Assembly (NCBI GenBank): GCA_036273515.1 | Contig: DASUHM010000018.1 | Location: 1-64,000 of the forward strand | Direction: 5' to 3' | Origin: Gaiellales bacterium | Lineage (GTDB): Bacteria; Actinomycetota; Thermoleophilia; Gaiellales; JAICJC01 | Length of the DNA: 64,000 nucleotides | Shown: positions 1 through 64,000 of the stretch, in pieces | Numbering within the stretch: the stretch's first letter is position 1 | Layout: each line of letters begins with the position of its first letter | Position numbers and translations under genes: made by a program | Notes under the pieces: generated by a model | What the model was told of the DNA's origin: nothing | The model's database searches: none | Seen by the model: only the letters and a program-made list of their open reading frames with translations

Positions 1-15
1 ACGAGCGAGTGCCCC

Positions 16-3000
16 TCAGGCACGCAGCACCAGCCGCCGGTGCCCCTTCAGGAACCCCTGCGCCAGCAGCAGCCGCTCGGCCTCGGTGCCGGCGATCGGC
101 TCGCCGTCGACCCGTTCCGGCGCGAGCCGGCGGGCACGCCCGCGCTCGACCAGGTCCGCCAGCGCCGCGATCGCCGGCTCGAGCAGCTCCGGCTCGAAGG
201 TGACCAGGCCGCGCCCGCCGCGCTCGACGAAGAGCGCCGGGCGGCCCTTCGCCAGGACCACCCAGGCACCGGCGACACGCGAAGGCCGGCGGGCCGACTC
301 CGGCCAGGGCAGGGTCGCGCCGTACGGGTTGGCAGGATCGATGGCGGAGAGCACGAGCGCCCCCGTGTCGGGGTCGGCGTCGCGGACGTCGCGCAGCCGC
401 TCGACCGCGGTCGGCGCGGCGAACTGGGCGCCGCCGAGGCCCTCGACGAAGTAGCCGCGCTGGCACCGGCCGGCCTCCTCCATCATCCGCAGCTCACCGT
501 AGACGGCCGAGAACCCTCCCGGGATCCCCTCGGCCAGGACCGCGGCGCGTGTGAGCACGCCGTGGCGGTCGAGCAGCGTCTCGGCCAGCGCCCGCGCCCG
601 CTCACCTTCAGTCGGCGCTGCCGCCGCGAGCGTCTCGACGAGCGACCAGCGGCCGCGGGCGGCGGGCAGCGACGAGGTCGGCCGGGCCCGGCGCGAGAGG
701 CGCCCGGCGGCCGCGGCGGGCTGCGGCGGCAGCGCCCGCAGCACGGCGCCCCCGCGTAGCGGGTGCCACGAGTCGTTGGTGACGACGCCGGCCCAGGCCA
801 GCGACCAGAGCTCGGCGAGGACCGTGCGGTCTGGCTCGCCGACGACGGCGGCAAGGTCGGCGAAGAAGGACGGCCCGCGGCCGCGCAGCGCGTCCACGAT
901 CGGATGCTCCGGCGGCTCGGCCGGGGTGTGCAGGAGCGCGGCCTCGCCGCGCAGGTAGAGCGCCACCTTGCCCTGGCCGGCCCCCACCCAGGCCAGCTCG
1001 CCCCCGGCGCACAGCTCGTCCAGCATGTCCTGGCGGTACCCGGGCACGCGCAGCGGCAGGACGTCGGACTCCCAGGCCGCCACCGGCAGCGCGACGCCCT
1101 GCAGCTGGGCGACCACGTCGCGCAGGCGGTCGATGCCGCGGCCGGCGTCACGGCCGACGCCCTGCCAGGCGGGCAGGAACCGGCCCAGGGCGTCGGCCTC
1201 GACGGGCTCGACGGCCCGGCGGATGGCCGCAAGCGTGCGCCGCCGCACCCGCCGCAGCACGTCTGGCGTGATCCACTCGCGGCCGCCGCCGCCGGGCCGG
1301 AAGCCGCCCTCGACCACGTCTCCGTCGGCCTCGAGCCGGCGTAGCTCGGGGCCGGCATCGATGCCCCAGCGGGCGCGCAGGTCGTCGGCAGCGAACGGGC
1401 CGTGCGTGCGGGCGTAGCGCAGCACGAGCCGCTTGAGCGCGTCGGGCGCCGGCTCCAGGAATGCATCCGGGAGGCCGCGCGGCGGGACGACGCCGAGGCC
1501 GTCGCGGTAGAGCCCGGCATCCTCGGCGGCGATGTAGCGCTCGGCCCCCGCCACCCGCACGGCCGCGGCCCGCCGCTGCGAGATCAGCTCGTCGAGATGG
1601 CCGGCGATCCCGCGCTCGGCCGCCTCCTCCGGCGACAGGTCGCCCAGCCGGCGCAGGAGGTCGTGCGCCTGGTCGATCGTCGGCGTCCGGCCCTCGCCCT
1701 GGAGCTCGCGCTCGACCTGCTCGATGGCGTCGGCGTCGAGCAGCTCGCGCAGGTCGTCGTTGCGCAGGAGCTCCGCGAGCAGGGCGCGGTCGAGCTGGAG
1801 CGCCTGGGCGCGCCGCTCGGCCGCGGGCGCGTCTCCCTCGTACATGTACGTCGCGATGTAATCGAAGAGGAGCGCCGATGCGAAGGGCGACGGCTGGGCC
1901 GACTCGACCTCCACCATGCGCACGCCGCCGCGGCCGATCGCCTCGAGCAGGCCCTTCAGCGCCGGCACCTCGAAGACGTCGGAGAGCACCTCGCGGTAGG
2001 TCTCGAGCAGCACCGGGAACGAGCCGTACTTGATCGCCACCTGCTGCAGGTCGTGCGCCTTCAGCCGCTGCTGCCAGAGCGGCGTGCGCTGCCCGGGCCG
2101 GCGCCGCGGCAGGAGCAGCGCCCGGGCGGCGTTCTCGCGGAACCTGCCGGCGAACAGCGGGCTCTGGGCGACCCGCTCGAGCAGGAGGTCGTCCAGCTCG
2201 CCCGGCGGGATCGCGATCAGGTCGACGGGCGGAGGCGTGTCCGAGTCGGGCAGTCGCAGCGCGATGCCGTCGTCGGCCCACATCGCCTCGACCTCGATCC
2301 CGAGCGACGCCGCGACCTTGGCCTCGAGGGCGAGCGCCCAGGGCGCGTGCACCCGGCCGCCGAACGGCGAGAGCACGCACACGCGCCAGTCGCCGATCTC
2401 GTCGCGGAAGCGCTCGACGACGATCGTGCGGTCGGACGGGATGACGCCCGTGTGCGCCTCCTGGTCGTCCAGATAGGCGTGCAGGTTGCGGGCGGCGCGC
2501 TCGTCGAGGTCGGCCGGGAAGCGGCGAGTGCGGGTCGCCTCGCCGACCGCGCGGCCGAGCTCGTAGGGGCGGCCGACACCGTCGCCCTTCCAGAACGGCA
2601 TCCGCCCCGGCACGCCCGGCGCGGGCGAGACCAGGACGCGGTCGCGGGTGATCTGCTCGATCCGCCACGACGAGGCGCCGAGCTGGAAGACCTCGCCCTG
2701 GCGGGCCTCGTAGACCATCTCCTCGTCGAGCTCGCCGACGCGGGCGCCCGAGTCGGCCAGGAAGACGCCGTAGAGGCCGCGGTCGGGGATCGTGCCGCCG
2801 CTCGTGACGGCCAGCCGGCGGGCGTCGGGGCGGGCGCGGACGACGCCCGCGGTGCGGTCCCAGACGATGCGGGGGCGAAGCTCGGCGAACTCCTCGGACG
2901 GGTAGCGCCCGGCCAGCATGTCGAGCACGCCCTCGAACTGGGCGCGGGAGAGGTCGCGGTACGGGTGTGCCCGGGTGGCGAGCTCGTACAGCTCGTCGAC

Positions 3001-4263
3001 CGTCCAGTCGTCGAGGGCGGTCGCGGCGACGAGCTGTTGCGCGAGCACGTCGAGCGGCTGGCGGGGGACGCGGGTGTGCTCGATCTCGCCGCGGCGCATG
3101 CGCTCGACCACGACGGCCGTCTCGAGCAGGTCGCCGCGGTACTTCGGCATGAACCGCCCGAGCGACGGCGCGTCCACCTGGTGGCCGGCCCGGCCCACCC
3201 GCTGGAGCCCGGCGGCGACCGACTTCGGCGACTCGACCTGGACGACCAGATCGATCGCGCCCATGTCGATCCCGAGCTCGAGCGACGACGTGGCGACGAG
3301 CGCCGGCAGCTGCCCGGACTTCAGCATGTCCTCGATCTCGAGTCGCTGCTCGCGGGCGATCGAGCCGTGATGAGCGCGGGCGATGTCGGCCTCGGCGAGG
3401 TCGTTCAGGCGGTGGGCGACGCGCTCGGCCGAGCGGCGGTTGTTCACGAAGACGAGCGTCGAGCGGTGGGCCTGGACGAGCTCGAGCAGGCGCGGGTAGA
3501 GCGCCGGCCAGATGGACTGGCGCGGCTCGCCGTCGGGCGCGGCGGCGCCGCCCAGCTCGCGCATGTCCTCGACGGGGACGATCACCTCGAGGTCGAGCTC
3601 CTTGGCGGCGCCCGCGTCGACGATCTCGACCTCGCGGTCGCGGCCGCCGAGGAAGCGGGCGATCTCCTCGAGCGGGCGCTGCGTGGCCGAGAGGCCGACC
3701 CGCTGGACGTCGCGGCCGGCCAGGTGCTCGAGCCGCTCGAGCGAGAGCGCCAGGTGGGTGCCGCGCTTGCTGCCCGCCATGGCGTGGATCTCGTCGACGA
3801 TGACCGTCTCGACCGAGCCGAGCATCTCGCGGGCGGCCGAGGTCAGGATCAGGTAGAGCGACTCGGGCGTCGTGATCAGGATGTCGGGCGGGTGGCGGCG
3901 CATCGAGGCCCGGTCGCGCTGGGACGTGTCGCCGCTGCGGACGGCCACGGTGACCGGTCGGGGCAGGTCGATGCCGGCCAGCGGCGCGCGCAGGTTCTTC
4001 TCGATGTCGTGGTTGAGCGCCTTGAGCGGCGAGACGTAGGCGACCCGGGTGCCGCGCTCGGCCGGGTCGCGGGCGAAGCCGTCGATCGCGCCGAGGAAGG
4101 CTGCCAGCGTCTTGCCCGACCCGGTCGGGGCGAGGATCAGCGAGTGGCGTCCCGCGGCGATCGGCGGCCAGCCCAGCCGCTGGGCCTTGGTCGGCTCGGC
4201 GAACGACCGCCGGAACCAGTCGGCGACGGGTGGCGAGAAGACGGCGAGGGGGTCGCGGGGCAT
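16..4263 (-). CDS. lhr: Lhr-type ATP-dependent DEAD/DEAH helicase
   Basis: Large helicase-related protein of 1415 aa, the usual length for full-length Lhr. Lhr is a superfamily 2 3'-to-5' helicase linked to DNA repair. Walker A APTGSGKT lies at residues 45-52, the DEIH box near 157, and motif VI (VGRAGHQV) near 360. The long C-terminal half is typical of Lhr rather than of short DEAD-box proteins. The ATG start sits 50 bp from the divergent small membrane gene. The gene is complete, ending just inside the left edge. Family call is firm; the cellular role is inferred from homologues. Confidence 0.93.
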   Translation of the reverse strand: MPRDPLAVFSPPVADWFRRSFAEPTKAQRLGWPPIAAGRHSLILAPTGSGKTLAAFLGAIDGFARDPAERGTRVAYVSPLKALNHDIEKNLRAPLAGIDLPRPVTVAVRSGDTSQRDRASMRRHPPDILITTPESLYLILTSAAREMLGSVETVIVDEIHAMAGSKRGTHLALSLERLEHLAGRDVQRVGLSATQRPLEEIARFLGGRDREVEIVDAGAAKELDLEVIVPVEDMRELGGAAAPDGEPRQSIWPALYPRLLELVQAHRSTLVFVNNRRSAERVAHRLNDLAEADIARAHHGSIAREQRLEIEDMLKSGQLPALVATSSLELGIDMGAIDLVVQVESPKSVAAGLQRVGRAGHQVDAPSLGRFMPKYRGDLLETAVVVERMRRGEIEHTRVPRQPLDVLAQQLVAATALDDWTVDELYELATRAHPYRDLSRAQFEGVLDMLAGRYPSEEFAELRPRIVWDRTAGVVRARPDARRLAVTSGGTIPDRGLYGVFLADSGARVGELDEEMVYEARQGEVFQLGASSWRIEQITRDRVLVSPAPGVPGRMPFWKGDGVGRPYELGRAVGEATRTRRFPADLDERAARNLHAYLDDQEAHTGVIPSDRTIVVERFRDEIGDWRVCVLSPFGGRVHAPWALALEAKVAASLGIEVEAMWADDGIALRLPDSDTPPPVDLIAIPPGELDDLLLERVAQSPLFAGRFRENAARALLLPRRRPGQRTPLWQQRLKAHDLQQVAIKYGSFPVLLETYREVLSDVFEVPALKGLLEAIGRGGVRMVEVESAQPSPFASALLFDYIATYMYEGDAPAAERRAQALQLDRALLAELLRNDDLRELLDADAIEQVERELQGEGRTPTIDQAHDLLRRLGDLSPEEAAERGIAGHLDELISQRRAAAVRVAGAERYIAAEDAGLYRDGLGVVPPRGLPDAFLEPAPDALKRLVLRYARTHGPFAADDLRARWGIDAGPELRRLEADGDVVEGGFRPGGGGREWITPDVLRRVRRRTLAAIRRAVEPVEADALGRFLPAWQGVGRDAGRGIDRLRDVVAQLQGVALPVAAWESDVLPLRVPGYRQDMLDELCAGGELAWVGAGQGKVALYLRGEAALLHTPAEPPEHPIVDALRGRGPSFFADLAAVVGEPDRTVLAELWSLAWAGVVTNDSWHPLRGGAVLRALPPQPAAAAGRLSRRARPTSSLPAARGRWSLVETLAAAAPTEGERARALAETLLDRHGVLTRAAVLAEGIPGGFSAVYGELRMMEEAGRCQRGYFVEGLGGAQFAAPTAVERLRDVRDADPDTGALVLSAIDPANPYGATLPWPESARRPSRVAGAWVVLAKGRPALFVERGGRGLVTFEPELLEPAIAALADLVERGRARRLAPERVDGEPIAGTEAERLLLAQGFLKGHRRLVLRA

Positions 4264-4313
4264 GCCTGGAAGGGTAGAGGGGTCGCGGCCAGCCAGCCTA
4301 GAATGTTTCGGAG

Positions 4314-4604
4314 ATGGACCGCCGCCGTCTCCTGATCGCGGTGCTCGCGTTCACCTCGCTCGCGCTGGCCGTCGCGGGCCTGGTCGTGTGGCGAGAGATG
4401 TCGCCGTCGATCGCCGCTCTCACGGCTCGCTGCGCGAGCCGCCATACGCTTGGATGCGGGCTCGCCTTCCCGCCCCCGTATCGCCTGCACCCACTGCGCG
4501 CGGAGCTCCTGTGGGCGGCGGCCGCGGTCACGGGCCTGGTCGCGGTCGCGCTGACACTGCTGCCGTATCTTCGCCGCGACGGCGCCGTCGCGGCCTCAAG
4601 CTGA
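4314..4604 (+). CDS. Small two-helix membrane protein
   Basis: 96 aa with hydrophobic segments at about residues 7-27 and 68-88, joined by a loop with two cysteines (near 40 and 48), so probably an integral membrane protein with both ends in the cytoplasm. No family recognised. A TAGAAT -10 box (4299-4304) lies 9 bases before the ATG, so the mRNA is nearly leaderless. It diverges from lhr. Size, base composition and promoter make it a plausible gene, without functional evidence. Confidence 0.6.
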   Translation: MDRRRLLIAVLAFTSLALAVAGLVVWREMSPSIAALTARCASRHTLGCGLAFPPPYRLHPLRAELLWAAAAVTGLVAVALTLLPYLRRDGAVAASS

Positions 4605-4744
4605 CGGCCGCACCGCGGCGACAGAGCTCCGTATCACCATGTGACAGTTGGCGGATCCCGGCACGGCCGATCGCCAGTGCCGCGCGCCGGCCGCCCAACG
4701 CTCGCCTACGATCCCCCCGACGGCACGGAAACGAGGAGGGTGGC

Positions 4745-5314
4745 ATGGAGACGGTGGGGTTCGTGCACATGGCCGACGGCACGGCCGAGGACTACGCGCT
4801 GCTCGATCGCGTGCAGGCGCCGTACAACGCCGCCCTGCCCGACCGGCTGTTCGAGGCGCTCGACGGGCTCAAGGCGTCGCTGGCCGGCTACCAGGTGTCG
4901 CGCTACGAGCACTCGCTCCAGTCCGCCACCCGCGCCCTGCGCGACGGCCGCAGCGAGGAGTACGTCGTCGCCGCCCTCCTGCACGACATCGGCGACGAGC
5001 TCGCGCCGTGGACGCACGGCGAGATGACCGCCGCGATCCTGAAGCCGTTCATCGCCCCCGACATCTGCTGGATCGTCAAGCACCACGGGCTCTTCCAGAT
5101 GTACTACTACGCCCACTACAGCGGCGGCGACCGCAACGCCCGCGACCGCTTCAAGGATCACCCCTGCTACGACGCGTGCATCGAGTTCTGCGAGCGCTAC
5201 GACCAGAACTGCTTCGACCCGGCGTACGACTCCCTGCCCCTCGAGACGTTCGAGCCGATGGTGCGGCGCGTGTTCGCCGAGCCGCGCCACCTGGACGACT
5301 CGGCGCTCCCGTGA
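4745..5314 (+). CDS. HD-domain protein (COG4341/PhnZ-like)
   Basis: 189 aa. Candidate metal ligands are H56, the H80-D81 dyad, H113/H114 and D153; the 24-residue spacing from H56 to the HD dyad is like that of mixed-valent di-iron HD oxygenases such as PhnZ and TmpB. This family is often annotated as predicted HD phosphohydrolase. The ATG follows a GGAGG ribosome site. A PhnP-like metallo-hydrolase starts 24 bases downstream, probably in the same operon. The HD call is firm; oxygenase versus phosphohydrolase is undecided. Confidence 0.75.
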   Translation: METVGFVHMADGTAEDYALLDRVQAPYNAALPDRLFEALDGLKASLAGYQVSRYEHSLQSATRALRDGRSEEYVVAALLHDIGDELAPWTHGEMTAAILKPFIAPDICWIVKHHGLFQMYYYAHYSGGDRNARDRFKDHPCYDACIEFCERYDQNCFDPAYDSLPLETFEPMVRRVFAEPRHLDDSALP

Positions 5315-5338
5315 CCGCCGCGGGCGGCTGACCGGCCG

Positions 5339-6064
5339 ATGCTGATCGAGGTGCTCGGCTCCTCGGCCGGGTGGCCCATCCCCCGGCTCGGCTGCGACTG
5401 CGCCCAGTGCACGTCGCCCGACCCGCGCGACCATCGCCTGCGCCCCTCGCTCCTGCTCGACCGGCGCGTGCTCGTCGACGCCGGCCCCGACGCCTACGCG
5501 CAGCTGATGCGGGCGCAGGCCGTCCCGGAGCAGGTCGTCCTCACCCACGAGCACCACGACCACATGCTCGGCCTGCACGTGCTCTCGAAGCTCGGCCGCA
5601 TCCCGCTTCACTGCACGAAGGACTGCGAGAAGGGCGTGCGGGTGATCTTCCCCCGGCTCGACTTCCGGGTCATGCACCTGACGCCGGGCGTCCCGGCCGA
5701 GCTCGGCGAGGGACTGCGCGTGCAGGCGTTCGACGTCGACCACAGCTCGACCACGCGGACGATGGGCCTGCGCTTCACCGACGCCGGCGGACACAGCCTG
5801 GCCTACATGCCCGACCTGGGCGCGCTGCCCGGCTCGAAGCTCGCCCGCGACGCCGACGTCGCCTTCGTCGACGGCTCGACCCGGTCGCGGCCCGTCCGCG
5901 GCCACGTGCCGATGGAGGAGATCGTCGCCGCGGCGAAGCGGCTGCGGGCTGGCCGGCTCCTCTTCACACACATCGGCCACCACACGGGCACCCACGCCGA
6001 GCTCTCGGAGTGGCTGCCCGCGGGGGCCGATGTCGCGTACGACGGGCTCCGCCTGGAGCTCTAG
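5339..6064 (+). CDS. MBL-fold metallo-hydrolase, PhnP-like
   Basis: 241-aa metallo-beta-lactamase-fold hydrolase. The N-terminal CDCAQC (residues 19-24) matches the structural zinc site of PhnP-type cyclic phosphodiesterases, and HEHHDH at 70-75 is the catalytic HxHxDH motif. Further histidines in the C-terminal half (HIGHHTG) complete the metal site. PhnP opens ribosyl 1,2-cyclic phosphate in phosphonate breakdown. No C-P lyase genes are present here, so the substrate is open. It follows the HD gene and overlaps the 3' end of ogt tail to tail by 4 bases. Confidence 0.8.
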   Translation: MLIEVLGSSAGWPIPRLGCDCAQCTSPDPRDHRLRPSLLLDRRVLVDAGPDAYAQLMRAQAVPEQVVLTHEHHDHMLGLHVLSKLGRIPLHCTKDCEKGVRVIFPRLDFRVMHLTPGVPAELGEGLRVQAFDVDHSSTTRTMGLRFTDAGGHSLAYMPDLGALPGSKLARDADVAFVDGSTRSRPVRGHVPMEEIVAAAKRLRAGRLLFTHIGHHTGTHAELSEWLPAGADVAYDGLRLEL

Positions 6065-6633
6065 AGGGTCAGGCGGCCCGACTCGAGGTCGAGCAGCCAG
6101 CGCTTGCACTCGAGCCCGCCGCCGTAGCCGCCCAGGGCGCCGCCGGTGCGCAGCACCCGGTGGCACGGCACCACGATCGGGATCGGGTTCTTGGCCATGG
6201 CGTTCCCCGCGGCCCGCACGGCCTCGGGGCTGCCGGCGGCGGTCGCGAGCTCCTTGTAGGTGCGCACCTGCCCGTAGGGGATGGTGGCGCACACCTCGCG
6301 AGCGCGAAGCAAGAAGCCGTGCGAGAGCTGCCAGTCGATCGGCGTCGAGAACTCCGTCCGCCGGCCCTCGAAGTACTCGTCGAGCTCGCGGCGCACGCCG
6401 TCCAGGCGGGCCGGGGCCTCGAGCACACGCGGCGAGATCCGGTCGGAGAGCTCGGTCAGCACATCGTCGGTGCGCTCCTTGTCGAACGCGGTGCGCACCA
6501 GGCCCTGTGGCGTGGCGGCCACGAGCATGCGCCCGAATGGCGCGTCCACGGTGGCGTAGGCAACGTCCAAGATTCCCTCCTCGGCGGCCCTGCGGGCCAG
6601 CTCAGTCATGTCGATTGGGGTCATCGCACCCAC
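6061..6633 (-). CDS. ogt: Methylated-DNA--protein-cysteine methyltransferase
   Basis: 190 aa. Transfers alkyl groups from O6-alkylguanine in DNA to its own cysteine. The active-site PCHRV motif lies near residue 155, preceded by the helix-turn-helix region (PYGQVRTYKELA) and asparagine hinge (GNAMAKNP). It overlaps the sigma factor gene upstream by 13 bases, so the two are translationally coupled. An ATG at 6624 is an alternative start. Suicide repair enzyme; no activator-type Ada domain. Confidence 0.92.
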   Translation of the reverse strand: MGAMTPIDMTELARRAAEEGILDVAYATVDAPFGRMLVAATPQGLVRTAFDKERTDDVLTELSDRISPRVLEAPARLDGVRRELDEYFEGRRTEFSTPIDWQLSHGFLLRAREVCATIPYGQVRTYKELATAAGSPEAVRAAGNAMAKNPIPIVVPCHRVLRTGGALGGYGGGLECKRWLLDLESGRLTL

Positions 6634-7085
6634 TCCCTCCGCACGCCGGCCAGGCCGGCGCGCACGTTCTGGCGTGCGGCCGCCTCCGAGCAGTCGATCA
6701 CGTCACCGATGGCGGCGTAGTCGAGGTCGGCAGCGAACCGCAGCGTTACCGCTGCGCGCTGCTTCTCCGGCAACCGCCGCACCGCCCGCCACAGGGCGGG
6801 GTCGGGCGGCGGCGGTGACTCGACTCCCCGCTCGGGCACATCCGCGACCGGCACCGGCCGGCGACGGGTGGCCCGATGGGAGTCGAGCACCTTGCGCGCT
6901 GCAATCCGGAGCAGCCAACCGCGCAGGTTGCGGTCGTCCCGCAGGCCCGGATAGGCCCGCAGGGCGGACAGCATCGTGTCCTGCCAGCAGTCGTCGGCGT
7001 CGATGGGCCCCACGCATGCGGCGAGATACCGGTGCACCTCGCGGCCGTGGCGGTCGATCAGCGTCTGGAACGGCGGCAGTCTCAC
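6621..7085 (-). CDS. ECF-type RNA polymerase sigma factor
   Basis: About 154 aa from a GTG at 7085; an in-frame start at 7145 would add residues with no sigma similarity. Region 2 (DDCWQDTMLSALRAYP, then a WLLRIAARKVLDSHR helix) and region 4 (LPEKQRAAVTLRF, then a helix-turn-helix) are recognisable. No anti-sigma gene is adjacent; the partner is ogt, overlapping by 13 bases. This suggests the sigma factor serves an alkylation or DNA-damage response, which is inference. Confidence 0.85.
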   Translation of the reverse strand: MRLPPFQTLIDRHGREVHRYLAACVGPIDADDCWQDTMLSALRAYPGLRDDRNLRGWLLRIAARKVLDSHRATRRRPVPVADVPERGVESPPPPDPALWRAVRRLPEKQRAAVTLRFAADLDYAAIGDVIDCSEAAARQNVRAGLAGVRREWVR

Positions 7086-7125
7086 GGTAGAAGAACGACG
7101 ACGGCCGCCAGAATGTGAGAAGGGT

Positions 7126-7190
7126 GAATACCGGGTGCCACGCACCGGTTATTCAGCACGCACCAAAAGGGGTCTGACCCCGCTTGGTGC
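7126..7190. repeat. Double stem-loop with GGGGTCTGACCCC core
   Basis: Two adjacent imperfect palindromes. The first (7126-7154) pairs GAATA..GGGTGC with GCACC..TATTC. The second (7160-7190) pairs GCACCAA with TTGGTGC around the core GGGGTCTGACCCC (7169-7181). The same core recurs at 26386, 26436 and 41097. It lies between the sigma gene start and the 3' end of the siroheme decarboxylase gene and resembles a REP-type dispersed element. Confidence 0.8.
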
Positions 7191-7194
7191 ATGG

Positions 7195-8238
7195 TCAGGC
7201 AGGCTGGAGCTCGGGGGCGTGGCGGCGCTCCCACTCCTCGGCGTCGGGGCTGAAGTAGACGAGCCGCGTCTTCTTCCACTCCTTCGTCGAGTACAGCACC
7301 ACCCGCTCGTCGAGGCCGGTCTCGGCCGCGATCGCGTCGAGCACGTCCTCGCACTCCTGCTTCGTGCGGCCGTGCGTCATCGAGAACAGGTTGTACGGCC
7401 AGTCCGGGTAGGTCGGCCGCTGGTAGCAGTGCGACACGCCCCGGAACGACGCCATCAGCGACCCGATCTCGTCCATCCGCTCCTCGGGCGCCCGCCACAC
7501 CCCCATGCCGTTGAAGGTGAACCCGGCGGAGCGGTGGTAGAGCACGGCGGCGAAGCGGCGCATCTGGCCGGTCGCCTGGAACCGGGCGGCGGCCTCGAAG
7601 AGCTCGGGCACCGTGTAGCCGTGGCGAGCGGCGGGCCCGGCGAACGGCTCGGCGACGGCCCGCAGGTCGGTCTGGAGCGCCCGCACCGCGGCGATGTCGC
7701 GCTCGCTGATGTCCTCGGGCGGCGGCGCGGGCTGGGTCGGCGCCTGGCGCGCCTTCTTCGCGGCCGGGTCGCGCCCGCCCTTCATGTCGAGGTCGACGCC
7801 GATCTTGAAGAAGCGCAGCGCCGGCATCGGCCGGATCACATCGACTTCGGCCAGCTCGCCGAGCAGCTCGACTGTGCGGTCGAGACCGAGCCGCGACGTC
7901 GGCGGCACCCCGACCGTGAACCAGATGTTGAACTCGTGCTCGCGGCGGTAGTTGTGCGTCACGCCGGGGTGGCTCGAGATCACCGCGGCCGCCTCGTCGG
8001 CCCGCCCCGGCGGCGTCTTCGCGGCGACCAGCATCGACGTGTAGCCGAGCTTGCGCGTGTCGAAGATCGCCGAGATCTGGCGGATGATGCGCTCGCCGCG
8101 CAGGCGCGAGACCCGGGCGATGACGTCGTCCTCGGCCAGGCCGAGCGTCTCGCCCAGGGCGGCGTACGGGCGCTCGACGACCGGGAACTCGTTCTGGATC
8201 AGGTCGCACAGCTGCGTGTCTGCGCCATCCATCTCCAT
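7195..8238 (-). CDS. Fused AhbA-AhbB-type siroheme decarboxylase
   Basis: 347 aa with two Lrp/AsnC-like halves (about 1-160 and 175-347), each a winged helix followed by an alpha/beta domain. The halves match the AhbA/AhbB (NirD/L/G/H) family, which decarboxylates siroheme to didecarboxysiroheme in the alternative heme and heme d1 pathways. These are usually two separate proteins; here they are fused. Proteins like this are often misannotated as Lrp regulators. The ATG start leaves only 20 bp to the divergent cytochrome gene. Family call good, substrate inferred. Confidence 0.82.
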   Translation of the reverse strand: MEMDGADTQLCDLIQNEFPVVERPYAALGETLGLAEDDVIARVSRLRGERIIRQISAIFDTRKLGYTSMLVAAKTPPGRADEAAAVISSHPGVTHNYRREHEFNIWFTVGVPPTSRLGLDRTVELLGELAEVDVIRPMPALRFFKIGVDLDMKGGRDPAAKKARQAPTQPAPPPEDISERDIAAVRALQTDLRAVAEPFAGPAARHGYTVPELFEAAARFQATGQMRRFAAVLYHRSAGFTFNGMGVWRAPEERMDEIGSLMASFRGVSHCYQRPTYPDWPYNLFSMTHGRTKQECEDVLDAIAAETGLDERVVLYSTKEWKKTRLVYFSPDAEEWERRHAPELQPA

Positions 8239-8258
8239 CGAAGGATACGCTCGCCTGC

Positions 8259-8567
8259 GTGCGCGCCGCCCCGCTCCTGCTCCCGCTCGCGCTCGTCGCC
8301 TCGGCGACGGCGTGCGGAGGCGGCGGCGACAACGTCGCCCAGCACCAGCGCTACCTGTGGGTGCAGACCTGCGCCGAGTGCCACGCCATCGCCGAGGGCA
8401 CGCCATCGCCGAACGTGGCCGCGAAGAACCTGTGGGACGTCCACCCCGGTCGCGAACAGGTGCGCCGGGCCGTGATCGACGGCCGCCCCGGCATGCCCAA
8501 GGGGCTGCTCGGCGGCGACGACGTCGACGCGATCGCCGCCTACGTCGTCGCGAGGACGAAGCGGTGA
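8259..8567 (+). CDS. Small exported c-type cytochrome, probable lipoprotein
   Basis: 102 aa. A hydrophobic signal segment ends at C19 in a lipobox-like SATAC context. The heme c motif CAECH is at residues 38-42 and M79 is the likely second axial ligand. Mono-heme electron carrier on the outer face of the membrane. The GTG start follows a TACGCT -10 box (8246-8251) by 7 bases, consistent with a leaderless mRNA. The HAD gene downstream overlaps by 4 bases (GTGA). Confidence 0.85.
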   Translation: MRAAPLLLPLALVASATACGGGGDNVAQHQRYLWVQTCAECHAIAEGTPSPNVAAKNLWDVHPGREQVRRAVIDGRPGMPKGLLGGDDVDAIAAYVVARTKR

Positions 8568-9400
8568 GAAACGGTCTGCCGCCAGGGCTCGACGCCGCCG
8601 CCGTTCGGGCGATCGTGACCGACATGGACCGGACGATCCTGCCCTCGTCGCTCGAGCTCTCCCCGAGAACCGTCGCGGCGATCGCGGCCGTCCGCGCCGC
8701 CGGCATCGAGGCGATCATCGCCACCGGCCGCATGTTCGCGTCGACGCGGCCCTACGCCCTCGAGCTCGGCATCACCGCGCCCGTGATCTGCTACCAGGGC
8801 GCGCTCGTCGCCGACCCCACCACGGGCGACTGGCTGCTGCACCGGCCGATCGACGTGCCGACGGCCCTCGAGGTCATCCATGCCGTCCGCCCCGAGGGCT
8901 TCCACATGAACGTCTACGTCGACGACCAGCTGGTCGTCGAGAAGCCGACCCCCGAGGCGCGCACGTACGCCGAGCACGCCCGCCTCGAGATGCACGTCGT
9001 CGGCGACTTCGACACCTGGCTGACGCGGCCGACGACGAAGATCGTGATCGTCGGCGAGCCGGAGCCGCTCGACGACCTCGACCGGCGCCTGCGCGCGCGC
9101 TTCGGCGACCACCTCTTCATCGCCAAGTCGCTGCCGATCTTCCTGGAGGTGGCCAGCCCCGGCGTATCGAAGGGGGCGGCGCTCGAGTTCGTGTGCGAGC
9201 GGCTCGGCGTCGATCCGGCCGACACGGTCGCCTTCGGCGACGGCGCGAATGACCACGAGCTGCTCGAGACCGCCGGCTTCGGCGTGGCGGTCGAGGATGC
9301 CGAGCCGTCGCTGCTTCGGATCGCCGACTGGACGGTGCCGCCGGTGGCCGAGGACGGGGTCGCGGGCTTCCTCGACCTGTTAGTACACTCACGATCCTGA
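8564..9400 (+). CDS. HAD-IIB (Cof-type) hydrolase
   Basis: 278 aa from a GTG that overlaps the cytochrome stop. HAD motif I is TDMDRTIL, motif II lies in the IIATGRM region, and motifs III/IV are SKGAALEF and FGDGANDHELL. The large cap between motifs II and III makes it type IIB, like the Cof family of sugar-phosphate and FMN/PLP phosphatases. Substrate cannot be read from sequence. Its TGA shares one base with the serS ATG. Confidence 0.88.
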   Translation: MRNGLPPGLDAAAVRAIVTDMDRTILPSSLELSPRTVAAIAAVRAAGIEAIIATGRMFASTRPYALELGITAPVICYQGALVADPTTGDWLLHRPIDVPTALEVIHAVRPEGFHMNVYVDDQLVVEKPTPEARTYAEHARLEMHVVGDFDTWLTRPTTKIVIVGEPEPLDDLDRRLRARFGDHLFIAKSLPIFLEVASPGVSKGAALEFVCERLGVDPADTVAFGDGANDHELLETAGFGVAVEDAEPSLLRIADWTVPPVAEDGVAGFLDLLVHSRS

Positions 9401-10683
9401 TGCTCGACGCGAAGCTGATCCGGTCCGACCCGGACGGTGTGCGGACGGCGCTCGAGCGGCGGGGCGGCGACGCCGCCGCGGGCGTCGACCGGTTCCTGGT
9501 GCTCGACGGCGAGCGGCGCGAGCTGCTGCAGCAGGTCGAGACCGCCCGGGCCGAGCGCAACGCCGCCGCCAAGGCGATCGCCGAGGCCAAGGGCCGGGGC
9601 GACGACGCGGCCGCCGAGATCGCGCGCCAGGCCGAGCTGAAGCAGAGCCAGTCCGAGGGCGAGGCGGCGCTGGCCCGGGTCGAGGTCGCCATCGCCGAGG
9701 TGATGACGGCGCTCCCGAACCCGCCCCACCCCTCCGCGCCGGTCGGCGACAGCGAGGACGACGCCGAGGTCGTCCGCGTGCAGGGCGAGAAGCCGTCATT
9801 CGACTTCCCGCCGAAGGACCACCTCGACCTGGCCGGCCCGCAGGGGCTCGGGCTGATCGACCCGGAGCGGGCAGCGCGGGTGTCGGGCAGCAGGTTCCAC
9901 TACCTGCTCGGCGACCTGGTGCGGCTCGAGTTCGCGCTGCTCCAGTGGGGGATGGCGAAGATGCACGCGCGCGGGTTCGTGCCGGTGATCCCGCCGGTGC
10001 TCGTGAAGCGCGAGGCGATGGAGGGCACCGGGTTCTTCCCCGAGGCCGAGGCGCAGGTGTACGCGCTCTCGAGCGACGAGCTCTTCCTGGTCGGCACCGC
10101 CGAGGTGCCGCTGGCCTCGATGCACGGCGGCGAGCTGCTCTCCGAGGACGACCTGCCGCTGCACTACGTCGGCTTCTCGTCATGCTTCCGGCGCGAGGCG
10201 GGCGCCGCCGGCAAGGACACGCGCGGCATCTTCCGCGTGCACCAGTTCGACAAGCTCGAGCTCTTCAGCTACTGCCATCCCGACCGGTCGTGGGACGAGC
10301 AGGACCAGCTGCTCGCGATCGAGGAGGAGATCGCCCAGGAGCTCGGCTTCCACTACCGGGTCGTGAACGTCGCCGCCGGCGACCTGGGCGCGTCCGCCGC
10401 GCGCAAGTTCGACATCGAGGTGTGGCTGCCCGGGCAGGAGCGCTACCGCGAGCTGACGTCGTGCTCCAACTGCACCGACTACCAGGCCCGCCGCCTGAAC
10501 ATCCGCTTCCGCGGCGAGGGCGGAAAGCCCCGGTTCGTGCACATGCTGAACGGCACGGCGATCACGTCGAGCCGCACACTGCTCGGGCTGATCGAGTACG
10601 GCCAGCAGGCGGACGGCTCGATCGCGACGCCGAGCGTGCTGCACCCCTTCGGCGCCCCGGCGGTCATTCCCGCCGCGGCCTGA
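9400..10683 (+). CDS. serS: Seryl-tRNA synthetase
   Basis: 427 aa, normal length. Charges tRNA-Ser. The N-terminal coiled-coil tRNA-binding arm (about 25-110) is followed by the class II core: motif 2 around FRREAGAAGKDTRGIFRVHQF and motif 3 near the C-terminus (NGTAITSSRTLLGLIEY). A TACACT -10 box (9384-9389) inside the 3' end of the preceding gene gives it its own near-leaderless promoter. A tRNA-Ser gene follows 0.8 kb downstream. No T-box leader is present. Confidence 0.97.
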   Translation: MLDAKLIRSDPDGVRTALERRGGDAAAGVDRFLVLDGERRELLQQVETARAERNAAAKAIAEAKGRGDDAAAEIARQAELKQSQSEGEAALARVEVAIAEVMTALPNPPHPSAPVGDSEDDAEVVRVQGEKPSFDFPPKDHLDLAGPQGLGLIDPERAARVSGSRFHYLLGDLVRLEFALLQWGMAKMHARGFVPVIPPVLVKREAMEGTGFFPEAEAQVYALSSDELFLVGTAEVPLASMHGGELLSEDDLPLHYVGFSSCFRREAGAAGKDTRGIFRVHQFDKLELFSYCHPDRSWDEQDQLLAIEEEIAQELGFHYRVVNVAAGDLGASAARKFDIEVWLPGQERYRELTSCSNCTDYQARRLNIRFRGEGGKPRFVHMLNGTAITSSRTLLGLIEYGQQADGSIATPSVLHPFGAPAVIPAAA

Positions 10684-10731
10684 ACGGCGGTAGACTCCGT
10701 GCCGGGCAGGAGGCAACACGAAGGGCCGGGT

Positions 10732-11454
10732 GTGGGAGCGCAGGAACCGCGCAACGACGGCGAGGAGCAGTACGAGGTACCGGCGGATATCCGCGAGGCC
10801 TCGTTTCCGCTCGCGCTTCGCGGCTACAGCAGCGAGGCGGTCGACGCGTATGTCGCCCGGGTGAACGCCGAGCTCGAGGTGCGGAGCTCGCCTCGGGCTG
10901 CTGTGCGCGACGCGCTCGACCGCGTCGGCGAGCAGGTCGGCGGCATCCTCCAGCGGGCCCGCGAGGCGGCCGCCGAGGTGACCGCGGCGGCCCAGCGGGA
11001 AGCCGCGGAGATTACGGCTCGCTCCAGGAACGACGCGACCGCGCTCGCGACCCAGGCCCGCGCCCAGGCGGACCGCGAGCGGGCGCAGGGGCAGGAGGCG
11101 CTCGCACAGGCCCGCGCCACGGCCGAGGCGATCATCGACCAGGCGAACGCCGAGGCGGCCGAGACGCGACGCCGAACGGAACAGGAGCTGACTGCTCTCC
11201 ACGAGCAGGCGAAGGCACAGCTCGCCGGCCTCCGGGCCGACACCGCGGCCGTCTGGAGCGAGCGGGTGCGCCTGCTCGACAGCACCCGCGAGACGGCGGC
11301 GCGCCTCGAGGCCCTCGTCGCCAAAGCCGGGATGGAGTTCGCGCCGAGCGAGAACGCGCCGACGCAGGAACAGCCGGCAGTGGTCGCCGTGGAGGCGGGC
11401 GGCGACGTCACGGCGAAGCGACGGCCGCGAGCCACGCGTCGCTCGCAGGGCTAG
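10732..11454 (+). CDS. DivIVA-like coiled-coil protein
   Basis: About 240 aa from a GTG preceded by GAAGGG at 6-base spacing; an earlier GTG at 10699 lies only 2 bases after the TAGACT -10 box (10691-10696) and is unlikely. The N-terminus (FPLALRGYSSEAVDAYV) matches the DivIVA lipid-binding signature. Residues 50-190 form an Ala/Glu/Arg-rich coiled coil and the tail is basic. DivIVA-like proteins mark curved membrane at poles or septum; its exact role here is unknown. Confidence 0.7.
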   Translation: MGAQEPRNDGEEQYEVPADIREASFPLALRGYSSEAVDAYVARVNAELEVRSSPRAAVRDALDRVGEQVGGILQRAREAAAEVTAAAQREAAEITARSRNDATALATQARAQADRERAQGQEALAQARATAEAIIDQANAEAAETRRRTEQELTALHEQAKAQLAGLRADTAAVWSERVRLLDSTRETAARLEALVAKAGMEFAPSENAPTQEQPAVVAVEAGGDVTAKRRPRATRRSQG

Positions 11455-11475
11455 GCTGACCGCGCCCTACATCAG

Positions 11476-11564
11476 GGCGGGGTGGCGGAGCGGTTGAACG
11501 CACCGGTCTTGAAAACCGGCATCGGGGGCAACCTCGATCGTGGGTTCGAATCCCACCCCCGCCG
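11476..11564 (+). tRNA. tRNA-Ser (anticodon UGA)
   Basis: 89 nt. Acceptor GGCGGGG pairs with CCCCGCC (11557-11563) and G11564 is the discriminator. Anticodon stem CCGGT/ACCGG encloses the loop CTTGAAA, so the anticodon is TGA (11510-11512). A long variable arm precedes the T arm (GTGGGTTCGAATCCCAC), as in class II tRNAs. CCA is not encoded. A short hairpin (11463-11479) overlaps the 5' end. The mosaic region begins right after it. Confidence 0.97.
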
Positions 11565-12101
11565 CTCCAAACCGCGACGATCCGCATGGTTGAGCCGAAC
11601 CTCGAGGCCACCAGCCAGGACTCGTGGACGCCTAGCCAGTCCTCAGGAACCCCAGACCGGCCAACCATGCCGACGAATCACAGTCGCGCACACGATCGCG
11701 CGGCACGCCGACGTCCTCGACGGGCGCAACCGGGCTGGTGCGGCCATGACGGTCGGGCCGCAAAGCCGAGTGCTGGCGCATGGTCCGTATCGCGCTTCGA
11801 TTGGACGACCGCGTCGCGACCGCCTCCACGATCGCGAAAGTGGCGTCCGGGCTCACGCTCCTCCTCCTCGCGGTCCCGCAACAGAGACGCGACCGTAGTT
11901 CTCCGACGCGGCGCCCGTGGCAACCGTCCACGCCGGCCGAAAAGGCGCGCTGTTCACCGAGTGAAACCCCGCCTCCCAGCAACACCCGTAGCCGGTCGCC
12001 GTCCCAGGCGAACCATCCGCGAAAGTCGGGAGGCGGTCTCGCACGACGCCGCGTGACAGGGTTCGTCTTCGCTGCGAAACGCTCCTCCGGATCGACGCCG
12101 G
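11565..12101. other. Gene-poor stretch after tRNA-Ser
   Basis: Reading frames cross this stretch on both strands, but none has a ribosome site, sensible composition or a recognisable domain. No copy of the tRNA 3' end was found by eye, so there is no direct integration-site evidence. It may be eroded island DNA. Confidence 0.5.
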
Positions 12102-13145
12102 TTAGATCGAAGTGGGTGGCTGGCGGGCCGCGGAGCGGTCGTCGGGGTGCCGATCCGCTTCGAGGGCGGTCTCGCTCCGAGCCTGTTGACCTCGCAGGGT
12201 GTCGCTGGGCTTGGTGCCATAGGCGTCGCGGTAGTGCTGTGCGAAGCGGCTGGGACTGGCGAAGCCCCAGCGGTAGGCGACGTCGGTGACGGTGAGGCCG
12301 TCCGCGGCCTCCTGGAGATCCTGGTGGGCGCAGTCGAGTCGGACTCGGCGGAGGTACGCCATAGGGGTAGTGCCGGCTTGCCGTCGGAAGGCGAGTTGGA
12401 CGGCTCGCGGGGTGACGTAGGCGGCGCGGGCGATGTCCTGCAGGGTGATGTCGAGATCCGGGTTGGCTTCGATGAATGCCACCGCTCGGCGCAGGGTGCC
12501 AGGGCGGCTGTCAGGACCGTCGTCCCGTGTGGGGGTGGTGACGGCGGTGTTGGGGAACGTGGCCAGAGCAGTAGCCGCGATCAAGCGGGCCGCGGCGCCG
12601 ACCACAAGCGGAGCGGCGGCGGCGTCGGCGTCGTCGAGCAAGCCATCGACGAACCGGCAGACGGCGCGCCACCGCTGAGCTGTTCCTTTCATGGGCGTGT
12701 AGGACAGGAACTCCACTGGCGCAGATTCATGATCAGGGTCGGTGTTGGTCATCTCGTTGAGCAGCGAGATAGGCACGGTTGTGGTCAGAACGCGGATGTC
12801 GTGCGTGCTTGACGCGAAGTCGGCGCTCGGATGGTTGGCGATGAAGAGATCCGCAGGTCCATACCGGTACACGTTCTCGCCGTGCTCGATCTCGAAGGTG
12901 CCCTCAAGAAGCGTGTCGAAGACGACATAGTCGTCGCCCGTGACCATGTACGAGACATCTCCCGGGGCGCGAGCCCGGCCCAGGATGATCGGGCCCGCCT
13001 GGATCATGGAGATGGTCAGTGCGCTTCCGACCGGGTTTGGCTGGTCCACCGTGACCCGCCAGCCGTACGTGTCGTCCAAGAAGTCCGTCGCCTCCGACAT
13101 GTCCGTCGTGGCGAACTCGAACCGATTGGGAGGAATGAAGGGCAT
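12102..13145 (-). CDS. AraC-family transcriptional regulator
   Basis: 347 aa from the ATG at 13145; an upstream TTG at 13205 is less likely. The N-terminal half resembles AraC-binding-like cupin domains. The C-terminal third (about 245-335) has the two-HTH AraC domain: ITLQDIARAAYVTPRAVQLAFRR, then the second helix-turn-helix ending in the WGFASPSRFAQHYRDAYG signature. It lies alone between gene-poor segments and its target genes are unknown. Confidence 0.88.
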   Translation of the reverse strand: MPFIPPNRFEFATTDMSEATDFLDDTYGWRVTVDQPNPVGSALTISMIQAGPIILGRARAPGDVSYMVTGDDYVVFDTLLEGTFEIEHGENVYRYGPADLFIANHPSADFASSTHDIRVLTTTVPISLLNEMTNTDPDHESAPVEFLSYTPMKGTAQRWRAVCRFVDGLLDDADAAAAPLVVGAAARLIAATALATFPNTAVTTPTRDDGPDSRPGTLRRAVAFIEANPDLDITLQDIARAAYVTPRAVQLAFRRQAGTTPMAYLRRVRLDCAHQDLQEAADGLTVTDVAYRWGFASPSRFAQHYRDAYGTKPSDTLRGQQARSETALEADRHPDDRSAARQPPTSI

Positions 13146-13707
13146 GGCGGCCAGAGGTTCTCCTGCCACGATCAGGCGCGAGGTGTCTGGCCGGGCGGGA
13201 GCCAACCGGCGGAACGGGCCGGTCCGGCGAGCCTGCTCCGGCGGCAGAGTCGCTGGGCCTTCGGCGTGTGGCCTCCAGCGCGGGGCCCTCGGCGGCTTAG
13301 CGATGGAAGCCAGGTCGCCCCGGACGTCACACCGACAGGTCGAACCTCCCGGCGAGACAAGCGAGTGCGGGGATGGCGATTCGAGGCGAGGGGAGTGGCG
13401 AGCTGGTACACGCGGTCCAGGTTGAGTCGACGGCGGCCAAGTCGCGCACTGGCGCTCGGACCCGCACTACAGCCGTCGGACTCTGCAATGGCCGAGAACG
13501 GCAGCCGGTGGCTCGTGGTTGAACCCGACTCGCATCCTAGCCGAGGGCGGCGTTCCCCGCCGGTGTTCGCTTTTGGAGCCGATTCGAGCGCGGTGCGTTC
13601 GTCTTGGATGCTGCGCCGGCAGCCTCGTCGGGTCCAGTATCGATGGGTGCGGTGCGCCTGATCACGGCGGACGCGGCACGGCCACCTCACGCCATCGGGA
13701 GGATCCG
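13146..13707. other. Intergenic, no supported gene
   Basis: About 560 bp with several overlapping open frames but no convincing start, domain or codon pattern. It holds the upstream regions of the AraC gene and of the small hypothetical gene that follows. Confidence 0.5.
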
Positions 13708-14055
13708 CTGAGACAGCTTCGCACCGAGCGTTCAGCGCGTCGGATTGTCGGAGCGCTGCTCGCCGACGACGACGTCGTGGCGACCCTCGCCCGCCTTTGT
13801 CCGTCTGACCATGCCGAGTTTGAGCGGTGGCTGGTCGACCACGAGCTCGCTCTGATGAAGAACGGCTTCGCCGCCCCCGAGGCCACACTGCGACTCACAG
13901 TGATTCGGGTCGCGCGCGAGGCTCTGCAACTCCGCGCAGAGATTGCCCGGCTGGAAGAGGTCGCGCCGCCCACCGAATACAACTCTCGCGCTCCCGAGAG
14001 GCCTGCCGCCCATCGGAGGCGAGACAAGGAGGACGCCCGCAAACCAGCCGTTTGA
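13708..14055 (+). CDS. Hypothetical helical protein, probable CTG start
   Basis: About 115 aa, helix-rich, with no recognised family. The conserved-looking part begins at RTERSARRIVGALLADDDVV and ends in a basic tail. No ATG, GTG or TTG lies at the right place, but a CTG at 13708 sits 5 bases after GGGAGG (13697-13702). An ATG at 13519 in the same frame would add an Arg/Cys-rich stretch that looks non-coding. It is followed 36 bases later by the ferritin-like gene. Confidence 0.5.
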   Translation: MRQLRTERSARRIVGALLADDDVVATLARLCPSDHAEFERWLVDHELALMKNGFAAPEATLRLTVIRVAREALQLRAEIARLEEVAPPTEYNSRAPERPAAHRRRDKEDARKPAV

Positions 14056-14091
14056 TCGATTCGCCAGCTTTCAAACCAGGAGATGAGGCAG

Positions 14092-14838
14092 ATGAGTAGC
14101 ACTGAGACCGATAGCCCGATTTGCAACCCGAGCGGAACGACGAGACGTTCCCTTCTGGGGACCGCCGGAATGGGCGCGCTCGCACTCTCGGCGGGCGGGC
14201 TCGTAGAGGCCGCGGCCGCGTCGGCGCATTCCCGCGGCGAGGTTGGGTTTCTCCCGTTCGTGACCGCGCAGGAGATGTTCGGCGTCACGTTTCTGACCCA
14301 CGCGATTGGGATCGCGCCCGGCACGCCCGCAGCCAAGTTCTTGCCGATCCTCAAGGCAGCCAACACGACCGAGTTCGACCACGTCCAGGCTCTGAGGAAG
14401 ATCGGTGGACATCCCTTCACCGAGCGCTTCTGGATCCCCGACGCCGCCTTCGACGACGGTCGCGCCGGCTTGTTCGCGGCCCTGGAGGCGGTCGAGACAA
14501 TCGAGATCAGCCTCTACCTGGTCGGCGTCACCATGTACACCATGCACCGCCAGCCGTTCCGCACCCGCCTCTGCTCCGAGGCGCTCGGCACCGAGTCAGA
14601 GCACCGCGTGCTCGCCCGCGTGGCACACCAGCAGCTGACCGGCGCGCCAAAGGTGCCCAACAATGTCGGCTTCGAACGCTACTTCCTGCATAGCGCCGCG
14701 GCCGCCAAGCACGCGCTCGAGCACCTCGGGATTGGCTACGACAGGAAGGGCGCGACGCCCGGACGGTTCTACGAGTTCCCCGGCGACCCACTCAAAAACG
14801 GCACCGGAACCCCGGTCGAGTCAAACCACCCGCGCTGA
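14092..14838 (+). CDS. Tat-exported ferritin-like protein
   Basis: 248 aa. Twin-arginine signal TTRRSLLGTAGMGALALSAG at about residues 17-36, then a four-helix ferritin-like domain (Ferritin_2 type) with spaced Glu/His such as TEFDHVQAL, EAVETIEISLY and SEHRVLA. Such exported proteins occur in desiccation- and stress-tolerant bacteria; enzymatic role unknown. The ATG at 14092 has GGAG 9 bases upstream; an ATG at 14083 would leave no spacing. A stem-loop follows the stop. Confidence 0.75.
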   Translation: MSSTETDSPICNPSGTTRRSLLGTAGMGALALSAGGLVEAAAASAHSRGEVGFLPFVTAQEMFGVTFLTHAIGIAPGTPAAKFLPILKAANTTEFDHVQALRKIGGHPFTERFWIPDAAFDDGRAGLFAALEAVETIEISLYLVGVTMYTMHRQPFRTRLCSEALGTESEHRVLARVAHQQLTGAPKVPNNVGFERYFLHSAAAAKHALEHLGIGYDRKGATPGRFYEFPGDPLKNGTGTPVESNHPR

Positions 14839-14891
14839 GCTGCCCCGTCCTAAACCCCTAAACGGAAGTGCCCACCGGACGGTGGCCAGAT

Positions 14892-14921
14892 GGGGGAGTC
14901 GTCCGCCGACGCGACTCCCCC
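14892..14921 (+). terminator. Stem-loop after ferritin-like gene
   Basis: Perfect 10-bp stem GGGGGAGTCG / CGACTCCCCC with a 10-base loop, 53 bases after the stop codon. No T-run follows, as is usual in this genome. Confidence 0.65.
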
Positions 14922-15058
14922 ACCGCACCCGCCGGTGCCTCGCAAGCGAGATTCCCATGTATCCAAACGCTTGCCGTCCTCTCACTGAAGCGCCCCGGGT
15001 TTCGTGGAGGCTCGTTTGGTTGGTTTCCATGATTGTTCCGAGGTCGGCCGGCGCGCCC

Positions 15059-15322
15059 TCATGTAGCGCTGGCCGGCTGGCCTCGGGCGGCCTGCAGGGC
15101 CGCTGGGGGTGATGGTCTCATGAGCGCCTCGTATTCGCTGGGCGGCAGGTCGCCGAGTTCTTCGTGCAGGCGGTCGTGGTTGGAGAAGCTGATCCATTGG
15201 AGTGTCTCGTGCTCGAGGTGCTCGAAGCTGAGCAGTCGGCCAGCGACGAGTTCGGTCTTGTAGGTCGCGACCCAGGCTTCCGCCATGGCGTTGTCGGGGT
15301 ATGAAATGCCCGCCTGAGAGCG
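15059..15322 (-). pseudogene. IS3 orfB transposase, C-terminal fragment
   Basis: About 87 codons remain of an expected 270-290. The piece carries the end of the DDE integrase core, PDNAMAEAWVATYKTELV through HDRLHEELGDLPPSEYEAL, including the final catalytic Glu region. An in-frame TGA lies just upstream, and the intervening DNA to orfA has no transposase similarity. Non-functional. Confidence 0.85.
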
Positions 15323-15470
15323 TCAGCCGGGGCGAGTCGTAGGTTCTTCGCTCCGGGTCTTGGGGCTTTCGGGAGGAAGCATGGCAGGGCAGGCCGCCGC
15401 ATACGATGAGCTGCGAGCTCGACGTTGTCTCTGGCCGCCCCTGCGACTCACCCGGCTGTCCGCAAGGCCC

Positions 15471-15761
15471 TCACAGCCGATCGCTCTCTCTCGCGAAATA
15501 GATGGCCGCCTTCTCGAGGATCACCTTCTCCTCCTCCAACCCGCGCACCCTGGCACGCAGCTGGCGGATCTCCTCCCGCTCCGCCGCGGTGTAACCCTCC
15601 CGCTCACCCGCGTCGATCTCGGCCCGCCTAACCCACTTGCGGAACGTCTCCGGATGCACCCCGATCCGCCTGGCCACCTGCGGAATCGAGTCCCGCCCCG
15701 ACCGGTACGCCCGCACCGCCTCCTCCCGGAACTCCGGCGACCACCTCGACAGTCGACCCAC
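15471..15761 (-). CDS. IS3 orfA transposase (HTH protein)
   Basis: 96 aa, full length for orfA. N-terminal helix-turn-helix ([25 protein letters not shown]) and C-terminal leucine-zipper coiled coil ([21 protein letters not shown]). GTG start with GAGGAGG just upstream. In intact IS3 elements orfA is joined to orfB by -1 frameshifting; here orfB is truncated, so orfA can only make the DNA-binding product. Confidence 0.9.
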
Positions 15762-15831
15762 AACGCTGACCTCCTCTCATCGACGGCACGCCGCCAACTA
15801 TCAGGGCGTCAACCAAGCCGGGTCAAGATCA

Positions 15832-16314
15832 AACGTCGCGGCGGTCAGCTACCACTACGGCTCGCTCAAGTCCCTCTGTGACGTCGCCGTCGCTCATGCG
15901 CTCGTCCGCTACCTGGACGCCCAGCAGGAGGCTCTCGACGCCCTCGACCCGGAGGCGACCGTCGACGAAGTCGCGGCGGCCTTCGCCCGGCCGATGGTAC
16001 GTGCCCTGGCGGCCGGCGGACGAGATCTTGCATCGCTCCGCATCGTCGCTCGGGCGGCGATCGACCCTCCGCAGAGCTGGGATCGATTCGATGGCAGGTT
16101 CGTCGGCATTCGTGCGGACGCGGCTCGGCTGCTCAAGGCTAACGTGCCCGGGGTCAAGGAGAAGGAACTGCTCCTGCGCGTACGCTGCGCCGCCGGCATG
16201 CTGAACTGGCTGGCCCTCGCGCCGGTCAGCGCCGAGCTCGGAGCCAGATCCGAGAAGCAGCTCGAACGGCTCCTCGTCCCGATCATCGCCGGCGCCCTTC
16301 GCGGTAGCAGCTAG
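15832..16314 (+). pseudogene. TetR-family regulator, N-terminus lost to IS3
   Basis: About 160 codons. It begins inside the TetR helix-turn-helix (AAVSYHYGSLKSL) and continues through a normal ligand-binding domain to RGSS. The start and first DNA-binding helices are missing at the IS3 right end. On the far side of the element a GTG frame (14935-14985, PRKRDSHVSKR) looks like a possible TetR N-terminus, but joining the two still leaves helix residues missing. Confidence 0.7.
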
Positions 16315-16337
16315 GGCTCTCGCTCGTGGAGGCGTAA

Positions 16338-16577
16338 CCCGGACGCGATCGTGTTCTCAGACAGCGCCAGGAATCGTGGGAGATCGCACCGAGGTTCCTT
16401 CGCTGCACGCCGTTCGTCGCGGTCGCGCTCTGCTTCCTGCTCCCCGTCTTCACCGCGTCGTCGTGCGACGAGGGCACCGAGACGGACGCGACCGGCTTCC
16501 AGATCGTGGCCGGATCTCGCCTGATCAAGCAGCAGGTGAAGCAACGGTCCGAGTTCGCCCTACGCAGCCGGCGGTGA
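16338..16577 (+). pseudogene. Possible remnant of membrane/lipoprotein gene
   Basis: Open frame of about 80 codons without a usable start. It encodes a hydrophobic segment ending in a lipobox-like cysteine (FVAVALCFLLPVFTASSC), then TGFQIVAGSRLIKQQ. The pattern resembles the N-terminus of an actinobacterial membrane protein. It overlaps the 3' end of the convergent carboxypeptidase gene. Low certainty. Confidence 0.3.
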
Positions 16578-17558
16578 CTGCGGCATTCGCCGCCCCGCGA
16601 TGCGGTCGACCATCGCCGCGGCCGCCACGAGCCCCGCTCCGATCTTGTCGTCGCCCGGCTGACCCAGCACGACGCCCGTGATCGCCGTCTCCCTGCGGTC
16701 GATCCGCCGGATCGCGCGGAAGGCGAAGCAGCCGCCGGCGGCGTCGTCGGAGCCGGTCTTGACGCCGACGAAGCCGTCGTGGCCGAGCAGGCCGTTGGTG
16801 TTGTGCACGATGCCCGCGACCGGCAGCCACGCGGTCGGGGTGGCGACGATGCCCGCGAAGGCCGGCAGGCGCATCGCGGCCACGACGATGCGCACCTGGT
16901 CGGCCGCGGTCGACACGGTGGCGTCGTCGAAGCCGCTTGGGTCGGTGTAGCGGGTTTGGGTCATCTCGAGCGACCGGGCGGTGGCGTTCATCCGGTCGAC
17001 GAACCGGTCGACCGAGCCGGCGTCCCATCGCGCCAGAACCGCCGCGACGTTGTTCGCCGACGGCAGCAGCAGCGCCAGGAGCGCCTGCCGTTCGGTCAGC
17101 TCCTCGCGCGCCGCGACGGAGACGACCGACTCGCCGCGCGCGCGCCGGAGGTCGGTGTCGGCCACGTCGGCGTCGGTGAGCGTGATCGCCGGGCCGTCCT
17201 CGCCGGCCGGCAGCGGGTGGTCGCGGAGCACGACGTAGGCCGTCATCACCTTCGCGACGCTCGCGATCGGCGCCGGGTGCTGGTCGGGGCCGGCGTGGAT
17301 CGCCGACTGCCCGGTCTCGACGAACGCGGCCTGGCCGTCCGCCGGCCAGACGTTGCGGGGCACGGCTCGGCGGTGTGCGCGAAAGTCGGTGCCGCGGGAT
17401 GCCTTGCCCGATGCCAGACGGCGGTCGGTGCGGAGCACGCCGGCGGGCGGCGATGCGGCCCGCGAGGCCGAGGGTGAGGGCGACTGGTGGTCGAGGACGA
17501 CGATCGCCGCGATGACGGCGATTAGGCCAACGCTGAGGGTTCTCATGCCGCCATTCAA
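16560..17558 (-). CDS. D-alanyl-D-alanine carboxypeptidase (S11)
   Basis: 332 aa. Trims the terminal D-Ala of peptidoglycan stem peptides outside the membrane. An N-terminal hydrophobic segment (about 8-22) is a signal or anchor. The three penicillin-binding motifs are SVAK (S100-K103), SAN (167-169) and KTG (near 257). It lacks the C-terminal anchor domain of PBP5, so the N-terminal helix probably tethers it. ATG at 17546 is an alternative start. It diverges from the two-component genes. Confidence 0.9.
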   Translation of the reverse strand: MNGGMRTLSVGLIAVIAAIVVLDHQSPSPSASRAASPPAGVLRTDRRLASGKASRGTDFRAHRRAVPRNVWPADGQAAFVETGQSAIHAGPDQHPAPIASVAKVMTAYVVLRDHPLPAGEDGPAITLTDADVADTDLRRARGESVVSVAAREELTERQALLALLLPSANNVAAVLARWDAGSVDRFVDRMNATARSLEMTQTRYTDPSGFDDATVSTAADQVRIVVAAMRLPAFAGIVATPTAWLPVAGIVHNTNGLLGHDGFVGVKTGSDDAAGGCFAFRAIRRIDRRETAITGVVLGQPGDDKIGAGLVAAAAMVDRIAGRRMPQSPPAA

Positions 17559-17620
17559 CGAAGCGCGGCGTTGCCGGCACGTTTGCGGTTTCGCATATGC
17601 CGACGAAATGCGGCGGCTCG

Positions 17621-17632
17621 TATCATCGGGGC
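17621..17632 (+). promoter_or_regulatory. Leaderless promoter of the response regulator
   Basis: TATCAT -10 box (17621-17626) ends 6 bases before the ATG at 17633, so transcription should start at or next to the start codon. No Shine-Dalgarno sequence is present. Confidence 0.65.
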
Positions 17633-18328
17633 ATGCGCGTGCTGGTCGTCGAGGACGAGCCCTACATGGCAGAGGCCATCCGCGACGGCCTCCGACTGGA
17701 GGCGATCGCGGCGGACATCGCCGGCGACGGCCACGCCGCGCTCGGGCTGCTGCGCGCGAATGCCTACGACATCGCCGTCCTCGACCGCGACGTCCCGGGG
17801 CCGGACGGCGACGAGATCGCCGAGCGCATCGTCGCCTCGGGCAGCGGCATGCCGATCCTCATGCTCACCGCCGCCGACCGGCTCGACGACAAGGCCTCAG
17901 GGTTCGAGCTCGGGGCCGACGACTACCTGACGAAGCCGTTCGAGCTGCAAGAGCTCGTGCTGCGGCTGCGGGCGCTCGATCGCAGGCGCGCGTACAGCAG
18001 GCCGCCCGTGCGCGAGATCGCCGGCCTGCGGCTCGACCCCTTCCGCCGCGAGGTCTATCGCGACGGCCGCTACGTCGCCCTGACCCGCAAGCAGTTCGCC
18101 GTGCTCGAGGTGCTCGTCGCCGCCGAGGGCGGCGTCGTCAGCGCCGAGGAGCTCCTCGCGCGCGCCTGGGACGAGAACGCCGACCCGTTCACGAACGCCG
18201 TCCGCATCACCGTCTCGGGGCTGCGCAAACGGCTCGGCGAGCCCTGGATCGTCGCCACAGTCGCCGGCGTCGGGTACCGCATCGACGCGGGACCGGACGC
18301 CGAGCGCCGGAAAGACGCCCGTGGATAG
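17633..18328 (+). CDS. OmpR-family response regulator
   Basis: 231 aa. Receiver domain 1-115 with acidic pocket E7-D8, phosphoacceptor D51 and conserved Lys in TKPFE; OmpR-type winged helix from about 130 (LTRKQFAVLEVLV to GVGYRID). It overlaps the sensor kinase gene by 8 bases, forming a two-component pair. The neighbouring divergent carboxypeptidase is a possible target, which is inference. Confidence 0.95.
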   Translation: MRVLVVEDEPYMAEAIRDGLRLEAIAADIAGDGHAALGLLRANAYDIAVLDRDVPGPDGDEIAERIVASGSGMPILMLTAADRLDDKASGFELGADDYLTKPFELQELVLRLRALDRRRAYSRPPVREIAGLRLDPFRREVYRDGRYVALTRKQFAVLEVLVAAEGGVVSAEELLARAWDENADPFTNAVRITVSGLRKRLGEPWIVATVAGVGYRIDAGPDAERRKDARG

Positions 18329-19394
18329 AGCGCCCGGCCTGAGCGTCCGGCTCAAGCTCACGCTCAGCTACGCCGCCTTTCTCATGCTGGCCGGCGCCGT
18401 GCTGCTCGCCGTCATGTATCTGGCCCTCTCGCGCGGCGTGCATCCCGGGGTGCTCTTCCTGGTGCGCAGCCACTCCGACCTCCTCCGCGATTTCGCCCCG
18501 ATCGCCGCCGGCGTGATGGGCTTCCTGCTGGTGCTCGGCCTCGTGGGAGGCTGGTTCCTCGCCGGCCGGATGCTCGCCCCGCTGACGCGCATCACCGACG
18601 CCACCCGCCGGGCGGCGAGCGGCTCGCTCTCCCACCGGATCGCGCTGGAAGGCCGTGACGACGAGTTTCGCGAGCTGGCCGACGCCTTCGACACCATGCT
18701 CGCGCGGCTCGAAGCCCACGTCGCCGAGCAGCAGCGGTTCGCCGCCAACGCCTCGCACGAGCTGCGCACGCCGCTCGCGATCACCCAGTCGCTGCTCGAC
18801 GTGGCCCGCAACGATCCCGACCGCGACGCCCGTGAGCTGATCGCCCGCCTCTACGCGGTCAACGCCCGCGCGATCAACGTGAGCGAGGCCCTCCTGCTGC
18901 TGAGCCGCGCCGACCAGCGCTCCTTCGCCCGCGACCGGGTCGACCTCTCGCTGGTCGCCGAGGAAGCCGCCGAGACGCTCCTGCCCCTGGCCGAGAAGCG
19001 GCGCCTCACCATCGAGACCTCCGGCGACATGACCCCCACCATCGGCTCGCATGCGCTGCTGCTGCAGATGACGACGAACCTCGTGCACAACGCGATCGTC
19101 CACAACCTGCCGCAGGACGGCGCCGTGTGGGTCACGACCAGCCTGCACTCAAGAGCCGTGAGCCTGACCGTCGAGAACACGGGCGAGCAGGTCAAGCATC
19201 AGCTGGCTTCCACGCTGGCCGAGCCGTTCCAGCGCGGCACCGAGCGGATACGCACCGATCAGGCCGGCGTCGGCCTGGGCCTCGCGATCGTCAAGAGCAT
19301 CGCCCAGGCGCACGACGGCACCCTGACGCTGATCCCCCGCGATGCCGGCGGCCTGCGCGTCACGGTGGAGCTCCCCGCCGCGCGCGTCGCTTAA
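18321..19394 (+). CDS. Sensor histidine kinase (HAMP, HisKA)
   Basis: 357 aa. Two membrane helices (about 13-33 and 58-80) with a very short extracellular loop, HAMP domain, HisKA with phospho-acceptor His in NASHELRTPLA, and HATPase_c with N box NLVHNAIVHN and G box GVGLGLAIV. The short loop suggests membrane-embedded sensing. GTG start inside the response regulator's end. A strong terminator follows the stop. Confidence 0.93.
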   Translation: MDRAPGLSVRLKLTLSYAAFLMLAGAVLLAVMYLALSRGVHPGVLFLVRSHSDLLRDFAPIAAGVMGFLLVLGLVGGWFLAGRMLAPLTRITDATRRAASGSLSHRIALEGRDDEFRELADAFDTMLARLEAHVAEQQRFAANASHELRTPLAITQSLLDVARNDPDRDARELIARLYAVNARAINVSEALLLLSRADQRSFARDRVDLSLVAEEAAETLLPLAEKRRLTIETSGDMTPTIGSHALLLQMTTNLVHNAIVHNLPQDGAVWVTTSLHSRAVSLTVENTGEQVKHQLASTLAEPFQRGTERIRTDQAGVGLGLAIVKSIAQAHDGTLTLIPRDAGGLRVTVELPAARVA

Positions 19395-19397
19395 CGC

Positions 19398-19434
19398 CGC
19401 GAGCCCCGGCCCATGTGAGGGGCCGGGGCTCGCG
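19398..19434. terminator. Terminator between kinase and small gene
   Basis: Perfect stem CGCGAGCCCCGGCC (19398-19411) with GGCCGGGGCTCGCG (19421-19434) around a short loop. It lies between two convergent stop codons, so it can serve both strands. Confidence 0.85.
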
Positions 19435-19444
19435 GGCGGGCGGT

Positions 19445-19666
19445 TCAGGCGGCGAGCTCGGAGAGGTCGTCGCCGATCAGGTGCGCCAGCTCGGCGCGGA
19501 CGCGATCCGCCTCCCGCGCGTGCTCCTCGACCTCGGCGGACGAGGCGCCCCGCGCTACCAGCACCCCGCCGACGAGCACCAGTCCGCGCAGGCGCAGGAG
19601 CAGGTCGTCGATCCGCGGGTCGAGCACTGCGTCGGGCGCGGAGAGGCCGGGGGTGTCCATGGTCAT
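19445..19666 (-). CDS. Small hypothetical protein coupled to MFS gene
   Basis: 73 aa, acidic and helical (LDPRIDDLLLRLRGLVLVGGVL, then EVEEHAREADRVRAELAHL). No family recognised. Its ATG overlaps the TGA of the MFS gene (ATGA), so it is co-translated with the transporter. It might be a small accessory or regulatory subunit; this is inference. Confidence 0.6.
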   Translation of the reverse strand: MTMDTPGLSAPDAVLDPRIDDLLLRLRGLVLVGGVLVARGASSAEVEEHAREADRVRAELAHLIGDDLSELAA

Positions 19667-21153
19667 CAAGCAGCCTCCTCGAGGCGAGCGGTGGACGGCG
19701 ACGTGAGCGACTCGACCTCGGCGCCCTCCGGGTGCGGCCGGAGCATGACTGCGGAGATCAGCGCGCCGGCGATCGCGGCGCCGGTCAGCACGGCGAACGC
19801 GACCTGGAACCCATCGGTGAGCCCGCCGTCGATCGCCGCGACCCGGGCGAGCCCGGTCGCGCCGGAGCCGGTGGCGGCGTAGGACGCCGCGATCGTGGTG
19901 ACCGCCGCGAGTCCGACGGCGCCGCCGACCTGGCGGCTCGTGTTGATCAGGCCCGAGGCGATGCCGGCATCGGCGCGCTGGACGCCCTGCAGGCCGGCGA
20001 TGGTCACCGGCACGAACGAGAGCGCCAGGCCGACGCCGCTGATCAGAAACGCCGGGAACAGGTCCCAGAAGTAGTGCCCGTGCACCGGCAGCTGCGTGAA
20101 GAGCGCGAGCGAGACGGCGTCGAGCGCGAGCCCGGTCGTGAGCACCGCGCGCGCGCCGAGCCGGGTGACGAGCGTCTGCGCCACGTTCGAGAACACGATG
20201 ATCGTGAACGTGACGGCCACGAACGCGACGCCGGTCTCGATCGCGGAGTAGCCCAGCACCTGCTGCATGTAGAGCGTCAGCAGGAAGAACTCCGAGAACG
20301 CGATCGCGCCGATCATCGCGGCGGTGGCATTCGCGCCCGAGACCATCCGGTTGCGGAAGATGCGCATCGGCAGCAGCGGCGCCGGCGAACGCATCTCGAT
20401 GACGAGGAACGCCGCGAGCAGCACGGCCGAGGCGCCGAGCAGCGACACCGTGGCGAGGCTGCCCCAGCCGTCCTGGGTGGCCCGCGTCATCGCGTAGACG
20501 AGCAGCATCACGCCGGACGTGACGGTGGTCGCGCCGGCGACGTCGAAGTGGCGGTGCTCCTGCCCGCGGCTCTCGCCGAGCACGATCGGCGCGGCCGCGA
20601 TCACGGCGATCCCGACGGGCACGTTGATGAAGAACACCCATGACCAGCTCAGGTACGAGGTGAGGAAGCCGCCGAGCAGCACGCCCGCCGCCCCGCCCGA
20701 GCCCGAGGCCGCGCCCCAGATGCCGAGCGCGCGGTTGCGCTCACGGCCCTCGGCGAAGGTCGTCATGAGAATGGAGAGGCCCGCCGGGGCGAACAACGCG
20801 CCGCCGAGCCCCTGCATGGCGCGGAACGCGATCAGCGAGGCTTCGGACCAGGACACCCCGCACAGGAGCGAGCTGATCGAGAAGATCGCGAGCCCGGCCA
20901 TGAAGACGCGCCGGCGACCGAACACGTCGGCCAGCCGTCCGCCCAGGAGCAGCACCCCGCCGAAGAGGATCGCGTACGCGCTGATCACCCACTGGAGGTT
21001 TGCCTGGGCAAAGTGCAGATCGCTCTTGATCGCGGGCAGCGCGACATTCACGATGGCGATATCCAGCACAACCATGAACTGCGCCGCCACGACCGCCGCC
21101 AGGGCCAGCCCCTTGCGCGGGGGCGAACCTTGTGTGATCGATGACAACAGCAT
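19666..21153 (-). CDS. MFS drug efflux transporter (DHA2 family)
   Basis: 495 aa with about 14 membrane segments, typical of DHA2 (EmrB/QacA) proton antiporters. The motif VLDIAIVNVALPAI in helix 1 and LFGGVLLLGGRLADVFGRRRV at loop 2-3 are diagnostic. It diverges from a MarR regulator across 76 bp, the standard arrangement for a repressor-controlled efflux pump. GGGAG lies upstream of the ATG. Substrate unknown. Confidence 0.93.
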   Translation of the reverse strand: MLLSSITQGSPPRKGLALAAVVAAQFMVVLDIAIVNVALPAIKSDLHFAQANLQWVISAYAILFGGVLLLGGRLADVFGRRRVFMAGLAIFSISSLLCGVSWSEASLIAFRAMQGLGGALFAPAGLSILMTTFAEGRERNRALGIWGAASGSGGAAGVLLGGFLTSYLSWSWVFFINVPVGIAVIAAAPIVLGESRGQEHRHFDVAGATTVTSGVMLLVYAMTRATQDGWGSLATVSLLGASAVLLAAFLVIEMRSPAPLLPMRIFRNRMVSGANATAAMIGAIAFSEFFLLTLYMQQVLGYSAIETGVAFVAVTFTIIVFSNVAQTLVTRLGARAVLTTGLALDAVSLALFTQLPVHGHYFWDLFPAFLISGVGLALSFVPVTIAGLQGVQRADAGIASGLINTSRQVGGAVGLAAVTTIAASYAATGSGATGLARVAAIDGGLTDGFQVAFAVLTGAAIAGALISAVMLRPHPEGAEVESLTSPSTARLEEAA

Positions 21154-21229
21154 TCATTTACTCCCAAGATCGTTGATGACGCCTACGATACCACAACAAA
21201 ACAATCGGATGCGCTACACTTTGCTGAGC
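21154..21229. promoter_or_regulatory. Divergent MFS/marR control region
   Basis: 76 bp between the start codons. TACACT (21215-21220) is a -10 box 9 bases before the marR ATG. An inverted repeat ATCGT-N11-ACGAT (21169-21189) next to the MFS start is a candidate MarR operator. The region is AT-rich compared with its surroundings. Confidence 0.5.
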
Positions 21230-21745
21230 ATGAACGCCACCGACACCCAGATCTCGGCTCCTGGAGCGCTCCCGGGCCCTCCCAAGGAACTGCTTGCGAG
21301 CGACATGTTTCTGCTCAAGCGCCTCGGGTTCACCGCCAAGGACCGCTCCCACGCGGCGTTCGAGGGTTCCGGACTGGCATCGCTGCACTACGCCGTGCTG
21401 GCTCTGCTCGACGAGGATCCGCGCGAGACGCAGGCCCAGATCGCCGACGCGCTCGGCTACGACCGGAGCCTGATCGTGCGGCTTCTGGACGAGCTGGAGG
21501 AGCGCGAGCTCGTCATCCGCAAGCGCGATCCCGGCGATCGCCGCCGTCACGTGGTAAAGCTGACGCCTGCGGGCCGCTCGAAGCTCGTCGAGCTACGCGC
21601 GATCGTGCAACGCCTCGAGGACGAGTTCCTCGCCCCGCTGAGCGCCAAGGAGCACGAGACGCTGCACGCCCTGCTGACCAAGCTCGCCAGCTACCACGAT
21701 CCGCGCTGCATCCTGCGCGGGCCGTTGCACACTCACCGGGGCTAG
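21230..21745 (+). CDS. MarR-family transcriptional regulator
   Basis: 171 aa. Winged helix at about 55-120: QAQIADALGYDRSLIVRLLDELEERELVIRKRD, then the wing with DRRRHVVKLTPAG, the MarR signature. It presumably represses the divergent MFS gene and itself, released by a small ligand. Its stop overlaps the convergent membrane-protein gene by 4 bases. Confidence 0.92.
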   Translation: MNATDTQISAPGALPGPPKELLASDMFLLKRLGFTAKDRSHAAFEGSGLASLHYAVLALLDEDPRETQAQIADALGYDRSLIVRLLDELEERELVIRKRDPGDRRRHVVKLTPAGRSKLVELRAIVQRLEDEFLAPLSAKEHETLHALLTKLASYHDPRCILRGPLHTHRG

Positions 21746-22740
21746 GGGCAGCTCGTCCGCACCGGCTGCGAGAGCGGCACGGGATCGGTCTGCGTCCGCC
21801 CGTAGGCGTGCACCCGCAGCGGCAGGGTGGCGAGCGTGAACGTGCGGCCGCTCATCGCCGGACGGCACGACGTGAACCGCACGAGCACGAACGTCATGTG
21901 GGTGCTGTGCGGGGTGAGGCGGACCGGTGAGATGGGCCGGAAACCCACCCCGTCGTTGCGCACCAGCGTGACCCGCCACGGCGCAGCCGGCAGCTGACCG
22001 ACGTCGATGCCCTGGACGGTCGCGTCGGTGAACCACGCCCGGTTCTGCGTCATCGCGCACGCGGTGAACGTGCCGTCGTGGCGGAACGCGTACGGGATGG
22101 CACCCTCGCCGTTCCCGAACGTCGTTCCCGGCGCCGGCTGCGCCGAGCCGCCGCTGACCGAGCACGACGCGCCCGACTCCTCGCCGACCGGGACGAGGTT
22201 GATCGCCACCAGGCTGCCCACGATGGCGACGGCCCAGACGGCCGCGATCCAGCGTCCGAAGCGGCGCCGCTCACCGGCCACCGCCGCCGTGATTCCCGCG
22301 CGGCGGAGCAGGCCCGCGATCACGAACACCGCGACCGCTCCGGCCGAGTGCGAGATCGCGGTGATCGCGAGGAGGCCGGCGACGGCCAGCACCGTGTCGG
22401 CGAGCCGCAGCCGGACGTCGATCACGAGGAACCGGTCGCGCAGGCGACGACCGAGCCACAGCACGACCGTCGCGAGCGCGAGCAGGTCGACCAGCCGGAA
22501 CCACAGGAGGCTCGGATCGAACGGCCACGCGAACAGGGCCGACGGCCCTCCGACCGGCGTCCAGCCGCTCCCCGGTACTCCGAGCGGGAGGCCGACTGCG
22601 GCACCGACCAACATCAACACGAGCCCGGTCAGGGTGAGGATGATCAACCCGACGAGCATGGACTGGACGACCGCCCACCACGCGTTCAGGTACGAGACCG
22701 GCGCTGGGCTCGCCGGACGCGGGGCGGCGATCGTGCTCAC
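21742..22740 (-). CDS. Hypothetical polytopic membrane protein
   Basis: 332 aa from a GTG. Five to six hydrophobic segments lie in the first 190 residues. The rest (about 195-332) is a soluble, probably exported domain with four cysteines (CSVSGG, CAMTQ, SCRPA, TSCP) that could pair in disulfides. No family recognised. It is single and converges on marR. Confidence 0.65.
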   Translation of the reverse strand: MSTIAAPRPASPAPVSYLNAWWAVVQSMLVGLIILTLTGLVLMLVGAAVGLPLGVPGSGWTPVGGPSALFAWPFDPSLLWFRLVDLLALATVVLWLGRRLRDRFLVIDVRLRLADTVLAVAGLLAITAISHSAGAVAVFVIAGLLRRAGITAAVAGERRRFGRWIAAVWAVAIVGSLVAINLVPVGEESGASCSVSGGSAQPAPGTTFGNGEGAIPYAFRHDGTFTACAMTQNRAWFTDATVQGIDVGQLPAAPWRVTLVRNDGVGFRPISPVRLTPHSTHMTFVLVRFTSCRPAMSGRTFTLATLPLRVHAYGRTQTDPVPLSQPVRTSCP

Positions 22741-22934
22741 GAGCCAAAGATACCGCCGCAGGGCAGCCGATCAAGGCCCCGCCGCGGCCTGGGGCCGGCC
22801 GCCCTGTCACACTCTCGCGCCCTCGTCGGTCGTAGTGACGACGCGTGCGGCTGACCGCACGTCGAGACGAGGGCTCGCCCGATGGCGGCGCTGCCGCCCT
22901 CCGGGCAGCCTCCGGCTTGAACCAAGGAGGACAC

Positions 22935-24317
22935 ATGCGAGACACGCTCAGCAACCACATCTCCACCCTGCGCGCCGCCCTGAACGGGAAGGTGATCGGG
23001 GCGGACGACCCCCGCTACGACGACGTGCGCCGGGTCTTCTTCACCGGCTTCGACCGAAGGCCGGCGGCCATCGTCCGCGTCACCGACGCGGCCGACGTCG
23101 CCCGCGTCGTCGGCCTGGCACGGGAGACCGGCGCCGAGCTCGCCGTACGCAGCGGCGGGCACAGCCGCGCCGGGCACGGCACGTCCGACGGCGGCATCGT
23201 CATAGACCTCTCGGCGATGAACGCGGTCGAGGTCGATCCGGACGACCGCACGGCATGGGCGCAGACCGGGGTCACGGCCGGCGGCTACACCGCCCGGACC
23301 AGTGCCCACGGCCTCACGACGGGCCTGGGCGACACGGCCAGCGTCGGCCTCGGCGGGATCACGCTCGGCGGAGGCATCGGCTACCTCGTCCGCAAGACGG
23401 GGCTGACGATCGACGACGTGCTCGCGGCCGAGGTGGTGACCGCCGACGGCGAGCTGCTGCGGGCCGACGAGCAGTCGCACCCCGAGCTCTTCTGGGCGCT
23501 CCGCGGCGGCGGCGGCAACTTCGGGGTCGTGACCCGGCTGAAGCTGCGGCTGCACGCGGTCGACCAGGTCATCGGCGGGATGCTGCTGCTCCCCGCCAGC
23601 CCCGGCGTGATCACCGGGCTGGTCGCGGCGGCGGACGCGGCCGACGAGGACCTCTCCCTCATCGCGAACGTCCTGAAGGCGCCTCCGCTGCCCTTCATCC
23701 CCGCGGAGCAGCACGGCAAGCCCATGGTGATGATCCAGATGGTCTACGCGGGCGATGCCGAGGCCGGCGCGAAGGCGATGGCGCCGATCCGGGCGCTGGC
23801 AACGCCGCTCGCCGACATGGTGCGGCCCATCCGCTACCCCGAGATGTACGCCGGGGCGGAAGGCCCCGCGCCCGCGTATGCGGCGGGGACGAACATGCTC
23901 GTCGACGAGCTCTCGACCGAGGCGGCGGAGACGATCCTCGCGCACCTCGAGACGGCGACCGCCGCGATCGCGGCCGTTCAGGTGCGCGTGCTCGGCGGTG
24001 CGATGGCGCGCGTCGCCGACGACGCAACCGCGTTCGGCCATCGCGGAGCGAGGCTCATGGTGAACATCGCAGCCATGGATCCTCGTGCCGAGACGGGCCC
24101 GGAGCACGACGCGTGGGCGGCGGAGCTGGCGACGGCGCTTGCGGACGGCGCCCCCGAGCGGGCCTACCTCGGGTTCGTCGGCGACGAGGGCCAGGACGGC
24201 GTCCGCCGCGCCTACCCGCCCGCGACGCTCGAGCGGCTGGCCCGGACGAAGCGGCGCTACGACCCGGACAACCTCTTCCACCTGAACCTGAACGTCGTGC
24301 CGCACGCGGCACGCTAG
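22935..24317 (+). CDS. FAD-linked oxidase, berberine-bridge type
   Basis: 460 aa. PCMH-type FAD-binding domain: VRSGGHSRAGHG with the His that usually carries covalent FAD, GLGGITLGGGIGYLVRK and WALRGGGGNFGVVT; the C-terminal BBE motif is YDPDNLFHLNLN. Oxidises alcohols, sugars or secondary metabolites with oxygen; substrate unknown. ATG follows GGAGG by 4 bases. A terminator separates it from the convergent DUF899 gene. Confidence 0.9.
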   Translation: MRDTLSNHISTLRAALNGKVIGADDPRYDDVRRVFFTGFDRRPAAIVRVTDAADVARVVGLARETGAELAVRSGGHSRAGHGTSDGGIVIDLSAMNAVEVDPDDRTAWAQTGVTAGGYTARTSAHGLTTGLGDTASVGLGGITLGGGIGYLVRKTGLTIDDVLAAEVVTADGELLRADEQSHPELFWALRGGGGNFGVVTRLKLRLHAVDQVIGGMLLLPASPGVITGLVAAADAADEDLSLIANVLKAPPLPFIPAEQHGKPMVMIQMVYAGDAEAGAKAMAPIRALATPLADMVRPIRYPEMYAGAEGPAPAYAAGTNMLVDELSTEAAETILAHLETATAAIAAVQVRVLGGAMARVADDATAFGHRGARLMVNIAAMDPRAETGPEHDAWAAELATALADGAPERAYLGFVGDEGQDGVRRAYPPATLERLARTKRRYDPDNLFHLNLNVVPHAAR

Positions 24318-24326
24318 ACGCGCCTG

Positions 24327-24357
24327 GGGGCAGCCCCCGCCGAACGAGGGCTGCCCC
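24327..24357. terminator. Bidirectional terminator
   Basis: Stem GGGGCAGCCC (24327-24336) with GGGCTGCCCC (24348-24357) between two convergent stop codons. Confidence 0.8.
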
Positions 24358-24363
24358 TCCGCG

Positions 24364-25149
24364 CTAGACGAGCTCGTACTCGTCGTGGCGGCGGAACCAG
24401 TTCAGCGGGTCGCCGGGGCCGCGCGTCTCGTTGCGGCCGCGCGGTGCCCGGTCGAGCCACTGGTACATGCCCCAGAGGCCGTCCAGGCCGCGCGAGTACG
24501 CCGAGTAGGTGTGGTAGACGACGCCGCCCTCGAGCGCGAAGGCGCTCATCCCGGGCCGCTCGCGCGTATAGGTCGCCCAGTCGGTGCCGGACACCGCGGC
24601 CCACCTGTCGAAGGGCTCGCGGGCGTCCTCCGGCGGCGACCACACCTGAGCGGTGCGGAAGTTGTACTCGAAGGCGCCCGAGCGCTCCTCGTCGCGGCTG
24701 AGCGAGGTGTGGAAGTCGAAGTTGAACGCGGTGTCGGACGACGAGGCCCATGGAAAGGTCCACCCCATCCGCCGCCTGTAGTCCGCGAGCTTCTCGATCG
24801 GCGCGCGCGAGACCGCCCAGAGCATCACGTCGTGAGCCGCCAGGTGGGCCTCGAGGCCGTTGAAGCCGTCGGCGATCGCCGAGCAGGCGGGGCAGCCGGC
24901 GCTGTACTCCGGCCCGAACATGAAGTGGTAGACGAGCAGCTGCGACCGGCCTCTGAACAGGTCGGCCAGCGACGCCTCACCGTCCTCGGTCTGGAAGACG
25001 TAGTCGCGCTCCACCGCCACCCAGGGCAGCTCGCGCCGGCGCCGCGCCAGCTCGTCGCCGCGGCGGGTGTGCTCCTTCTCCGCGTCGAGCAGGTCGACCC
25101 TCGCGGCCAGCCACTGCTCGCGCGTCCCTGTCGCATGTGTTGTCATCAT
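24364..25149 (-). CDS. DUF899 thioredoxin-like protein
   Basis: 261 aa. Matches the DUF899 family of thioredoxin-fold proteins: ELPWVAVERDYVF near the start, CPAC in a GCPACSAIADGFNG context (near residue 85), and YHTYSAYSRGLD near the end. Function of the family is not settled; it often travels with SRPBCC/ArsR genes, as here. The ATG (with GAAGGAG) overlaps the stop of the decayed DUF2182 gene. Probably last in that operon. Confidence 0.88.
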   Translation of the reverse strand: MMTTHATGTREQWLAARVDLLDAEKEHTRRGDELARRRRELPWVAVERDYVFQTEDGEASLADLFRGRSQLLVYHFMFGPEYSAGCPACSAIADGFNGLEAHLAAHDVMLWAVSRAPIEKLADYRRRMGWTFPWASSSDTAFNFDFHTSLSRDEERSGAFEYNFRTAQVWSPPEDAREPFDRWAAVSGTDWATYTRERPGMSAFALEGGVVYHTYSAYSRGLDGLWGMYQWLDRAPRGRNETRGPGDPLNWFRRHDEYELV

Positions 25150-25492
25150 CGTGCTCCTTCGGTTGCGTTTGTGGATCTCGGCGGCAGAAGCTTCAGGACG
25201 AGCACCAGGGCCGTGACGACGCCCATCCAGAGCACGCTCATGGCGCGCAGCGCGAACAGGATGGCCTATCAGGCCGGCGCTCGAGCCGACGCACCAGAGC
25301 CCGCGGCCGAGCCCGGAAGCCGCCGGCCCGCGCACGCCGAACGACCGCGGGCAGCGCGCCGGGGAGCATCATCGCCGCCATCATCGGCACCCAGACCGCC
25401 GCGAATCCGGCGCATCGCAATCGCCATGCCGCCGCTGCCGGCAGGAGCGTCCCGCCGGCCGCGGCCGCGGTGACCGGCTCGGCCCGGATCAC
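25146..25492 (-). pseudogene. DUF2182 membrane protein, internally deleted
   Basis: The start is intact: a GTG overlapping the preceding stop, then AGFAAVWVPMMAAMMLPGALP, the DUF2182 N-terminal signature (here GFAAVWVPMMAAMMLPGALP). The end is also recognisable (LFALRAMSVLWMGVVTALVL to the stop). The middle is gone: about 115 codons remain of an expected 260-290, and the two ends are in different frames. The junction is near 25260. Both operon overlaps (upstream GTGA, downstream with DUF899) survive, so the decay is recent. Confidence 0.75.
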
Positions 25493-26343
25493 CCCTTGCC
25501 CCCCAGCCGCAGCCGCTCGGCGATCGGGCCTTCGGCGACGCGGGGCATCGTCTCGCCGGTCTCGAGCAGGGTCTTCAGGTCGGAGAGGATCCGCGGCCAG
25601 CCGAGCGAGACCATCGAGGCGGCCGTGCTGCCCTCGTCGAACCCGTCGTGGACCACCGTGAGCTTGCAGACGTCGCCGAGCTGCTCGATGTCGAAGGTCA
25701 CCTTCGAGCGTGACTCCGCCGCCAGCCGCGCCGCCGCCTCCTCGCTCAGGTCGAGCGACGCCATCAGCTCCGGCGTGAACGTGTGCCAGCTGTAGGAGAG
25801 GCGGCGGGGCGGGTCGGATTCCAGGACGACCTGCTCGGGGCTCTCGAACCGCAGGCCGAGCATGTCCCACGTCATCGGCGAGCCCTTGCGCCAGTCCGTG
25901 GCGAACGTCGCCCCCCAGTAGCGGCCCGTGAAGGCGGGGTCGGTGAGCGCCTGCCAGAGGCGCTCGGGCGTGGTGCTGACGTAGGTGGTGTAGACGAACG
26001 TCGGCTTGTCCATTGGGGTCGTCTCCTCGAGTGCGCGTTTCAGGTCGGACAGCGCGTGGACGCGACCGCGGTCGTACTGCGTGATCCAGCGCTGCCCGAT
26101 CTCGTGGATGGGCGCCGCGTTCAGGTAGTGCAGCTTCTCCCGGCCGCGGCGGAGAGTCGTGACGAGGTCCGCGGCCTCGAGCACGGCGAGGTGCTTGCTG
26201 ACGGACTGCCGGGCCATGTCCAGCTCCGCGCAGAGCTCACGGAGCGTCTGGCCGTTGCGGACGTTCAGGCTGTCCAGGAGCCTCCGGCGACCGGGGTCGG
26301 CAAGCGCCCGGAAGGCGTCGTCCATGTCGGGATATGCAGCCAT
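25489..26343 (-). CDS. ArsR regulator fused to SRPBCC (AHSA1) domain
   Basis: 284 aa. Residues 1-100 are an ArsR winged helix (FRALADPGRRRLLDSL, ELDMARQSVSKHLAVLEAADLV). Residues 112-270 are an AHSA1/SRPBCC lipid-binding-like domain beginning VYTTYVSTTPERLWQAL. The usual arrangement is two separate adjacent genes; here they are one protein, so ligand binding could gate DNA binding directly. First gene of the operon with the DUF2182 remnant and DUF899. ATG start after a TAATAT -10 box. Confidence 0.88.
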   Translation of the reverse strand: MAAYPDMDDAFRALADPGRRRLLDSLNVRNGQTLRELCAELDMARQSVSKHLAVLEAADLVTTLRRGREKLHYLNAAPIHEIGQRWITQYDRGRVHALSDLKRALEETTPMDKPTFVYTTYVSTTPERLWQALTDPAFTGRYWGATFATDWRKGSPMTWDMLGLRFESPEQVVLESDPPRRLSYSWHTFTPELMASLDLSEEAAARLAAESRSKVTFDIEQLGDVCKLTVVHDGFDEGSTAASMVSLGWPRILSDLKTLLETGETMPRVAEGPIAERLRLGGKG

Positions 26344-26345
26344 CC

Positions 26346-26376
26346 GGCTGCATATATTAGGCAGCCATATGGCTGC
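26346..26376 (-). promoter_or_regulatory. Promoter and candidate ArsR operator
   Basis: Perfect 16-bp palindrome GCAGCCATATGGCTGC (26361-26376) next to a further GGCTGCATAT half-site (26346-26355). On the minus strand a TAATAT -10 box (26354-26359) sits between them, 10 bases before the ATG. A repressor bound here would block the promoter, consistent with autoregulation. Confidence 0.65.
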
Positions 26377-26380
26377 ATGT

Positions 26381-26453
26381 CAAGCGGGGTCAGACCCCGA
26401 ACGTTTCCGTCACGGAAGTGTCACGCGTACCGTTCGGGGTCTGACCCCGCTTG
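26381..26453. repeat. Compound inverted repeat with two GGGGTCWGACCCC cores
   Basis: Perfect 23-bp inverted repeat: left arm 26381-26403, right arm 26431-26453. Each arm is built on a 13-bp core (GGGGTCAGACCCC at 26386, GGGGTCTGACCCC at 26436). The 27-bp loop holds a small hairpin TTCCG-tca-CGGAA. The right arm is inside the 3' end of the methyltransferase gene. Confidence 0.9.
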
Positions 26454-27182
26454 GGCGACCAGGGCGAGCTTGCGGACACGGCCGGAGGCGAGCCAGGAGC
26501 TCCAGAGGCGGTGGGAGGTGAGCAGGTCGTCCAGGCCCTGGCGGCCGACCTGGGCCGCGATCGCCGCGCCGCCGGCCGCGTAGGCGGCGGTCAGCGCCTC
26601 GGCGGTCGCGCGGTGGGAGGCGCTCAGGTCGGCCCGCCAGGTGACGCGCAGGCCGGCGGCCTCGAGCAGGCGCACCATCTCGTCGACCGGGGTCGGCCAG
26701 ACCGTGTCGGCGTTCGGCATCGCCGCGCGCTCCTTCGCCGTCAGCGGCCCGCCCTCCTCGAGCGTGAAGGCGAACCGGCCGCCGGGAACCAGCGCCGCCG
26801 CAACTGCCGCGAGCAAGGCCGCCTTGTCCCGGAAGGCGAGCATCGTCTCGAGCAGGAGCACGACGTCGAAGCGGCCCGCGGGCAGCGGCGGCACCTGCGC
26901 CACCTCGAACCGGCACGGAAGGCCACAGGCGCGGGCCGACGCGATCTCGATCGCGCGCGCGCTCGCATCGACGCCGAGGTAGTCGCAGCCCAGCTCGCGG
27001 GTGATGAACCGGCCCGGCCCGGCCACCCCGCAGCACACGTCGAGGACCGAGACGCCCGGTCCGATCCCGGCCCGATCCGCCAGCTCGCGAATCTCGGTCG
27101 CACGCATGAAGCTCTGCTGCCCGACGTACTCGCCCGGAGCGAAGGCCGCCGATCCGATTTCCCGCGCAATCAGTAGTTCCAC
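26421..27182 (-). CDS. SAM-dependent methyltransferase (class I)
   Basis: 253 aa. Motif I is VLDVCCGVAGPGRF (about 46-59), followed by an acidic GVDAS and a motif near VVLLLETMLAF. Resembles UbiE/glycine N-methyltransferase-type enzymes; substrate unknown. The last residues (AQAGSDPERYA) are encoded by the right arm of the inverted repeat, so the original C-terminus was replaced. GTG start with TACTCT (27193-27198) 10 bases upstream; only 5 bp separate it from the divergent gene. Confidence 0.82.
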   Translation of the reverse strand: MELLIAREIGSAAFAPGEYVGQQSFMRATEIRELADRAGIGPGVSVLDVCCGVAGPGRFITRELGCDYLGVDASARAIEIASARACGLPCRFEVAQVPPLPAGRFDVVLLLETMLAFRDKAALLAAVAAALVPGGRFAFTLEEGGPLTAKERAAMPNADTVWPTPVDEMVRLLEAAGLRVTWRADLSASHRATAEALTAAYAAGGAAIAAQVGRQGLDDLLTSHRLWSSWLASGRVRKLALVAQAGSDPERYA

Positions 27183-27187
27183 CTTGA

Positions 27188-29548
27188 ATGAGAGAGTACG
27201 GGGGGACGCTGCGGGCGGTTCCGACCGGCCCGGTGAGCGGCCTGGTAGGCCAGGTGCTCCTGCTCACGGCTCTCACGGCAACGGTCGGGCTCGGCCCGGC
27301 CGGCTGGGTGGCCGGGCTGGCATCGGCCGCCCTGGTCGACGTGACGCTCGCCCACGGGCTGATCCGCGACCCGACCGAACGGCTCGGCCCGGCCGGGTGG
27401 GTCACGCTTGCCCGGGCCACGCTCGCGCTCGGCGTCGCCGCGCTCGCGGCCGACTCCTTCGTCCGCCCGGTGCCCGTCGCCCTGCTCGTCGGGCTCGCCG
27501 TCGTCGCGCTGGCCCTCGACTACGTCGACGGCGAGGTGGCCCGCCGCACCGGCACCGTGTCCGAGCTCGGCGCCCGCCTCGACGGCGAGGTCGACGCGTT
27601 CCTGATCCTGGCGCTGAGCGTGTACGTCGCCCCCATCGCCGGCGCCTGGGTGCTCACGATCGGCGCCGCGCGCTACGCCTTCCTCGCGGCCGGCTGGGCG
27701 CTCCCCTGGATGCGGGCGCGGCTGCCGCTGCGCGACTGGCGCAAGACCGTCGCCGCGACCCAGGGCATCGTGCTCGCCGTCGCGGCGGCAGACGTCCTGC
27801 CGCTCGTGCTCGTCCAGGCCGCACTGGCAGTCGCGCTGGCGATGCTGGCCGAGTCGTTCGGCCGGGACGTATTCTGGCTCTGGCGGCGCAGGCGCAGCGG
27901 CGCGACGGCCCCGGCACCCGGGTCGCAGCCCGCCCCTCGCCGCCGGGGCCGCCGGGCGATCGGCATCGCGTTCACGGTCGCGGCCGTCGTGGTCGTCTGG
28001 GGCGCGCTCGTCGCTCCCAACCGGCCCAACGACATCGGCTTCGATGCGTTCGCCCGCGTGCCGCTCGAGGGCCTGATCGTCATCGCGCTCGCGCTCGTCC
28101 TGCCCCGCAACGCCCGCCGCGTGCTGGCCTGGATCGTCGGCCCGCTGCTGGGCGCGCTGGTCGTCCTGAAGCTGCTCGATGTCGGCTTCTTCACCGCCTT
28201 CGACCGGCCGTTCAACCCGGTGGAGGACTGGCGCTACACGTCGATCGGGATCGAGACGCTCCGCGCGTCGATCGGCCGCACCCGCGCCGACCTGGTCGTC
28301 GCCGGCGTCGTGGTCGTCGTGATCGCTGCGCTCGTCCTGCCCACGCTGGCGGTGCTACGCGTCACCCGGGTCGCATCCGGCCATCGCAGCATCTCCACGC
28401 GGGCGATCGCCGCCCTCGGCGTCGTCTGGGCGCTGTGCTGGCTGGTGGGGGCGCAGCTGGCCGGCGAGCCGATCGCCTCGACCAGCGCCGCCGAGCTGGC
28501 GGTCCACGAGGTGCGCGCGGTCGAGGCGGGCCTCCAGGACGGCGCCCGCTACGCCGCCGCGATCCACCATGACCGCTACGCCCACACGCCCGCTAGCCGG
28601 CTGCTGACCCGCCTCAGCGGCAAGGACGTGCTCGTCGTCTTCGACGAGAGCTACGGCAAGGTCGCCGTCCAGGGCTCGTCGTTCTCGCCCCAGGTGGACG
28701 CCACCCTGGCCGCCGGCACCCGCCAGCTGCGCGCCGCCGGGTTCTCGTCCGCCAGCGGCTGGCTCACCTCGCCGACCTTCGGCGGCACCAGCTGGCTGGC
28801 CCACTCCACGCTCCAGTCCGGGTCGTGGGTCGACAACCAGGGCCGCTACGACGAGCTGATGGCGAGCAACCGCTTCACGCTCGGCGACGCGTTCAAGCGG
28901 GCCGGCTGGCGGATCGTCGACGACATCCCGTCGGACGACCGTCCCTGGAGCGACGGGAAGTCGTTCTACCACTTCGACAAGATCTACAACCGCCTGAACG
29001 TCGGCTATCACGGGCCGACCTACGCGTACGCCTCGATGCCCGACCAGTACACGTATCTGGCGCTCCAGCGGCTCGAGCTGGCGAAGCGCCATCGCAAGCC
29101 CCTGTTCGCCGAGATCGACACCGTGTCGAGCCACGAGCCGTGGACGCGCATCCCGCCGCTGATCAGCTGGAGCGAGGTCGGCGACGGCTCCATCTACAAG
29201 ACGCTCCCCGTCGACACGACCGGATCGAACGATGCCGGCGAGGGCTACGGGCACTCGATCGTGTACTCGCTTCAGGCGCTCTTCTCGTACATCGAGAACT
29301 ACGGCCGCAAGAACCTCGTCGTCGTCGTGCTGGGCGACCACCAGCCCGCCCACGTCGTCTCCGGCTACGGCGTCGACCACGACGTGCCCATCTCGATCAT
29401 CGCCCACGACCCGTCGGTGTTCCGGCAGATCGCGCCCTGGGGCTGGGCGAGCGGCATGCGCCCGAGCTCGCACGGGCCGGTCTGGCGCATGAGCGCCTTC
29501 CGCAACCGCTTCCTCGGGGCATTCGGCTCCCGCCCCACGACCCCGTAG
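27188..29548 (+). CDS. CDP-alcohol phosphotransferase / sulfatase-fold fusion
   Basis: 786 aa. N-terminal part is a CDP-alcohol phosphatidyltransferase: D111-x2-D114-G115-x2-A118-R119-x8-G128-x3-D132-x3-D136 fits the catalytic signature exactly. Several membrane helices lie at about 10-470. The C-terminal part (from about 475) is an alkaline-phosphatase/sulfatase-fold domain, as in LTA-synthase-like enzymes, with VLVVFDESYGK and VVVLGDHQPA. Probably makes and then modifies a phospholipid head group or polymer at the membrane. First gene of the long operon, 7 bp before the acyltransferase. Confidence 0.85.
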   Translation: MREYGGTLRAVPTGPVSGLVGQVLLLTALTATVGLGPAGWVAGLASAALVDVTLAHGLIRDPTERLGPAGWVTLARATLALGVAALAADSFVRPVPVALLVGLAVVALALDYVDGEVARRTGTVSELGARLDGEVDAFLILALSVYVAPIAGAWVLTIGAARYAFLAAGWALPWMRARLPLRDWRKTVAATQGIVLAVAAADVLPLVLVQAALAVALAMLAESFGRDVFWLWRRRRSGATAPAPGSQPAPRRRGRRAIGIAFTVAAVVVVWGALVAPNRPNDIGFDAFARVPLEGLIVIALALVLPRNARRVLAWIVGPLLGALVVLKLLDVGFFTAFDRPFNPVEDWRYTSIGIETLRASIGRTRADLVVAGVVVVVIAALVLPTLAVLRVTRVASGHRSISTRAIAALGVVWALCWLVGAQLAGEPIASTSAAELAVHEVRAVEAGLQDGARYAAAIHHDRYAHTPASRLLTRLSGKDVLVVFDESYGKVAVQGSSFSPQVDATLAAGTRQLRAAGFSSASGWLTSPTFGGTSWLAHSTLQSGSWVDNQGRYDELMASNRFTLGDAFKRAGWRIVDDIPSDDRPWSDGKSFYHFDKIYNRLNVGYHGPTYAYASMPDQYTYLALQRLELAKRHRKPLFAEIDTVSSHEPWTRIPPLISWSEVGDGSIYKTLPVDTTGSNDAGEGYGHSIVYSLQALFSYIENYGRKNLVVVVLGDHQPAHVVSGYGVDHDVPISIIAHDPSVFRQIAPWGWASGMRPSSHGPVWRMSAFRNRFLGAFGSRPTTP

Positions 29549-29555
29549 CCTTCCG

Positions 29556-30725
29556 ATGACGATGCGCCCGGCAGGTCAGGCAGGAAGACGGATCGCAGGT
29601 CTGGACGGCGTGCGCGGCCTGGCCGCGCTCTACGTCGTCGTCAACCACATCTTCCTGCGCGCGTTCCCCGGCTACCCGGCCGACACGGCGCCGTTCTGGG
29701 CCGCCTGGTTCATCTACGGGCGCTTCGCGGTCGTCGTCTTCATCGTCCTCTCCGGCCTGTCGCTGACGCTGGCGCCGGCCCGCAACGGCTGGCGCCTCGA
29801 CGCGCTGTCGCGGTTCGCGCGGCGGCGGGCCTGGCGGATCCTGCCGCCGTACTGGGCCGCGCTCGTCTTCAGCCTCCTCGTGGCCTGGCTGATCGTCCCG
29901 CCGCCCGGCGAGGGCGCCCCCGACGTCTGGTCGGTGCTCGTGAACGGCCTCCTCGTCCAGAACATCGTCGCCGCGCCCACCCCCAACCGCGCGTTCTGGT
30001 CGATTGCCGTCGAGGCGCAGCTCTACCTGCTCTTCCCGCTGCTGCTCCTGCTCGTGCGCCGCCGCGGCGCGATCGCGATGGTCGCCGCCGTCACGGCCGT
30101 CGTCGCCGCGATCGGCATCGTCGGCCCGCACGTCGCCGGGATCGACACGTTCGTGATCCAGTCGGCGCCCGACCTGGCGGCGCTCTTCGCCGTCGGCGTC
30201 CTGGCCGGCGGGATCGTGATCGCGAGCGAGCGGCGGCGGTCGTGGCCGTGGGCCTGGATCGCGCTCGCCGCCGCGACGCCGGTGCTGGCGACGATCGCGT
30301 GGCGGGGCTCGGTGTGGACGCTCGACCGGCTCTACTGGGTCGATCTCGCCCTCGGGCCGGCCATCGCCTGCCTGCTGGCGGCGCTCGTCACCGGCCGGCC
30401 GGCGCCGCTCCTGCGCGCGCTCGACTCGCGACCGATCCGAAGCCTCGGCCTCTCGTCGTACAGCCTCTACCTGGTTCACGGGCCGATCGTGGTCGTCGTG
30501 TACGAGAAGGTCGTGGCCGGCCGCGTCGGCCACGGCGCGCCGTCGTTCCTGCTCGCGGTGGCGCTGATCGTGCCGCTCGCGATCCTCTTCGCGCGCGGCT
30601 TCGCGGCCGTGTTCGAGATCCCGTTTCAGCGCCATCGCGGCTGGCCCGGCTGGCGCCTCCCGGCGCCCCCCCGGGGCGAATCCACCCGCGTCGGACGCGC
30701 GTACTCGCGGAGAGCTGCATCGTGA
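29556..30725 (+). CDS. Acyltransferase 3 family membrane enzyme (OafA-like)
   Basis: 389 aa with about 10 membrane helices. The N-terminal [21 protein letters not shown] carries the conserved catalytic His, and [20 protein letters not shown] is the second family signature. Adds acyl groups to cell-surface glycans, lipids or small molecules. Its TGA overlaps the GTG of the dehydrogenase gene, linking it to the downstream cluster. Confidence 0.9.
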
Positions 30726-31747
30726 TCGAAGCGCGCGAACCGATGGCACAGGAACACGAGATGGCACACGCGTTCTGGCTGCGGAGCCCCGGCTGCGGGG
30801 AGATCCGGCCGGCCCCGCTGCCGCGGCCCGGCGACGACGACGTCCTCGTGCGCACCGTCCGCTCGGGCGTCAGCCGGGGCACCGAGCTGCGCGTGTTCCG
30901 CGGCGGCGTGCCGCCCGAGCAGTACGCGACGATGCGGGCGCCATTCCAGGAGGGGGAGTTCCCGGCTCCGGTCAAGTACGGCTACCTGAGCGTCGGCGCC
31001 GTCGAGGAAGGCCCGCGCAGCCTGCGCGGCCGCACCGTCTTCTGCCTCTACCCGCACCAGACCGCCTACGTCGTCCCGGCCGCCTCCGTGTCCGTCGTTC
31101 CCGAGGACGTGCCGCCCGAGCGCGCCGTCCTCGCCGGCACCGTCGAGACGGCCGTGAACGCGCTCTGGGACGCCGCGCCGATGGTCGGCGACCGCGTCGC
31201 CGTCGTCGGCGCCGGGATGCTCGGGTGCTGCGTCGCCCGCCTGCTGGGCCGGATCCCCGGCGTGGAGGTCACGCTCGTCGACGTCGATGCCGCCCGCGGC
31301 GCCGTCGCCGGCGCGCTCGGTGCGGGATTCGCGCTGCCCGCCGACGCCGCCGGCAGCCGCGAGCTCGTCTTCCACACGAGCGCGACGGCCGCGGGCCTGC
31401 AGCGCTCGCTCGAGCTGCTCGCGCCCGAGGGCACCGTGATCGACCTCAGCTGGTACGGCGAGAAGGAGGTCACCCTGTCGCTCGGCGGCGCCTTCCATAC
31501 CGACCGGCTCCGCATCCGCTCGAGCCAGGTCGGCGCCGTCTCCCCCGCCCGGCGCGCGCGGCGCACGACGGCCGCCCGGCTGGCGCTCGCGCTCGACCTG
31601 CTGCGCGACCCCGCGTTCGACGCCCTCATCACGGGCGCCTCGCCGTTCGCCGAGCTGCCCGACGTCATGGCCCGGCTGGCGGCGGGGAACCTGCCGGCGC
31701 TGTGCCACACCATCACCTACGACGGAGCCGCGCCGTGTACAGCGTGA
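30722..31747 (+). CDS. Zinc-type alcohol dehydrogenase family protein
   Basis: 341 aa from the coupled GTG; ATG at 30761 (328 aa) is possible and has AGGAAC upstream. MDR fold: GroES-like N-terminus with the [14 protein letters not shown] signature, Rossmann motif [18 protein letters not shown], and a C-terminal catalytic return. The usual zinc-ligand Cys after VSRGTE is absent, as in several biosynthetic members of this subfamily. Likely an NAD(P)-dependent redox step on the cluster's product. Confidence 0.8.
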
Positions 31748-32133
31748 CCGTCCGCGACCACATGATGATCGCGCACAGCCTCCGCGGCGAGGTGTTCGGG
31801 CCGGCCCAGGGTCTCCACGGCGCGACCTACGTGATCGACGCCACCTTCCGCCGGGCGGCCCTCGACGAGAACGGGATCGTCGTCGACATCGGCCGGGCGG
31901 CCGCGGAGCTCCATGCCGTCGTCGAGGGGCTGACCTACCGGAACCTCGACGCCGAGCCCGGCCTCGCGGGCGAGAACACGACGACGGAGGTGCTCGCGCG
32001 GGTGATCGCCGACCGGCTCGCCGAACGGGTGCACGACGGCGCGCTGGGCGCGGGCGCCGGCGGTCTCGACAGCCTCGTCATCACCTTGCACGAGTCGCAT
32101 GTCGCCTGGGCGAGCTACGAGCGGCCGCTATGA
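31735..32133 (+). CDS. PTPS/QueD-fold protein lacking the catalytic triad
   Basis: 132 aa, normal length for 6-pyruvoyl-tetrahydropterin synthase / 6-carboxy-tetrahydropterin synthase. Zinc-site His H14 (MIAHSL) and H28 are kept, but HGH is HGA, the catalytic Cys before it is absent, and the usual DH dyad before the LN motif is LT (GLTYRNLD). The substrate-holding NTTTE and LHESH motifs remain. It may bind a pterin-like compound but cannot use the standard chemistry. GTG at 31735 overlaps the preceding gene by 13 bases; a GTG at 31744 is the alternative. Confidence 0.85.
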
Positions 32134-33188
32134 GGGACGTGCACGTCATCGTTCCCGGCGGCTACGACGACCCGGCCCGGCCGAGCGGCGGCAACACCTA
32201 CGACCGGCGGGTGTGCGAGGGCCTCGCGGCGCAGGGCTGGCCGGTCGTGGTGCATGCCGTGCCCGGGTCGTGGCCGCATCCCAACGCAGCGGCACACGCC
32301 CTCCTGGCGGACGTCGTGGGCCGGATCCCCGACGATGCCCTCGTGCTGCTCGACGGCCTGGTCGCGTCGACCGCGCCCGAGGTGCTCGTGCCCCAGGCGC
32401 AGCGCCTGCGCCTGGTCGCGCTCGTCCACATGCCGCTCGGCCGGCGCCAGGCGGAGGCCGTCGCGCGCGAGCGGGAGGGCGCCGTGCTCTCGAGCGCGAG
32501 GGCCGTCGTGACGACGAGCGAGTGGGCGCGGCGCACGCTGCTCGCGTTGTACGGCCTGGCGGCGGAGCGGGTGCGGGTCGCCGAGCCGGGTGTCGATGCC
32601 GCCGACCTGGCGCCGGGCACGGCCACTGCGGGCGCGCTCCTGTGCGTCGCCGCCGTGACGCCCGGGAAGGGCCACGACGTGCTGCTCGACGCGCTCTCGA
32701 CGATGCCGGAGCTGCGCTGGCATTGCCGCTGCGTCGGCAGCCTCGACCGCGACCCCGCATACGCCCGGCGGCTGCGGCTGCGCAGCGCCGATCTCGGGCT
32801 CGGGCAGCGCCTGTCGTTCCCGGGGCCGGGGGCGGGCGCCGAGCTCGACCGCAGCTACGCCGCCGCCGACCTGCTGGTGCTCGCCTCGCGCGGCGAGACG
32901 TACGGCATGGTCGTCACCGAGGCGCTCGCCCGCGGCCTGCCCGTGATCGCAGCCGACGTGGGCGGCGTGCCCGAGGCCCTCGGCCACGCCGGCGACGGCT
33001 CGCGGCCGGGCGCACTCGTGCCGCCCGACGACCCGGCCGGGCTCGGCGCCGCGCTTCGCGCCTGGCTCGGCGATGCCGACCTGCGGCACAGGTGGCGCCG
33101 CGCGGCCCAGGAGCGGCGCGCGGCGCTCGAGCCGTGGTCGGCCACGACGTCGACGCTTGCGGCCGTCCTCCAGGGAGCCGCCCCGTGA
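32130..33188 (+). CDS. GT4-family glycosyltransferase
   Basis: 352 aa, GT-B fold. Donor-binding motif [21 protein letters not shown] followed by [11 protein letters not shown], with the two conserved Glu of GT4 retaining enzymes. The N-terminus has [20 protein letters not shown], typical of acceptor domains. Transfers a nucleotide-sugar residue; acceptor probably the cluster's small molecule (inference). ATG overlaps the PTPS stop (ATGA). Confidence 0.88.
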
Positions 33189-34024
33189 GCGTCGAGACGA
33201 TCCGCGTCAGCACCGAATGGCTCGACCTGCGCGAGGGCGCCGATGCCGCTGCCCGCTCCCGCGAGCTCGTCGGCGAGCTCGGACGCCACCTTCCGGCGAG
33301 CGGCGTGCAGGTGATCCACGACCTCGCCTGCGGCACGGGCGCGATGGGCAGGTGGCTCGCGCCGCTGCTCCCCGGCCGGCAGCACTGGGTGCTGCACGAC
33401 CGCGACGCCGACCTGCTCGACGTGGCCGCCGCCCGCTGCCCGGCGCCCGCGGCGGACGGGGCGCCGGTCGACGTCGAGACGCGCTGCTCCGACATCACCC
33501 GGCTCACCGCGGACGACCTGGGCGGGACCGGGCTCATCACCGCCTCTGCGCTGCTCGACCTGCTCACCCGTGACGAGCTCGACGACCTCCTCGACGTCTG
33601 CCTCGCCGCCAAGTGCCCGCTCCTGCTGACGCTCTCCGTGGCCGGCCACGTCGAGCTGGCACCGGCGGATCTGCTGGACGCCCGGGTGGCGGCCGCGTTC
33701 GACGCACACCAGCGGCGGATGACGGGCCGCGGCCGCCTGCTCGGCCCCGACGCCGTCGCCGCAGCCGTCGCAGAGCTCTCGGCGGCCGGAAGCCGGGTGC
33801 TCGTCAGGCGCAGCGCCTGGCGGCTCGGCGCCGCCGAGGCCGGGCTCGCGGCGGCGTGGCTCCGCGGCTGGATCGCGGCGGCGTGCGAGCAGGAGCCGGA
33901 GCTCGCCGACGAGATCGGTTCGTACGCGCACGGCCGCCTGGCCGCGGCACAGGTGGGGCGGCTGGCCGTGACGGTCGGCCACGCCGATCTGCTCGCCCTG
34001 CCCCGCGATCGGGAGGCGGCATGA
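33185..34024 (+). CDS. Class I SAM-dependent methyltransferase
   Basis: 279 aa. Motif I is VIHDLACGTGAMGRWLAPLL (about 42-61), then VLHDRDADLL as the acidic post-I loop. The rest is a Rossmann methyltransferase with a helical C-terminal extension. GTG overlaps the preceding stop by 4 bases. Acceptor unknown, presumably an intermediate of this operon. Confidence 0.82.
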   Translation: MSVETIRVSTEWLDLREGADAAARSRELVGELGRHLPASGVQVIHDLACGTGAMGRWLAPLLPGRQHWVLHDRDADLLDVAAARCPAPAADGAPVDVETRCSDITRLTADDLGGTGLITASALLDLLTRDELDDLLDVCLAAKCPLLLTLSVAGHVELAPADLLDARVAAAFDAHQRRMTGRGRLLGPDAVAAAVAELSAAGSRVLVRRSAWRLGAAEAGLAAAWLRGWIAAACEQEPELADEIGSYAHGRLAAAQVGRLAVTVGHADLLALPRDREAA

Positions 34025-34977
34025 GCCTGCGGGCCTGGCGCCGGGTGCGACTCTGGGGCGCCGCCGCCGTGCTTGCGGCGATCGTCTGGCGGCTCGGCAC
34101 CGGCCCGTTCCGCGACGGCATCGGCGCCGTCGACGCCCGCGTGCTCGCGGTCGGACTCGGTATCGGCCTCGTCACCACGGTCTGCTGCGCCTGGCGCTGG
34201 ACGGTCGTCGCGCGCGGCCTCGGCATCGAGCTCTCGCTGCCCGCGGCCGTGGCCGCCTACTACCGCTCGATCTTCCTCAACCTGACGCTGCCCGGCGGGG
34301 TCGTCGGCGACGTGCACCGCGGCGTCCGCCACGGCCGCGATGCCGGCGACGTCGGCCGCGGCCTGCGCGCGGTCGCCTGGGAGCGCACCGCCGGACAGGT
34401 CGTCCAGGCGCTGCTCACGCTCGCCGTCCTGCTCGCCCTGCCGTCGCCGGTGCGAACGTTCGTCGTCCCCATCGCAATTGGCGTCGCCGGAGCGACAATC
34501 GGCGTGGGGCTGCTGCTCGAGCGGGCCCGGCCGCGCCGCCGGTCGTGGTGGGCGCGGGCCCGCCGCGGCATCGCCCGCGACGTGCGCGCGGGGCTGCTCG
34601 CCCGGGGAGCGCTCCCGGTCGTCGCGCTGACGTCGGCGCTCGTCGTGATCGGCCACGCGCTCACGTTCCTCGTGGCCGCGCGGGCGGCCGGCGTCTCGGC
34701 GCCACCGGCCCGGATGCTGCCGCTGGCCCTGCTCGCCATGCTCGGGATGGTCGTCCCCGGGATCGCCGGCTGGGGCCCCCGCGAGGGCGCGACGGCGTGG
34801 GTGTTCGGCGCGGCCGGCCTGGGTGCGGGCCAGGGCGTCGCCACCGCCGTCGTCTACGGGGTGATGGTGCTCGTCGCCGCCCTTCCGGGCGCGCTCGTGC
34901 TGCTCGGCGGGCGGTTCGAGCCGCCGCTGCGCGCCCTCGTCGCCGGCGCCAAGACCGACGGAGTCGCCGATGCCTGA
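34021..34977 (+). CDS. LPG-synthase-TM/flippase-like membrane protein
   Basis: 318 aa with 7-8 membrane helices. Matches the lysylphosphatidylglycerol synthase transmembrane family (UPF0104, AglD-like): RSIFLNLTLPGGVVGDVHRG is diagnostic, and MVVPGIAGWGPREGATAW the second conserved patch. No aminoacyl-transferase domain is attached, so transport or flipping of a lipid or glycoconjugate is more likely than lysyl transfer. ATG overlaps the methyltransferase stop. Confidence 0.85.
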   Translation: MSLRAWRRVRLWGAAAVLAAIVWRLGTGPFRDGIGAVDARVLAVGLGIGLVTTVCCAWRWTVVARGLGIELSLPAAVAAYYRSIFLNLTLPGGVVGDVHRGVRHGRDAGDVGRGLRAVAWERTAGQVVQALLTLAVLLALPSPVRTFVVPIAIGVAGATIGVGLLLERARPRRRSWWARARRGIARDVRAGLLARGALPVVALTSALVVIGHALTFLVAARAAGVSAPPARMLPLALLAMLGMVVPGIAGWGPREGATAWVFGAAGLGAGQGVATAVVYGVMVLVAALPGALVLLGGRFEPPLRALVAGAKTDGVADA

Positions 34978-35659
34978 CCGCCCGTACACGCTGCTCTCGT
35001 GCAGCATGTCGATCGACGGCTATATCGCCGGCGCCGCGTCGCGGCTGCTGCTCTCGAACGGCGACGACTTCGACCGCGTCGACGCCGTGCGCGCGTCCTG
35101 CGACGCGATTCTCGTCGGCGCGGCAACGGTGCGGATCGACAACCCGCGCTTGCTCGTGCGCTCGCAGCGGCTGCGCGAGCGGCGGGCGGCCCACGGGCTG
35201 CCGCCGTCGCCGGCGAAGGTGACCGTGACCCGCCGCGCGCACCTCGACGCGCGGGCCGACTTCTTCACCGCCGGCGAGGCCGAGAAGCTCGTCTACTGCG
35301 CCAGCCCGCGCGTCGGCGACGCCCGCGCCCGGCTGGGAGAGGTCGCGACCGTCATCGACGGCGGCGACGGCGTCGAGATGCGGCGGCTGAGCGCCGACCT
35401 CTCCGCCCGCGGCGTCGAGCGGCTGATGGTCGAGGGCGGCGGCACCGTCCACACGCAGTTCCTGACCGCCGACCTCGTCGACGAGCTGCAGCTGGTCGTC
35501 GCGCCCGTCTTCGTCGGCGACTCCGACGCGCCCCGGTTCGTCCGCGACGGCACCTTCCCCTGGAACCCCGCCCGGCGGGCGCGGCTGGCCGAGGTCCAGC
35601 AGATCGGCGACGTGGTCCTGATGCGCTACGCGCTCTCCGCGCGCTTCGGCGACGGCTGA
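34970..35659 (+). CDS. RibD C-terminal-domain / DHFR-like reductase
   Basis: 229 aa. Matches the reductase half of RibD and DHFR-like NADPH enzymes: YTLLSCSMSIDGYIA, ILVGAATVRIDNPRLLVR and LMVEGGGTVHTQFLTADLVDEL. RibD reduces the ribosyl group of a pyrimidine in riboflavin synthesis. No deaminase domain and no rib genes are nearby, so a pathway-specific reductase is likely. It overlaps the preceding gene by 8 bases and ends the operon. Confidence 0.88.
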   Translation: MPDRPYTLLSCSMSIDGYIAGAASRLLLSNGDDFDRVDAVRASCDAILVGAATVRIDNPRLLVRSQRLRERRAAHGLPPSPAKVTVTRRAHLDARADFFTAGEAEKLVYCASPRVGDARARLGEVATVIDGGDGVEMRRLSADLSARGVERLMVEGGGTVHTQFLTADLVDELQLVVAPVFVGDSDAPRFVRDGTFPWNPARRARLAEVQQIGDVVLMRYALSARFGDG

Positions 35660-35675
35660 GCCCGAGACCGCCGCG

Positions 35676-35689
35676 TAGACTCGGCGGCG
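35676..35689 (+). promoter_or_regulatory. Leaderless promoter of the HAD gene
   Basis: TAGACT -10 box (35676-35681) ends 8 bases before the ATG; no ribosome site is present. Confidence 0.6.
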
Positions 35690-36484
35690 ATGGCCGATCC
35701 GCGCACGCCCCCAGGGGCGCTCGTCCTGGACATGGAGGGCGTCCTGCACGTCGACTGGGCCGCGCTCCCCGGAAGCGCCGAGGCGGTGCAGCGGTTCGCG
35801 GCCGCCGGCCTCGAGATCGCCGTCCTCACGAACACGACGGGCCGTACCCGCGCCGAGATCGCAGGGCGGCTGGCCGGGCTGGGCATGCCCGTGCCGGCGG
35901 AGCGGATCGTCACGTCGGCCTCGGCGACCGCCGAGCATCTGCGAAACGCCGCGCCCGCGCCCCGCGTGTTCGCCCTCGCCGAGCCCGGTGTGCTCGAGGA
36001 GTTCGCCGGGCTCGATCTCGTCGACCGGCCAGCCGACGCGGACACGATCGTGCTCGGCGGTCCCGACGGCCGCTGGACGTATGCGGCGCTGAACGAGGTG
36101 TTCGCCGCGCTCATGCGCGGCGCGGCGCTGGTGGCGATGCAGCGCAACCGCTGGTGGACGACGCGGGCCGGCCCGGCCCTCGACGCGGGCATGTTCGTCG
36201 CCGGCCTGGAGTACGCCGCCGGTGTCGAGGCGACCGTCATCGGCAAGCCGTCGCCGGCCATCTTCGCGACCGCGTGCGCGCTCGCGGGCGCCGATCCCGC
36301 CGAGGCGATGATGGTCGGCGACGACCTCGAGTCGGACCTCCGCCCGGCCGCCGCCCTGGGGATGGCGACGTGCCTCGTGCGGACGGGGAAGGGCGGGACG
36401 TTCACGCCCGCAGCCGGCGAGGTCGACATGCACGCCGACGATCTCGCGGCGGTGGCCGACGCGCTCGGCCTGCCCGCCGCCTGA
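35690..36484 (+). CDS. LHPP/HDHD2-like HAD-IIA phosphatase with variant motif I
   Basis: 264 aa. HAD-IIA cap arrangement: motif II in VLTNTTGRTRAEI, motif III GKPSPAIFATA and motif IV MMVGDDLESDLR. Motif I is LVLDMEGVLHVDW, so D14 is the nucleophile but the usual D+2 is Glu (E16). HDHD2 and LHPP also deviate at D+2 (Ser), and the following VLHVDWAALPGSAEAV is like theirs. Activity may be reduced or altered. Own leaderless promoter. Confidence 0.83.
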   Translation: MADPRTPPGALVLDMEGVLHVDWAALPGSAEAVQRFAAAGLEIAVLTNTTGRTRAEIAGRLAGLGMPVPAERIVTSASATAEHLRNAAPAPRVFALAEPGVLEEFAGLDLVDRPADADTIVLGGPDGRWTYAALNEVFAALMRGAALVAMQRNRWWTTRAGPALDAGMFVAGLEYAAGVEATVIGKPSPAIFATACALAGADPAEAMMVGDDLESDLRPAAALGMATCLVRTGKGGTFTPAAGEVDMHADDLAAVADALGLPAA

Positions 36485-36576
36485 CTCTCGGCGAATTACG
36501 GAGGGCGAGTCCGCGCCCGCCCCGACGCGCGCCTCCTCCGCCCGGCCGAAGATGGACGGGACCGAAGGAGGTGACG

Positions 36577-37104
36577 ATGCACGCGCTCATCGTCTACGAG
36601 TCGATGTACGGCAACACCCGCGCCGTCGCCGAGGCGATCGCGGAGGGCTTCGGCGACGGGGCGGACGTGCGCCACGTGCGGGCGGCGGGTGCCCCGGACG
36701 ACGAGGTCGACCTGCTCGTCGCCGGCGGCCCGACGCATATCCACGGGATGACCACGTCGCTCAGCCGGCACATGACCATCAAGGGTGCACAGGAGGACGG
36801 CCATGGCGAGATCGACCCGGACGCGGTCGACGCGCCCGGGCTGCGCCAGTGGCTGCGCGATCTCCCCCATCGCCCCGGCGGGATCGCGGCGGCGTTCGAC
36901 ACGCGGATCGACCGGTCCGCGACGGTGACGGGCACCGCGGCGCGTGGCGTCGCGAAGCGGCTCCGCCACCACGGCTACGAGGTCGGCTGGACCGAGAGCT
37001 TCTTCGTGGACGACGCGGAGGGGCCGCTCGCCGACGGCGAGCTGGAGCGCGCCCGCGGCTGGGGCGCGACGCTCCGCACGGCCGCCGTTCGCCACGCCGC
37101 GTGA
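36577..37104 (+). CDS. Flavodoxin-domain protein
   Basis: 175 aa. FMN phosphate loop YESMYGNTRAVAEAIAEGF at about residues 7-25, then DLLVAGGPTHIHGMT (50s loop). Cytoplasmic single-domain flavodoxin or flavoprotein of the kind found beside stress genes in actinobacteria; electron partners unknown. ATG follows GGAGG at 6 bases. A terminator follows 16 bases after the stop. Confidence 0.88.
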   Translation: MHALIVYESMYGNTRAVAEAIAEGFGDGADVRHVRAAGAPDDEVDLLVAGGPTHIHGMTTSLSRHMTIKGAQEDGHGEIDPDAVDAPGLRQWLRDLPHRPGGIAAAFDTRIDRSATVTGTAARGVAKRLRHHGYEVGWTESFFVDDAEGPLADGELERARGWGATLRTAAVRHAA

Positions 37105-37119
37105 GCTGAGCCGGCAGCA

Positions 37120-37150
37120 GGCGCTCCCGGGTCTTGCGCCCGGGAGCGCC
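37120..37150 (+). terminator. Terminator after flavodoxin gene
   Basis: Perfect 12-bp stem GGCGCTCCCGGG / CCCGGGAGCGCC with a 7-base loop. Confidence 0.85.
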
Positions 37151-37159
37151 GCCAAGGCG

Positions 37160-37252
37160 TCACCCCACCGACGCGAACGCCTCGCCGTGCATCGCGCGCG
37201 AGACGTCTTCGCGCGTCGCAGGGCTGATCCCGCCTGGAGTGTTCAAGTCCAC
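37160..37252 (-). pseudogene. Possible rubrerythrin/ferritin N-terminal remnant
   Basis: 30-codon frame from a GTG. It reads ISPATREDVSRAMHGEAFAS, which is like the first helix of rubrerythrin-type proteins (AMHGEAFA with the metal Glu), then stops. No continuation is seen before the flavodoxin terminator. Could also be a small real ORF. It lies between two terminators. Confidence 0.35.
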
Positions 37253-37290
37253 ACGCCTGCTCGGTGGTCGCCGGCGTGAGCTCGCGCGGG

Positions 37291-37319
37291 GCTGCTCCCG
37301 GCCATCGGCCGGGAGCAGC
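37291..37319 (-). terminator. Terminator after aldehyde dehydrogenase gene
   Basis: Perfect 13-bp stem GCTGCTCCCGGCC / GGCCGGGAGCAGC with a 3-base loop, 11 bases beyond the stop codon. Confidence 0.87.
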
Positions 37320-37329
37320 GCGCGATCGA

Positions 37330-38694
37330 TCAGCCGACCCGGATGAGCTTCTTGTTCACGAACTCGTCCGCGCCGTAGCGGCCGAGCTCGCGGCCCGAGC
37401 CGGAGCGCTTGACGCCGCCGAACGGCAGCTCCGCGCCGTCCGCGCCGACCAGGTTCACGTAGACCATGCCGGCGTCGATCTTGTTCGCGACCCGCTCGGC
37501 CTGGTCGGCGTCGGTCGTGAACACGTAGGAGCCGAGCCCGAACGGCGTGTCGTTCGCGAGCCTCACGGCCTCCTCCTCCGAGCCGACCTTGTAGACGGAC
37601 GCCACGGGGCCGAAGAACTCCTCGTAGCGCGCCTTGGAGCCCTCGGGGATGTCCGCGAGGATGGTCGGGGAGAAGAAGTTGTCCTTCCGCTCGCCGCCGA
37701 TCACGACCCTGGCGCCGTCCTTCTTGGCCCGGTCGAGCTGATCCTGCAGACGCTCGGCCGCCGTGCTCGAAGAGAGCGGGCCCATGGCAGAGTCCTGCGT
37801 CGGATCTCCCGGCTTCCACTCGCCCATGGCGGCGGTGAACTTCTCCATGAACGGGTCGTAGAGATCCTGGTGCACGATGAAGCGCTTGGCCGCGTTGCAC
37901 GACTGGCCGGTGTTGTCGAGCCGGGCCGACACGGCCGCCTCCACCGCGGCGTCGAGATCGTCCGTGCTGAGCAGGATGAACGGGTCGGAGCCGCCCAGCT
38001 CGAGGACGACCTTCTTCAGATTGCGGCCCGCCACCTCGGCGACCGCGGCGCCGGCGCGCTCCGAGCCGGTCACCGAGACGCCCTGCACGCGCGGATCGGC
38101 GATCACCTTCGCCGCCTGGTCGTTCGTGGCGTAGATGTTGGTGTACGCGCCCGCCGGGAAGCCGGCGTCGTTGTAGAGCTGCTGCAGCGCCTCGGCCGTC
38201 TCCGGGCACTGCGGCGCGTGCTTGAGAAGGACGGTGTTCCCGATGACCAGGTTCGGGCCGGCGAATCGGGCCACCTGGTAGGTGGGGAAGTTCCACGGCA
38301 TGATGCCGAGCAGGACGCCGTAGGGACTGCGGCGGATGATGGCCGTGCCCTCGCCCGCGAGCAGCTTGATCGGCTCGTCCTTCAGGAGCTCTGCCCCGTT
38401 GTCGGCGTAATAGCCGTAGATGTCGGCGCAGAAGTCGACCTCGCCGAGCGCCTGCTCCATGGGCTTGCCCATCTCGCGGACGGTGATGGCGGCCAGCTCC
38501 TCGCGCCGCTCCACGTGCAGCTCGCCGACCCGGCGCACGAGCTTGGTGCGCTCCTCGACGCTCGTCGCGCGCCCCCACTCCTGGTACGTCTTGTAGGCGC
38601 CCGCGATGGCCGCCTCGAGCTCGTCGTCCGTGATCGTCGGGTAGGTCTTGAGCGTCTCACCCGTTGCCGGATTGATGACCGCGTAGTCGCTCAT
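37330..38694 (-). CDS. NAD(P)-dependent aldehyde dehydrogenase (SSADH-type)
   Basis: 454 aa. Active-site Glu in ELGGSDPFI and Cys in GQSCNAAKRF; cofactor motifs GIMPWNFPTYQ and VTGSERAG. The short length and sequence match GabD2/YneI-type succinate-semialdehyde dehydrogenases. ATG follows GAAGGAG. Single gene with its own terminator; no GABA aminotransferase is near, so the physiological aldehyde is open. Confidence 0.9.
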   Translation of the reverse strand: MSDYAVINPATGETLKTYPTITDDELEAAIAGAYKTYQEWGRATSVEERTKLVRRVGELHVERREELAAITVREMGKPMEQALGEVDFCADIYGYYADNGAELLKDEPIKLLAGEGTAIIRRSPYGVLLGIMPWNFPTYQVARFAGPNLVIGNTVLLKHAPQCPETAEALQQLYNDAGFPAGAYTNIYATNDQAAKVIADPRVQGVSVTGSERAGAAVAEVAGRNLKKVVLELGGSDPFILLSTDDLDAAVEAAVSARLDNTGQSCNAAKRFIVHQDLYDPFMEKFTAAMGEWKPGDPTQDSAMGPLSSSTAAERLQDQLDRAKKDGARVVIGGERKDNFFSPTILADIPEGSKARYEEFFGPVASVYKVGSEEEAVRLANDTPFGLGSYVFTTDADQAERVANKIDAGMVYVNLVGADGAELPFGGVKRSGSGRELGRYGADEFVNKKLIRVG

Positions 38695-38775
38695 CGTGCT
38701 CCTTCGTCAGTGTCTGCCGACCGAAATAGGACCCGGCATCCTACCGACTCGATCCGTCCACTTACAGGTGAGCCG

Positions 38776-39144
38776 TCATGCGACGGACGCGCACGCCGGA
38801 GCGACCCAGAGGACTCGCTCGCCCACGACGTGGTAGCGGCGCCCACGGACACGGACGAAAATCGCTGTGTCAGTCTCGCCGGTACCCGGGTAGCAGAACC
38901 CTTCCAGGTCGATCCGAATGCACCGGCGGTTGTACGCAGCCTCGTAGATGCTGCCTCTGTGAGCCTTGCACGTCACCGACGGGCCGAAGAGGTTGCCCGT
39001 GTCTCCAAGTGCATGGGCGAGATCGTCGTTGGTGAACGGTTCCCTGCCAGGCGGTGCCGTGAGGCTGATCGCCGCCGTGCAGGCCATCGCCGCGAGCGCC
39101 ACCGTGACCAGCACCTGCCACCAGCGTCTGTCGGACCATCCCAT
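38776..39144 (-). CDS. Hypothetical exported or membrane-anchored protein
   Basis: 122 aa. One hydrophobic segment (about 9-28) after a basic start suggests a signal anchor. The outside part has conserved-looking Cys residues (VTCKAH, RRCIRIDLEGFCYPG and CASVA) that could pair. No family recognised. It diverges from the amine oxidase; the 84-bp gap carries that gene's operator. Confidence 0.55.
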   Translation of the reverse strand: MGWSDRRWWQVLVTVALAAMACTAAISLTAPPGREPFTNDDLAHALGDTGNLFGPSVTCKAHRGSIYEAAYNRRCIRIDLEGFCYPGTGETDTAIFVRVRGRRYHVVGERVLWVAPACASVA

Positions 39145-39209
39145 GCCGCCATGATCGGCGGCCCGCGGCGCGCTCGCGTCGGGGGTACCCCTCGACGTCG
39201 CGGGCCAAG

Positions 39210-39225
39210 TGGTACATTTGTACCA
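39210..39225 (+). promoter_or_regulatory. Candidate TetR operator on the amine oxidase promoter
   Basis: Inverted repeat TGGTACA-TT-TGTACCA, 7-bp perfect arms. It contains the TACATT -10 box (39213-39218), which lies 10 bases before the GTG at 39229. The TetR gene is second in the operon, so simple negative autoregulation is expected. A further 10-bp palindrome GGGGTACCCC lies at 39182-39191. Confidence 0.7.
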
Positions 39226-39228
39226 ATC

Positions 39229-40527
39229 GTGAGGAGTAGCCGGTACGACGTGATCGTGGTCGGAGGCGGGTTCGCCGGCGTCACGGCCGCGCGGGAAGCG
39301 GCCCGCGACGGCCGCTCGACGCTGCTGCTCGAGGCGCGCGACCGGCTCGGCGGCCGCACCTGGACGGCCCCGTGGCGCGGCCACGACATCGAGTACGGCG
39401 GCGGCTGGGTGCACTGGCACCAGCCGTTCACGTTCTCGGAGATCACCCGCGCCGGCCTCGGCGTCGAGCTCTCCGGCGACCCGGACGCGACCGCCTGGTA
39501 CGTGGGTGCCGAGCGCCGCACCGGCACCATCGCGGAGCGCGACGCGATTGCGAACGCCGGCTGGCTGCGGTTCGTCGAGGGCGTCGAGGAGTCGCTCCCC
39601 AACCCGCACGACCCGCTGCACGCGATCGACCGGCTGGCGGCGATGGACGCGCTGACGATCGCCGAGCGGGTCGAGCAGCTCGGCCTCGACCGCGAGCAGC
39701 ACGACGTGCTCTGGGCCGAGCTCGAGTCCCTTGCCCACGGGCCGCTCGACGACGCCGGCGCCGTCAGCGTCCTGCGCTGGCACGCGCTCTCCGGGTACAG
39801 CCTCGCGCTCACCCAGTACACGGGCGGCCGGGTTACGGTGGCCACCGGCACGCGCGGACTGCTCGACGCGATCGCGTCAGGGGCGCCGTTCGAGACGCGC
39901 CTCGAGACGCCGGTCGCCGCCGTTCGCCGGACCGGCGACGGGGTCGAGATCGAGACGCGCGCAGGCGAGCTCATGGGCGCGCGGCGCGCCGTCGTCGCCG
40001 TCCCGCTGAACACGCTCCCTGCGATCGAGTTCGATCCGCCGCTCTCCGAGCCCAAGCAGGCGGGCATCGCGCTCGGCCAGGCGTCGCGCGGCATCAAGAT
40101 CTTCATCCACGCCGAGGGCGACCCGGCGGCCCAGAACTCGATCCGGCCCAGCCACCCGTTCGGCTACCTCGACACCGAGTTCCGGGAGGCCGACGGGAGC
40201 CAGATCATGATCGGCTTCGGCTACGACGCCACCATCTGCGACGCGACCGACCTGGCCTGCGTGCAGGTGTCGCTCGACGAGATCATCCCGGGCTACCGGG
40301 CCGTCGCGGCGACCGCGCACGACTGGCTCGCAGACGAGTTCTCGAACGGCACATGGGCGATTCACCGGCCCGGTTGGTACACCCACCACTACGCCGAGAT
40401 GCGCCGGCCGGAGGGGCCGCTGCTGCTGGCCGGCTCCGACCTCGCGGCCGGCTGGGCGGGCTTCATCGACGGCGCGATCGAGACCGGCATCCGCGCGGGC
40501 ATGTGGCTGCGCACGCAGGGGCCGTGA
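39229..40527 (+). CDS. Flavin-containing amine oxidoreductase
   Basis: 432 aa. FAD dinucleotide fold YDVIVVGGGFAGVTAAREA at the N-terminus, then LLEARDRLGGRTWT, and a C-terminal FAD motif GPLLLAGSDLAAGWAGFIDGA. Resembles monoamine oxidase family proteins that oxidise amines to aldehydes with peroxide release; substrate unknown. GTG start, leaderless. It overlaps the TetR gene by 4 bases. Confidence 0.9.
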   Translation: MRSSRYDVIVVGGGFAGVTAAREAARDGRSTLLLEARDRLGGRTWTAPWRGHDIEYGGGWVHWHQPFTFSEITRAGLGVELSGDPDATAWYVGAERRTGTIAERDAIANAGWLRFVEGVEESLPNPHDPLHAIDRLAAMDALTIAERVEQLGLDREQHDVLWAELESLAHGPLDDAGAVSVLRWHALSGYSLALTQYTGGRVTVATGTRGLLDAIASGAPFETRLETPVAAVRRTGDGVEIETRAGELMGARRAVVAVPLNTLPAIEFDPPLSEPKQAGIALGQASRGIKIFIHAEGDPAAQNSIRPSHPFGYLDTEFREADGSQIMIGFGYDATICDATDLACVQVSLDEIIPGYRAVAATAHDWLADEFSNGTWAIHRPGWYTHHYAEMRRPEGPLLLAGSDLAAGWAGFIDGAIETGIRAGMWLRTQGP

Positions 40528-41090
40528 GCGACCGGCGCCGCCTGATCGTCGAGGCGGCGCTGCGCGTCATCGCCCGCGACGGGGTGAATGCGGCCACCCA
40601 CCGGGCCGTGGCGGCCGAGGCCGGCGTGGCCCTGGCGTCGACGACGTACCACTTCGCGTCGAAGGCCGAGATCGTCGCCGAGGCGCTCGAGCTCGCGATC
40701 GACCGCTCCATCGCCGCCGTCGAGCGCTGCACGGCCCCGCCGCACCCGGCCACGCCGGGCGCACTCGTCGACCGCCTGGTCGAGCTCGTCCATGCCCTCT
40801 GCGCCGACGACCAGGCGCCGCTCGCGGCCCAGTACGAGCTCCTGATCGAGGCGGGTCGGTCGACGCAGGTGCGCGGCGTTGCCGAGCGGTGGGACGGCGC
40901 CTACCTCGGCGGCCTGCGGACCATCGTCGCCGCGGCCGGCATCGCCGAGCCGGACGAGGCGGCCCGGATCCTCAGCGACCTGATCGAAGGGGCGCTGCTC
41001 GACCACGTCACCGCCCCGCGGGACGGCTTCGTCGAGGCCACGATGCGGCCGGCACTCGCCCGCGTCGTCGCCGGCCTGGCGGCAACGTGA
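40524..41090 (+). CDS. TetR-family transcriptional regulator
   Basis: 188 aa. HTH at about 20-50 (VNAATHRAVAAEAGVALASTTYHFASKAEIV) and a typical ligand-binding domain. Coupled to the amine oxidase by GTGA overlap; the palindrome before that gene is its probable operator. The ligand may be the oxidase's amine or aldehyde (inference). The dispersed GGGGTCTGACCCC repeat starts 6 bases after its stop. Confidence 0.92.
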   Translation: MSDRRRLIVEAALRVIARDGVNAATHRAVAAEAGVALASTTYHFASKAEIVAEALELAIDRSIAAVERCTAPPHPATPGALVDRLVELVHALCADDQAPLAAQYELLIEAGRSTQVRGVAERWDGAYLGGLRTIVAAAGIAEPDEAARILSDLIEGALLDHVTAPRDGFVEATMRPALARVVAGLAAT

Positions 41091-41096
41091 GCAAAA

Positions 41097-41109
41097 GGGG
41101 TCTGACCCC
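41097..41109. repeat. GGGGTCTGACCCC dispersed palindrome
   Basis: Third locus with this 13-bp element, flanked by AAAA on the left as at 7165. It lies between the TetR stop and the GATAAT -10 box (41126-41131) of the SDR gene, so an insertion here would alter that promoter. Confidence 0.8.
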
Positions 41110-41137
41110 GTGTATTCAGGGCGGGGATAATCGCCCG

Positions 41138-41899
41138 GTGAGCCAGCGCGTCGCCATCACCGCCGCCGCGGGAGGCTTCGGCCGCACCGTCGCCCGCGCC
41201 TTCGCGGCGGATGGGGCCGACGTGTACGTCTGCGACGTCGACGCGGCGGCCGTCGAGAGCGCCGCCGCCGACGGCCTGAACGCGAGCGTGGTGGACGTCG
41301 CCGACGGGGCCGCGCTCGAGCGCTGGGTGGATGCCGTCCTCGCGGCCGGCGGAGGCCTCGACGTGCTCGTCAACAACGCCGGGATCGCGGGACCGACCGC
41401 GCTCGTCGAGGACATCGCGCCGGGCGAGTGGGAGCGCTCGCTGGCCGTCAGCCTGACCAGCCACTACCGCACCTGCGCCCGCGTCGTCCCCGCCATGAAA
41501 GCGGCCGGGAGCGGCTCGATCATCAACATCTCCTCAACCGCCGGCCAGCACGGGATCGGCCTGCGCGCGCCGTACGTCGCCGCCAAGTGGGCGGTGATCG
41601 GCCTGACCAAGACGCTCGCGATCGAGCTCGGGCCGCACGGCGTGCGCGCGAACGCCATCTGCCCGGGCTCCGTCGACGGCGACCGCATGCGCGGCGTCAT
41701 CGCCCGCGAGGCGGATGCCCGCGACGCGGCGGCGGCGGAGGTCGAGCGCGAGTACCTCGAGGGCCAGTCGATCGCCCGCTTCGTGCAGCCGGCCGAGATC
41801 GCCGACCTGTGCCTGTTCCTCGCCTCGGACGCCGCCCGCATGATCAGCGGCCAGGCCATCGCCGTCGACGGCCACACGGAGACGTTCCACATCGGGTAG
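41138..41899 (+). CDS. Short-chain dehydrogenase/reductase (SDR)
   Basis: 253 aa. Classical SDR: cofactor loop TAAAGGFGRTVA (first Gly of TGxxxGxG replaced by Ala), DVLVNNAG with N80, S132, Y146-x3-K150 catalytic set, and CPGSVDGDR. NAD preferred given the acidic VCDVD after beta 2. Substrate unknown. GTG start 6 bases after GATAAT, leaderless. Single gene. Confidence 0.92.
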   Translation: MSQRVAITAAAGGFGRTVARAFAADGADVYVCDVDAAAVESAAADGLNASVVDVADGAALERWVDAVLAAGGGLDVLVNNAGIAGPTALVEDIAPGEWERSLAVSLTSHYRTCARVVPAMKAAGSGSIINISSTAGQHGIGLRAPYVAAKWAVIGLTKTLAIELGPHGVRANAICPGSVDGDRMRGVIAREADARDAAAAEVEREYLEGQSIARFVQPAEIADLCLFLASDAARMISGQAIAVDGHTETFHIG

Positions 41900-41946
41900 C
41901 CGGCGTCCCTGACGCGTACGCGACGATCAAGTACCATCTGCCGCCC

Positions 41947-43557
41947 GTGTCCGAGCCGCCCGAATCCGTGCGGTCGACGACCGCCCAGAGGCTGATCGCA
42001 AACCGGCGGCTCCGTTGGCCGGCGGGTTGCCTCGTGCTGGTGGCCGCGTACTACGGGGCGGCCCAGGTGAGCTTCCACCTCGAGTTCGCCGGCCCGGTGG
42101 CGGCGATCCTGTGGCTGCCCGTCGGCGTCGCGATCTCCTTTCTGTACTTCGGCGGCCTGCACCTTTGGCCCGGCGCGCTCGCGGGCGACCTGATGGCGAA
42201 CGACTACGGCGCGCTCACGGTCGGCGCCGGACTCGGCCAGAGCGCAGGCAACCTGGCCGAGGTCATCGTCGCGACCTGGCTGATCCGCCGGCTCGTCCCC
42301 GAGGGCTCGCCGCTCGAGTCCGTCCGCGGCCTCGGCCGGTTGCTCGCCGCACTGGCGACGGGCGTCGCCATCAGCGCCACGGTGGGGACGAGCTCGCTCC
42401 GCCTTGCCGGCGTGGTGCACATGGACAACGTCCCCACCGTCTGGCGGACGTGGTGGCTGGGCGACTTCGTCGGCGCGCTCGTCGTCGTTCCGCTCGCCCT
42501 GGCCTGGTACGGCCAGCCGTTCGAGCGGCGCTGGCCGCCCGCGCGCATCGTGGAGGCGCTCGTCCTCGTCGTCACCGTGTGCGTGCTGAGCGACATCTCG
42601 TCGAGCAGCCACCGCCCGGTCGTCTACGCCGTCTTCCCGGCGCTGATCTGGGCGGCGCTGCGGTTCGGGCCGCGCGGCGCCACCGCCGCGATCGCGATCG
42701 CGGTCTGGTTCACCGTGACGAACACGACCCACTACGTCGGGCCGTTCGCCTACCACTCGATCACCCGCAGCGTGTTCAACACGCAGCTCTTCATCGGCGT
42801 CGCGGCCGTGTCGACGCTGTACCTGTCCGCCGTCGTGGCGGAACGGCAGCGGTTCGCCCTCCAGCTCGGCGCCAGCCGCACCCGCCTCGTCGAGGCGGGC
42901 GACGTGGAGCGCAGGCGGCTGGAGCGCAACCTCCACGACGGCGCCCAGCAGCGCCTGACCTGGCTCGCCGTCGACCTGCGCCGGGCGGCCGCCCGTGCTC
43001 GCCGTTCGCCGGAGGATGCGCCGGCGATGCTCGAGAAGGCCGAGGCGGAGGTCGAGCTCGCGATCGACGAGCTGCGCGACCTCGCCCACGGCATCCACCC
43101 CTCCGTCCTCACCGACCTCGGGCTGGCCACCGCGGTCCGCGGGGCGGCGCTGCGCTCGACCGTGCCGATCAAGCTCGTGCGCCTGCCCGACCGGCGGGTC
43201 GACGAGACCGCCGAGACCACCGCGTACTACGTGTTCGCGGAGGCGGTCGCGAACGCCCAGAAGCACTCCCGCGCCTCGACCATCGACGTCTCGATCGTCG
43301 ACCGCGGCGACACGCTCACGGTCGAGATCGCCGACAACGGCATCGGCGGCGCCTCGGAGCGGGGTTTCGGCCTCCAGGGGCTGCGCGACCGGGTCGAGAC
43401 GGTCGGCGGCCACTTGCGGGTCACCAGCGTGCCCCTGCACGGGACGGTGGTCAGCGCCACGATCCCCGTTTCGGCCGCCGAGCCCGGGCCGGCGCGGCCC
43501 CGGCCGCGGCCGACCACCGATCCGGCCCCGGCCGACGGCACGTCCTCCGCGGGCTGA
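41947..43557 (+). CDS. Orphan MASE1 sensor kinase (HisKA_3, NarL-partner type)
   Basis: 536 aa. N-terminal MASE1-type membrane sensor with 8 or so helices (about 20-290), then HisKA_3 with phospho-acceptor H330 in ERRRLERNLHDGAQQRL and HATPase_c with ADNGIGGASERGFGLQGLRDRV. Kinases with HisKA_3 pair with NarL/LuxR-type regulators, but none is adjacent. TACCAT (41932-41937) is 9 bases before the GTG. It sits at the edge of the block of genes sharing the 17-bp palindrome. Confidence 0.9.
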   Translation: MSEPPESVRSTTAQRLIANRRLRWPAGCLVLVAAYYGAAQVSFHLEFAGPVAAILWLPVGVAISFLYFGGLHLWPGALAGDLMANDYGALTVGAGLGQSAGNLAEVIVATWLIRRLVPEGSPLESVRGLGRLLAALATGVAISATVGTSSLRLAGVVHMDNVPTVWRTWWLGDFVGALVVVPLALAWYGQPFERRWPPARIVEALVLVVTVCVLSDISSSSHRPVVYAVFPALIWAALRFGPRGATAAIAIAVWFTVTNTTHYVGPFAYHSITRSVFNTQLFIGVAAVSTLYLSAVVAERQRFALQLGASRTRLVEAGDVERRRLERNLHDGAQQRLTWLAVDLRRAAARARRSPEDAPAMLEKAEAEVELAIDELRDLAHGIHPSVLTDLGLATAVRGAALRSTVPIKLVRLPDRRVDETAETTAYYVFAEAVANAQKHSRASTIDVSIVDRGDTLTVEIADNGIGGASERGFGLQGLRDRVETVGGHLRVTSVPLHGTVVSATIPVSAAEPGPARPRPRPTTDPAPADGTSSAG

Positions 43558-43564
43558 GCGGCCC

Positions 43565-44953
43565 TCAGTGCTGCGCGAGCAGCTCGGCCTTCTCGGCCGC
43601 GAACTCGTCGTCCGAGATCGCGCCGCGATCGTGCAGCGAGGCGAGCTTCTCCAGCGAGCTGTAGCGCGAGTCGGCGACCGCCTCCGGCGACGGGCCGGGG
43701 CGGACGCCGTGGTAGGCCGAGCGGAGTCCGGAATGGATCCGGCGGCCCATGTCGCGCTCGGTCGCGTCGGGAAACTCGCGCGCCACGATCCGGCGCAGCG
43801 CCTCGATGCCGATCGCTCCGAGGATGATCAGCACGGGGGCGATGACGGGGTCGCTGGCTGCCGGCACCGGGGCCCAGGCGAGCAGCACCAGCACGATGCC
43901 TGCGTACGTCCCGTAGGCCACCGCCGGGTCGCGGAGATACGGGGTGAGATTCCGGCGGGCCGCGACGGCGCGCCGGCCGGGGCCTGCAAACCAGGTTCCG
44001 ACCAGGAGCAGCAGGCCCACGATCACCGTCGTCAGATTGGCAGCACCCAGGCGGTCGGTCGCGACCCACCAGATCGCGTGACCGGCGGCCCGGTTCTGGG
44101 GCAGCGTCGTCAACGAGTCGATCAGGGCGTCACCCACCACGCGGCGAACGAAGATGAGCACCACCGCCGCGGCGAGGATGCCGATCGCGATCGCGCGCAA
44201 TGTTCTTCGGCGATCACGCGAGACTGCGACCGCGATCACGAACACCGCCAGCGCCAGCAGGGCAAGGGGGATGGACGCCAGCTTCAAGAACTTCGTGCCC
44301 GACTGCGCCGCGCTCAGCTGGTCGCTCTGGAGCAGCACGATCTTGCCGGTGCCCGGCGGGAGCGTGACCGCGCCGTTGGTGCGCTGGCTCAGCGTGCTCG
44401 AGAGGTCCCCGACCACCGGGCTGAGATCGATCGACACCGTGCCGCCGGCGGTCGAGAACGGCCCCGATCCGCCGTTGAGAATCCGCATCAGCTGATCGTG
44501 GGCTCGCAGGTTCGCAGAACGCCACAGCTCCACCACCCGCGGACGCGCCAGACCGGCGGCCACGGCGCGCTGGATATAGGGCTCCGCACCGACCGCGATC
44601 GGCCCTGCCAGCGGCTGCAGGCGGGGCGGAAGCGCTCCTGACAGCGCCGCCGGCACGTCCACGTTGGCATACAGCTGGTCGACCAGGTATTCGGACAGTG
44701 CGGTGCGCACGGCCGGCTGCTGCAGCGCCTTCGTGCTGGTATCCGACCAGGATCCCGAGTCGAGCGCGACCCGGTCGATCCAGGTCGCGAAGATCGCCAC
44801 GCACAGCATGAGCGAGCCCAGGAACACGAGCACGCCCAGCGCGAGCTTGCGCGAGCGGCTGTTCCCCGTCCGGTGACCAGGCGTCCCCTCCGCCGGCACG
44901 GCCGGCCCGGCTTCCGCGGTGCCTCCCTGGGCCTCCGTCACCGGCATGCGCAC
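43565..44953 (-). CDS. Membrane protein with C-terminal SHOCT domain
   Basis: 462 aa; ATG at 44947 is also possible. Hydrophobic segments at about 38-60, 235-255, 262-280, 305-325 and 350-385, with a large outside domain between the first two. The last 30 residues are a SHOCT domain (LEKLASLHDRGAISDDEFAAEKAELL), a short oligomerisation-type module. Role unknown. Converges on the kinase gene (7 bp gap). Transcribed from a 17-bp-palindrome promoter at 44977-45021. Confidence 0.8.
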   Translation of the reverse strand: MRMPVTEAQGGTAEAGPAVPAEGTPGHRTGNSRSRKLALGVLVFLGSLMLCVAIFATWIDRVALDSGSWSDTSTKALQQPAVRTALSEYLVDQLYANVDVPAALSGALPPRLQPLAGPIAVGAEPYIQRAVAAGLARPRVVELWRSANLRAHDQLMRILNGGSGPFSTAGGTVSIDLSPVVGDLSSTLSQRTNGAVTLPPGTGKIVLLQSDQLSAAQSGTKFLKLASIPLALLALAVFVIAVAVSRDRRRTLRAIAIGILAAAVVLIFVRRVVGDALIDSLTTLPQNRAAGHAIWWVATDRLGAANLTTVIVGLLLLVGTWFAGPGRRAVAARRNLTPYLRDPAVAYGTYAGIVLVLLAWAPVPAASDPVIAPVLIILGAIGIEALRRIVAREFPDATERDMGRRIHSGLRSAYHGVRPGPSPEAVADSRYSSLEKLASLHDRGAISDDEFAAEKAELLAQH

Positions 44954-44976
44954 TCCCTTCTCAAGCGCCCACGTCG

Positions 44977-45021
44977 ATCTTGGCGTCCCGGATCAGCCTT
45001 GCCCTCATCCATTCTGGGTGA
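44977..45021 (-). promoter_or_regulatory. Regulon promoter: SHOCT membrane protein
   Basis: Palindrome TCACCCAGAATGGATGA (minus strand, 45005-45021), 22-base spacer, -10 hexamer CAAGAT (44977-44982). One of ten promoters with identical spacing. It is the most diverged in the centre but keeps both half-sites. Confidence 0.7.
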
Positions 45022-45029
45022 CCGCCGCC

Positions 45030-46943
45030 TCAGCGCTCCGAGAGGCGCTCGTGCACGACGATGCGGGCAGCGGCCTCCAGCAGCGCCAGATGGGAGAACG
45101 CCTGGGGGAAGTTGCCCAGGTGACGGCCCGTGCCGGCGTCGAACTCCTCGGCGTAGAGACCGAGCGGCGAGGCGACCCGGAACAGGCGCTCCATCAGGTC
45201 GCGCGCCCGCTGCATGTCGCCGATGACGGCGAGCGCGGACACGAGCCAGAACGAGCAGATCAGGAACGTCCCCTCCTTGCCCGACAGGCCGTCGTCGGTC
45301 TCGCCCGTGCGATAGCGCAGGACGAACCCGTCCTCGGTGAGGTCGTCGGCGATTGCGAGCACCGTCGCGCGCAGGCGCTCGTCGTCGTCGGGCAGGAACC
45401 CGAAGATGGCAGCGAGCAGGTTGGAGGCGTCGAGCGAATCGGTGTCGTAGTGCTGGCGCATGACACCGGCCTTGGTGAGCCCGTGGGCGAGGACGTCCTC
45501 GCGGATCTCCTCGGCGATCGCGCCCCAGCGCTCACCCTGCTCGGGATCGCCACGGATCTCCGCCAGGCTGGACGCCCGGTCGAGCGCGACCCAGCACATG
45601 AGCTTCGACGAGACGTAGTGGCGGGGCTTGCCACGCGCCTCCCAGATGCCCTGGTCGGGCTTGCGCCAGACCTTGATCGCACACTCCGCCTGGCTCTGCA
45701 CGATCGGCCACAGGCGCCGCGGCAGGCGCTCGCTGCGGCGCGTGTGCAGGAGGATCGAGTCGAGCACAGCGCCGAAGACGTCGTTCTGGCGCTGGTTCCA
45801 CGCGCCGTTCCCGACCCGCACCGGCCGCGCGCCGGCGTATCCGGAGAGGTCGTCGCGGGTCGTCTCGGTGAGGTCACGGCGGCCGTCGATGCCGTACATG
45901 ATCTGGAGCGACCCGTCTTCGGTCGGCTCGAGATCGGCGACGAACTGCATGAACTCGTCGGCCTCCCAGTCGAGGTTCAGCCAATGCAGTGCCCTCAGCG
46001 TGAACGTCGAGTCGCGCATCCACGTGTAGCGGTAGTCCCAGTTGCGCTCGCCGCCGGGCGTCTCGGGCAGCGACGTGGTCAGGGCGGCGACCGTTGCGCC
46101 CGTCGGCATGTAGGTGAGCCCCTTGATCGCGAGTGCGGCGCGCTGCACCAGCTCGCTGAAACGATGATCGGGGATGCGCGCGCGGCCGAGCCACCCGCGC
46201 CAGTACCGTGCGGTGACGTCGAGCCGGTTCGTGGCATCGTCGACGTCTTCGGGCGCCGCGAGGCCCTCGGCCCACGAGAGCGCGCACCAGGCGCGGTCGC
46301 CGGCCTTGAGCACATGCCGGCCGCGGATGCGGTTGCCCTCCACACCGAGCGCGAGGTCGGTCGTCAGGCGCAGCGTGAGGCCGGCGCCGCTGGCGTCGGC
46401 CGTGTGCCGATCGCCGTTGAGCACGTTCCACTCGGCCGGGGTCCGGCCGTAGTCGAATGCCGGCTCGCAGACGAGCTCGATCTCCACCTGGCCCTCGACG
46501 CACTCGACCGTCCGCACGAGCACGTGCTCGGCGTCGTCGTCGGCCGGCGGGCGTGTGTGGGGTGTGATCTCGTCCTCGTGCCTGCGCGGCCCCATCGTGA
46601 GCGCATCGCGGACGACCACCCATCCCGACGGTGTCTTCCAGGTCGTGCGCAGCACGTTCGTCCCCGGCTCGTAGTTGCGCATCGCCGGATGGTTGATGCC
46701 GTACGGCGCGAACCGGAAGAAGCCGGCCTCGCGGTCGAGGACGCTCCCGAACACGCTGGGGGCGTCGAACGAGGGCACGCATAGCCAGTCGACCGCCCCA
46801 TCCGGGGCGACCAGCGCGCCGGTGTGGCAGTTGGACAGGAACGCGTACTCCGCGATCGGCGGGAACGGCGAGGGTGCGGCGGCGCTCTGCGCCTCGGGCT
46901 CGGGAGCCCGCTTGCGCCGTGTGGGTGTCTTGACTGCGCTCAT
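45030..46943 (-). CDS. GH15 glucoamylase/trehalase-like glycoside hydrolase
   Basis: 637 aa. Glycoside hydrolase family 15: N-terminal beta domain (IAEYAFLSNCHTGALVAPDG, DWLCVPSFDAPSVFG) and (alpha/alpha)6 catalytic barrel with NWDYRYTWMRDSTFTL, RDDLSGYAGARPVRVGN and GTFLICSFWLVSAL. Actinobacterial enzymes of this type hydrolyse trehalose or alpha-glucans; no signal peptide, so cytoplasmic. The N-terminus MSAVKTPTRRKR is basic and disordered. ATG after GGGAGG. Driven by the palindrome promoter at 46997-47041. Confidence 0.92.
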   Translation of the reverse strand: MSAVKTPTRRKRAPEPEAQSAAAPSPFPPIAEYAFLSNCHTGALVAPDGAVDWLCVPSFDAPSVFGSVLDREAGFFRFAPYGINHPAMRNYEPGTNVLRTTWKTPSGWVVVRDALTMGPRRHEDEITPHTRPPADDDAEHVLVRTVECVEGQVEIELVCEPAFDYGRTPAEWNVLNGDRHTADASGAGLTLRLTTDLALGVEGNRIRGRHVLKAGDRAWCALSWAEGLAAPEDVDDATNRLDVTARYWRGWLGRARIPDHRFSELVQRAALAIKGLTYMPTGATVAALTTSLPETPGGERNWDYRYTWMRDSTFTLRALHWLNLDWEADEFMQFVADLEPTEDGSLQIMYGIDGRRDLTETTRDDLSGYAGARPVRVGNGAWNQRQNDVFGAVLDSILLHTRRSERLPRRLWPIVQSQAECAIKVWRKPDQGIWEARGKPRHYVSSKLMCWVALDRASSLAEIRGDPEQGERWGAIAEEIREDVLAHGLTKAGVMRQHYDTDSLDASNLLAAIFGFLPDDDERLRATVLAIADDLTEDGFVLRYRTGETDDGLSGKEGTFLICSFWLVSALAVIGDMQRARDLMERLFRVASPLGLYAEEFDAGTGRHLGNFPQAFSHLALLEAAARIVVHERLSER

Positions 46944-46996
46944 TCGTGCCTCCCGGGAAAAATTGTGCAGGCAGGCGTGGTCGCCCCCGGAGACTG

Positions 46997-47041
46997 AAGC
47001 TAGGTCGAACAGCGCGTCTCCCCATCACCCCAACCGGACGA
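46997..47041 (-). promoter_or_regulatory. Regulon promoter: GH15 gene
   Basis: Palindrome TCGTCCGGTTGGGGTGA (minus strand, 47025-47041), 22-base spacer, -10 hexamer TAGCTT (46997-47002). Predicted leader of about 47 bases with a GGGAGG ribosome site. Confidence 0.8.
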
Positions 47042-47349
47042 TGCCGCCACCCCGTGGCGTGGCCCACTCTCCAGGAACGGGCTGCGCTTTCGCAGCCGTC
47101 GCGACGAGTGGAGGGGGCGTCACCGAGGCCCTGACGATGCGATCGCCCAGCTCGGGCGCCGCCGGCCGGCCCTGCGCCGTGACTTGCCCGTCACCCGCAC
47201 GGCCGTCCTCTGCCGATGAGCACACCCGCTCGATGGGACCCCTCCGGCACGGCGCCCGACTGCGCGGGGACGTCTCACGCGACGAGACGTGAGTGCGGGC
47301 GATCGTCACCATGGCGGGCAGCTCCGGGCGGGGCTGCCCGCCGTCGGTG
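47042..47349. other. Intergenic, no supported gene
   Basis: About 300 bp between the GH15 promoter and the 3' end of the next minus-strand gene. A minus-strand frame (47025-47312) has no start signal or recognisable content. Nothing else seen. Confidence 0.5.
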
Positions 47350-47736
47350 CTACTCGCCGCTGCCGGCGCCGGGCCGGTTCGCGATGGCGTCCAGCGTGCG
47401 CTGGACGCGGCTCGTCTCGGCGTCGGTGCCGGCCGCCAGCGGGCCCAGCCGCTTCGCGATCAGCGCGATCGCGGACTCGAGGTCGCCGGGCTCGATCCGG
47501 CTGCCCTCGTCCGACAGGCAGGCGTCGGTCACGCGCGCCAGCGCCACCTCGTCGCGGGTGGCTCCCGCCCCGGCCCCGTCGGTCGCGACCTCGTAGGCGA
47601 GCTGGCTGATCCGCCGCGCCGCGCGCACGAGCGCGAGCACGGCGTCGGACGCCTGCCCGTGCGCGCCCAGGTCGAAGGCCTGGAGCTCGCGCTGGAGCGC
47701 ATGGACCTCGAAGGCGAGACCGCTCTGTGCACTCAT
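47350..47736 (-). CDS. Hypothetical helical protein
   Basis: 128 aa, mostly helical (AFEVHALQRELQAFDLG, VLALVRAARRISQLAYEVA and IALIAKRLGPLA), with Asp/Glu-rich turns. No family recognised. No good ribosome site before the ATG. The upstream CCGATCGG (near 47748) recalls the centre of the 17-bp palindrome, but it lies 8 bases from the start and lacks proper half-sites. It is the one gene in this block not clearly assigned to the regulon. Confidence 0.6.
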   Translation of the reverse strand: MSAQSGLAFEVHALQRELQAFDLGAHGQASDAVLALVRAARRISQLAYEVATDGAGAGATRDEVALARVTDACLSDEGSRIEPGDLESAIALIAKRLGPLAAGTDAETSRVQRTLDAIANRPGAGSGE

Positions 47737-47917
47737 GGGAACGGGTCCGATCGGATCGTCTGGGAGCCCGACCCGGGAGGCGTGGTCGGGTGGCATACCG
47801 TACTCCTCCTCGGGGATGCCGTGCTTCCCCCGTATGCGGGAGTCGCGGCGTCCCGGCAGGCCGCTCCATACCCTGAAGCCTGCGCGGATACTCCTGCGCC
47901 CGCGGCGGACGCACCGA

Positions 47918-47962
47918 TCGTGCCATCGGGGTGATGCGTCCGGCCCTCGGCGCCGAGAGGCT
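47918..47962 (+). promoter_or_regulatory. Regulon promoter: PPK2/P-type ATPase operon
   Basis: Palindrome TCGTGCCATCGGGGTGA (47918-47934), 22-base spacer, -10 hexamer GAGGCT (47957-47962). It precedes the four-gene operon starting at 47995. Confidence 0.78.
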
Positions 47963-47994
47963 CGAGGCCACGTACGGACGGAAGGGAGCACCGC

Positions 47995-48441
47995 ATGACG
48001 GCGAAGGCCGCCTTCGACCAGGAGGAGTGGGATCTGATCGCCGAGGGTCCCGCAACAGCCGGGATGATCGTGATCAGGGCGGAGGGCGGGGGCACGTTCC
48101 GCGAGACGATCGCGCTCGCGCATGCGTACGCCGATGCGCGCAAGCAGCACGGCCAGAGCGAGCTGCTCGACGAGATCGTCTCGTCGAAGCCGGAGTTCGA
48201 CCGGCACCGCTACCGCACGGACGCTGACCTGCAGGGCGAGGGGATGGCGAGGATCGGTCAGGCCGTCTCGCTCCTGCGCGAGAAAGCGGCGCCGCAGGAG
48301 GTCTCCGACTACGGCTCGTTCGTGCTCACGCTCGCCCGGACCGTCGCGGAGGCGCACACCGAGCACGGCCAGAAGATCAGCTCGAAGGAGCAGGCCGCAC
48401 TCGACGAGATCCGCACCCGTATCGAGGGCTCGACTGGATGA
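47995..48441 (+). CDS. Hypothetical protein, first gene of PPK2 operon
   Basis: 148 aa, soluble and helical. Begins AFDQEEWDLIAEGPATAGMI and has a repeated AHAYADARKQHG / AEAHTEHGQK pattern. I recognise it only as a conserved-looking actinobacterial hypothetical. It overlaps the PPK2 gene by 4 bases (ATGA), so it may act with that enzyme. Ribosome site GAAGGGAG upstream. Confidence 0.72.
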   Translation: MTAKAAFDQEEWDLIAEGPATAGMIVIRAEGGGTFRETIALAHAYADARKQHGQSELLDEIVSSKPEFDRHRYRTDADLQGEGMARIGQAVSLLREKAAPQEVSDYGSFVLTLARTVAEAHTEHGQKISSKEQAALDEIRTRIEGSTG

Positions 48442-49466
48442 GCACGAAGCAGGAGAAGCGGATCGCCGAGTACGCCTCCATGTTCCGGGTGAAGCCGGGC
48501 TCGAAGGTGAAGCTCAGCCGCGATTTCGACCCCGCGTTCAAGGCGGACGTCGTCCGCAAGAAGGAGGGCGCCGAGCTCCTGCGGCGCGGCATCGCCCTGC
48601 TCGCCGACTACCAGGACCGGCTGGCGGCCCAGGACACCTACGGCGTGCTCGTCTGCCTCCAGGCGCTCGACGCGGGCGGCAAGGACGGGACGATCCGCCA
48701 CGTCATGAGCGGCGTCAACCCGCAGGGCGTCGCCGTGCACAGTTTCAAGGTGCCCTCCGCGGAGGAGCTCGACCACGACTTCCTGTGGCGCTACGCGCGC
48801 CGCCTGCCCGAGCGCGGGCAGATCACGATCTTCAACCGCTCGCACTACGAGGAGGTCGTCGTCGTCCGCGTCCACCCGGAGAACCTCGACCGCCAGAAGC
48901 TCCCGAAGGAGCGCAAGGGGCCGGGCATCTGGGCGCGCCGCTACCGCGAGATCAACGACTGGGAGCGCTACCTGACCGACAACGGCTTCCGGATCGTGAA
49001 GATCTTCCTGAACCTCTCCATGGAGGAGCAGCGGACGCGGTTCCTGAAGCGGCTCGACCTGCCGGAGAAGAACTGGAAGTTCTCGTCCCATGACATCGCA
49101 GAGCGCGGGCGCTGGGACGACTACCAGGAGGCGTTCTCGGAGATGCTCACGCACACGAGCACGAAATGGGCGCCCTGGTACGTCATCCCGGCCGACCGCA
49201 AGTGGTTCGCCCGGATCGCGTCGGCGGTGGTGCTCGCGAACGCGCTGATCGACATCGACCCGCAGTACCCGACGGTGAGCCCCTCCGCGCGCGAGAACCT
49301 GGCGAAGGTGAAGGACGTGCTGGTCGCGCAGGCGCCCAAGGGCGCGGCCGCCGACCCGTTCGAGGAGAAGCGCTCCCGCGAACGCCGCAAGGCGAAGAAG
49401 CGCGCCGACGGGCACCGGACGGAGCTCGTCGTCGCGGGGGTCGACGGCAAGCCGGGCGCCTCGTGA
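48438..49466 (+). CDS. ppk2: PPK2-family polyphosphate:nucleotide phosphotransferase
   Basis: 342 aa. Walker A LDAGGKDGT (G80-T85), Walker B/lid region TIFNRSHYEEVVVVRVH, and MEEQRTRFLKRLDLPEKNWKFS. PPK2 enzymes phosphorylate nucleoside mono- or diphosphates with polyphosphate; with one PPK2 domain this is class I or III, not resolvable by eye. Basic C-terminal tail (RSRERRKAKKRADGHR). Second gene of the operon; ppk1 lies at the right edge of the window. Confidence 0.92.
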   Translation: MSTKQEKRIAEYASMFRVKPGSKVKLSRDFDPAFKADVVRKKEGAELLRRGIALLADYQDRLAAQDTYGVLVCLQALDAGGKDGTIRHVMSGVNPQGVAVHSFKVPSAEELDHDFLWRYARRLPERGQITIFNRSHYEEVVVVRVHPENLDRQKLPKERKGPGIWARRYREINDWERYLTDNGFRIVKIFLNLSMEEQRTRFLKRLDLPEKNWKFSSHDIAERGRWDDYQEAFSEMLTHTSTKWAPWYVIPADRKWFARIASAVVLANALIDIDPQYPTVSPSARENLAKVKDVLVAQAPKGAAADPFEEKRSRERRKAKKRADGHRTELVVAGVDGKPGAS

Positions 49467-52219
49467 CCCCGGCGACGGTTCAGGAGACGGCCGCGGACGA
49501 CACCGAGCGCTGGTATGCGCACGACGTCGTCTACGCGACCAAGGGACTGGGCGTGAAACCGAACCGGGGGCTGTCGGCGGCCGAGGCCGCGACCCGGCTC
49601 GAGCACGACGGCCCGAACGCCCTCCCGACCGAGAAGCCGAAGCCGGGCTGGCGCCGGTTCCTGGACGAGTACACGAGCTACATGCAGATGATCCTGGTCG
49701 GCGCCGCCGTCATCTCGCTGGTGATCAAGGAGTGGAGCACGGCGGTGATCCTGGTCGCGATCACGCTCCTGAACGCCGTCGTCGGCCTGCGCCAGGAGGG
49801 CAAGGCCGAGAGCGCGATGAACGCCCTCAAGTCCATGATGAAGGAGACGGCGCGCGTGCGCCGCGACGGCAACGAGGCCGAGATCCCCGCCGACCAGCTC
49901 GTCGTCGGCGACGTCGTCCTGCTCGCCGCCGGCGACCAGGTGCCGGCCGACGGCCGCCTGATCTCGGCCAGCTCGCTCCAGATCGACGAGTCGGCCCTGA
50001 CCGGCGAGAGCGTGCCCGTGGCCAAGGTCGCCGCCACGCTCGGCGACGGCGACCGCGCCCCCGGCGACCAGACCAACATGGCCTTCATGCACACGCCGGT
50101 GACGCACGGCAGCGGCGCGATGATCGTGACCGCGACCGGCGGCCGCACCCAGGTCGGACGGATCGCCCACATGCTCGAGTCGACGGCCCGCGAGGAGACG
50201 CCGCTCACCCAGCAGATGAACACGCTGACGCTGTGGATCGCAGGCGCCGCCGGGGTGACGATGCTGATCATGTTCGTGCTCGGCGCGAACCGCGGCGACC
50301 CGTGGCGCGAGCTCTTCGTCGCCGCGGTCGCGCTGGCCATCTCGGCGATTCCCGAGGCGCTGCCGACGGTCGTCCAGGTGGTGCTGTCGCTGGGGAGCGT
50401 CGACCTGGCCGGGCGCAGCGCCATCGTGAAAGAGCTGCCATCGGTCGAGACGCTCGGGTTCACGTCGGCGATCAACTCCGACAAGACCGGCACGCTGACG
50501 ATGAACCAGATGACGGCGGTGGAGGTCGTGGACGCCAGCGACCGCTACACGATCTCGGGCATCGGCTACGGCCTCGAGGGCCAGGTGCACCACGCCGCCG
50601 GCAACGCCAGGAGCATCGAGGATGCGATCCTCCCGTACGTGATCGCAAACGACGCCCGGCTCGAGTCCGGCAAGGTGGTCGGCGATCCCACCGAGGGGGC
50701 GCTCCTCGTGCTGGCGCACAAGGCCGGCCTCGACATCGAGGCGACCCGGGAGAACCGGCCGCGGCTGGCCACGCTGCCGTTCGACCCCACGTACAAGCTG
50801 ATGGCGACGTTCAACAGCGAGACCGACGCCTCCGGCAAGGAGGTCGTGCGCGTGTACGTGAAGGGCGCCGGCCCGGCCGTGCTGGAACGGGCGTCGACCG
50901 CCCACTCCGGAGCCGGCACCGTGGCCTGGGACAAGGACACCGAGCGCCGCGCCGAGGAGCACGTCACCCGCATGGAGGGTGACGGCCTGCGGGTCATGGC
51001 CGCCGCCGTCCGCGACATCAAGCCGAAGAGGTTCGACGCCGACGGCGACCTGCTGGCCTACGTCACCGACCTCGAGATCACGAGCCTCGTCGGCATGCTC
51101 GACCCGCCCCGCGACGAGTCCAGGCAGGCGGTGGCGGACGCCGGGGCGGCGCATATCCGCGTGCGGATGGTGACCGGCGACGACGTCGTCACCGGCGCGG
51201 CCATCGCCGAGCAGCTCGGCATCGAGGGCGAGGCGATACTGGGTGCGGACTTCGCCGCCCTGTCCGAGCAGGAGCGGATGGACCGGATCGAGACGATCGG
51301 CGTCGTCGGCCGGGTCGCACCCGAGCACAAGGTGCTCCTCGCCGAGACGCTCAAGGCCAAGGGCGAGGTCGTCGCGATGACCGGCGACGGCGTGAACGAC
51401 GCGCCGGCGATCAAGGCTGCCGACATCGGCATCGCCATGGGCAGCGGCACCGAGGTGGCCAAGAACGCCTCCCGGATGATCCTCTCCGACGACAACTTCG
51501 CGACCATCGTCTTCGCGGTCGAGCAGGGCCGCAAGCTCTACGACAACCTGATGAAGTACATCCGGTTCGTGCTGGTGATGCTGGTGGCGTTCGTGCTCAC
51601 GTTCCTGGGCGCGAGCCTCTTCAACATCGCGTCGGGCGAGCCCTTCACCTCGCCGCAGGTGCTGTGGATCCACTTCCTCATCAGCGCGCCGTTCGGCGTT
51701 GCCCTCGGCTTCGACGAGGAGACGCCGGGACTGATGCGCCTGCGCCCGCGCGAGCGGGGGGAGTCGATCCTGACGATGCCGGTGAAGCTCACCGCCGGCC
51801 TGGTGGGGCTGTTCATGGCGGTCGCCGCGCTGCTCGTGCTCGAGCTCGGCACCCACCACTACGCGAGCGTCGCCGCCGGGAATTCGATGGCCTTCACGGC
51901 GTTCGCGCTCATGCTGGTGGCGGCCGCGTTCGAGTGCCGCTCAGAGACGAGCAGCATCCTCACCACCGACACGTTCAACAGCCGGCGGATGAACATGATC
52001 GCCGCGATCGAGGTGATCGGGGCGGCCATGGCGACGGGGTGGGACTTCCTGAACCGGGTGCTCGGGACCGTGCAGCTGACGGCCCAGCAGTTCGGCGTCG
52101 CCCTGCTCTGCGCGATCGCCCTGCTCGTTGCCTGGGAGGCGGCGAAGTCGGTCGCGCGAAACCGGATCGAGGGATCCGCCGAGGGAACGCCGGTCGCCGG
52201 GCATGGCGTCGCGCAATGA
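49463..52219 (+). CDS. P-type cation-transporting ATPase (P2, CtpF-like)
   Basis: 918 aa. Phosphorylation motif SDKTGTLT with D340; TGES actuator loop (LTGESVPV), MVTGD, GDGVNDAPA hinge and ten membrane helices. The intramembrane motif is PEALP where Ca2+ pumps have PEGLP; the residue before SDKTGT is Asn rather than Cys. Resembles actinobacterial CtpF-type Ca2+/monovalent cation pumps; ion not certain. GTG overlaps ppk2's stop. Confidence 0.92.
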   Translation: MTPATVQETAADDTERWYAHDVVYATKGLGVKPNRGLSAAEAATRLEHDGPNALPTEKPKPGWRRFLDEYTSYMQMILVGAAVISLVIKEWSTAVILVAITLLNAVVGLRQEGKAESAMNALKSMMKETARVRRDGNEAEIPADQLVVGDVVLLAAGDQVPADGRLISASSLQIDESALTGESVPVAKVAATLGDGDRAPGDQTNMAFMHTPVTHGSGAMIVTATGGRTQVGRIAHMLESTAREETPLTQQMNTLTLWIAGAAGVTMLIMFVLGANRGDPWRELFVAAVALAISAIPEALPTVVQVVLSLGSVDLAGRSAIVKELPSVETLGFTSAINSDKTGTLTMNQMTAVEVVDASDRYTISGIGYGLEGQVHHAAGNARSIEDAILPYVIANDARLESGKVVGDPTEGALLVLAHKAGLDIEATRENRPRLATLPFDPTYKLMATFNSETDASGKEVVRVYVKGAGPAVLERASTAHSGAGTVAWDKDTERRAEEHVTRMEGDGLRVMAAAVRDIKPKRFDADGDLLAYVTDLEITSLVGMLDPPRDESRQAVADAGAAHIRVRMVTGDDVVTGAAIAEQLGIEGEAILGADFAALSEQERMDRIETIGVVGRVAPEHKVLLAETLKAKGEVVAMTGDGVNDAPAIKAADIGIAMGSGTEVAKNASRMILSDDNFATIVFAVEQGRKLYDNLMKYIRFVLVMLVAFVLTFLGASLFNIASGEPFTSPQVLWIHFLISAPFGVALGFDEETPGLMRLRPRERGESILTMPVKLTAGLVGLFMAVAALLVLELGTHHYASVAAGNSMAFTAFALMLVAAAFECRSETSSILTTDTFNSRRMNMIAAIEVIGAAMATGWDFLNRVLGTVQLTAQQFGVALLCAIALLVAWEAAKSVARNRIEGSAEGTPVAGHGVAQ

Positions 52220-53168
52220 CCGCCGACTCGGGTTCGTAGCCGGCGCGGCGCGCGGCGCGGCGGCGATCCCTGCGCGGGCGGCCGCGCACGTGGCGCGCGA
52301 CCGCCTCGAGGACGTGGCCGATGCCATGCTGGCCTCGCCGGGCACGCTGCGCGCGGTCGACCGCGTCCTGGCCGGCCCGCTGCCCGAGGAGATCGTCCGC
52401 TCGGCGGTGCGAAACCGCGTGCTCGAGCGGATGCTCTCCGAGCTGGCGGCGACCGGGGCGCTGGACGAGCTCGTGAGCGGGGCCCTGGAGAGCCGCCGGA
52501 CCGAAGCGCTCGTCGACCGGATCGTCGCCAGCGAGGAGATGCAGCGGGTGCTGCGGGACGTCCTCACCTCGCCCGAGGTGCGGCACGCGCTGGTCGACCA
52601 GACGGCCGGGTTCTCGGAGGAGGTCGTGGGCGGGATGCGCGGCCGGGCCGCCCGGATGGACGAGCACACCGATCGCCGCGCCGTCCGGGCGGGGGCGTAC
52701 GCCGGGCTCGCGTCGCGGGCGCTCGCCTTCGCGGCCGACGCCGTCCTCTGCGCGGCACTCTGGGTCTCGATCTCCGGGGTCGTGGCGCTGATCGGGTGGA
52801 TCTTCGGCGGGCTGCGCCCGGAGTGGCTCGTCGCCACGCTGGCGACGGTCGGCCTCGCGCTGGTCAGCGGCTGCTACTTCGTGTTCTTCTGGACCACGGC
52901 CGGGCGCACGCCGGGCATGCACCTGCTGCACGTGCGGGTCGCCGTGGAGGACTCGCCTGCCCCGCCGTCGATCCGCCGGTCGGCGGTGCGGCTGGTCGGG
53001 ATGGCGCTCGCGATCATCCCGATGTTCGCCGGCTTCCTGCCGGTGCTGTTCGACCGTCGCCGGCGCGGCATCGCCGACATGATGGCGGGGACGGTCGTCG
53101 TCTACGGCCCGACGTCGGCCGAGCCGGCACCGACCGTCGCCGCAGCCCCGGCACCCTCGTCGCGCTGA
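52203..53168 (+). CDS. RDD-domain membrane protein
   Basis: 321 aa. A long helical N-terminal region (1-165) with repeated LVDRIVASEEMQRVLRDVLT-like segments is followed by an RDD domain (from RAVRAGAYAGLASRALAFAADAVL) with three to four membrane helices and the TAGRTPGMHLLHVRV signature. Role unknown, perhaps ion homeostasis with the ATPase. It overlaps the ATPase by 17 bases at its start and the convergent SulP gene by 67 bases at its end. Confidence 0.85.
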   Translation: MASRNDRRLGFVAGAARGAAAIPARAAAHVARDRLEDVADAMLASPGTLRAVDRVLAGPLPEEIVRSAVRNRVLERMLSELAATGALDELVSGALESRRTEALVDRIVASEEMQRVLRDVLTSPEVRHALVDQTAGFSEEVVGGMRGRAARMDEHTDRRAVRAGAYAGLASRALAFAADAVLCAALWVSISGVVALIGWIFGGLRPEWLVATLATVGLALVSGCYFVFFWTTAGRTPGMHLLHVRVAVEDSPAPPSIRRSAVRLVGMALAIIPMFAGFLPVLFDRRRRGIADMMAGTVVVYGPTSAEPAPTVAAAPAPSSR

Positions 53169-54877
53169 CGGAACGCCTCGATCGCCGCCTCCACGGTCGG
53201 ATAGAAGTGGTTCGGGTCGATGGTGCGGGTGAGCTCGTAGCGCTCGATCTTCTCGCGGACCGGGTCCTTCATCTCGGCGAAGACCAGCGAGACACCCTTT
53301 GCGTTCACCAACTCGTCGAGGCCGTTCAGCATGTCGGAGGCGGTCGTGTCGACGTCGGTGATCGGCTCGGCCGCGATGACGATCCACTCCGGCGGCGGAT
53401 CGGCGGCCGCCAGCAGCGTCACCTGGTCGCGGAACGTGCGCGCGTTCGCGAAGAAGAGCGGCGCGTCGAACCGGAACACGACGAGGCCCGGCAGCTGCTC
53501 GGCCTCGGGGTAGCTGCGCACGTCGTGCCAGCCGGGCAGCGAGGGCACCCGGCCGAGCACCGTCTGATACGGCCACCAGGCCCGCCGGAAGACGTTCGCG
53601 ACCGAGAGGGCGATGGCGACCACGATGCCCGGCAGCACGCCGAGCAGCGCGACGCCCAGGAAGGCGGCGATCGAGAGCCCGCACTCCGTCGGCCGCTGCT
53701 TCCAGAGGCGCACGACGCCCGGGATGTCGGCCAGCGAGAGCGACGCGACGATGACCACGGCGGCGAGCGTCGGCTGGGGCAGGTCGCGCAGGAGGCCCGG
53801 GAAGGCGAGCAGCATCGTCGTGATCGCCACCGCACCGACCAGCCCGGTCACCTGTGACTTCGCGCCCGCCTGCTCGGCGACGGCCGTCCGCGAGCCGCTG
53901 GTGCTCACCGGGAAGCCCTGGAAGAACCCGGCGGCGATGTTCGCCGCGCCGATGCCGAGCATCTCCCGGTTCCCGTCGATCTCCCTGCCGCTCCGCCCCG
54001 CGAACGCCGAGGCGGTGGCGATGGTGTCGGCCAGCGACACGAGCGCGATGCCGAACGCCCCGCCGACCAGGAGCGGGATGTCAGACGCATGCACGTGGGG
54101 AACCGTGAGCGGCGGGAAGCCCTGGGGCAACGCCCCGACCAGGTCGACGCCGTGGTCGGCGAGGTTGAACGCGTAGGCGGCCGCGATCGAGACGACCACC
54201 GCGGCGAGCACGCTCGGGATCTTCGGCCAGAACCGCCCCAGCACCAGCATGACCGCCAGCGCCGCGACGCCGATGGCGAGCGAGGCGGTCACCGTTTCCC
54301 CGTCGCGCACGCCGTTGAAGAACGCCCGGGCCTCGGCCAGGAGGCCGGTCGCGTCCGTCGAGAAGCCGAACAGCTTCGGCAGCTGGCCGATCAGGATCGT
54401 CACGGCCAGCCCATTCATGTAGCCGATCATGGTCGGCTTGGACAGGAGGTCGGCGATGAAGCCCAGGCGGGCGATCGCCCCGAGCGAGGTGATCGCGCCG
54501 ACGAGCAGGCCGAGCATCGAGGCGAGCGCGATCGCCCGCTCCGGGTCGCCCTGGGCGCCGGCGATCGGCAGGATGACCGCGGCGATCATCGGCCCCAGCG
54601 AGGAGTCCGGGCCCAGGACGAGCACGGGTGATGGCCCCAGCAGCGCGTAGCCGAGCAGGCACATGATCGACGTGTAGAGGCCGGTGATCGCGGGCAGGCC
54701 GGCCAGCTCGGCATAGGCCATCCCCTGCGGGACGAGCAGGGTCGTGAGCACGAGCCCGGCCACGAGGTCGTGCGGCAGCCAGCCGGCCTTGTACTCCGCC
54801 AGCATCCGCAGCCCGGGCACCTGCCGGCGGGCCCCAGCAAGCCGGCCCGGTGCGGCGGTTGTCGACGGGGAAGCCAC
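53102..54877 (-). CDS. SulP-family anion transporter with STAS domain
   Basis: 591 aa from a GTG. About 10-12 membrane helices; SulP signatures VAGLVLTTLLVPQGMAYAELAGLP and GFFQGFPVSTSGSRTAV; cytoplasmic STAS domain from about 455 (WHDVRSYPEAEQLPGLVVFRFDAPLFFAN, SDMLNGLDELV). Transports sulfate, bicarbonate or other anions. The 10-12 residues of the C-terminus are encoded opposite the RDD C-terminus. A CAGAGT -10 box 6 bases before the GTG gives a leaderless mRNA. Confidence 0.92.
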   Translation of the reverse strand: MASPSTTAAPGRLAGARRQVPGLRMLAEYKAGWLPHDLVAGLVLTTLLVPQGMAYAELAGLPAITGLYTSIMCLLGYALLGPSPVLVLGPDSSLGPMIAAVILPIAGAQGDPERAIALASMLGLLVGAITSLGAIARLGFIADLLSKPTMIGYMNGLAVTILIGQLPKLFGFSTDATGLLAEARAFFNGVRDGETVTASLAIGVAALAVMLVLGRFWPKIPSVLAAVVVSIAAAYAFNLADHGVDLVGALPQGFPPLTVPHVHASDIPLLVGGAFGIALVSLADTIATASAFAGRSGREIDGNREMLGIGAANIAAGFFQGFPVSTSGSRTAVAEQAGAKSQVTGLVGAVAITTMLLAFPGLLRDLPQPTLAAVVIVASLSLADIPGVVRLWKQRPTECGLSIAAFLGVALLGVLPGIVVAIALSVANVFRRAWWPYQTVLGRVPSLPGWHDVRSYPEAEQLPGLVVFRFDAPLFFANARTFRDQVTLLAAADPPPEWIVIAAEPITDVDTTASDMLNGLDELVNAKGVSLVFAEMKDPVREKIERYELTRTIDPNHFYPTVEAAIEAFRQRDEGAGAAATVGAGSADVGP

Positions 54878-54883
54878 GGCCCG

Positions 54884-54956
54884 ACTCTGCCCGCTCGCCG
54901 GGCCACGCGGCTCATCCCGATGGGACGAGGCGCAGGTCAGACCTGCGAGCCACCAT
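54884..54956. promoter_or_regulatory. Shared divergent regulon promoter: SulP and lipid kinase
   Basis: One palindrome TCATCCCGATGGGACGA (54912-54928), with a -10 hexamer 22 bases away on each side: CACCAT (54951-54956) towards the kinase and CAGAGT (54884-54889) towards SulP. Each start codon is 34 bases from the palindrome, so a single bound dimer would face two mirror-image leaderless promoters. Confidence 0.82.
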
Positions 54957-54962
54957 GGCCCT

Positions 54963-56345
54963 ATGAGGACATACCGCACGTCGAGCGTCCGGCTCGCGGC
55001 GCTCGCCGCGCTCACGGCTGCCGTCATCGCCGTCCTCCTGTTCGTCCTCGCGATCTTCACGAGCCCCGTCGGCGTGGCCGTCGGGGCATTGGCGGTGGGC
55101 GTGGCCGTGGCATGCGGCTGGCTGGCGCTGACCCGCTCCGGCGGCGTGCGCATCCTGGCCCTGGCCGGCGCCGGCGTCGCGACGTTCGCCGCGGTGGTCG
55201 CGCTCGCGAAGGGCGACGTCCTGTGGGCGATCGCCGCGCTCGTCGCGAGCGTGCTCGCGTTCACCGCGGCCAGCCGCTCGGCCGGGCGGGCCCGGCGCGG
55301 GCGCGAGCCGCGGCCGGCCCGCGCACCGGAACGCCGCGCCGCCCGCCAGACGGCCCGGCCCGTGCTCCTGATGAACCCGAAGTCGGGCGGCGGCAAGGTC
55401 GAGCGCTTCCATCTGGCCGCCGAGGCCGAGAAGCGCGGCATCCGCACCATCGAGCTGCATCTCGGGGACGACCTGCGCAGCCTCGCCGCCGAGGCGATCC
55501 GCTCCGCGCCCGCGATCGGGATGGCCGGCGGCGACGGGTCGCAGGCGATCGTGGCCGAGGTGGCGATGGGCCACGACGTGCCCTACGTGTGCGTGCCCGC
55601 GGGGACGCGCAACCATCTCGCCCTCGACCTCGGGCTCGACCGCGACGACGTCGTGGTCGCGCTGGACGGCTTCACGGAGGGCGTCGAGCGGCGGATCGAC
55701 CTCGCCTTGGTCAACGGCAAGGTGTTCGTGAACAACGTCTCGCTCGGCGTCTACGCGGAGATCGTGCAGTCCGACGAGTACCGCGACGCGAAGCTGCGGA
55801 CGATGGAGCGGATGCTCCCCGCCCTGCTCGGGCCCGACGCCCACCCGCTCGACCTGCGCTTCGCCGACGGCGACGGCGTCCGCCACGACACCGCACAGCT
55901 CCTGATGGTCTCGAACAACCCGTATGCGCTCGAGCGGATGCTCGGGGCCGGGTCGCGGCCCGACCTCGACACCGGCACGCTGGGCGTGTTCGCCATCGAG
56001 ATCGAGAGCCCGGCGCAGGCGGCGAAGCTCTTCGCGCTCGAGTCGATGGGCCGCGCCCGCGGCTTCGGCGGCTGGCTGCAGTGGTCGGCGCCGACCTTCT
56101 CGGTCGACTCGAGCGGCCCCATCGCGGCTGGCGTCGACGGCGAGGCGATGACCATCGCCGCGCCGATTCGGTTCGAGAGCGTTCCGGGCGCCCTCACGGT
56201 GCTGCTGCCGCCGAGCGCCATCGGCGTCTCGCCGGCCGCGCTCTCGGCCGGCCTGTCGCGCCAGGGCATCGGCGAGCTGTGGGCCGCGGCCCGCACCGGG
56301 GGCGACGCGCCGCCGGCGGGGGAGCGCCGCGGCCCGGCCGAATGA
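54963..56345 (+). CDS. Diacylglycerol/sphingosine-kinase-fold lipid kinase
   Basis: 460 aa. Two or three N-terminal membrane helices (1-95), then a DAGK catalytic domain: VLLMNPKSGGGKVERFH, GMAGGDGSQAIVAEVAM (glycine-rich nucleotide loop, GGDGS near 188) and VPAGTRNHLALDLGLD. The membrane-anchored N-terminus is unusual for this family. Phosphorylates a lipid alcohol; followed by a PAP2-type phosphatase overlapping by 4 bases, which could reverse it. Confidence 0.88.
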   Translation: MRTYRTSSVRLAALAALTAAVIAVLLFVLAIFTSPVGVAVGALAVGVAVACGWLALTRSGGVRILALAGAGVATFAAVVALAKGDVLWAIAALVASVLAFTAASRSAGRARRGREPRPARAPERRAARQTARPVLLMNPKSGGGKVERFHLAAEAEKRGIRTIELHLGDDLRSLAAEAIRSAPAIGMAGGDGSQAIVAEVAMGHDVPYVCVPAGTRNHLALDLGLDRDDVVVALDGFTEGVERRIDLALVNGKVFVNNVSLGVYAEIVQSDEYRDAKLRTMERMLPALLGPDAHPLDLRFADGDGVRHDTAQLLMVSNNPYALERMLGAGSRPDLDTGTLGVFAIEIESPAQAAKLFALESMGRARGFGGWLQWSAPTFSVDSSGPIAAGVDGEAMTIAAPIRFESVPGALTVLLPPSAIGVSPAALSAGLSRQGIGELWAAARTGGDAPPAGERRGPAE

Positions 56346-56917
56346 CCGCCGCCGGGCGGGCGCCCTGGCAGCTCGCGCTCGGCGACCTCGCGGCCATCGA
56401 CGAAGCGGTCTACCGGGCGGTGGCCGCGACGCCCTCGCCTGCGCTCGACCGTGACCTCGCCCGGCTGTCGCGCGCCGCCGATCGGTCGGTGCTGTGGATG
56501 GCGATCGCCGCGGGCCTGGCCGTGGCGGGCGGCGCATCCGGCCGCCGGGCCGCCGCCGCGGGGCTGGGATCCGTCGCCGTCACATCGGCGCTCGCGAACG
56601 CCGGCCTGAAGCACCTGCACCGTCGCCCCCGTCCGGATGCCGTCGCCGCCGGCATCGGCGCCGGCCGCGCCGTCCGGATGCCCCGCTCGACGTCGTTCCC
56701 CTCAGGCCACGCCGCCTCGGCCTTCGCGTTTGCGACCGCCGCCGGTGCGGAGCTGCCCGTGCTCGCCTTCCCGCTGCGCTGCCTGGCCGCGGCCGTCGCC
56801 TATTCGCGCGTCCACGGCGGCGCCCATTACCCCGGCGACGTCGTCGGCGGCGCGGTGCTCGGTGGGGCGATCGCGGCGACGGTCGGCCGCAGCATGCGCC
56901 GGCTGGCTCCGCGCTGA
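56342..56917 (+). CDS. PAP2-family lipid phosphatase
   Basis: 191 aa. Type 2 phosphatidic acid phosphatase signature: KHLHRRPRP, PSGHAASAFAF and SRVHGGAHYPGDVVGG, all catalytic residues present. Four to five membrane helices. Coupled to the lipid kinase (ATGA), so the pair probably tunes a phosphatidate or isoprenoid-phosphate pool. A strong terminator follows. Confidence 0.92.
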   Translation: MTAAGRAPWQLALGDLAAIDEAVYRAVAATPSPALDRDLARLSRAADRSVLWMAIAAGLAVAGGASGRRAAAAGLGSVAVTSALANAGLKHLHRRPRPDAVAAGIGAGRAVRMPRSTSFPSGHAASAFAFATAAGAELPVLAFPLRCLAAAVAYSRVHGGAHYPGDVVGGAVLGGAIAATVGRSMRRLAPR

Positions 56918-56933
56918 GGCCGGACCATACGAG

Positions 56934-56969
56934 CGTCCGCCGGGCGCCGCCTCGTGCGCCCGGCGGACG
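56934..56969. terminator. Bidirectional terminator
   Basis: Perfect 13-bp stem CGTCCGCCGGGCG / CGCCCGGCGGACG with a 10-base loop, between the PAP2 gene and the convergent micropeptide gene. Confidence 0.87.
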
Positions 56970-56983
56970 AGCTTGCGGCGCCG

Positions 56984-57055
56984 CTACCTCCGGCGCGCGA
57001 CCCGCCGCGCGGTGCGGCGGCCGGTCCTGCGAGCGACTCTGCGTGCTCCGAACAT
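56984..57055 (-). CDS. 23-aa arginine-rich micropeptide
   Basis: ATG frame of 23 codons with AGGAAGG 9 bases upstream. 11 of 23 residues are Arg, arranged as RR pairs every four residues (ARRVARRTGRRTARRV), so a helix would present an extremely basic face. It lies 15 bases after the DUF6325-like gene and just before a terminator, as the last gene of that operon. May bind nucleic acid, polyphosphate or acidic lipid (inference). Confidence 0.6.
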   Translation of the reverse strand: MFGARRVARRTGRRTARRVARRR

Positions 57056-57070
57056 CTTCAGTCCTTCCTG

Positions 57071-57610
57071 TCAGCGGGTGTCGACCAGCGCGTGCGCCTC
57101 GGCGTCCTCGCGCGTCATCGCCCCGATCGCCACCAGGTCGATCGGGCTCACGAAGCCGTCCGAGATGCGGAAGCCACCGGCCCGGGCGACGGCGTCGCGC
57201 AGCCCGACGGCCCAGTGGTGCTCGATCAGGAGCAGGGCCGCGGCGGTGTCGTTGGGGATCTCCTCGACGACGTCCCACACCTCCTCGGCGTCGAACACGT
57301 CGATGCCCTCCTCGGCCGCCACCTCGGCGCCGGCGAGCGCCATCTCCTCGACGGCCTCCGGATCGTCGCCCGCGGCGCCGATGCCGATCAGCGCGCCGAT
57401 CTTGGCGCCGAACTCGATGCTCTCGTCCTGCGTCAGGTTGCTCGCCTTCAGGATCGTGACGTCGCCGTCGGCGTCCTTGCTCACCGCGAGCGCGTCGATG
57501 ACCCGGATCGTGTCCGAGTCGCGCAGCTTCTCGAGCTCTGCCAGCACCTCACCCTGGAAGTTCGGATGGTCGAAGCCGAGCACGATCAGCTGTACGGGTC
57601 CCACAGCCAT
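57071..57610 (-). CDS. DUF6325/DUF1269-like protein
   Basis: 179 aa, acidic and soluble. VQLIVLGFDHPNFQGEVLAEL at the start and EIPNDTAAALLLIEHHWAVGL near residue 120 resemble the DUF6325/DUF1269 family of stress-associated alpha/beta proteins. A Gly/Ala-rich segment (IGALIGIGAAG) lies where DUF1269 has its glycine-rich insert. Function unknown. Ribosome site GAGGGAGG before the ATG. Second gene of the 58033 operon. Confidence 0.78.
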   Translation of the reverse strand: MAVGPVQLIVLGFDHPNFQGEVLAELEKLRDSDTIRVIDALAVSKDADGDVTILKASNLTQDESIEFGAKIGALIGIGAAGDDPEAVEEMALAGAEVAAEEGIDVFDAEEVWDVVEEIPNDTAAALLLIEHHWAVGLRDAVARAGGFRISDGFVSPIDLVAIGAMTREDAEAHALVDTR

Positions 57611-57652
57611 GATCAGTCCCTCCCTCGTTCCGTCATCCCGCTGCGCCGGCCG

Positions 57653-58033
57653 TCACGCCAGCACGCGGGACTTGATCGACTGGTACTCCTCCTGCGAGAT
57701 CGCGCCGCTGTCGAGCAACGCCTTGGCGCTCGCGATCTCCGACGCCGGGCCGGCGCCCGAGCCGTTGCCACCGCCCGTGGGGCGGTACCCGCGAGACTCC
57801 ATGAGGTCGCGCTGGCGCTGGGCCATGCCCTCCGAGTTCATCAGCATGTAGGCGATCAAGCTGACGAACGGGAGGATGAACAGCAGGATGAGCCAGCCCG
57901 CCTTCTTCCCGCCCGAGGCATCGTTGCGCCGGAAGACGTCCACGATGACCTGGAACAGCATCATGAAATAGATCACCATGAAGAAGATGGCGAGACACGT
58001 CCACAGGAACTCCGCCACTGACAACACGACCAT
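57653..58033 (-). CDS. PLDc_N-SHOCT small membrane protein
   Basis: 126 aa. Two membrane helices (about 6-32 and 44-65) form a PLDc_N-type domain (GWLILLFILPFVSLIAYM), followed by a Gly-rich linker and a C-terminal SHOCT domain (IASAKALLDSGAISQEEYQSIK). Typical small actinobacterial stress-linked membrane protein, function unknown. Ribosome site AAGGAG. First gene of an operon with the DUF6325-like gene and micropeptide. Confidence 0.85.
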   Translation of the reverse strand: MVVLSVAEFLWTCLAIFFMVIYFMMLFQVIVDVFRRNDASGGKKAGWLILLFILPFVSLIAYMLMNSEGMAQRQRDLMESRGYRPTGGGNGSGAGPASEIASAKALLDSGAISQEEYQSIKSRVLA

Positions 58034-58062
58034 CGTTCACGTCTCCTTGTTGGGCTTTCTGC

Positions 58063-58107
58063 ATCGTGTCGCGACGGGTGCGGCGGTACGTCATCCCGAC
58101 CGGGTGA
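58063..58107 (-). promoter_or_regulatory. Regulon promoter: PLDc_N-SHOCT operon
   Basis: Palindrome TCACCCGGTCGGGATGA (minus strand, 58091-58107), 22-base spacer, -10 hexamer CACGAT (58063-58068). Confidence 0.82.
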
Positions 58108-58144
58108 ACCCGGAGGGGGTCCCGCCGCCGCACCCGAGCGGCCT

Positions 58145-59584
58145 CTAGAGCCCCTTTGCTGCGGCGATCCGGCCGGAGTCGACGGCGGCCGCGAGGGCCT
58201 TGTAGTCGAGCTCGTTGAGATCGGCGTACGCGTTCGCGAAGTCGCAGATCGCCCGGTCGAAGGTATCGCCGTTCCCGAGGTAGGCGGCGATGGCCACCCG
58301 GTCGCCCGAGCGGGCGTGCGCCCGTGCGAGGGTCCAGCCGCACATGCCGGCGTAGAGCATCATCCCCTTCGCCGTCATGGCCTCGATCACCGCCGAGCCC
58401 TTCCAGTCCTTCAGCTGGCGGCCGAAGAAGTCCCTGCGGACGCCGTCGAGCCCCGCGGCGATGCGCGTCCAGCCGAGGAAGATGTCGCTCGAGGCCTGCA
58501 TCATCCGCTGGCCGGCGACGACCCGCTCGCCGCAGTTGGCGAACGCGCTCTTGCCGAGGTGATCCTCGAGCACCGACGGCTGCGCCTCCTTGATCTGCAG
58601 GAGCAGCGGGTCAGCCTCGTCGCGCCCCAGCATGAGGGCGATCCATGCCCGCGTGCCGACGCTGCCGACGCCGACGACCTTGCGGGCGACGTGGACGAGC
58701 CGGAACTGCTCGAGGAGGGCCTTGCGGTCGTGCGGCAGCGTCTTGCGGTAGGCCCGCAGCACGTCGTGCAGGGCCTCGGTGAGCTCCTCGGCCTCCACGC
58801 CCTGGGCGAGATCCTCGATCGGCTCGATCAGCGGCGGGTCGGAGATGATCCGGGGCTCGCCGTCGACCATGTGCGTCAGCTTCGAGAACGCGTGCATGCT
58901 GTCGCGGGTGCGAGCCTTGGCGAGCGTCTGCTCGGTGCGCTTCACCTGCTTGCGCGTCGCCACCGCGCGCAGCTCCGAGAGCCGCGTGTCGACGTCCATC
59001 GAGGCGTACCAGACCTCGAGGTTGCGCATCGTCGCGAATTGCCGCATGGCGGTGCGGTACTCCCACACGCAGCGGCGGACGATCTCGCGGCGGTCGGCCA
59101 TGGCGAACTGGTTGTCGCGCCCGGCCACCTCGAGGCTGACCGCGAGCCGCTTCACGTCCCACTCCCACGGCCCCGGCAGGGTCTCGTCGAAGTCGTTGAT
59201 GTCGAAGACCAGCCGCCGCTCAGGCGAGCCGAACACGCCGAAGTTGGACAGGTGGGCATCGCCGCAGAGCTGCACACGCAGTGACGTCCGGGGGCCGGCC
59301 GCGAGGTCGGCGGCCATGATGGCGGCCGCGCCGCGGTAGAAGGTGAACGGCGAGACGAGCATGCGCCCGTACCGGATCGGGACGAGCTCGGGCACGCGAG
59401 ATTCCGCCTGCTTCTCGAGCAAGGCCACCGGATCGGCTCGATTCGCCGGCACCTCGAGGACGGCGTGGCGGAGCCGCGGCACCTCCTTGCGGGCCGCACG
59501 CCCGAGGGCGGTCCGCTCCGCGGTCGTCGGATGCTTCGTCTCGCGCCGCGGACGTCGCCGCGGGGGTGTGGTCACCGCACTCAT
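58145..59584 (-). CDS. DUF2252 protein (kinase-like fold)
   Basis: 479 aa. DUF2252 signatures: FTFYRGAAAIMAADLA, LCGDAHLSNFGVFGSPERR and FDINDFDETLPGPWEWDVKRLA. GDAHLSNFG with DINDFDE resembles the catalytic and metal loops of aminoglycoside-phosphotransferase-like kinases, so a small-molecule kinase is plausible. Its N-terminus MSAVTTPPRRRPRR is strikingly like that of the GH15 protein. It overlaps the YihY stop by 4 bases. Confidence 0.88.
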   Translation of the reverse strand: MSAVTTPPRRRPRRETKHPTTAERTALGRAARKEVPRLRHAVLEVPANRADPVALLEKQAESRVPELVPIRYGRMLVSPFTFYRGAAAIMAADLAAGPRTSLRVQLCGDAHLSNFGVFGSPERRLVFDINDFDETLPGPWEWDVKRLAVSLEVAGRDNQFAMADRREIVRRCVWEYRTAMRQFATMRNLEVWYASMDVDTRLSELRAVATRKQVKRTEQTLAKARTRDSMHAFSKLTHMVDGEPRIISDPPLIEPIEDLAQGVEAEELTEALHDVLRAYRKTLPHDRKALLEQFRLVHVARKVVGVGSVGTRAWIALMLGRDEADPLLLQIKEAQPSVLEDHLGKSAFANCGERVVAGQRMMQASSDIFLGWTRIAAGLDGVRRDFFGRQLKDWKGSAVIEAMTAKGMMLYAGMCGWTLARAHARSGDRVAIAAYLGNGDTFDRAICDFANAYADLNELDYKALAAAVDSGRIAAAKGL

Positions 59585-60534
59585 CCTGCACCTCCAGGTA
59601 GGCCGTTTGCCGAGCCCGCCGCACCGGCCCGGACCGCGTTCCTCCGGGCAGCGACGGCGGGAGAGAGCGCCGCGGCGAACATCACGACCGTTGCCGCGGC
59701 GATGAGCCAGAAGAGGATCGCCATCACGATCCCGAGACCTCCATACGTGCTCGAGTAGGACACGAGCCAGCGCCGCAGGATGAAGCTCGCCGCCACGTGG
59801 AGCACCGCCAGGCCGGCGACGGTGATGACGGCTCCGGGCAGGAGATCACGGGCGCTCACCCGCCGATGCAGGAGCAGCCGCGGCGCCCACACGAAGTAGG
59901 CCGTCAGCAGCCCCAGCCAGACGGCGTCGAGCGCCCAGCCGGCCCAGGACGGCGCCCCGCGCAGGTAGCGGATCTGCAGGATCCAGACGATCGTGAGCCA
60001 CATCAGCGCCAGCAGGACGACCAGGTAGCGGCCCTGGTCGGCGAACGTGTTCCGCAGCTCGATGCCCCAGATGCGGGAGTGCGCCAGCTGGAGGACGCGG
60101 CCGAAGCCGAGCCCGAAGATGGCGATGTTCGCGATCGCGACGATCACCGCGATCAGCTTGTCCTTCCCGGCCCCGACGAGCACGCCGTTCAGGAAGTGCG
60201 CCGGCGGCCCGGTCAGCTCGAGCCGGCGGGAGATCCGGTTGGCGAAGGCGTCCGGGTTCCCCGAGACGTACGTCGCCTGCACGATCGTGACCGGCAGGAC
60301 GGTGAGGAAGAAGTAGGCCGCCAGCAGCACCGCATAGAGCTGGCCGTCGGCCTGGCGGTAGCGCCGCACCCAGTGCGTGCCGACACCGATCCGCGTGGCC
60401 GGATCCTGCCTCTCGGCCCAGCGCCGGCCGCGCTCCGCCACGCCGGTCGCCGTCTCCGTCAGCCGGTTCGCCCCCGCGCGGGCCCGGCGCACCAGAGGCG
60501 CGCCCCGGCCCGGGTCGTTCGCGGTCGTCCGCAT
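59581..60534 (-). CDS. YihY/BrkB-family membrane protein
   Basis: 317 aa with six membrane helices. Family patterns QLYAVLLAAYFFLTVLPVTI, VLQLAHSRIWGI and YSSTYGGLGIVMAILFWLIA. Inner-membrane protein of unsettled function, sometimes called ribonuclease BN-like in error. First gene of a two-gene operon with DUF2252, start 9 bases after the regulon -10 hexamer, so nearly leaderless. Confidence 0.88.
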   Translation of the reverse strand: MRTTANDPGRGAPLVRRARAGANRLTETATGVAERGRRWAERQDPATRIGVGTHWVRRYRQADGQLYAVLLAAYFFLTVLPVTIVQATYVSGNPDAFANRISRRLELTGPPAHFLNGVLVGAGKDKLIAVIVAIANIAIFGLGFGRVLQLAHSRIWGIELRNTFADQGRYLVVLLALMWLTIVWILQIRYLRGAPSWAGWALDAVWLGLLTAYFVWAPRLLLHRRVSARDLLPGAVITVAGLAVLHVAASFILRRWLVSYSSTYGGLGIVMAILFWLIAAATVVMFAAALSPAVAARRNAVRAGAAGSANGLPGGAG

Positions 60535-60542
60535 CGCCCTGG

Positions 60543-60587
60543 ATCGTGGGCCGAGCCGGCCGTGTCTGCATCCTCCAGACCGGGCGA
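60543..60587 (-). promoter_or_regulatory. Regulon promoter: YihY-DUF2252 operon
   Basis: Palindrome TCGCCCGGTCTGGAGGA (minus strand, 60571-60587), 22-base spacer, -10 hexamer CACGAT (60543-60548). Confidence 0.78.
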
Positions 60588-60663
60588 ACCGGGCAGTCCG
60601 GGCCCTCGACCGGCTCGTCCGACGCCGCGCGCGGCCGGACGAGCCGATCGATCCCGGCAGCGG

Positions 60664-61071
60664 TCAGAACGCTTCCTCGGACCCGCGAGTGAGCGCGAAG
60701 AGGACCGCCACGCTCAGAAGGATCCCCGCGAGCGCCGGCATCGGCGCGGCGAAGATCATGAAGAACCACAGGATCGCCGCGACCAGCGCGAGCGACACGC
60801 CCAGGAAGTAGCCGGCCGTGCTGCGGGCGAAGACGAGCACCCCGGCGAGGAGCTGGAGGGCGCCCCAGATGAGGAACATCCAGCCCCAGAACGTGAAGTT
60901 GTTGTAGACGATGTCGCTGCGGTAATAGCTCGAATGCTGGATCGCGGTGAACCCGTTGACGACGTTCACGGCGCCGAGCACGATCAGCGTCGCCGCCGCG
61001 AAGACCCCCCATCCCGTGAGACCGATGCGCGGGCTTTCGGCGCCGGACGTCATCGTGGTTGACGTTGCCAT
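60664..61071 (-). CDS. Small four-helix membrane protein (DUF7144-like)
   Basis: 135 aa with four membrane helices. GWGVFAAATLIVLGAVNVVNG, then NNFTFWGWMFLIWGALQLLAG, matches a common actinobacterial family of four-helix membrane proteins (DUF7144). Function unknown. Ribosome site GGAGGTG before the ATG. Single gene under its own palindrome promoter. Confidence 0.82.
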   Translation of the reverse strand: MATSTTMTSGAESPRIGLTGWGVFAAATLIVLGAVNVVNGFTAIQHSSYYRSDIVYNNFTFWGWMFLIWGALQLLAGVLVFARSTAGYFLGVSLALVAAILWFFMIFAAPMPALAGILLSVAVLFALTRGSEEAF

Positions 61072-61102
61072 CTCACACCTCCGTCAGGAATGTCCGCACT
61101 GC

Positions 61103-61147
61103 ATCGTGGCCCGGCCCGCGCCCGGGCCGGTCGTCCGATCGGTATGA
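61103..61147 (-). promoter_or_regulatory. Regulon promoter: four-helix membrane protein
   Basis: Palindrome TCATACCGATCGGACGA (minus strand, 61131-61147), 22-base spacer, -10 hexamer CACGAT (61103-61108), identical in position and sequence to that at 58063. Confidence 0.82.
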
Positions 61148-61178
61148 ACCCGCGCAGAATCCCCGCGCAGCGCCCGCC

Positions 61179-61628
61179 TCAGCACTTCACGCCGGCGAAG
61201 GCCTGCTGGTACTGGTCGGCGAGATGCCGGCCCGCGGTCGTCAGCGTGGCCGCGGCATCCGTCACCGACTGGGCGGACGTGATGTCCTGGGTGACCTGGT
61301 TCACCTGAGAGCTGAACGCCGAGTTGGCCGCCGTCAGCTGATCCTTCAGGTCGCCCGTGACGTCGGGAAGCGAATCCTGGATCGTGCCCAGGTCCTTCTG
61401 GATCTGATCGAGCGACGTCTTCGCGGTGTCGACCGACGAGAGCGACGCCGGCAGGCCCTTGAGCTTCGTGACCTGGGTGTCGATGTCCGCTTTCGCGTTG
61501 CAGGCGTTCTTCCTGGCGGTGTCCGCGGACGAGCTGCTCCCGCCGCAGCCCGACGCCGCCACGAGCGCGGCGAGGACCGCGAGCGCGGCAACGCCGGCGC
61601 GCACACCGTGTGAGGAGAGACGTGACAT
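61179..61628 (-). CDS. Lipoprotein with helical exported domain
   Basis: 149 aa. Signal peptide with lipobox ending AASGC (C28), then GGSSSS and a long helical region of Thr/Gln/Ser-rich heptads (SVDTAKTSLDQIQKDLGTI, LTAANSAFSSQVNQVTQD). Cysteines near 43 and at the last residue may pair. No family recognised. It starts 21 bases after the SHOCT gene and is probably co-transcribed with it. Confidence 0.8.
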   Translation of the reverse strand: MSRLSSHGVRAGVAALAVLAALVAASGCGGSSSSADTARKNACNAKADIDTQVTKLKGLPASLSSVDTAKTSLDQIQKDLGTIQDSLPDVTGDLKDQLTAANSAFSSQVNQVTQDITSAQSVTDAAATLTTAGRHLADQYQQAFAGVKC

Positions 61629-61649
61629 GCGGCTGGTACCGCGCCGAGA

Positions 61650-61925
61650 TCAGGCGCCGTCGAGCACCTTCTGCTTCTCGGCGTTGAACTCCTCGTCGGT
61701 CAGCACGCCCTGGTCGCGCAGCTCGGCGAGCTGCTTCAGGCGCGCGATCGAGTCGTTGGAGATGCCCGACGCGGGCGGGGCCGACTGCACGGGCGCCGGC
61801 GTGGCCGCCGGCTCCTCGTAGCCGGGATCGGTCGCCCCGTTCCGCTCTCCCATCTTCTTCCCGGCAAGGTATCCGGCTCCTCCGACCGCGGCGGCACGCA
61901 GGAGCGGGCGTCGTCGTCTCAGCAT
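61650..61925 (-). CDS. SHOCT-domain protein with basic hydrophobic N-terminus
   Basis: 91 aa. LRRRRPLLRAAAVGGAGYLAGKK is a basic, glycine-rich hydrophobic start; a Pro/Ala linker follows, then a C-terminal SHOCT domain (IARLKQLAELRDQGVLTDEE). One of three SHOCT proteins in this block. Ribosome site GGAGAG. Downstream lipoprotein gene 21 bases away. Confidence 0.85.
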   Translation of the reverse strand: MLRRRRPLLRAAAVGGAGYLAGKKMGERNGATDPGYEEPAATPAPVQSAPPASGISNDSIARLKQLAELRDQGVLTDEEFNAEKQKVLDGA

Positions 61926-61950
61926 TGGGTCACTCTCCTTTCAGACGGGA

Positions 61951-61995
61951 ATGCTCGCGCAGGCACGCCGCGCCGCCATCGTCCCGATCGGATGA
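61951..61995 (-). promoter_or_regulatory. Regulon promoter: SHOCT-lipoprotein operon
   Basis: Palindrome TCATCCGATCGGGACGA (minus strand, 61979-61995), 22-base spacer, -10 hexamer GAGCAT (61951-61956). Confidence 0.82.
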
Positions 61996-62016
61996 GCCGC
62001 GCTTGCGACGGGCGAA

Positions 62017-62061
62017 TCGTCCCGTTGGGGTTATGTGGCGATTCCGCGCTCCCGCGATGCT
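62017..62061 (+). promoter_or_regulatory. Regulon promoter: DUF1269 gene
   Basis: Palindrome TCGTCCCGTTGGGGTTA (62017-62033), 22-base spacer, -10 hexamer GATGCT (62056-62061). It lies 21 bp from the divergent palindrome at 61979. Confidence 0.8.
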
Positions 62062-62095
62062 GGATCGGCAAAGCTCCAATCACAGGAGGTGTTGG

Positions 62096-62602
62096 ATGGC
62101 AACGCTCGTTGCGATTGCCTACCCCGACCAGGGGACGGCAGAGGAAGCCCGCGGTGTGGTTCAGTCGCTCGAGGCTGACCTGGTGATCCAGGCAGACCAG
62201 GTGGCGGCGATCTCGCGCGATGCGGACGGGAAGTACCACGTCACGACCACCCACGGCGGCGCCACCGCGGGCGCCGGCGCGTGGTGGGGCGGGTTCTGGG
62301 GCCTGCTCTTCGGGCTGCTCTTCTTCATCCCGTTTGCGGGTCTCGCGATCGGCGCCGGCTTCGGCGCCCTCTTCGGGCACATGGGGAAGAACGCGATCGA
62401 CAAGCACTTCCAGGAGCAGGTGCGCGACCAGGTGAAGCCCGGCACGTCGGCGCTCTTCCTGGTCATCGAGAAGGTCACGCCCGACAAGGCCATCGCGGCG
62501 CTGAGCAAGTACGGCGGCACGGTGATGCGCACGTCGCTGTCCGAGGAGGACACGGCGAAGCTGCAGGAGGCGCTCTCCAACCAGCAGACCGTCAGCGCGT
62601 AA
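62096..62602 (+). CDS. DUF1269-family protein
   Basis: 168 aa. DUF1269 layout: alpha/beta start LVAIAYPDQGTAEEARGVVQ, a glycine-rich hydrophobic hairpin (GAWWGGFWGLLFGLLFFIPFAG, positions about 62-85), and GTSALFLVIEKVTPDKAIAAL. Membrane-associated stress proteins of unknown function. Ribosome site AGGAGGT. A terminator follows and ppk1 converges on it. Confidence 0.9.
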   Translation: MATLVAIAYPDQGTAEEARGVVQSLEADLVIQADQVAAISRDADGKYHVTTTHGGATAGAGAWWGGFWGLLFGLLFFIPFAGLAIGAGFGALFGHMGKNAIDKHFQEQVRDQVKPGTSALFLVIEKVTPDKAIAALSKYGGTVMRTSLSEEDTAKLQEALSNQQTVSA

Positions 62603-62616
62603 CCGCCGACGACGCG

Positions 62617-62647
62617 CCGGCCCGGCGGGAGCTGCCCGCCGGGCCGG
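62617..62647. terminator. Bidirectional terminator
   Basis: Perfect 13-bp stem CCGGCCCGGCGGG / CCCGCCGGGCCGG with a 5-base loop, between the DUF1269 gene and ppk1. Confidence 0.87.
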
Positions 62648-62689
62648 AGCTTCGCGGTCCCGTTCGCGCCGTAGCGCCGCGCGGCCGGA

Positions 62690-64000
62690 TCAGGCCGCGA
62701 CGGGCGGCACGACCAGGCTCGCCTGGGCCGAGACCGCCGGCTCGCCGGGCACCGGGCGAACGGGCATCCAGGTGCCGTCGCCGTTCAGCTCCCAGGCGTG
62801 CCGGGTATCGGCCCCGAGCGCGTCCAGGATGCCCTCGACGCGGGCCTGGAGCGCGGGATCGGCGATGGGCGCGAGCACCTCGACGCGCCGGTCGAGGTTG
62901 CGGGTCAGGAGGTCGGCGCTGCCCATCAGCACCACCTTCCGCCGGCCCGCCTCGAACGTCATGATCCGGCTGTGCTCGAGGTAGCGGCCGAGCACGCTGC
63001 GCACCGTGATGCGGTCGCTCAGCCCGGGGATGCCGGGGAGCAGCGCGCAGATCCCGCGCGTGACGATGTCGACGCGCACGCCCGCCGCGGACGCGGCGTA
63101 GAGCGCGTTGATGATCCCCGGGTCGGCCAGGGCGTTCACCTTGATGCGGATGCGCGCGTCGCTGCCCCCGCGGGCGGCGTCGATCGCATAGCCGATCTCG
63201 GCCATGAGCCGGGTGCGCAGGAACCAGGGGCCGACGATCAGCTTGCGGAACGCCGGCGGGTCGTGGCTGCCCGTGAGGATGTCGAACACCCGGGCGACGT
63301 CGGCGGCGATCTCCGGATCCGCCGTGAAGAGGCTCAGATCCTCGTACGTCGACGCGTTGGACGCGTGATAGTTGCCGGTGCCGATGTGGACGTAGCGGCG
63401 GATGCCGGCCGGCTCGCGCCGCTCGATCATGGCGAGCTTGGCATGCACCTTGAGGCCGGTGGGGCCGTGTGACACGGTGACCCCGGCCCGGCGCAGCGCG
63501 CCCGACCACTGGATGTTCCGCGACTCGTCGTAGCGGGCGCGCAGCTCGATCACGCACCGCGCCGCGCGGCCGCCCGCGGCGGTCTCCATCAGCGTCGCGA
63601 GCGTCGTCGACGGCCGCTCCGTGCGGTAGACGGTTGCGCTCACGCGGGTGACGTCGCGGTCGGCCGCCGCCGCCATGAACGCCCCGACGCTGGCCTCGTA
63701 CGACTCGTACGGGTGGTGCACGAGCACGTCTTCGCGGCTGATCCGGCGCAGCGTCTTGCCGGGCCGCGACGCGCCCGGAGGCGTCGTCGCGGCATCGGGT
63801 CGCCAGGCCGCCGGCGCCTCCGGCCCGGCCAGCTCCCGCAGCGCGGCCAGCCCCAGCGGCGCTGCCGACTCGTAGACCTGGTCGGGGCGGATCCGCAGCT
63901 CGAGCATGAGCCGATCGACGAGTGCGGCGGGCGCGCCCGCCTCGGTCTCCAGCCGCACGACCGGGTTCGCCCACCGCCGCATCGCCTCGAGCTCGACCGC
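62690..64000 (-). CDS. ppk1: Polyphosphate kinase 1 (5' part beyond window)
   Basis: 436 codons and the stop are visible; the reading frame is still open at the right edge, so the N-terminal domains are missing from view. PPK1 makes polyphosphate from ATP. Visible: HHPYESYEASVGAF, the phospho-accepting His region GLKVHAKLAMIERRE, YVHIGTGNYHASNASTYEDLSLFT, and the C-terminal PLD-like domain RSVLGRYLEHSRIMTFE. The stretch after GNYH is ASNASTYED where most PPK1 have NPKTARLYTD. Its promoter is outside the window, so membership in the regulon cannot be judged. Confidence 0.92.
   Translation of the reverse strand, partial: AVELEAMRRWANPVVRLETEAGAPAALVDRLMLELRIRPDQVYESAAPLGLAALRELAGPEAPAAWRPDAATTPPGASRPGKTLRRISREDVLVHHPYESYEASVGAFMAAAADRDVTRVSATVYRTERPSTTLATLMETAAGGRAARCVIELRARYDESRNIQWSGALRRAGVTVSHGPTGLKVHAKLAMIERREPAGIRRYVHIGTGNYHASNASTYEDLSLFTADPEIAADVARVFDILTGSHDPPAFRKLIVGPWFLRTRLMAEIGYAIDAARGGSDARIRIKVNALADPGIINALYAASAAGVRVDIVTRGICALLPGIPGLSDRITVRSVLGRYLEHSRIMTFEAGRRKVVLMGSADLLTRNLDRRVEVLAPIADPALQARVEGILDALGADTRHAWELNGDGTWMPVRPVPGEPAVSAQASLVVPPVAA

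Follow-up and report, generated by a model that had tools for sequence, protein, structure and literature searches.

A widespread actinobacterial gene cluster around a zinc-less PTPS-IV protein and its proposed GTP-initiated pathway

The window analysed here, a stretch of 64,000 nucleotides from a Gaiellales bacterium (contig DASUHM010000018.1), carries one version of a gene cluster that is common to hundreds of actinobacteria, Streptomyces included. The conserved unit consists of six genes, from a BchC-like dehydrogenase through a RibD_C reductase, with a PTPS-IV protein among them, and the co-occurrence of the gene set lies far beyond chance. We propose that the PTPS-IV locus encodes a GTP-initiated pathway in which a GTP-derived pyrimidine or pterin receives a sugar and a methyl group and is perhaps attached to a membrane phospholipid, a reading to which we give an even chance. 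The gene set, its conservation, the coupling between GTP cyclohydrolase II (GCHII) and a creatininase-family gene, and the joint inheritance of the membrane components were established computationally.

Organization and spread of the locus

All eight open reading frames that the first-pass annotation had placed at 27188–35659 are present on the forward strand with the families it named (Table 1). Its overlap chain of 4–13 bases from the acyltransferase on was also read from the sequence, joining the seven genes at 29556–35659. Specifically, the overlaps measure 4 bases for acyltransferase/dehydrogenase (GTGA, 30722–30725), 13 for dehydrogenase/PTPS (31735–31747), 4 each for PTPS/GT4 (32130–32133), GT4/methyltransferase (33185–33188) and methyltransferase/LPG-TM (34021–34024), and 8 for LPG-TM/RibD_C (34970–34977), while the fusion gene of CDP-alcohol phosphotransferase and sulfatase-fold domain stops 7 bases before the acyltransferase gene. 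No terminator-like site was found within 26300–36700, which is weak evidence as shuffles average 0.8. The operon is real. Gene calls were based on homology; a simple GC-frame caller miscalled several genes in the window. Overlapping neighbour genes are also present elsewhere in the window.

Table 1 Genes of the PTPS-IV locus in the window
Feature	Position	Strand	Evidence or remark
Fused CDP-alcohol phosphotransferase (~residues 1–250) and 4–5 TM/sulfatase-fold LtaS/EptA-like domain (~251–786)	27188..29548	+	PF01066 37.4 bits, above cut-off
Acyltransferase family 3 membrane protein, optional accessory	29556..30725	+	PF01757 127 bits
BchC-like MDR dehydrogenase without usual zinc-ligand motifs	30722..31747	+	bchC 39 bits, cut-off 291
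PTPS-IV protein, SCO6650 orthologue	31735..32133	+	PF01242 81 bits; phmmer 7.5e-59 to 3d7j
GT4 glycosyltransferase, MshA-like	32130..33188	+	PF00534 96.5 bits; MshA 82.7 bits, below cut-off
Class I SAM methyltransferase	33185..34024	+	PF13649
LPG-synthase-TM/flippase-like membrane protein (LPG-TM)	34021..34977	+	PF03706 110.9 bits
RibD_C reductase, nearest to archaeal 2,5-diamino-6-ribosylaminopyrimidinone 5'-phosphate reductases	34970..35659	+	PF01872 134.9 bits
Second methyltransferase, divergent, possibly accessory	26421..27182	-	Adjoins CDP-alcohol/sulfatase module in relatives

The annotated eight-gene unit did not hold, because the acyltransferase gene, found in some relatives and missing from others, is optional, and the CDP-alcohol/sulfatase gene often forms its own transcription unit; both sit in different positions in sister genera. 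The second methyltransferase gene adjoins the CDP-alcohol/sulfatase module in Thermoleophilia MAGs, Geodermatophilus and others. Two genes downstream, a HAD phosphatase (35690–36484) and a flavodoxin (36577–37104), were rejected as pathway members, as neither has a homologue beside the locus in relatives.

The PTPS-IV locus has at least 570 relatives, and its content was counted over 94 distinct, well-flanked loci. The dehydrogenase lies directly upstream of PTPS and the dehydrogenase-PTPS-GT4 order is kept in 92 of these 94, with GT4 downstream of PTPS in all 94, LPG-TM in 88 and GCHII in 79. The order of all six genes was found repeatedly across Actinomycetota. Thus, the earlier claim that these genes belong together was borne out, as was the co-occurrence of their families in other genomes, on which that claim had been staked; its proposed start from GTP chemistry gains support from GCHII as the usual partner. 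Genes inserted between the core genes in family f91 and other loci encode a transporter, a methyltransferase, binding proteins and a transposase; these looked unrelated and gave no hint of the product.

The Streptomyces coelicolor set named in that annotation (SCO6650–SCO6655) is the same type of locus, with a PTPS orthologous to that of the window, and Streptomyces loci show the same dehydrogenase-PTPS-GT4-methyltransferase-LPG-TM order plus a divergent CDP-alcohol gene. In contrast to the S. coelicolor region, the window has RibD_C and neither GCHII nor creatininase, and its CDP-alcohol and sulfatase domains form a single protein whose gene runs in the same direction as the core.

Source of the pyrimidine precursor

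As first annotated, the window locus carries no cyclohydrolase. GCHII was likewise not found in the loci of two sister genomes (G003 and G004), whereas a further genome, G020, and most relatives carry it. The only GCHII of the genome is the riboflavin RibBA, which is encoded in a run of rib genes on a different contig and has Tyr at Escherichia coli position 105 (the bifunctional Tyr type). Since the locus GCHIIs separate from the housekeeping ones in the tree, the window's family has, on this phylogeny, lost its own, and the genome probably takes the product of this step from the RibBA of vitamin B2 synthesis.

A Met/Tyr switch residue in GCHII was reportedly described in a 2006 study, and SCO6655 of S. 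coelicolor is a FAPy-forming GCHII. Newly observed here is a coupling of this residue to the neighbouring gene: 67 of the 68 locus GCHIIs that have lost the Tyr105 equivalent lie beside a creatininase-family gene, compared with 0 of 36 Tyr-type enzymes, and the coupling has one evolutionary origin, a single event, which tells against our overall reading. This pairing suggests that the creatininase-family protein is a separate FAPy deformylase. In Sinorhizobium and Brucella, experiments have proven that a member of the creatininase family acts as a FAPy formamidase (PMC9478397). The relatives' FAPy-type GCHII and creatininase-family gene, together with the archaeal-type RibD_C, resemble the archaeal ArfA/ArfB/ArfC and bacterial BrbF system of that work; the differences are that GCHII replaces ArfA, that the window keeps the reductase only, and that the end product in our proposal would not be riboflavin.

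In the first step, as homology and the published enzymology indicate, GTP would be converted to 2,5-diamino-6-ribosylamino-4(3H)-pyrimidinone 5'-phosphate. In relatives this would be the task of the locus GCHII, be it a Tyr type capable of deformylation as well or a non-Tyr type working with the creatininase-family deformylase, and the window genome would probably draw the diaminopyrimidine from RibBA. In the second step, the archaeal-type RibD_C likely reduces the diaminopyrimidine phosphate, probably to its ribityl form. The best PDB matches of the RibD_C protein include archaeal reductases, and it scores 136.6 bits against TIGR01508, below the curated cut-off of 186. Creatininase-type loci lack a RibD_C orthologue, and therefore this step is not universal in the locus.

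PTPS-IV and the modifying enzymes

The PTPS-IV protein is orthologous to SCO6650 of S. coelicolor (PDB 3D7J), a PTPS homologue of solved structure that a 2008 study is said to have found inactive. A literature search for SCO6650 and SCO6655 returned a gene-list mention only. Canonical PTPS/QueD enzymes require three zinc histidines (H ... HGH) and a catalytic Cys, which PTPS-IV fails to provide. Specifically, the third zinc ligand is missing in all 154 core sequences (HGH to HGA) and the Cys position is Ala or Gln, while the pterin-anchoring Glu near the C-terminus, E120, is retained in 154/154. The window protein carries the FGPAQ signature, as do 151 of the 154 core matches.

The PTPS-IV subfamily was described with 561 sequences, the FGPAQ signature and links to PF00925 and PF01872, GCHII being a commonly reported neighbour and not a defining motif (PMC5445326). 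The window agrees in FGPAQ and the neighbouring RibD_C and differs in that its locus has no GCHII. The text of PMC5445326 makes no mention of GT4, methyltransferase, CDP-alcohol, sulfatase or creatininase partners.

In the third step, the zinc-less PTPS-IV and the dehydrogenase would remodel the pyrimidine or pterin together with its side chain, an assignment that we see as evenly balanced. The dehydrogenase, first annotated as zinc-type, is BchC-like and lacks the usual zinc-ligand motifs. In the fourth step, GT4 would attach a sugar, and the methyltransferase would transfer a methyl group. These roles are predicted from family membership, and it is fairly likely that both groups are placed on the small molecule. 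Solved relatives of GT4 include MshA, PimA and, as a weak match, tetrahydrobiopterin glucosyltransferase. A PDB sequence search with the methyltransferase gave spurious matches only, and its AlphaFold model (pLDDT 87.7) resembles class I methyltransferases at large, naming no substrate; among 396 genomes the gene occurs in 13 of the 14 with core PTPS-IV and nowhere else.

Membrane components and the proposed product

The CDP-alcohol motif (DxxDGxxAR x8 GxxxDxxxD) is invariant in ten aligned relatives. Among the 396 genomes, the CDP-alcohol enzyme occurs in all 14 that have core PTPS-IV and, beyond these, in G068 and as a single fragment in G302; it is co-inherited even when unlinked to the locus (G440, G068). 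The sulfatase-fold domain scores below the PF00884 cut-off in the window and above it in a homologue (L042); its E/T/D/H residues (E237, T280, D467, H468), which would supply the Thr nucleophile and metal site of an LtaS/EptA-type phospho-transferase, are invariant among relatives, and its model resembles EptA/MCR-1/LtaS, at low confidence (pLDDT 64). This partner was found in 18 of 27 PTPS-IV genomes and in none of 21 others; among the 10 Streptomyces tested, 8 have it unlinked. New here are thus two observations: the CDP-alcohol enzyme tracks PTPS-IV, and the sulfatase-like partner is found only with it. The sulfatase-fold gene is missing in 6 of 7 tested f91 genomes, all with PTPS-IV, and a few distant loci carry dehydrogenase-PTPS-GT4 alone; the pathway may therefore be broader, with the membrane parts as one of its outputs.

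In the fifth step, the CDP-alcohol phosphotransferase would couple a lipid either to the product or to its phosphorylated precursor, the LPG-TM protein would carry the lipid-linked product across the membrane, and outside, the sulfatase-fold domain would transfer or remove a phospho-group. We propose this lipid attachment tentatively, at somewhat below even chances. PIM/mycothiol-type pathways likewise combine a CDP-alcohol phosphotransferase with an MshA/PimA-like GT4, but they differ from a scheme with no inositol and a proposed GTP-derived headgroup; the analogy is one of logic and not of descent.

Alternatively, the product could be a soluble glycosylated, methylated pteridine, a cofactor or secreted metabolite, with the CDP-alcohol, sulfatase and flippase genes serving envelope functions of the same lifestyle and not acting on the pteridine. 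The most conserved core is indeed the soluble triad, the distant f20 version has RibD_C, triad and methyltransferase with no CDP-alcohol gene seen alongside, and GT4 weakly matches the biopterin enzyme; nevertheless, the unlinked co-inheritance of the CDP-alcohol enzyme and the near-constant LPG-TM gene make this rather unlikely. A flavin variant or regulation of riboflavin supply, with RibD_C feeding the riboflavin branch and PTPS binding flavin precursors, would draw on riboflavin families (GCHII and RibD_C) and on the shared product of RibBA. It is improbable, however, given that the housekeeping rib genes (ribE, ribBA and another RibD_C) are located elsewhere, that the conserved genes of the locus showed no lumazine or riboflavin synthase family, and that GT4, methyltransferase and membrane genes would be left unexplained.

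A role in F420/Fo (deazaflavin) biosynthesis, whose sole support is the published mention of an unpublished remark on PTPS-IV (PMC5041015), is very improbable and was rejected, since it is contradicted by the CofH distribution. CofH/FbiC above cut-off was found in none of G000–G004 and others, this genome included, nor in PTPS-IV genomes G421, G473, G747, G752 and G780, whereas many genomes without PTPS-IV have CofH (G005, G006, G009, G098, G451), and the profile is uncorrelated with PTPS-IV. Finally, the eight genes might share their direction by chance alone, the genome being dense and high in GC, and the variable placement of the fusion and acyltransferase genes and the overlaps elsewhere in the window could point that way. 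This reading has a negligible probability and is refuted for the six-gene core by its recurring order.

We thus return to the lipid-linked product. The locus may specify, as we tentatively suggest, an undescribed class of bacterial membrane glycophospholipid with a GTP-derived pyrimidine or pterin headgroup in hundreds of actinobacteria, including many Streptomyces, with the window lineage branching from riboflavin synthesis at RibBA. Many actinobacterial families conserve this orphan pathway, the antibiotic producers Streptomyces and Micromonospora among them; its edges are now defined by the member genes and the membrane enzymes travelling with them. A Streptomyces GCHII that stops at the formylated intermediate would be explained by the creatininase-family deformylase usually adjoining it. 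Two older findings, that a PTPS homologue of solved structure is inactive and that a GCHII makes an altered product, thereby become a pathway open to testing in a laboratory strain.

Gene content and conservation of the locus

The eight open reading frames of the locus are real, as judged from the window sequence and the family assignments, and each gene from the acyltransferase onward overlaps the next, by 4, 13, 4, 4, 4 and 8 bases in turn. The source assembly comprises 98 contigs (4.07 Mb, 96.6% complete), of which the window represents contig 18. The first gene encodes a 786-residue fusion protein, in which a CDP-alcohol phosphotransferase part whose catalytic motif is complete is joined to membrane helices and a sulfatase-fold part. 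The third gene, previously labelled a zinc-type dehydrogenase, encodes a dehydrogenase without the usual zinc-ligand motifs; its best likeness is BchC, and GVSRGTE and YGY, as read by eye, occupy the sites of the Cys and GHE motifs of zinc dehydrogenases. The first gene and a divergent methyltransferase gene are separated by 5 bases as called, so at least one of the two start codons is probably annotated too far upstream.

Coordinates of the loci and neighbouring features
Feature	Coordinates	Strand	Genes
Window locus	27188-35659	+	CDP-alcohol/sulfatase fusion, acyltransferase, dehydrogenase, PTPS, GT4, methyltransferase, LPG-TM, RibD_C
Divergent methyltransferase, window	26421-27182	-	methyltransferase
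Distant version, contig L057	8152-12046		RibD_C, BchC-like dehydrogenase, PTPS, GT4, methyltransferase
Distant version, contig L058	7645-11941		the same, with the methyltransferase fused to GT4
Streptomyces genome G083	C1:4234433-4236440		third GCHII beside a divergent RibD_C gene

The order dehydrogenase-PTPS-GT4-methyltransferase-LPG-TM-RibD_C is kept in five locus-bearing relatives (G001-G004 and G020), as far as their contigs reach. G003, G004 and G020 have the CDP-alcohol/sulfatase gene on the other strand; in G002, from the window's genus, the acyltransferase and sulfatase genes run in the same direction as the dehydrogenase, just as they do in the window. Since the core order is kept and this placement varies, the eight-gene operon proposed by the first-pass annotation is a local arrangement, and the conserved unit is the six-gene core from dehydrogenase to RibD_C. 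The HAD and flavodoxin genes downstream show no conservation with the locus in the relatives compared.

Searching GTDB genomes with ten PTPS sequences returned at least 570 relatives, the best 80 of which belong to Streptomyces, Micromonospora, Planosporangium, Geodermatophilus, Thermomonospora, Sciscionella, Thermoleophilia MAGs and others; among the matches listed, the locus carriers include Thermoleophilia and Thermoleophilaceae MAG contigs. Within 94 distinct loci with enough flank, a sample biased towards Streptomyces, GT4 follows PTPS in all 94 and the dehydrogenase lies within 2.5 kb before PTPS in 92, being further upstream behind inserted DNA in the other two; LPG-TM occurs in 88, the methyltransferase in 85, the CDP-alcohol enzyme in 89 and GTP cyclohydrolase II (GCHII) in 79. 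In four minimal loci (L055, L165, L169 and L180) no more than dehydrogenase-PTPS-GT4 can be recognised; their dehydrogenase and PTPS share 44-56% identity with the window proteins. Genomes of family f20 (3-5 Mb) carry a distant version, whose PTPS has FGPA and an intact HGH; a FolB-like gene and a gene for a PlsC-type acyltransferase lie next to it in divergent orientation. Genome G457 either holds two PTPS-IV loci of unlike gene content (L147 and L182) or is an assembly mixing two strains. An actinobacterial locus with PTPS of about 70% identity on a contig titled Burkholderiaceae MAG (L068) is probably mis-binned or misnamed.

Co-inheritance of the membrane partners

Among 396 Actinomycetota genomes, the PTPS-IV core scored at least 227 bits in 14; G068 and the fragmented G088 also have it. 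The CDP-alcohol enzyme occurs in the same 14 and in G068, plus one partial match in G302, and its gene and the locus are on separate contigs in G440 and G068; at the genus level the enzyme is found in 5 of 242 genera, all five with PTPS-IV. The methyltransferase is present in 13 of the 14 core genomes and in none of the remaining genomes. In a chosen set of genomes, 18 of 27 with PTPS-IV have the sulfatase-fold partner and 0 of 21 others do; in 8 of the 10 Streptomyces it is far from the locus. In a 203-genome draw it was found in 6 genomes, all PTPS-IV positive. Such unlinked co-inheritance argues for a shared function better than linkage does, although many of the genomes are Streptomyces and not independent. 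The Streptomyces genome with the partial match, G302, lacks both the PTPS-IV locus and the sulfatase-fold gene, as if the whole system had been lost.

The PTPS protein and the entry reaction

The window PTPS (132 residues) matches SCO6650 of S. coelicolor over its full length (E = 7.5e-59), whose solved structure is already on record (PDB 3d7j); no other solved structure scored below 0.001. It contains FGPAQ, the signature of PTPS-IV, which has been described adjoining GCHII and RibD_C (PMC5445326). Ala replaces the third zinc histidine in every one of the 154 core hits, all of which lack the catalytic Cys and retain the pterin-anchoring Glu; HGH is kept in 16 of 18 distant homologues (<50% identity). 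These features agree with SCO6650, which reportedly has no zinc and is inactive in the PTPS reaction. The S. coelicolor PTPS structure and GCHII were already known. The literature searched describes neither the fuller gene set nor the link between switch residue and creatininase, the membrane-enzyme co-inheritance or the GCHII-less variant, some of which may appear in the 2006 GCHII paper and the 2008 structure paper.

Most loci carry their own GCHII, and in the tree these enzymes fall into two groups, sisters to each other and separate from the housekeeping GCHIIs included. One group has Tyr at the switch, the position of E. coli Tyr105, in 36 of 36, with a RibD_C orthologue in 32 of the 36 loci and a creatininase-family gene nearby in none. 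The other never has Tyr, but Met (55), Leu (7), His (4) or Gln (2), and a creatininase-family gene lies within 7.5 kb in 67 of 68 loci; the gene may be elsewhere in the genome for the exception, L175 (Leu). Because the tree indicates a single change from Tyr, the Fisher p of 3e-27 for switch residue versus creatininase does not measure that many independent events. Spoonamore and Bandarian reportedly found in 2006 that SCO6655, with Met at the switch, yields FAPy, a formylated intermediate, and that changing this Met to Tyr allows the canonical product. For BrbF, a member of the creatininase family, FAPy formamidase activity is proven (PMC9478397). Most simply read, deformylation passed to a separate enzyme in one lineage and the switch residue drifted afterwards. 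In G083, the third GCHII and its RibD_C neighbour lie away from the PTPS locus, and this site could supply the reductase absent from creatininase-type loci.

Putative pathway and its form in the window

The RibD_C enzyme resembles archaeal reductases acting on the diaminopyrimidine before deamination, and would perform this reduction ahead of PTPS-IV and the dehydrogenase, which are placed by elimination at the next step. MshA is the best match of GT4; weaker ones include PimA and a tetrahydrobiopterin glucosyltransferase. Attachment of the molecule to a lipid by the CDP-alcohol enzyme might follow, the least certain step and one judged somewhat less likely than not; the LPG-TM protein would move the molecule, and the sulfatase-fold domain would act outside. 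The low-confidence model of this domain is similar to EptA, MCR-1 and LtaS.

The window locus contains RibD_C, and both GCHII and creatininase are missing from it. The sole GCHII found in its genome is RibBA, in a run with ribE and rpe and with Tyr at the switch; there is a small chance that the incomplete assembly misses a second. The sister genomes G003 and G004 show the same pattern, and G020, from the same taxonomic order, still has the locus GCHII. Most likely, therefore, the locus GCHII was lost in the window's family and the product of RibBA is drawn on instead.

Follow-up and report, generated by a model that had tools for sequence, protein, structure and literature searches.

What does a PTPS/QueD-fold protein do once the residues that define its catalysis are gone? 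The window, a stretch of 64,000 nucleotides from a Gaiellales draft genome, carries such a gene at 31735-32133 on the + strand. It runs from a GTG start at 31735 to a stop at 32133, encodes 132 amino acids, and shares 13 bp with the gene before it and 4 bp with the one after it. No other PTPS-family protein was found in the window genome. A preliminary description of this DNA proposed that the fold had been kept for a different reaction on a pterin-like substrate, and the sections below take up what the protein is, where its relatives occur, and in which pathway it may act.

A PTPS-superfamily protein of the SCO6650 type

Membership in the PTPS superfamily is clear from both the profile match and the fold. 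The protein matches Pfam PTPS (PF01242) with an E value of 9.3e-23 and 80.9 bits against a gathering cut-off of 22.4, and AF2 models it as a T-fold with a pLDDT of 92.5. A Foldseek search with this model gave 3d7j as the best match (TM 0.95), followed by structures of QueD and PTPS with TM values of about 0.6-0.8; the fold is thus retained, as had been supposed. The protein scores below the cut-offs of the NCBIfam models for QueD (38.1 against 89.25 bits) and for 6PTHBS.

Alignment to E. coli QueD, from which all residue equivalences here are taken, bears out the losses read earlier from the sequence, as does alignment with canonical members of the PTPS family. The catalytic Cys27 is replaced by A24, the Asp70-His71 dyad by T67-Y68, and the third zinc ligand, His33, by A30, while the other two zinc ligands, His16 and His31, remain as H14 and H28. 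The Cys, dyad and three zinc histidines that mark QueD (PTPS-I) are therefore not all present. Substrate-binding motifs had also been described as retained. The pterin-binding Glu110 is present as E120, and the P-T-[SA]-E motif reads T82-T83-T84-E85. In PTPS and QueD, the conserved Glu recognises the 2-amino group of the pterin.

Among solved structures, a phmmer search returned SCO6650 of Streptomyces coelicolor (3d7j; E 7.5e-59), with 97 of 132 residues identical (73% over the full length). The two proteins agree in kind at the lost and kept positions: Ala for the Cys, Ala for the third zinc His, no dyad, and the Glu in place. At the Asp70 position SCO6650 has N67 whereas the window protein has T67. 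By sequence, then, the window protein is an orthologue of SCO6650 and its kind is already known.

The losses are fixed across the clade

H14, A24, H28 and A30 are identical to the window protein in 99 of 99 SCO6650-type rows that cover these sites. The Asp70 position is Asn in 57 rows, Thr in 36 and other residues in the rest, without a single Asp; Tyr (99) or Phe (1) occupies the His71 position. By comparison, 32 other actinobacterial PTPS-family proteins show no variation at the Cys, the dyad or any of the three zinc histidines. Compared with six relatives, the window gene has dN/dS values of 0.14-0.37, with an excess of third-position changes. With the losses fixed throughout the relatives and dN/dS this low, the substitutions are neither chance nor decay, and the gene is under purifying selection. 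The type is widespread in actinobacteria; proteins with 56% identity or more turned up in 20 of the 396 genomes sampled from the phylum.

Purifying selection together with the invariant pterin-anchoring Glu points to a different role that involves a pterin-like substrate, and to this extent the preliminary reading stands. The novelty that it implied does not, since the structure of SCO6650, which shows these losses too, was determined and released in 2008.

A conserved operon links the gene to GTP cyclohydrolase II

In the window, the PTPS-like gene is the second gene of an operon on the + strand whose members overlap by 4-13 bp. It is preceded by an MDR-type oxidoreductase (30743-31747; 13-bp overlap), distant from L-threonine and sorbitol dehydrogenases and from BchC, and followed by a GT4 glycosyltransferase distantly related to MshA (32130-33188; 4-bp overlap), a SAM-dependent methyltransferase (Methyltransf_25; 33185-34024; 4-bp overlap), a membrane protein of the LPG_synthase_TM/flippase-like family (34021-34977; 4-bp overlap), and a RibD_C reductase (34970-35659). 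The best NCBIfam model for the reductase is the archaeal 2,5-diamino-6-ribosylaminopyrimidinone 5'-phosphate reductase, with a score below its cut-off.

Further genes flank the operon. On the upstream side, a gene at 27188-29548 (+) encodes a CDP-alcohol phosphatidyltransferase domain followed in the same protein by a C-terminal part in which motifs like those of the alkaline phosphatase superfamily (ESYG, GGTSW and LGDHQP) were recognised by eye only. This part had no Pfam, NCBIfam or PDB sequence match, and a single-sequence AF2 model, at a pLDDT of 36.8, did not confirm its fold. An acyltransferase family 3 gene (29556-30725, +) lies between it and the MDR gene, and also adjoins the cluster in two relatives known from MAGs (L002, L004). 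Downstream, a HAD gene at 35690-36484 was not found near the cluster in other loci. Two genes downstream of the operon, at about 36570-37104 (+), is a flavodoxin-like protein, VYESMYGNTRAVAEAIAEGF, in a frame different from that of the ORF scanned with Pfam.

Nearly all of the 80 public loci share the gene order, with the methyltransferase or RibD_C missing in some, and the MDR gene adjoins the PTPS-like gene in nearly all. Two further genes are conserved in other loci: a relative of the CDP-alcohol phosphatidyltransferase, mostly on the opposite strand, and a GTP cyclohydrolase II, which is linked to the PTPS-like gene in 69 of the 80; several of the remaining loci are incomplete stretches. 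GTP cyclohydrolase II is absent from the cluster in the window. The only copy in the window genome is part of a ribBA fusion adjacent to riboflavin synthase; the genome also holds seven RibD_C matches and two creatininase-family genes, both away from the cluster. The conserved neighbours of the PTPS-like gene suggest that its protein may act on a compound produced by GTP cyclohydrolase II, and the GT4, methyltransferase and flippase-like genes point to a product that is later decorated and transported.

Most of the actinobacterial-type cluster is also present in a MAG labelled Burkholderiaceae (SCSG01000020.1, L003, 8016-15737), where a cytochrome-c-like ORF (11549-12133) separates the flippase-like gene from RibD_C. 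The presence of the cluster there reflects either horizontal transfer or a binning error.

Two mutually exclusive enzyme sets

The cluster-linked GTP cyclohydrolases II fall into two kinds according to the residue at the position of Tyr105 in E. coli RibA. Among 83 cluster loci, 36 carry an enzyme with Tyr, and RibD_C is present in every one (36/36); another 34 carry an enzyme with Met (32) or His (2), always together with a creatininase-family gene (34/34). The two sets are never mixed, and the remaining loci have no GTP cyclohydrolase II within the stretch examined. The S. tendae locus is of the Met/His-creatininase kind. Since the PTPS-like tree places the creatininase loci in one clade, the association probably reflects a single evolutionary event rather than many independent cases.

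SCO6655, which has Met at the Tyr105 position, is said in a 2006 paper on GTP cyclohydrolase II to stop at the formamide. Creatininase-family proteins have other roles too, for example in mycofactocin clusters. One bacterial member of the family, BrbF, deformylates the formamide intermediate (PMC9478397). With a Met-type enzyme halting at the formamide and a deformylase of this family to follow, the two sets would fit two ways to one aminopyrimidine. SCO6655 is also listed among the S. coelicolor genes whose expression runs against predicted metabolic flux; the majority of these go up in stationary phase (PMC2853524), a pattern that fits a role outside riboflavin supply.

In one Streptomyces genome (L165:4300-5478) and one Amycolatopsis genome (L166:4475-5644), the closest RibD_C is located outside the cluster and is fused ahead of a deaminase domain, the reverse of the usual RibD order. 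The Streptomyces fusion may simply be a riboflavin enzyme, and the case for a Streptomyces RibD_C acting in trans as proof of the pathway is weakened by the nature of this copy.

A sister clade suggests the order of loss

A sister group from one actinobacterial family (f20, L103-L117), 38-43% identical, keeps all three zinc histidines but has Ala for the Cys and Tyr for His71 in 10 of 10 proteins each. It shares the FGPA and YRNLD-like motifs with the window type. Its gene order is RibD_C, MDR, PTPS-like and GT4 in 5 of 5 loci, and in the single locus analysed with Pfam a methyltransferase follows GT4; no CDP-alcohol phosphatidyltransferase or flippase-like gene was detected beside these loci. 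The tree joins the sister group to the SCO6650 type, against the canonical proteins, at 100/98 support; support for the sister group as a single clade is weak, at 46/20, and long branches separate the groups. Because the sister proteins keep the zinc ligands without Cys and dyad, the Cys and dyad were probably lost on entry into the pathway and zinc binding later, on the SCO6650 branch.

A proposed pathway and its alternatives

We give about an even chance to the following reading: a metal-free, repurposed T-fold protein acts on a 2-amino-4-oxopyrimidine or pterin intermediate that derives from GTP cyclohydrolase II, the pathway ending in a glycosylated, methylated and probably exported compound. 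Read from the gene content of the cluster, the pathway would start from GTP, which GTP cyclohydrolase II would convert to 2,5-diamino-6-ribosylaminopyrimidinone 5'-phosphate, either directly or through the formamide and a creatininase-family deformylase. RibD_C could then reduce the sugar to a ribityl chain. This enzyme is similar to archaeal reductases that work ahead of deamination, so the 2-amino group should be retained in the intermediate. The MDR enzyme would oxidise a side-chain hydroxyl, and the PTPS-like protein, using E120 and nearby Thr residues to hold the 2-amino-4-oxopyrimidine head, may aid a metal-free step on the side chain, for example closure of the ring or tautomerisation to give a dihydropterin. 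Glycosylation and methylation of the product would follow, and probably its transfer across the membrane. A text search of the literature found no published pathway with this gene set.

The protein could instead be a non-catalytic binding or carrier subunit, a T-fold oligomer that presents a pyrimidine or pterin intermediate to the glycosyltransferase or the oxidoreductase. The loss of the known catalytic residues and of one zinc ligand while the binding Glu stays would agree with this, as would gene overlaps of the sort seen in operons for interacting proteins. However, the clade has many new residues that are invariant or nearly so (R7, D8, H9, R69, N70, D72, H122 and W125), which suggest a new active site, and we consider a purely binding role rather unlikely.

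A bolder version of the catalytic reading, which we regard as improbable, is that a dedicated pterin, destined for an exported glycoconjugate, would be made without GTP cyclohydrolase I. GTP cyclohydrolase I forms the 1-amino-1-deoxy-2-ketose side chain by an Amadori rearrangement; here that same side chain would come from the combined action of GTP cyclohydrolase II, RibD_C and the MDR enzyme, and the metal-free PTPS-like protein would close the ring.

That the protein is a normal QueD/PTPS enzyme with substitute residues or another metal site seems very improbable. Five histidines are conserved within the clade (H9, H14, H28, H119 and H122) and could in principle form such a site, and H9 had been put forward as a replacement zinc ligand. 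Yet 18 of 33 canonical proteins likewise have His at the H9 position, so we rejected it as a compensating ligand. Moreover, SCO6650 was reportedly found by Spoonamore in 2008 to crystallise without zinc, to lack the triad and to show no PTPS activity, and none of the cluster neighbours is a queuosine gene.

Least credible of all, and rejected as a general explanation, is that the cluster replaces GTP cyclohydrolase I (FolE) in supplying folate pterins: although the window genome, a 96.6% complete draft, has HPPK and no FolE match, FolE is present in 25 of 28 cluster-bearing genomes, including the closest relative (L002, G401). In well-assembled cluster-bearing genomes HPPK is found in 18 of 18 and FolE in 17 of 18, so ordinary folate synthesis is already supplied, and the gap in the window draft is most likely missing sequence.

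Comparison with known systems

What is new here is the conserved operon, the two exclusive GTP cyclohydrolase II enzyme sets and the zinc-keeping sister clade, which together yield a concrete proposal for the pathway that can be tested, and a probable sequence of steps by which the catalytic site was lost.

The nearest known system is SCO6650 itself (PDB 3d7j), which has its fold and its lost and kept functions in common with the window protein. The S. tendae PTPS-like protein is identical to SCO6650 at 131 of 132 positions and has the same neighbours as the window gene, but with a creatininase and a Met-type GTP cyclohydrolase II where the window cluster carries RibD_C. QueD (6-carboxytetrahydropterin synthase, PTPS-I) shares the T-fold, the pterin-binding Glu and two of the three zinc histidines; unlike QueD, the window protein has no Cys, Asp-His dyad or third zinc His, and no queuosine neighbours. 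PTPS-III and Plasmodium PTPS also lack the catalytic Cys. In these enzymes Cys is replaced by Glu and zinc is kept, whereas the window protein has Ala at the Cys position and has given up the dyad as well.
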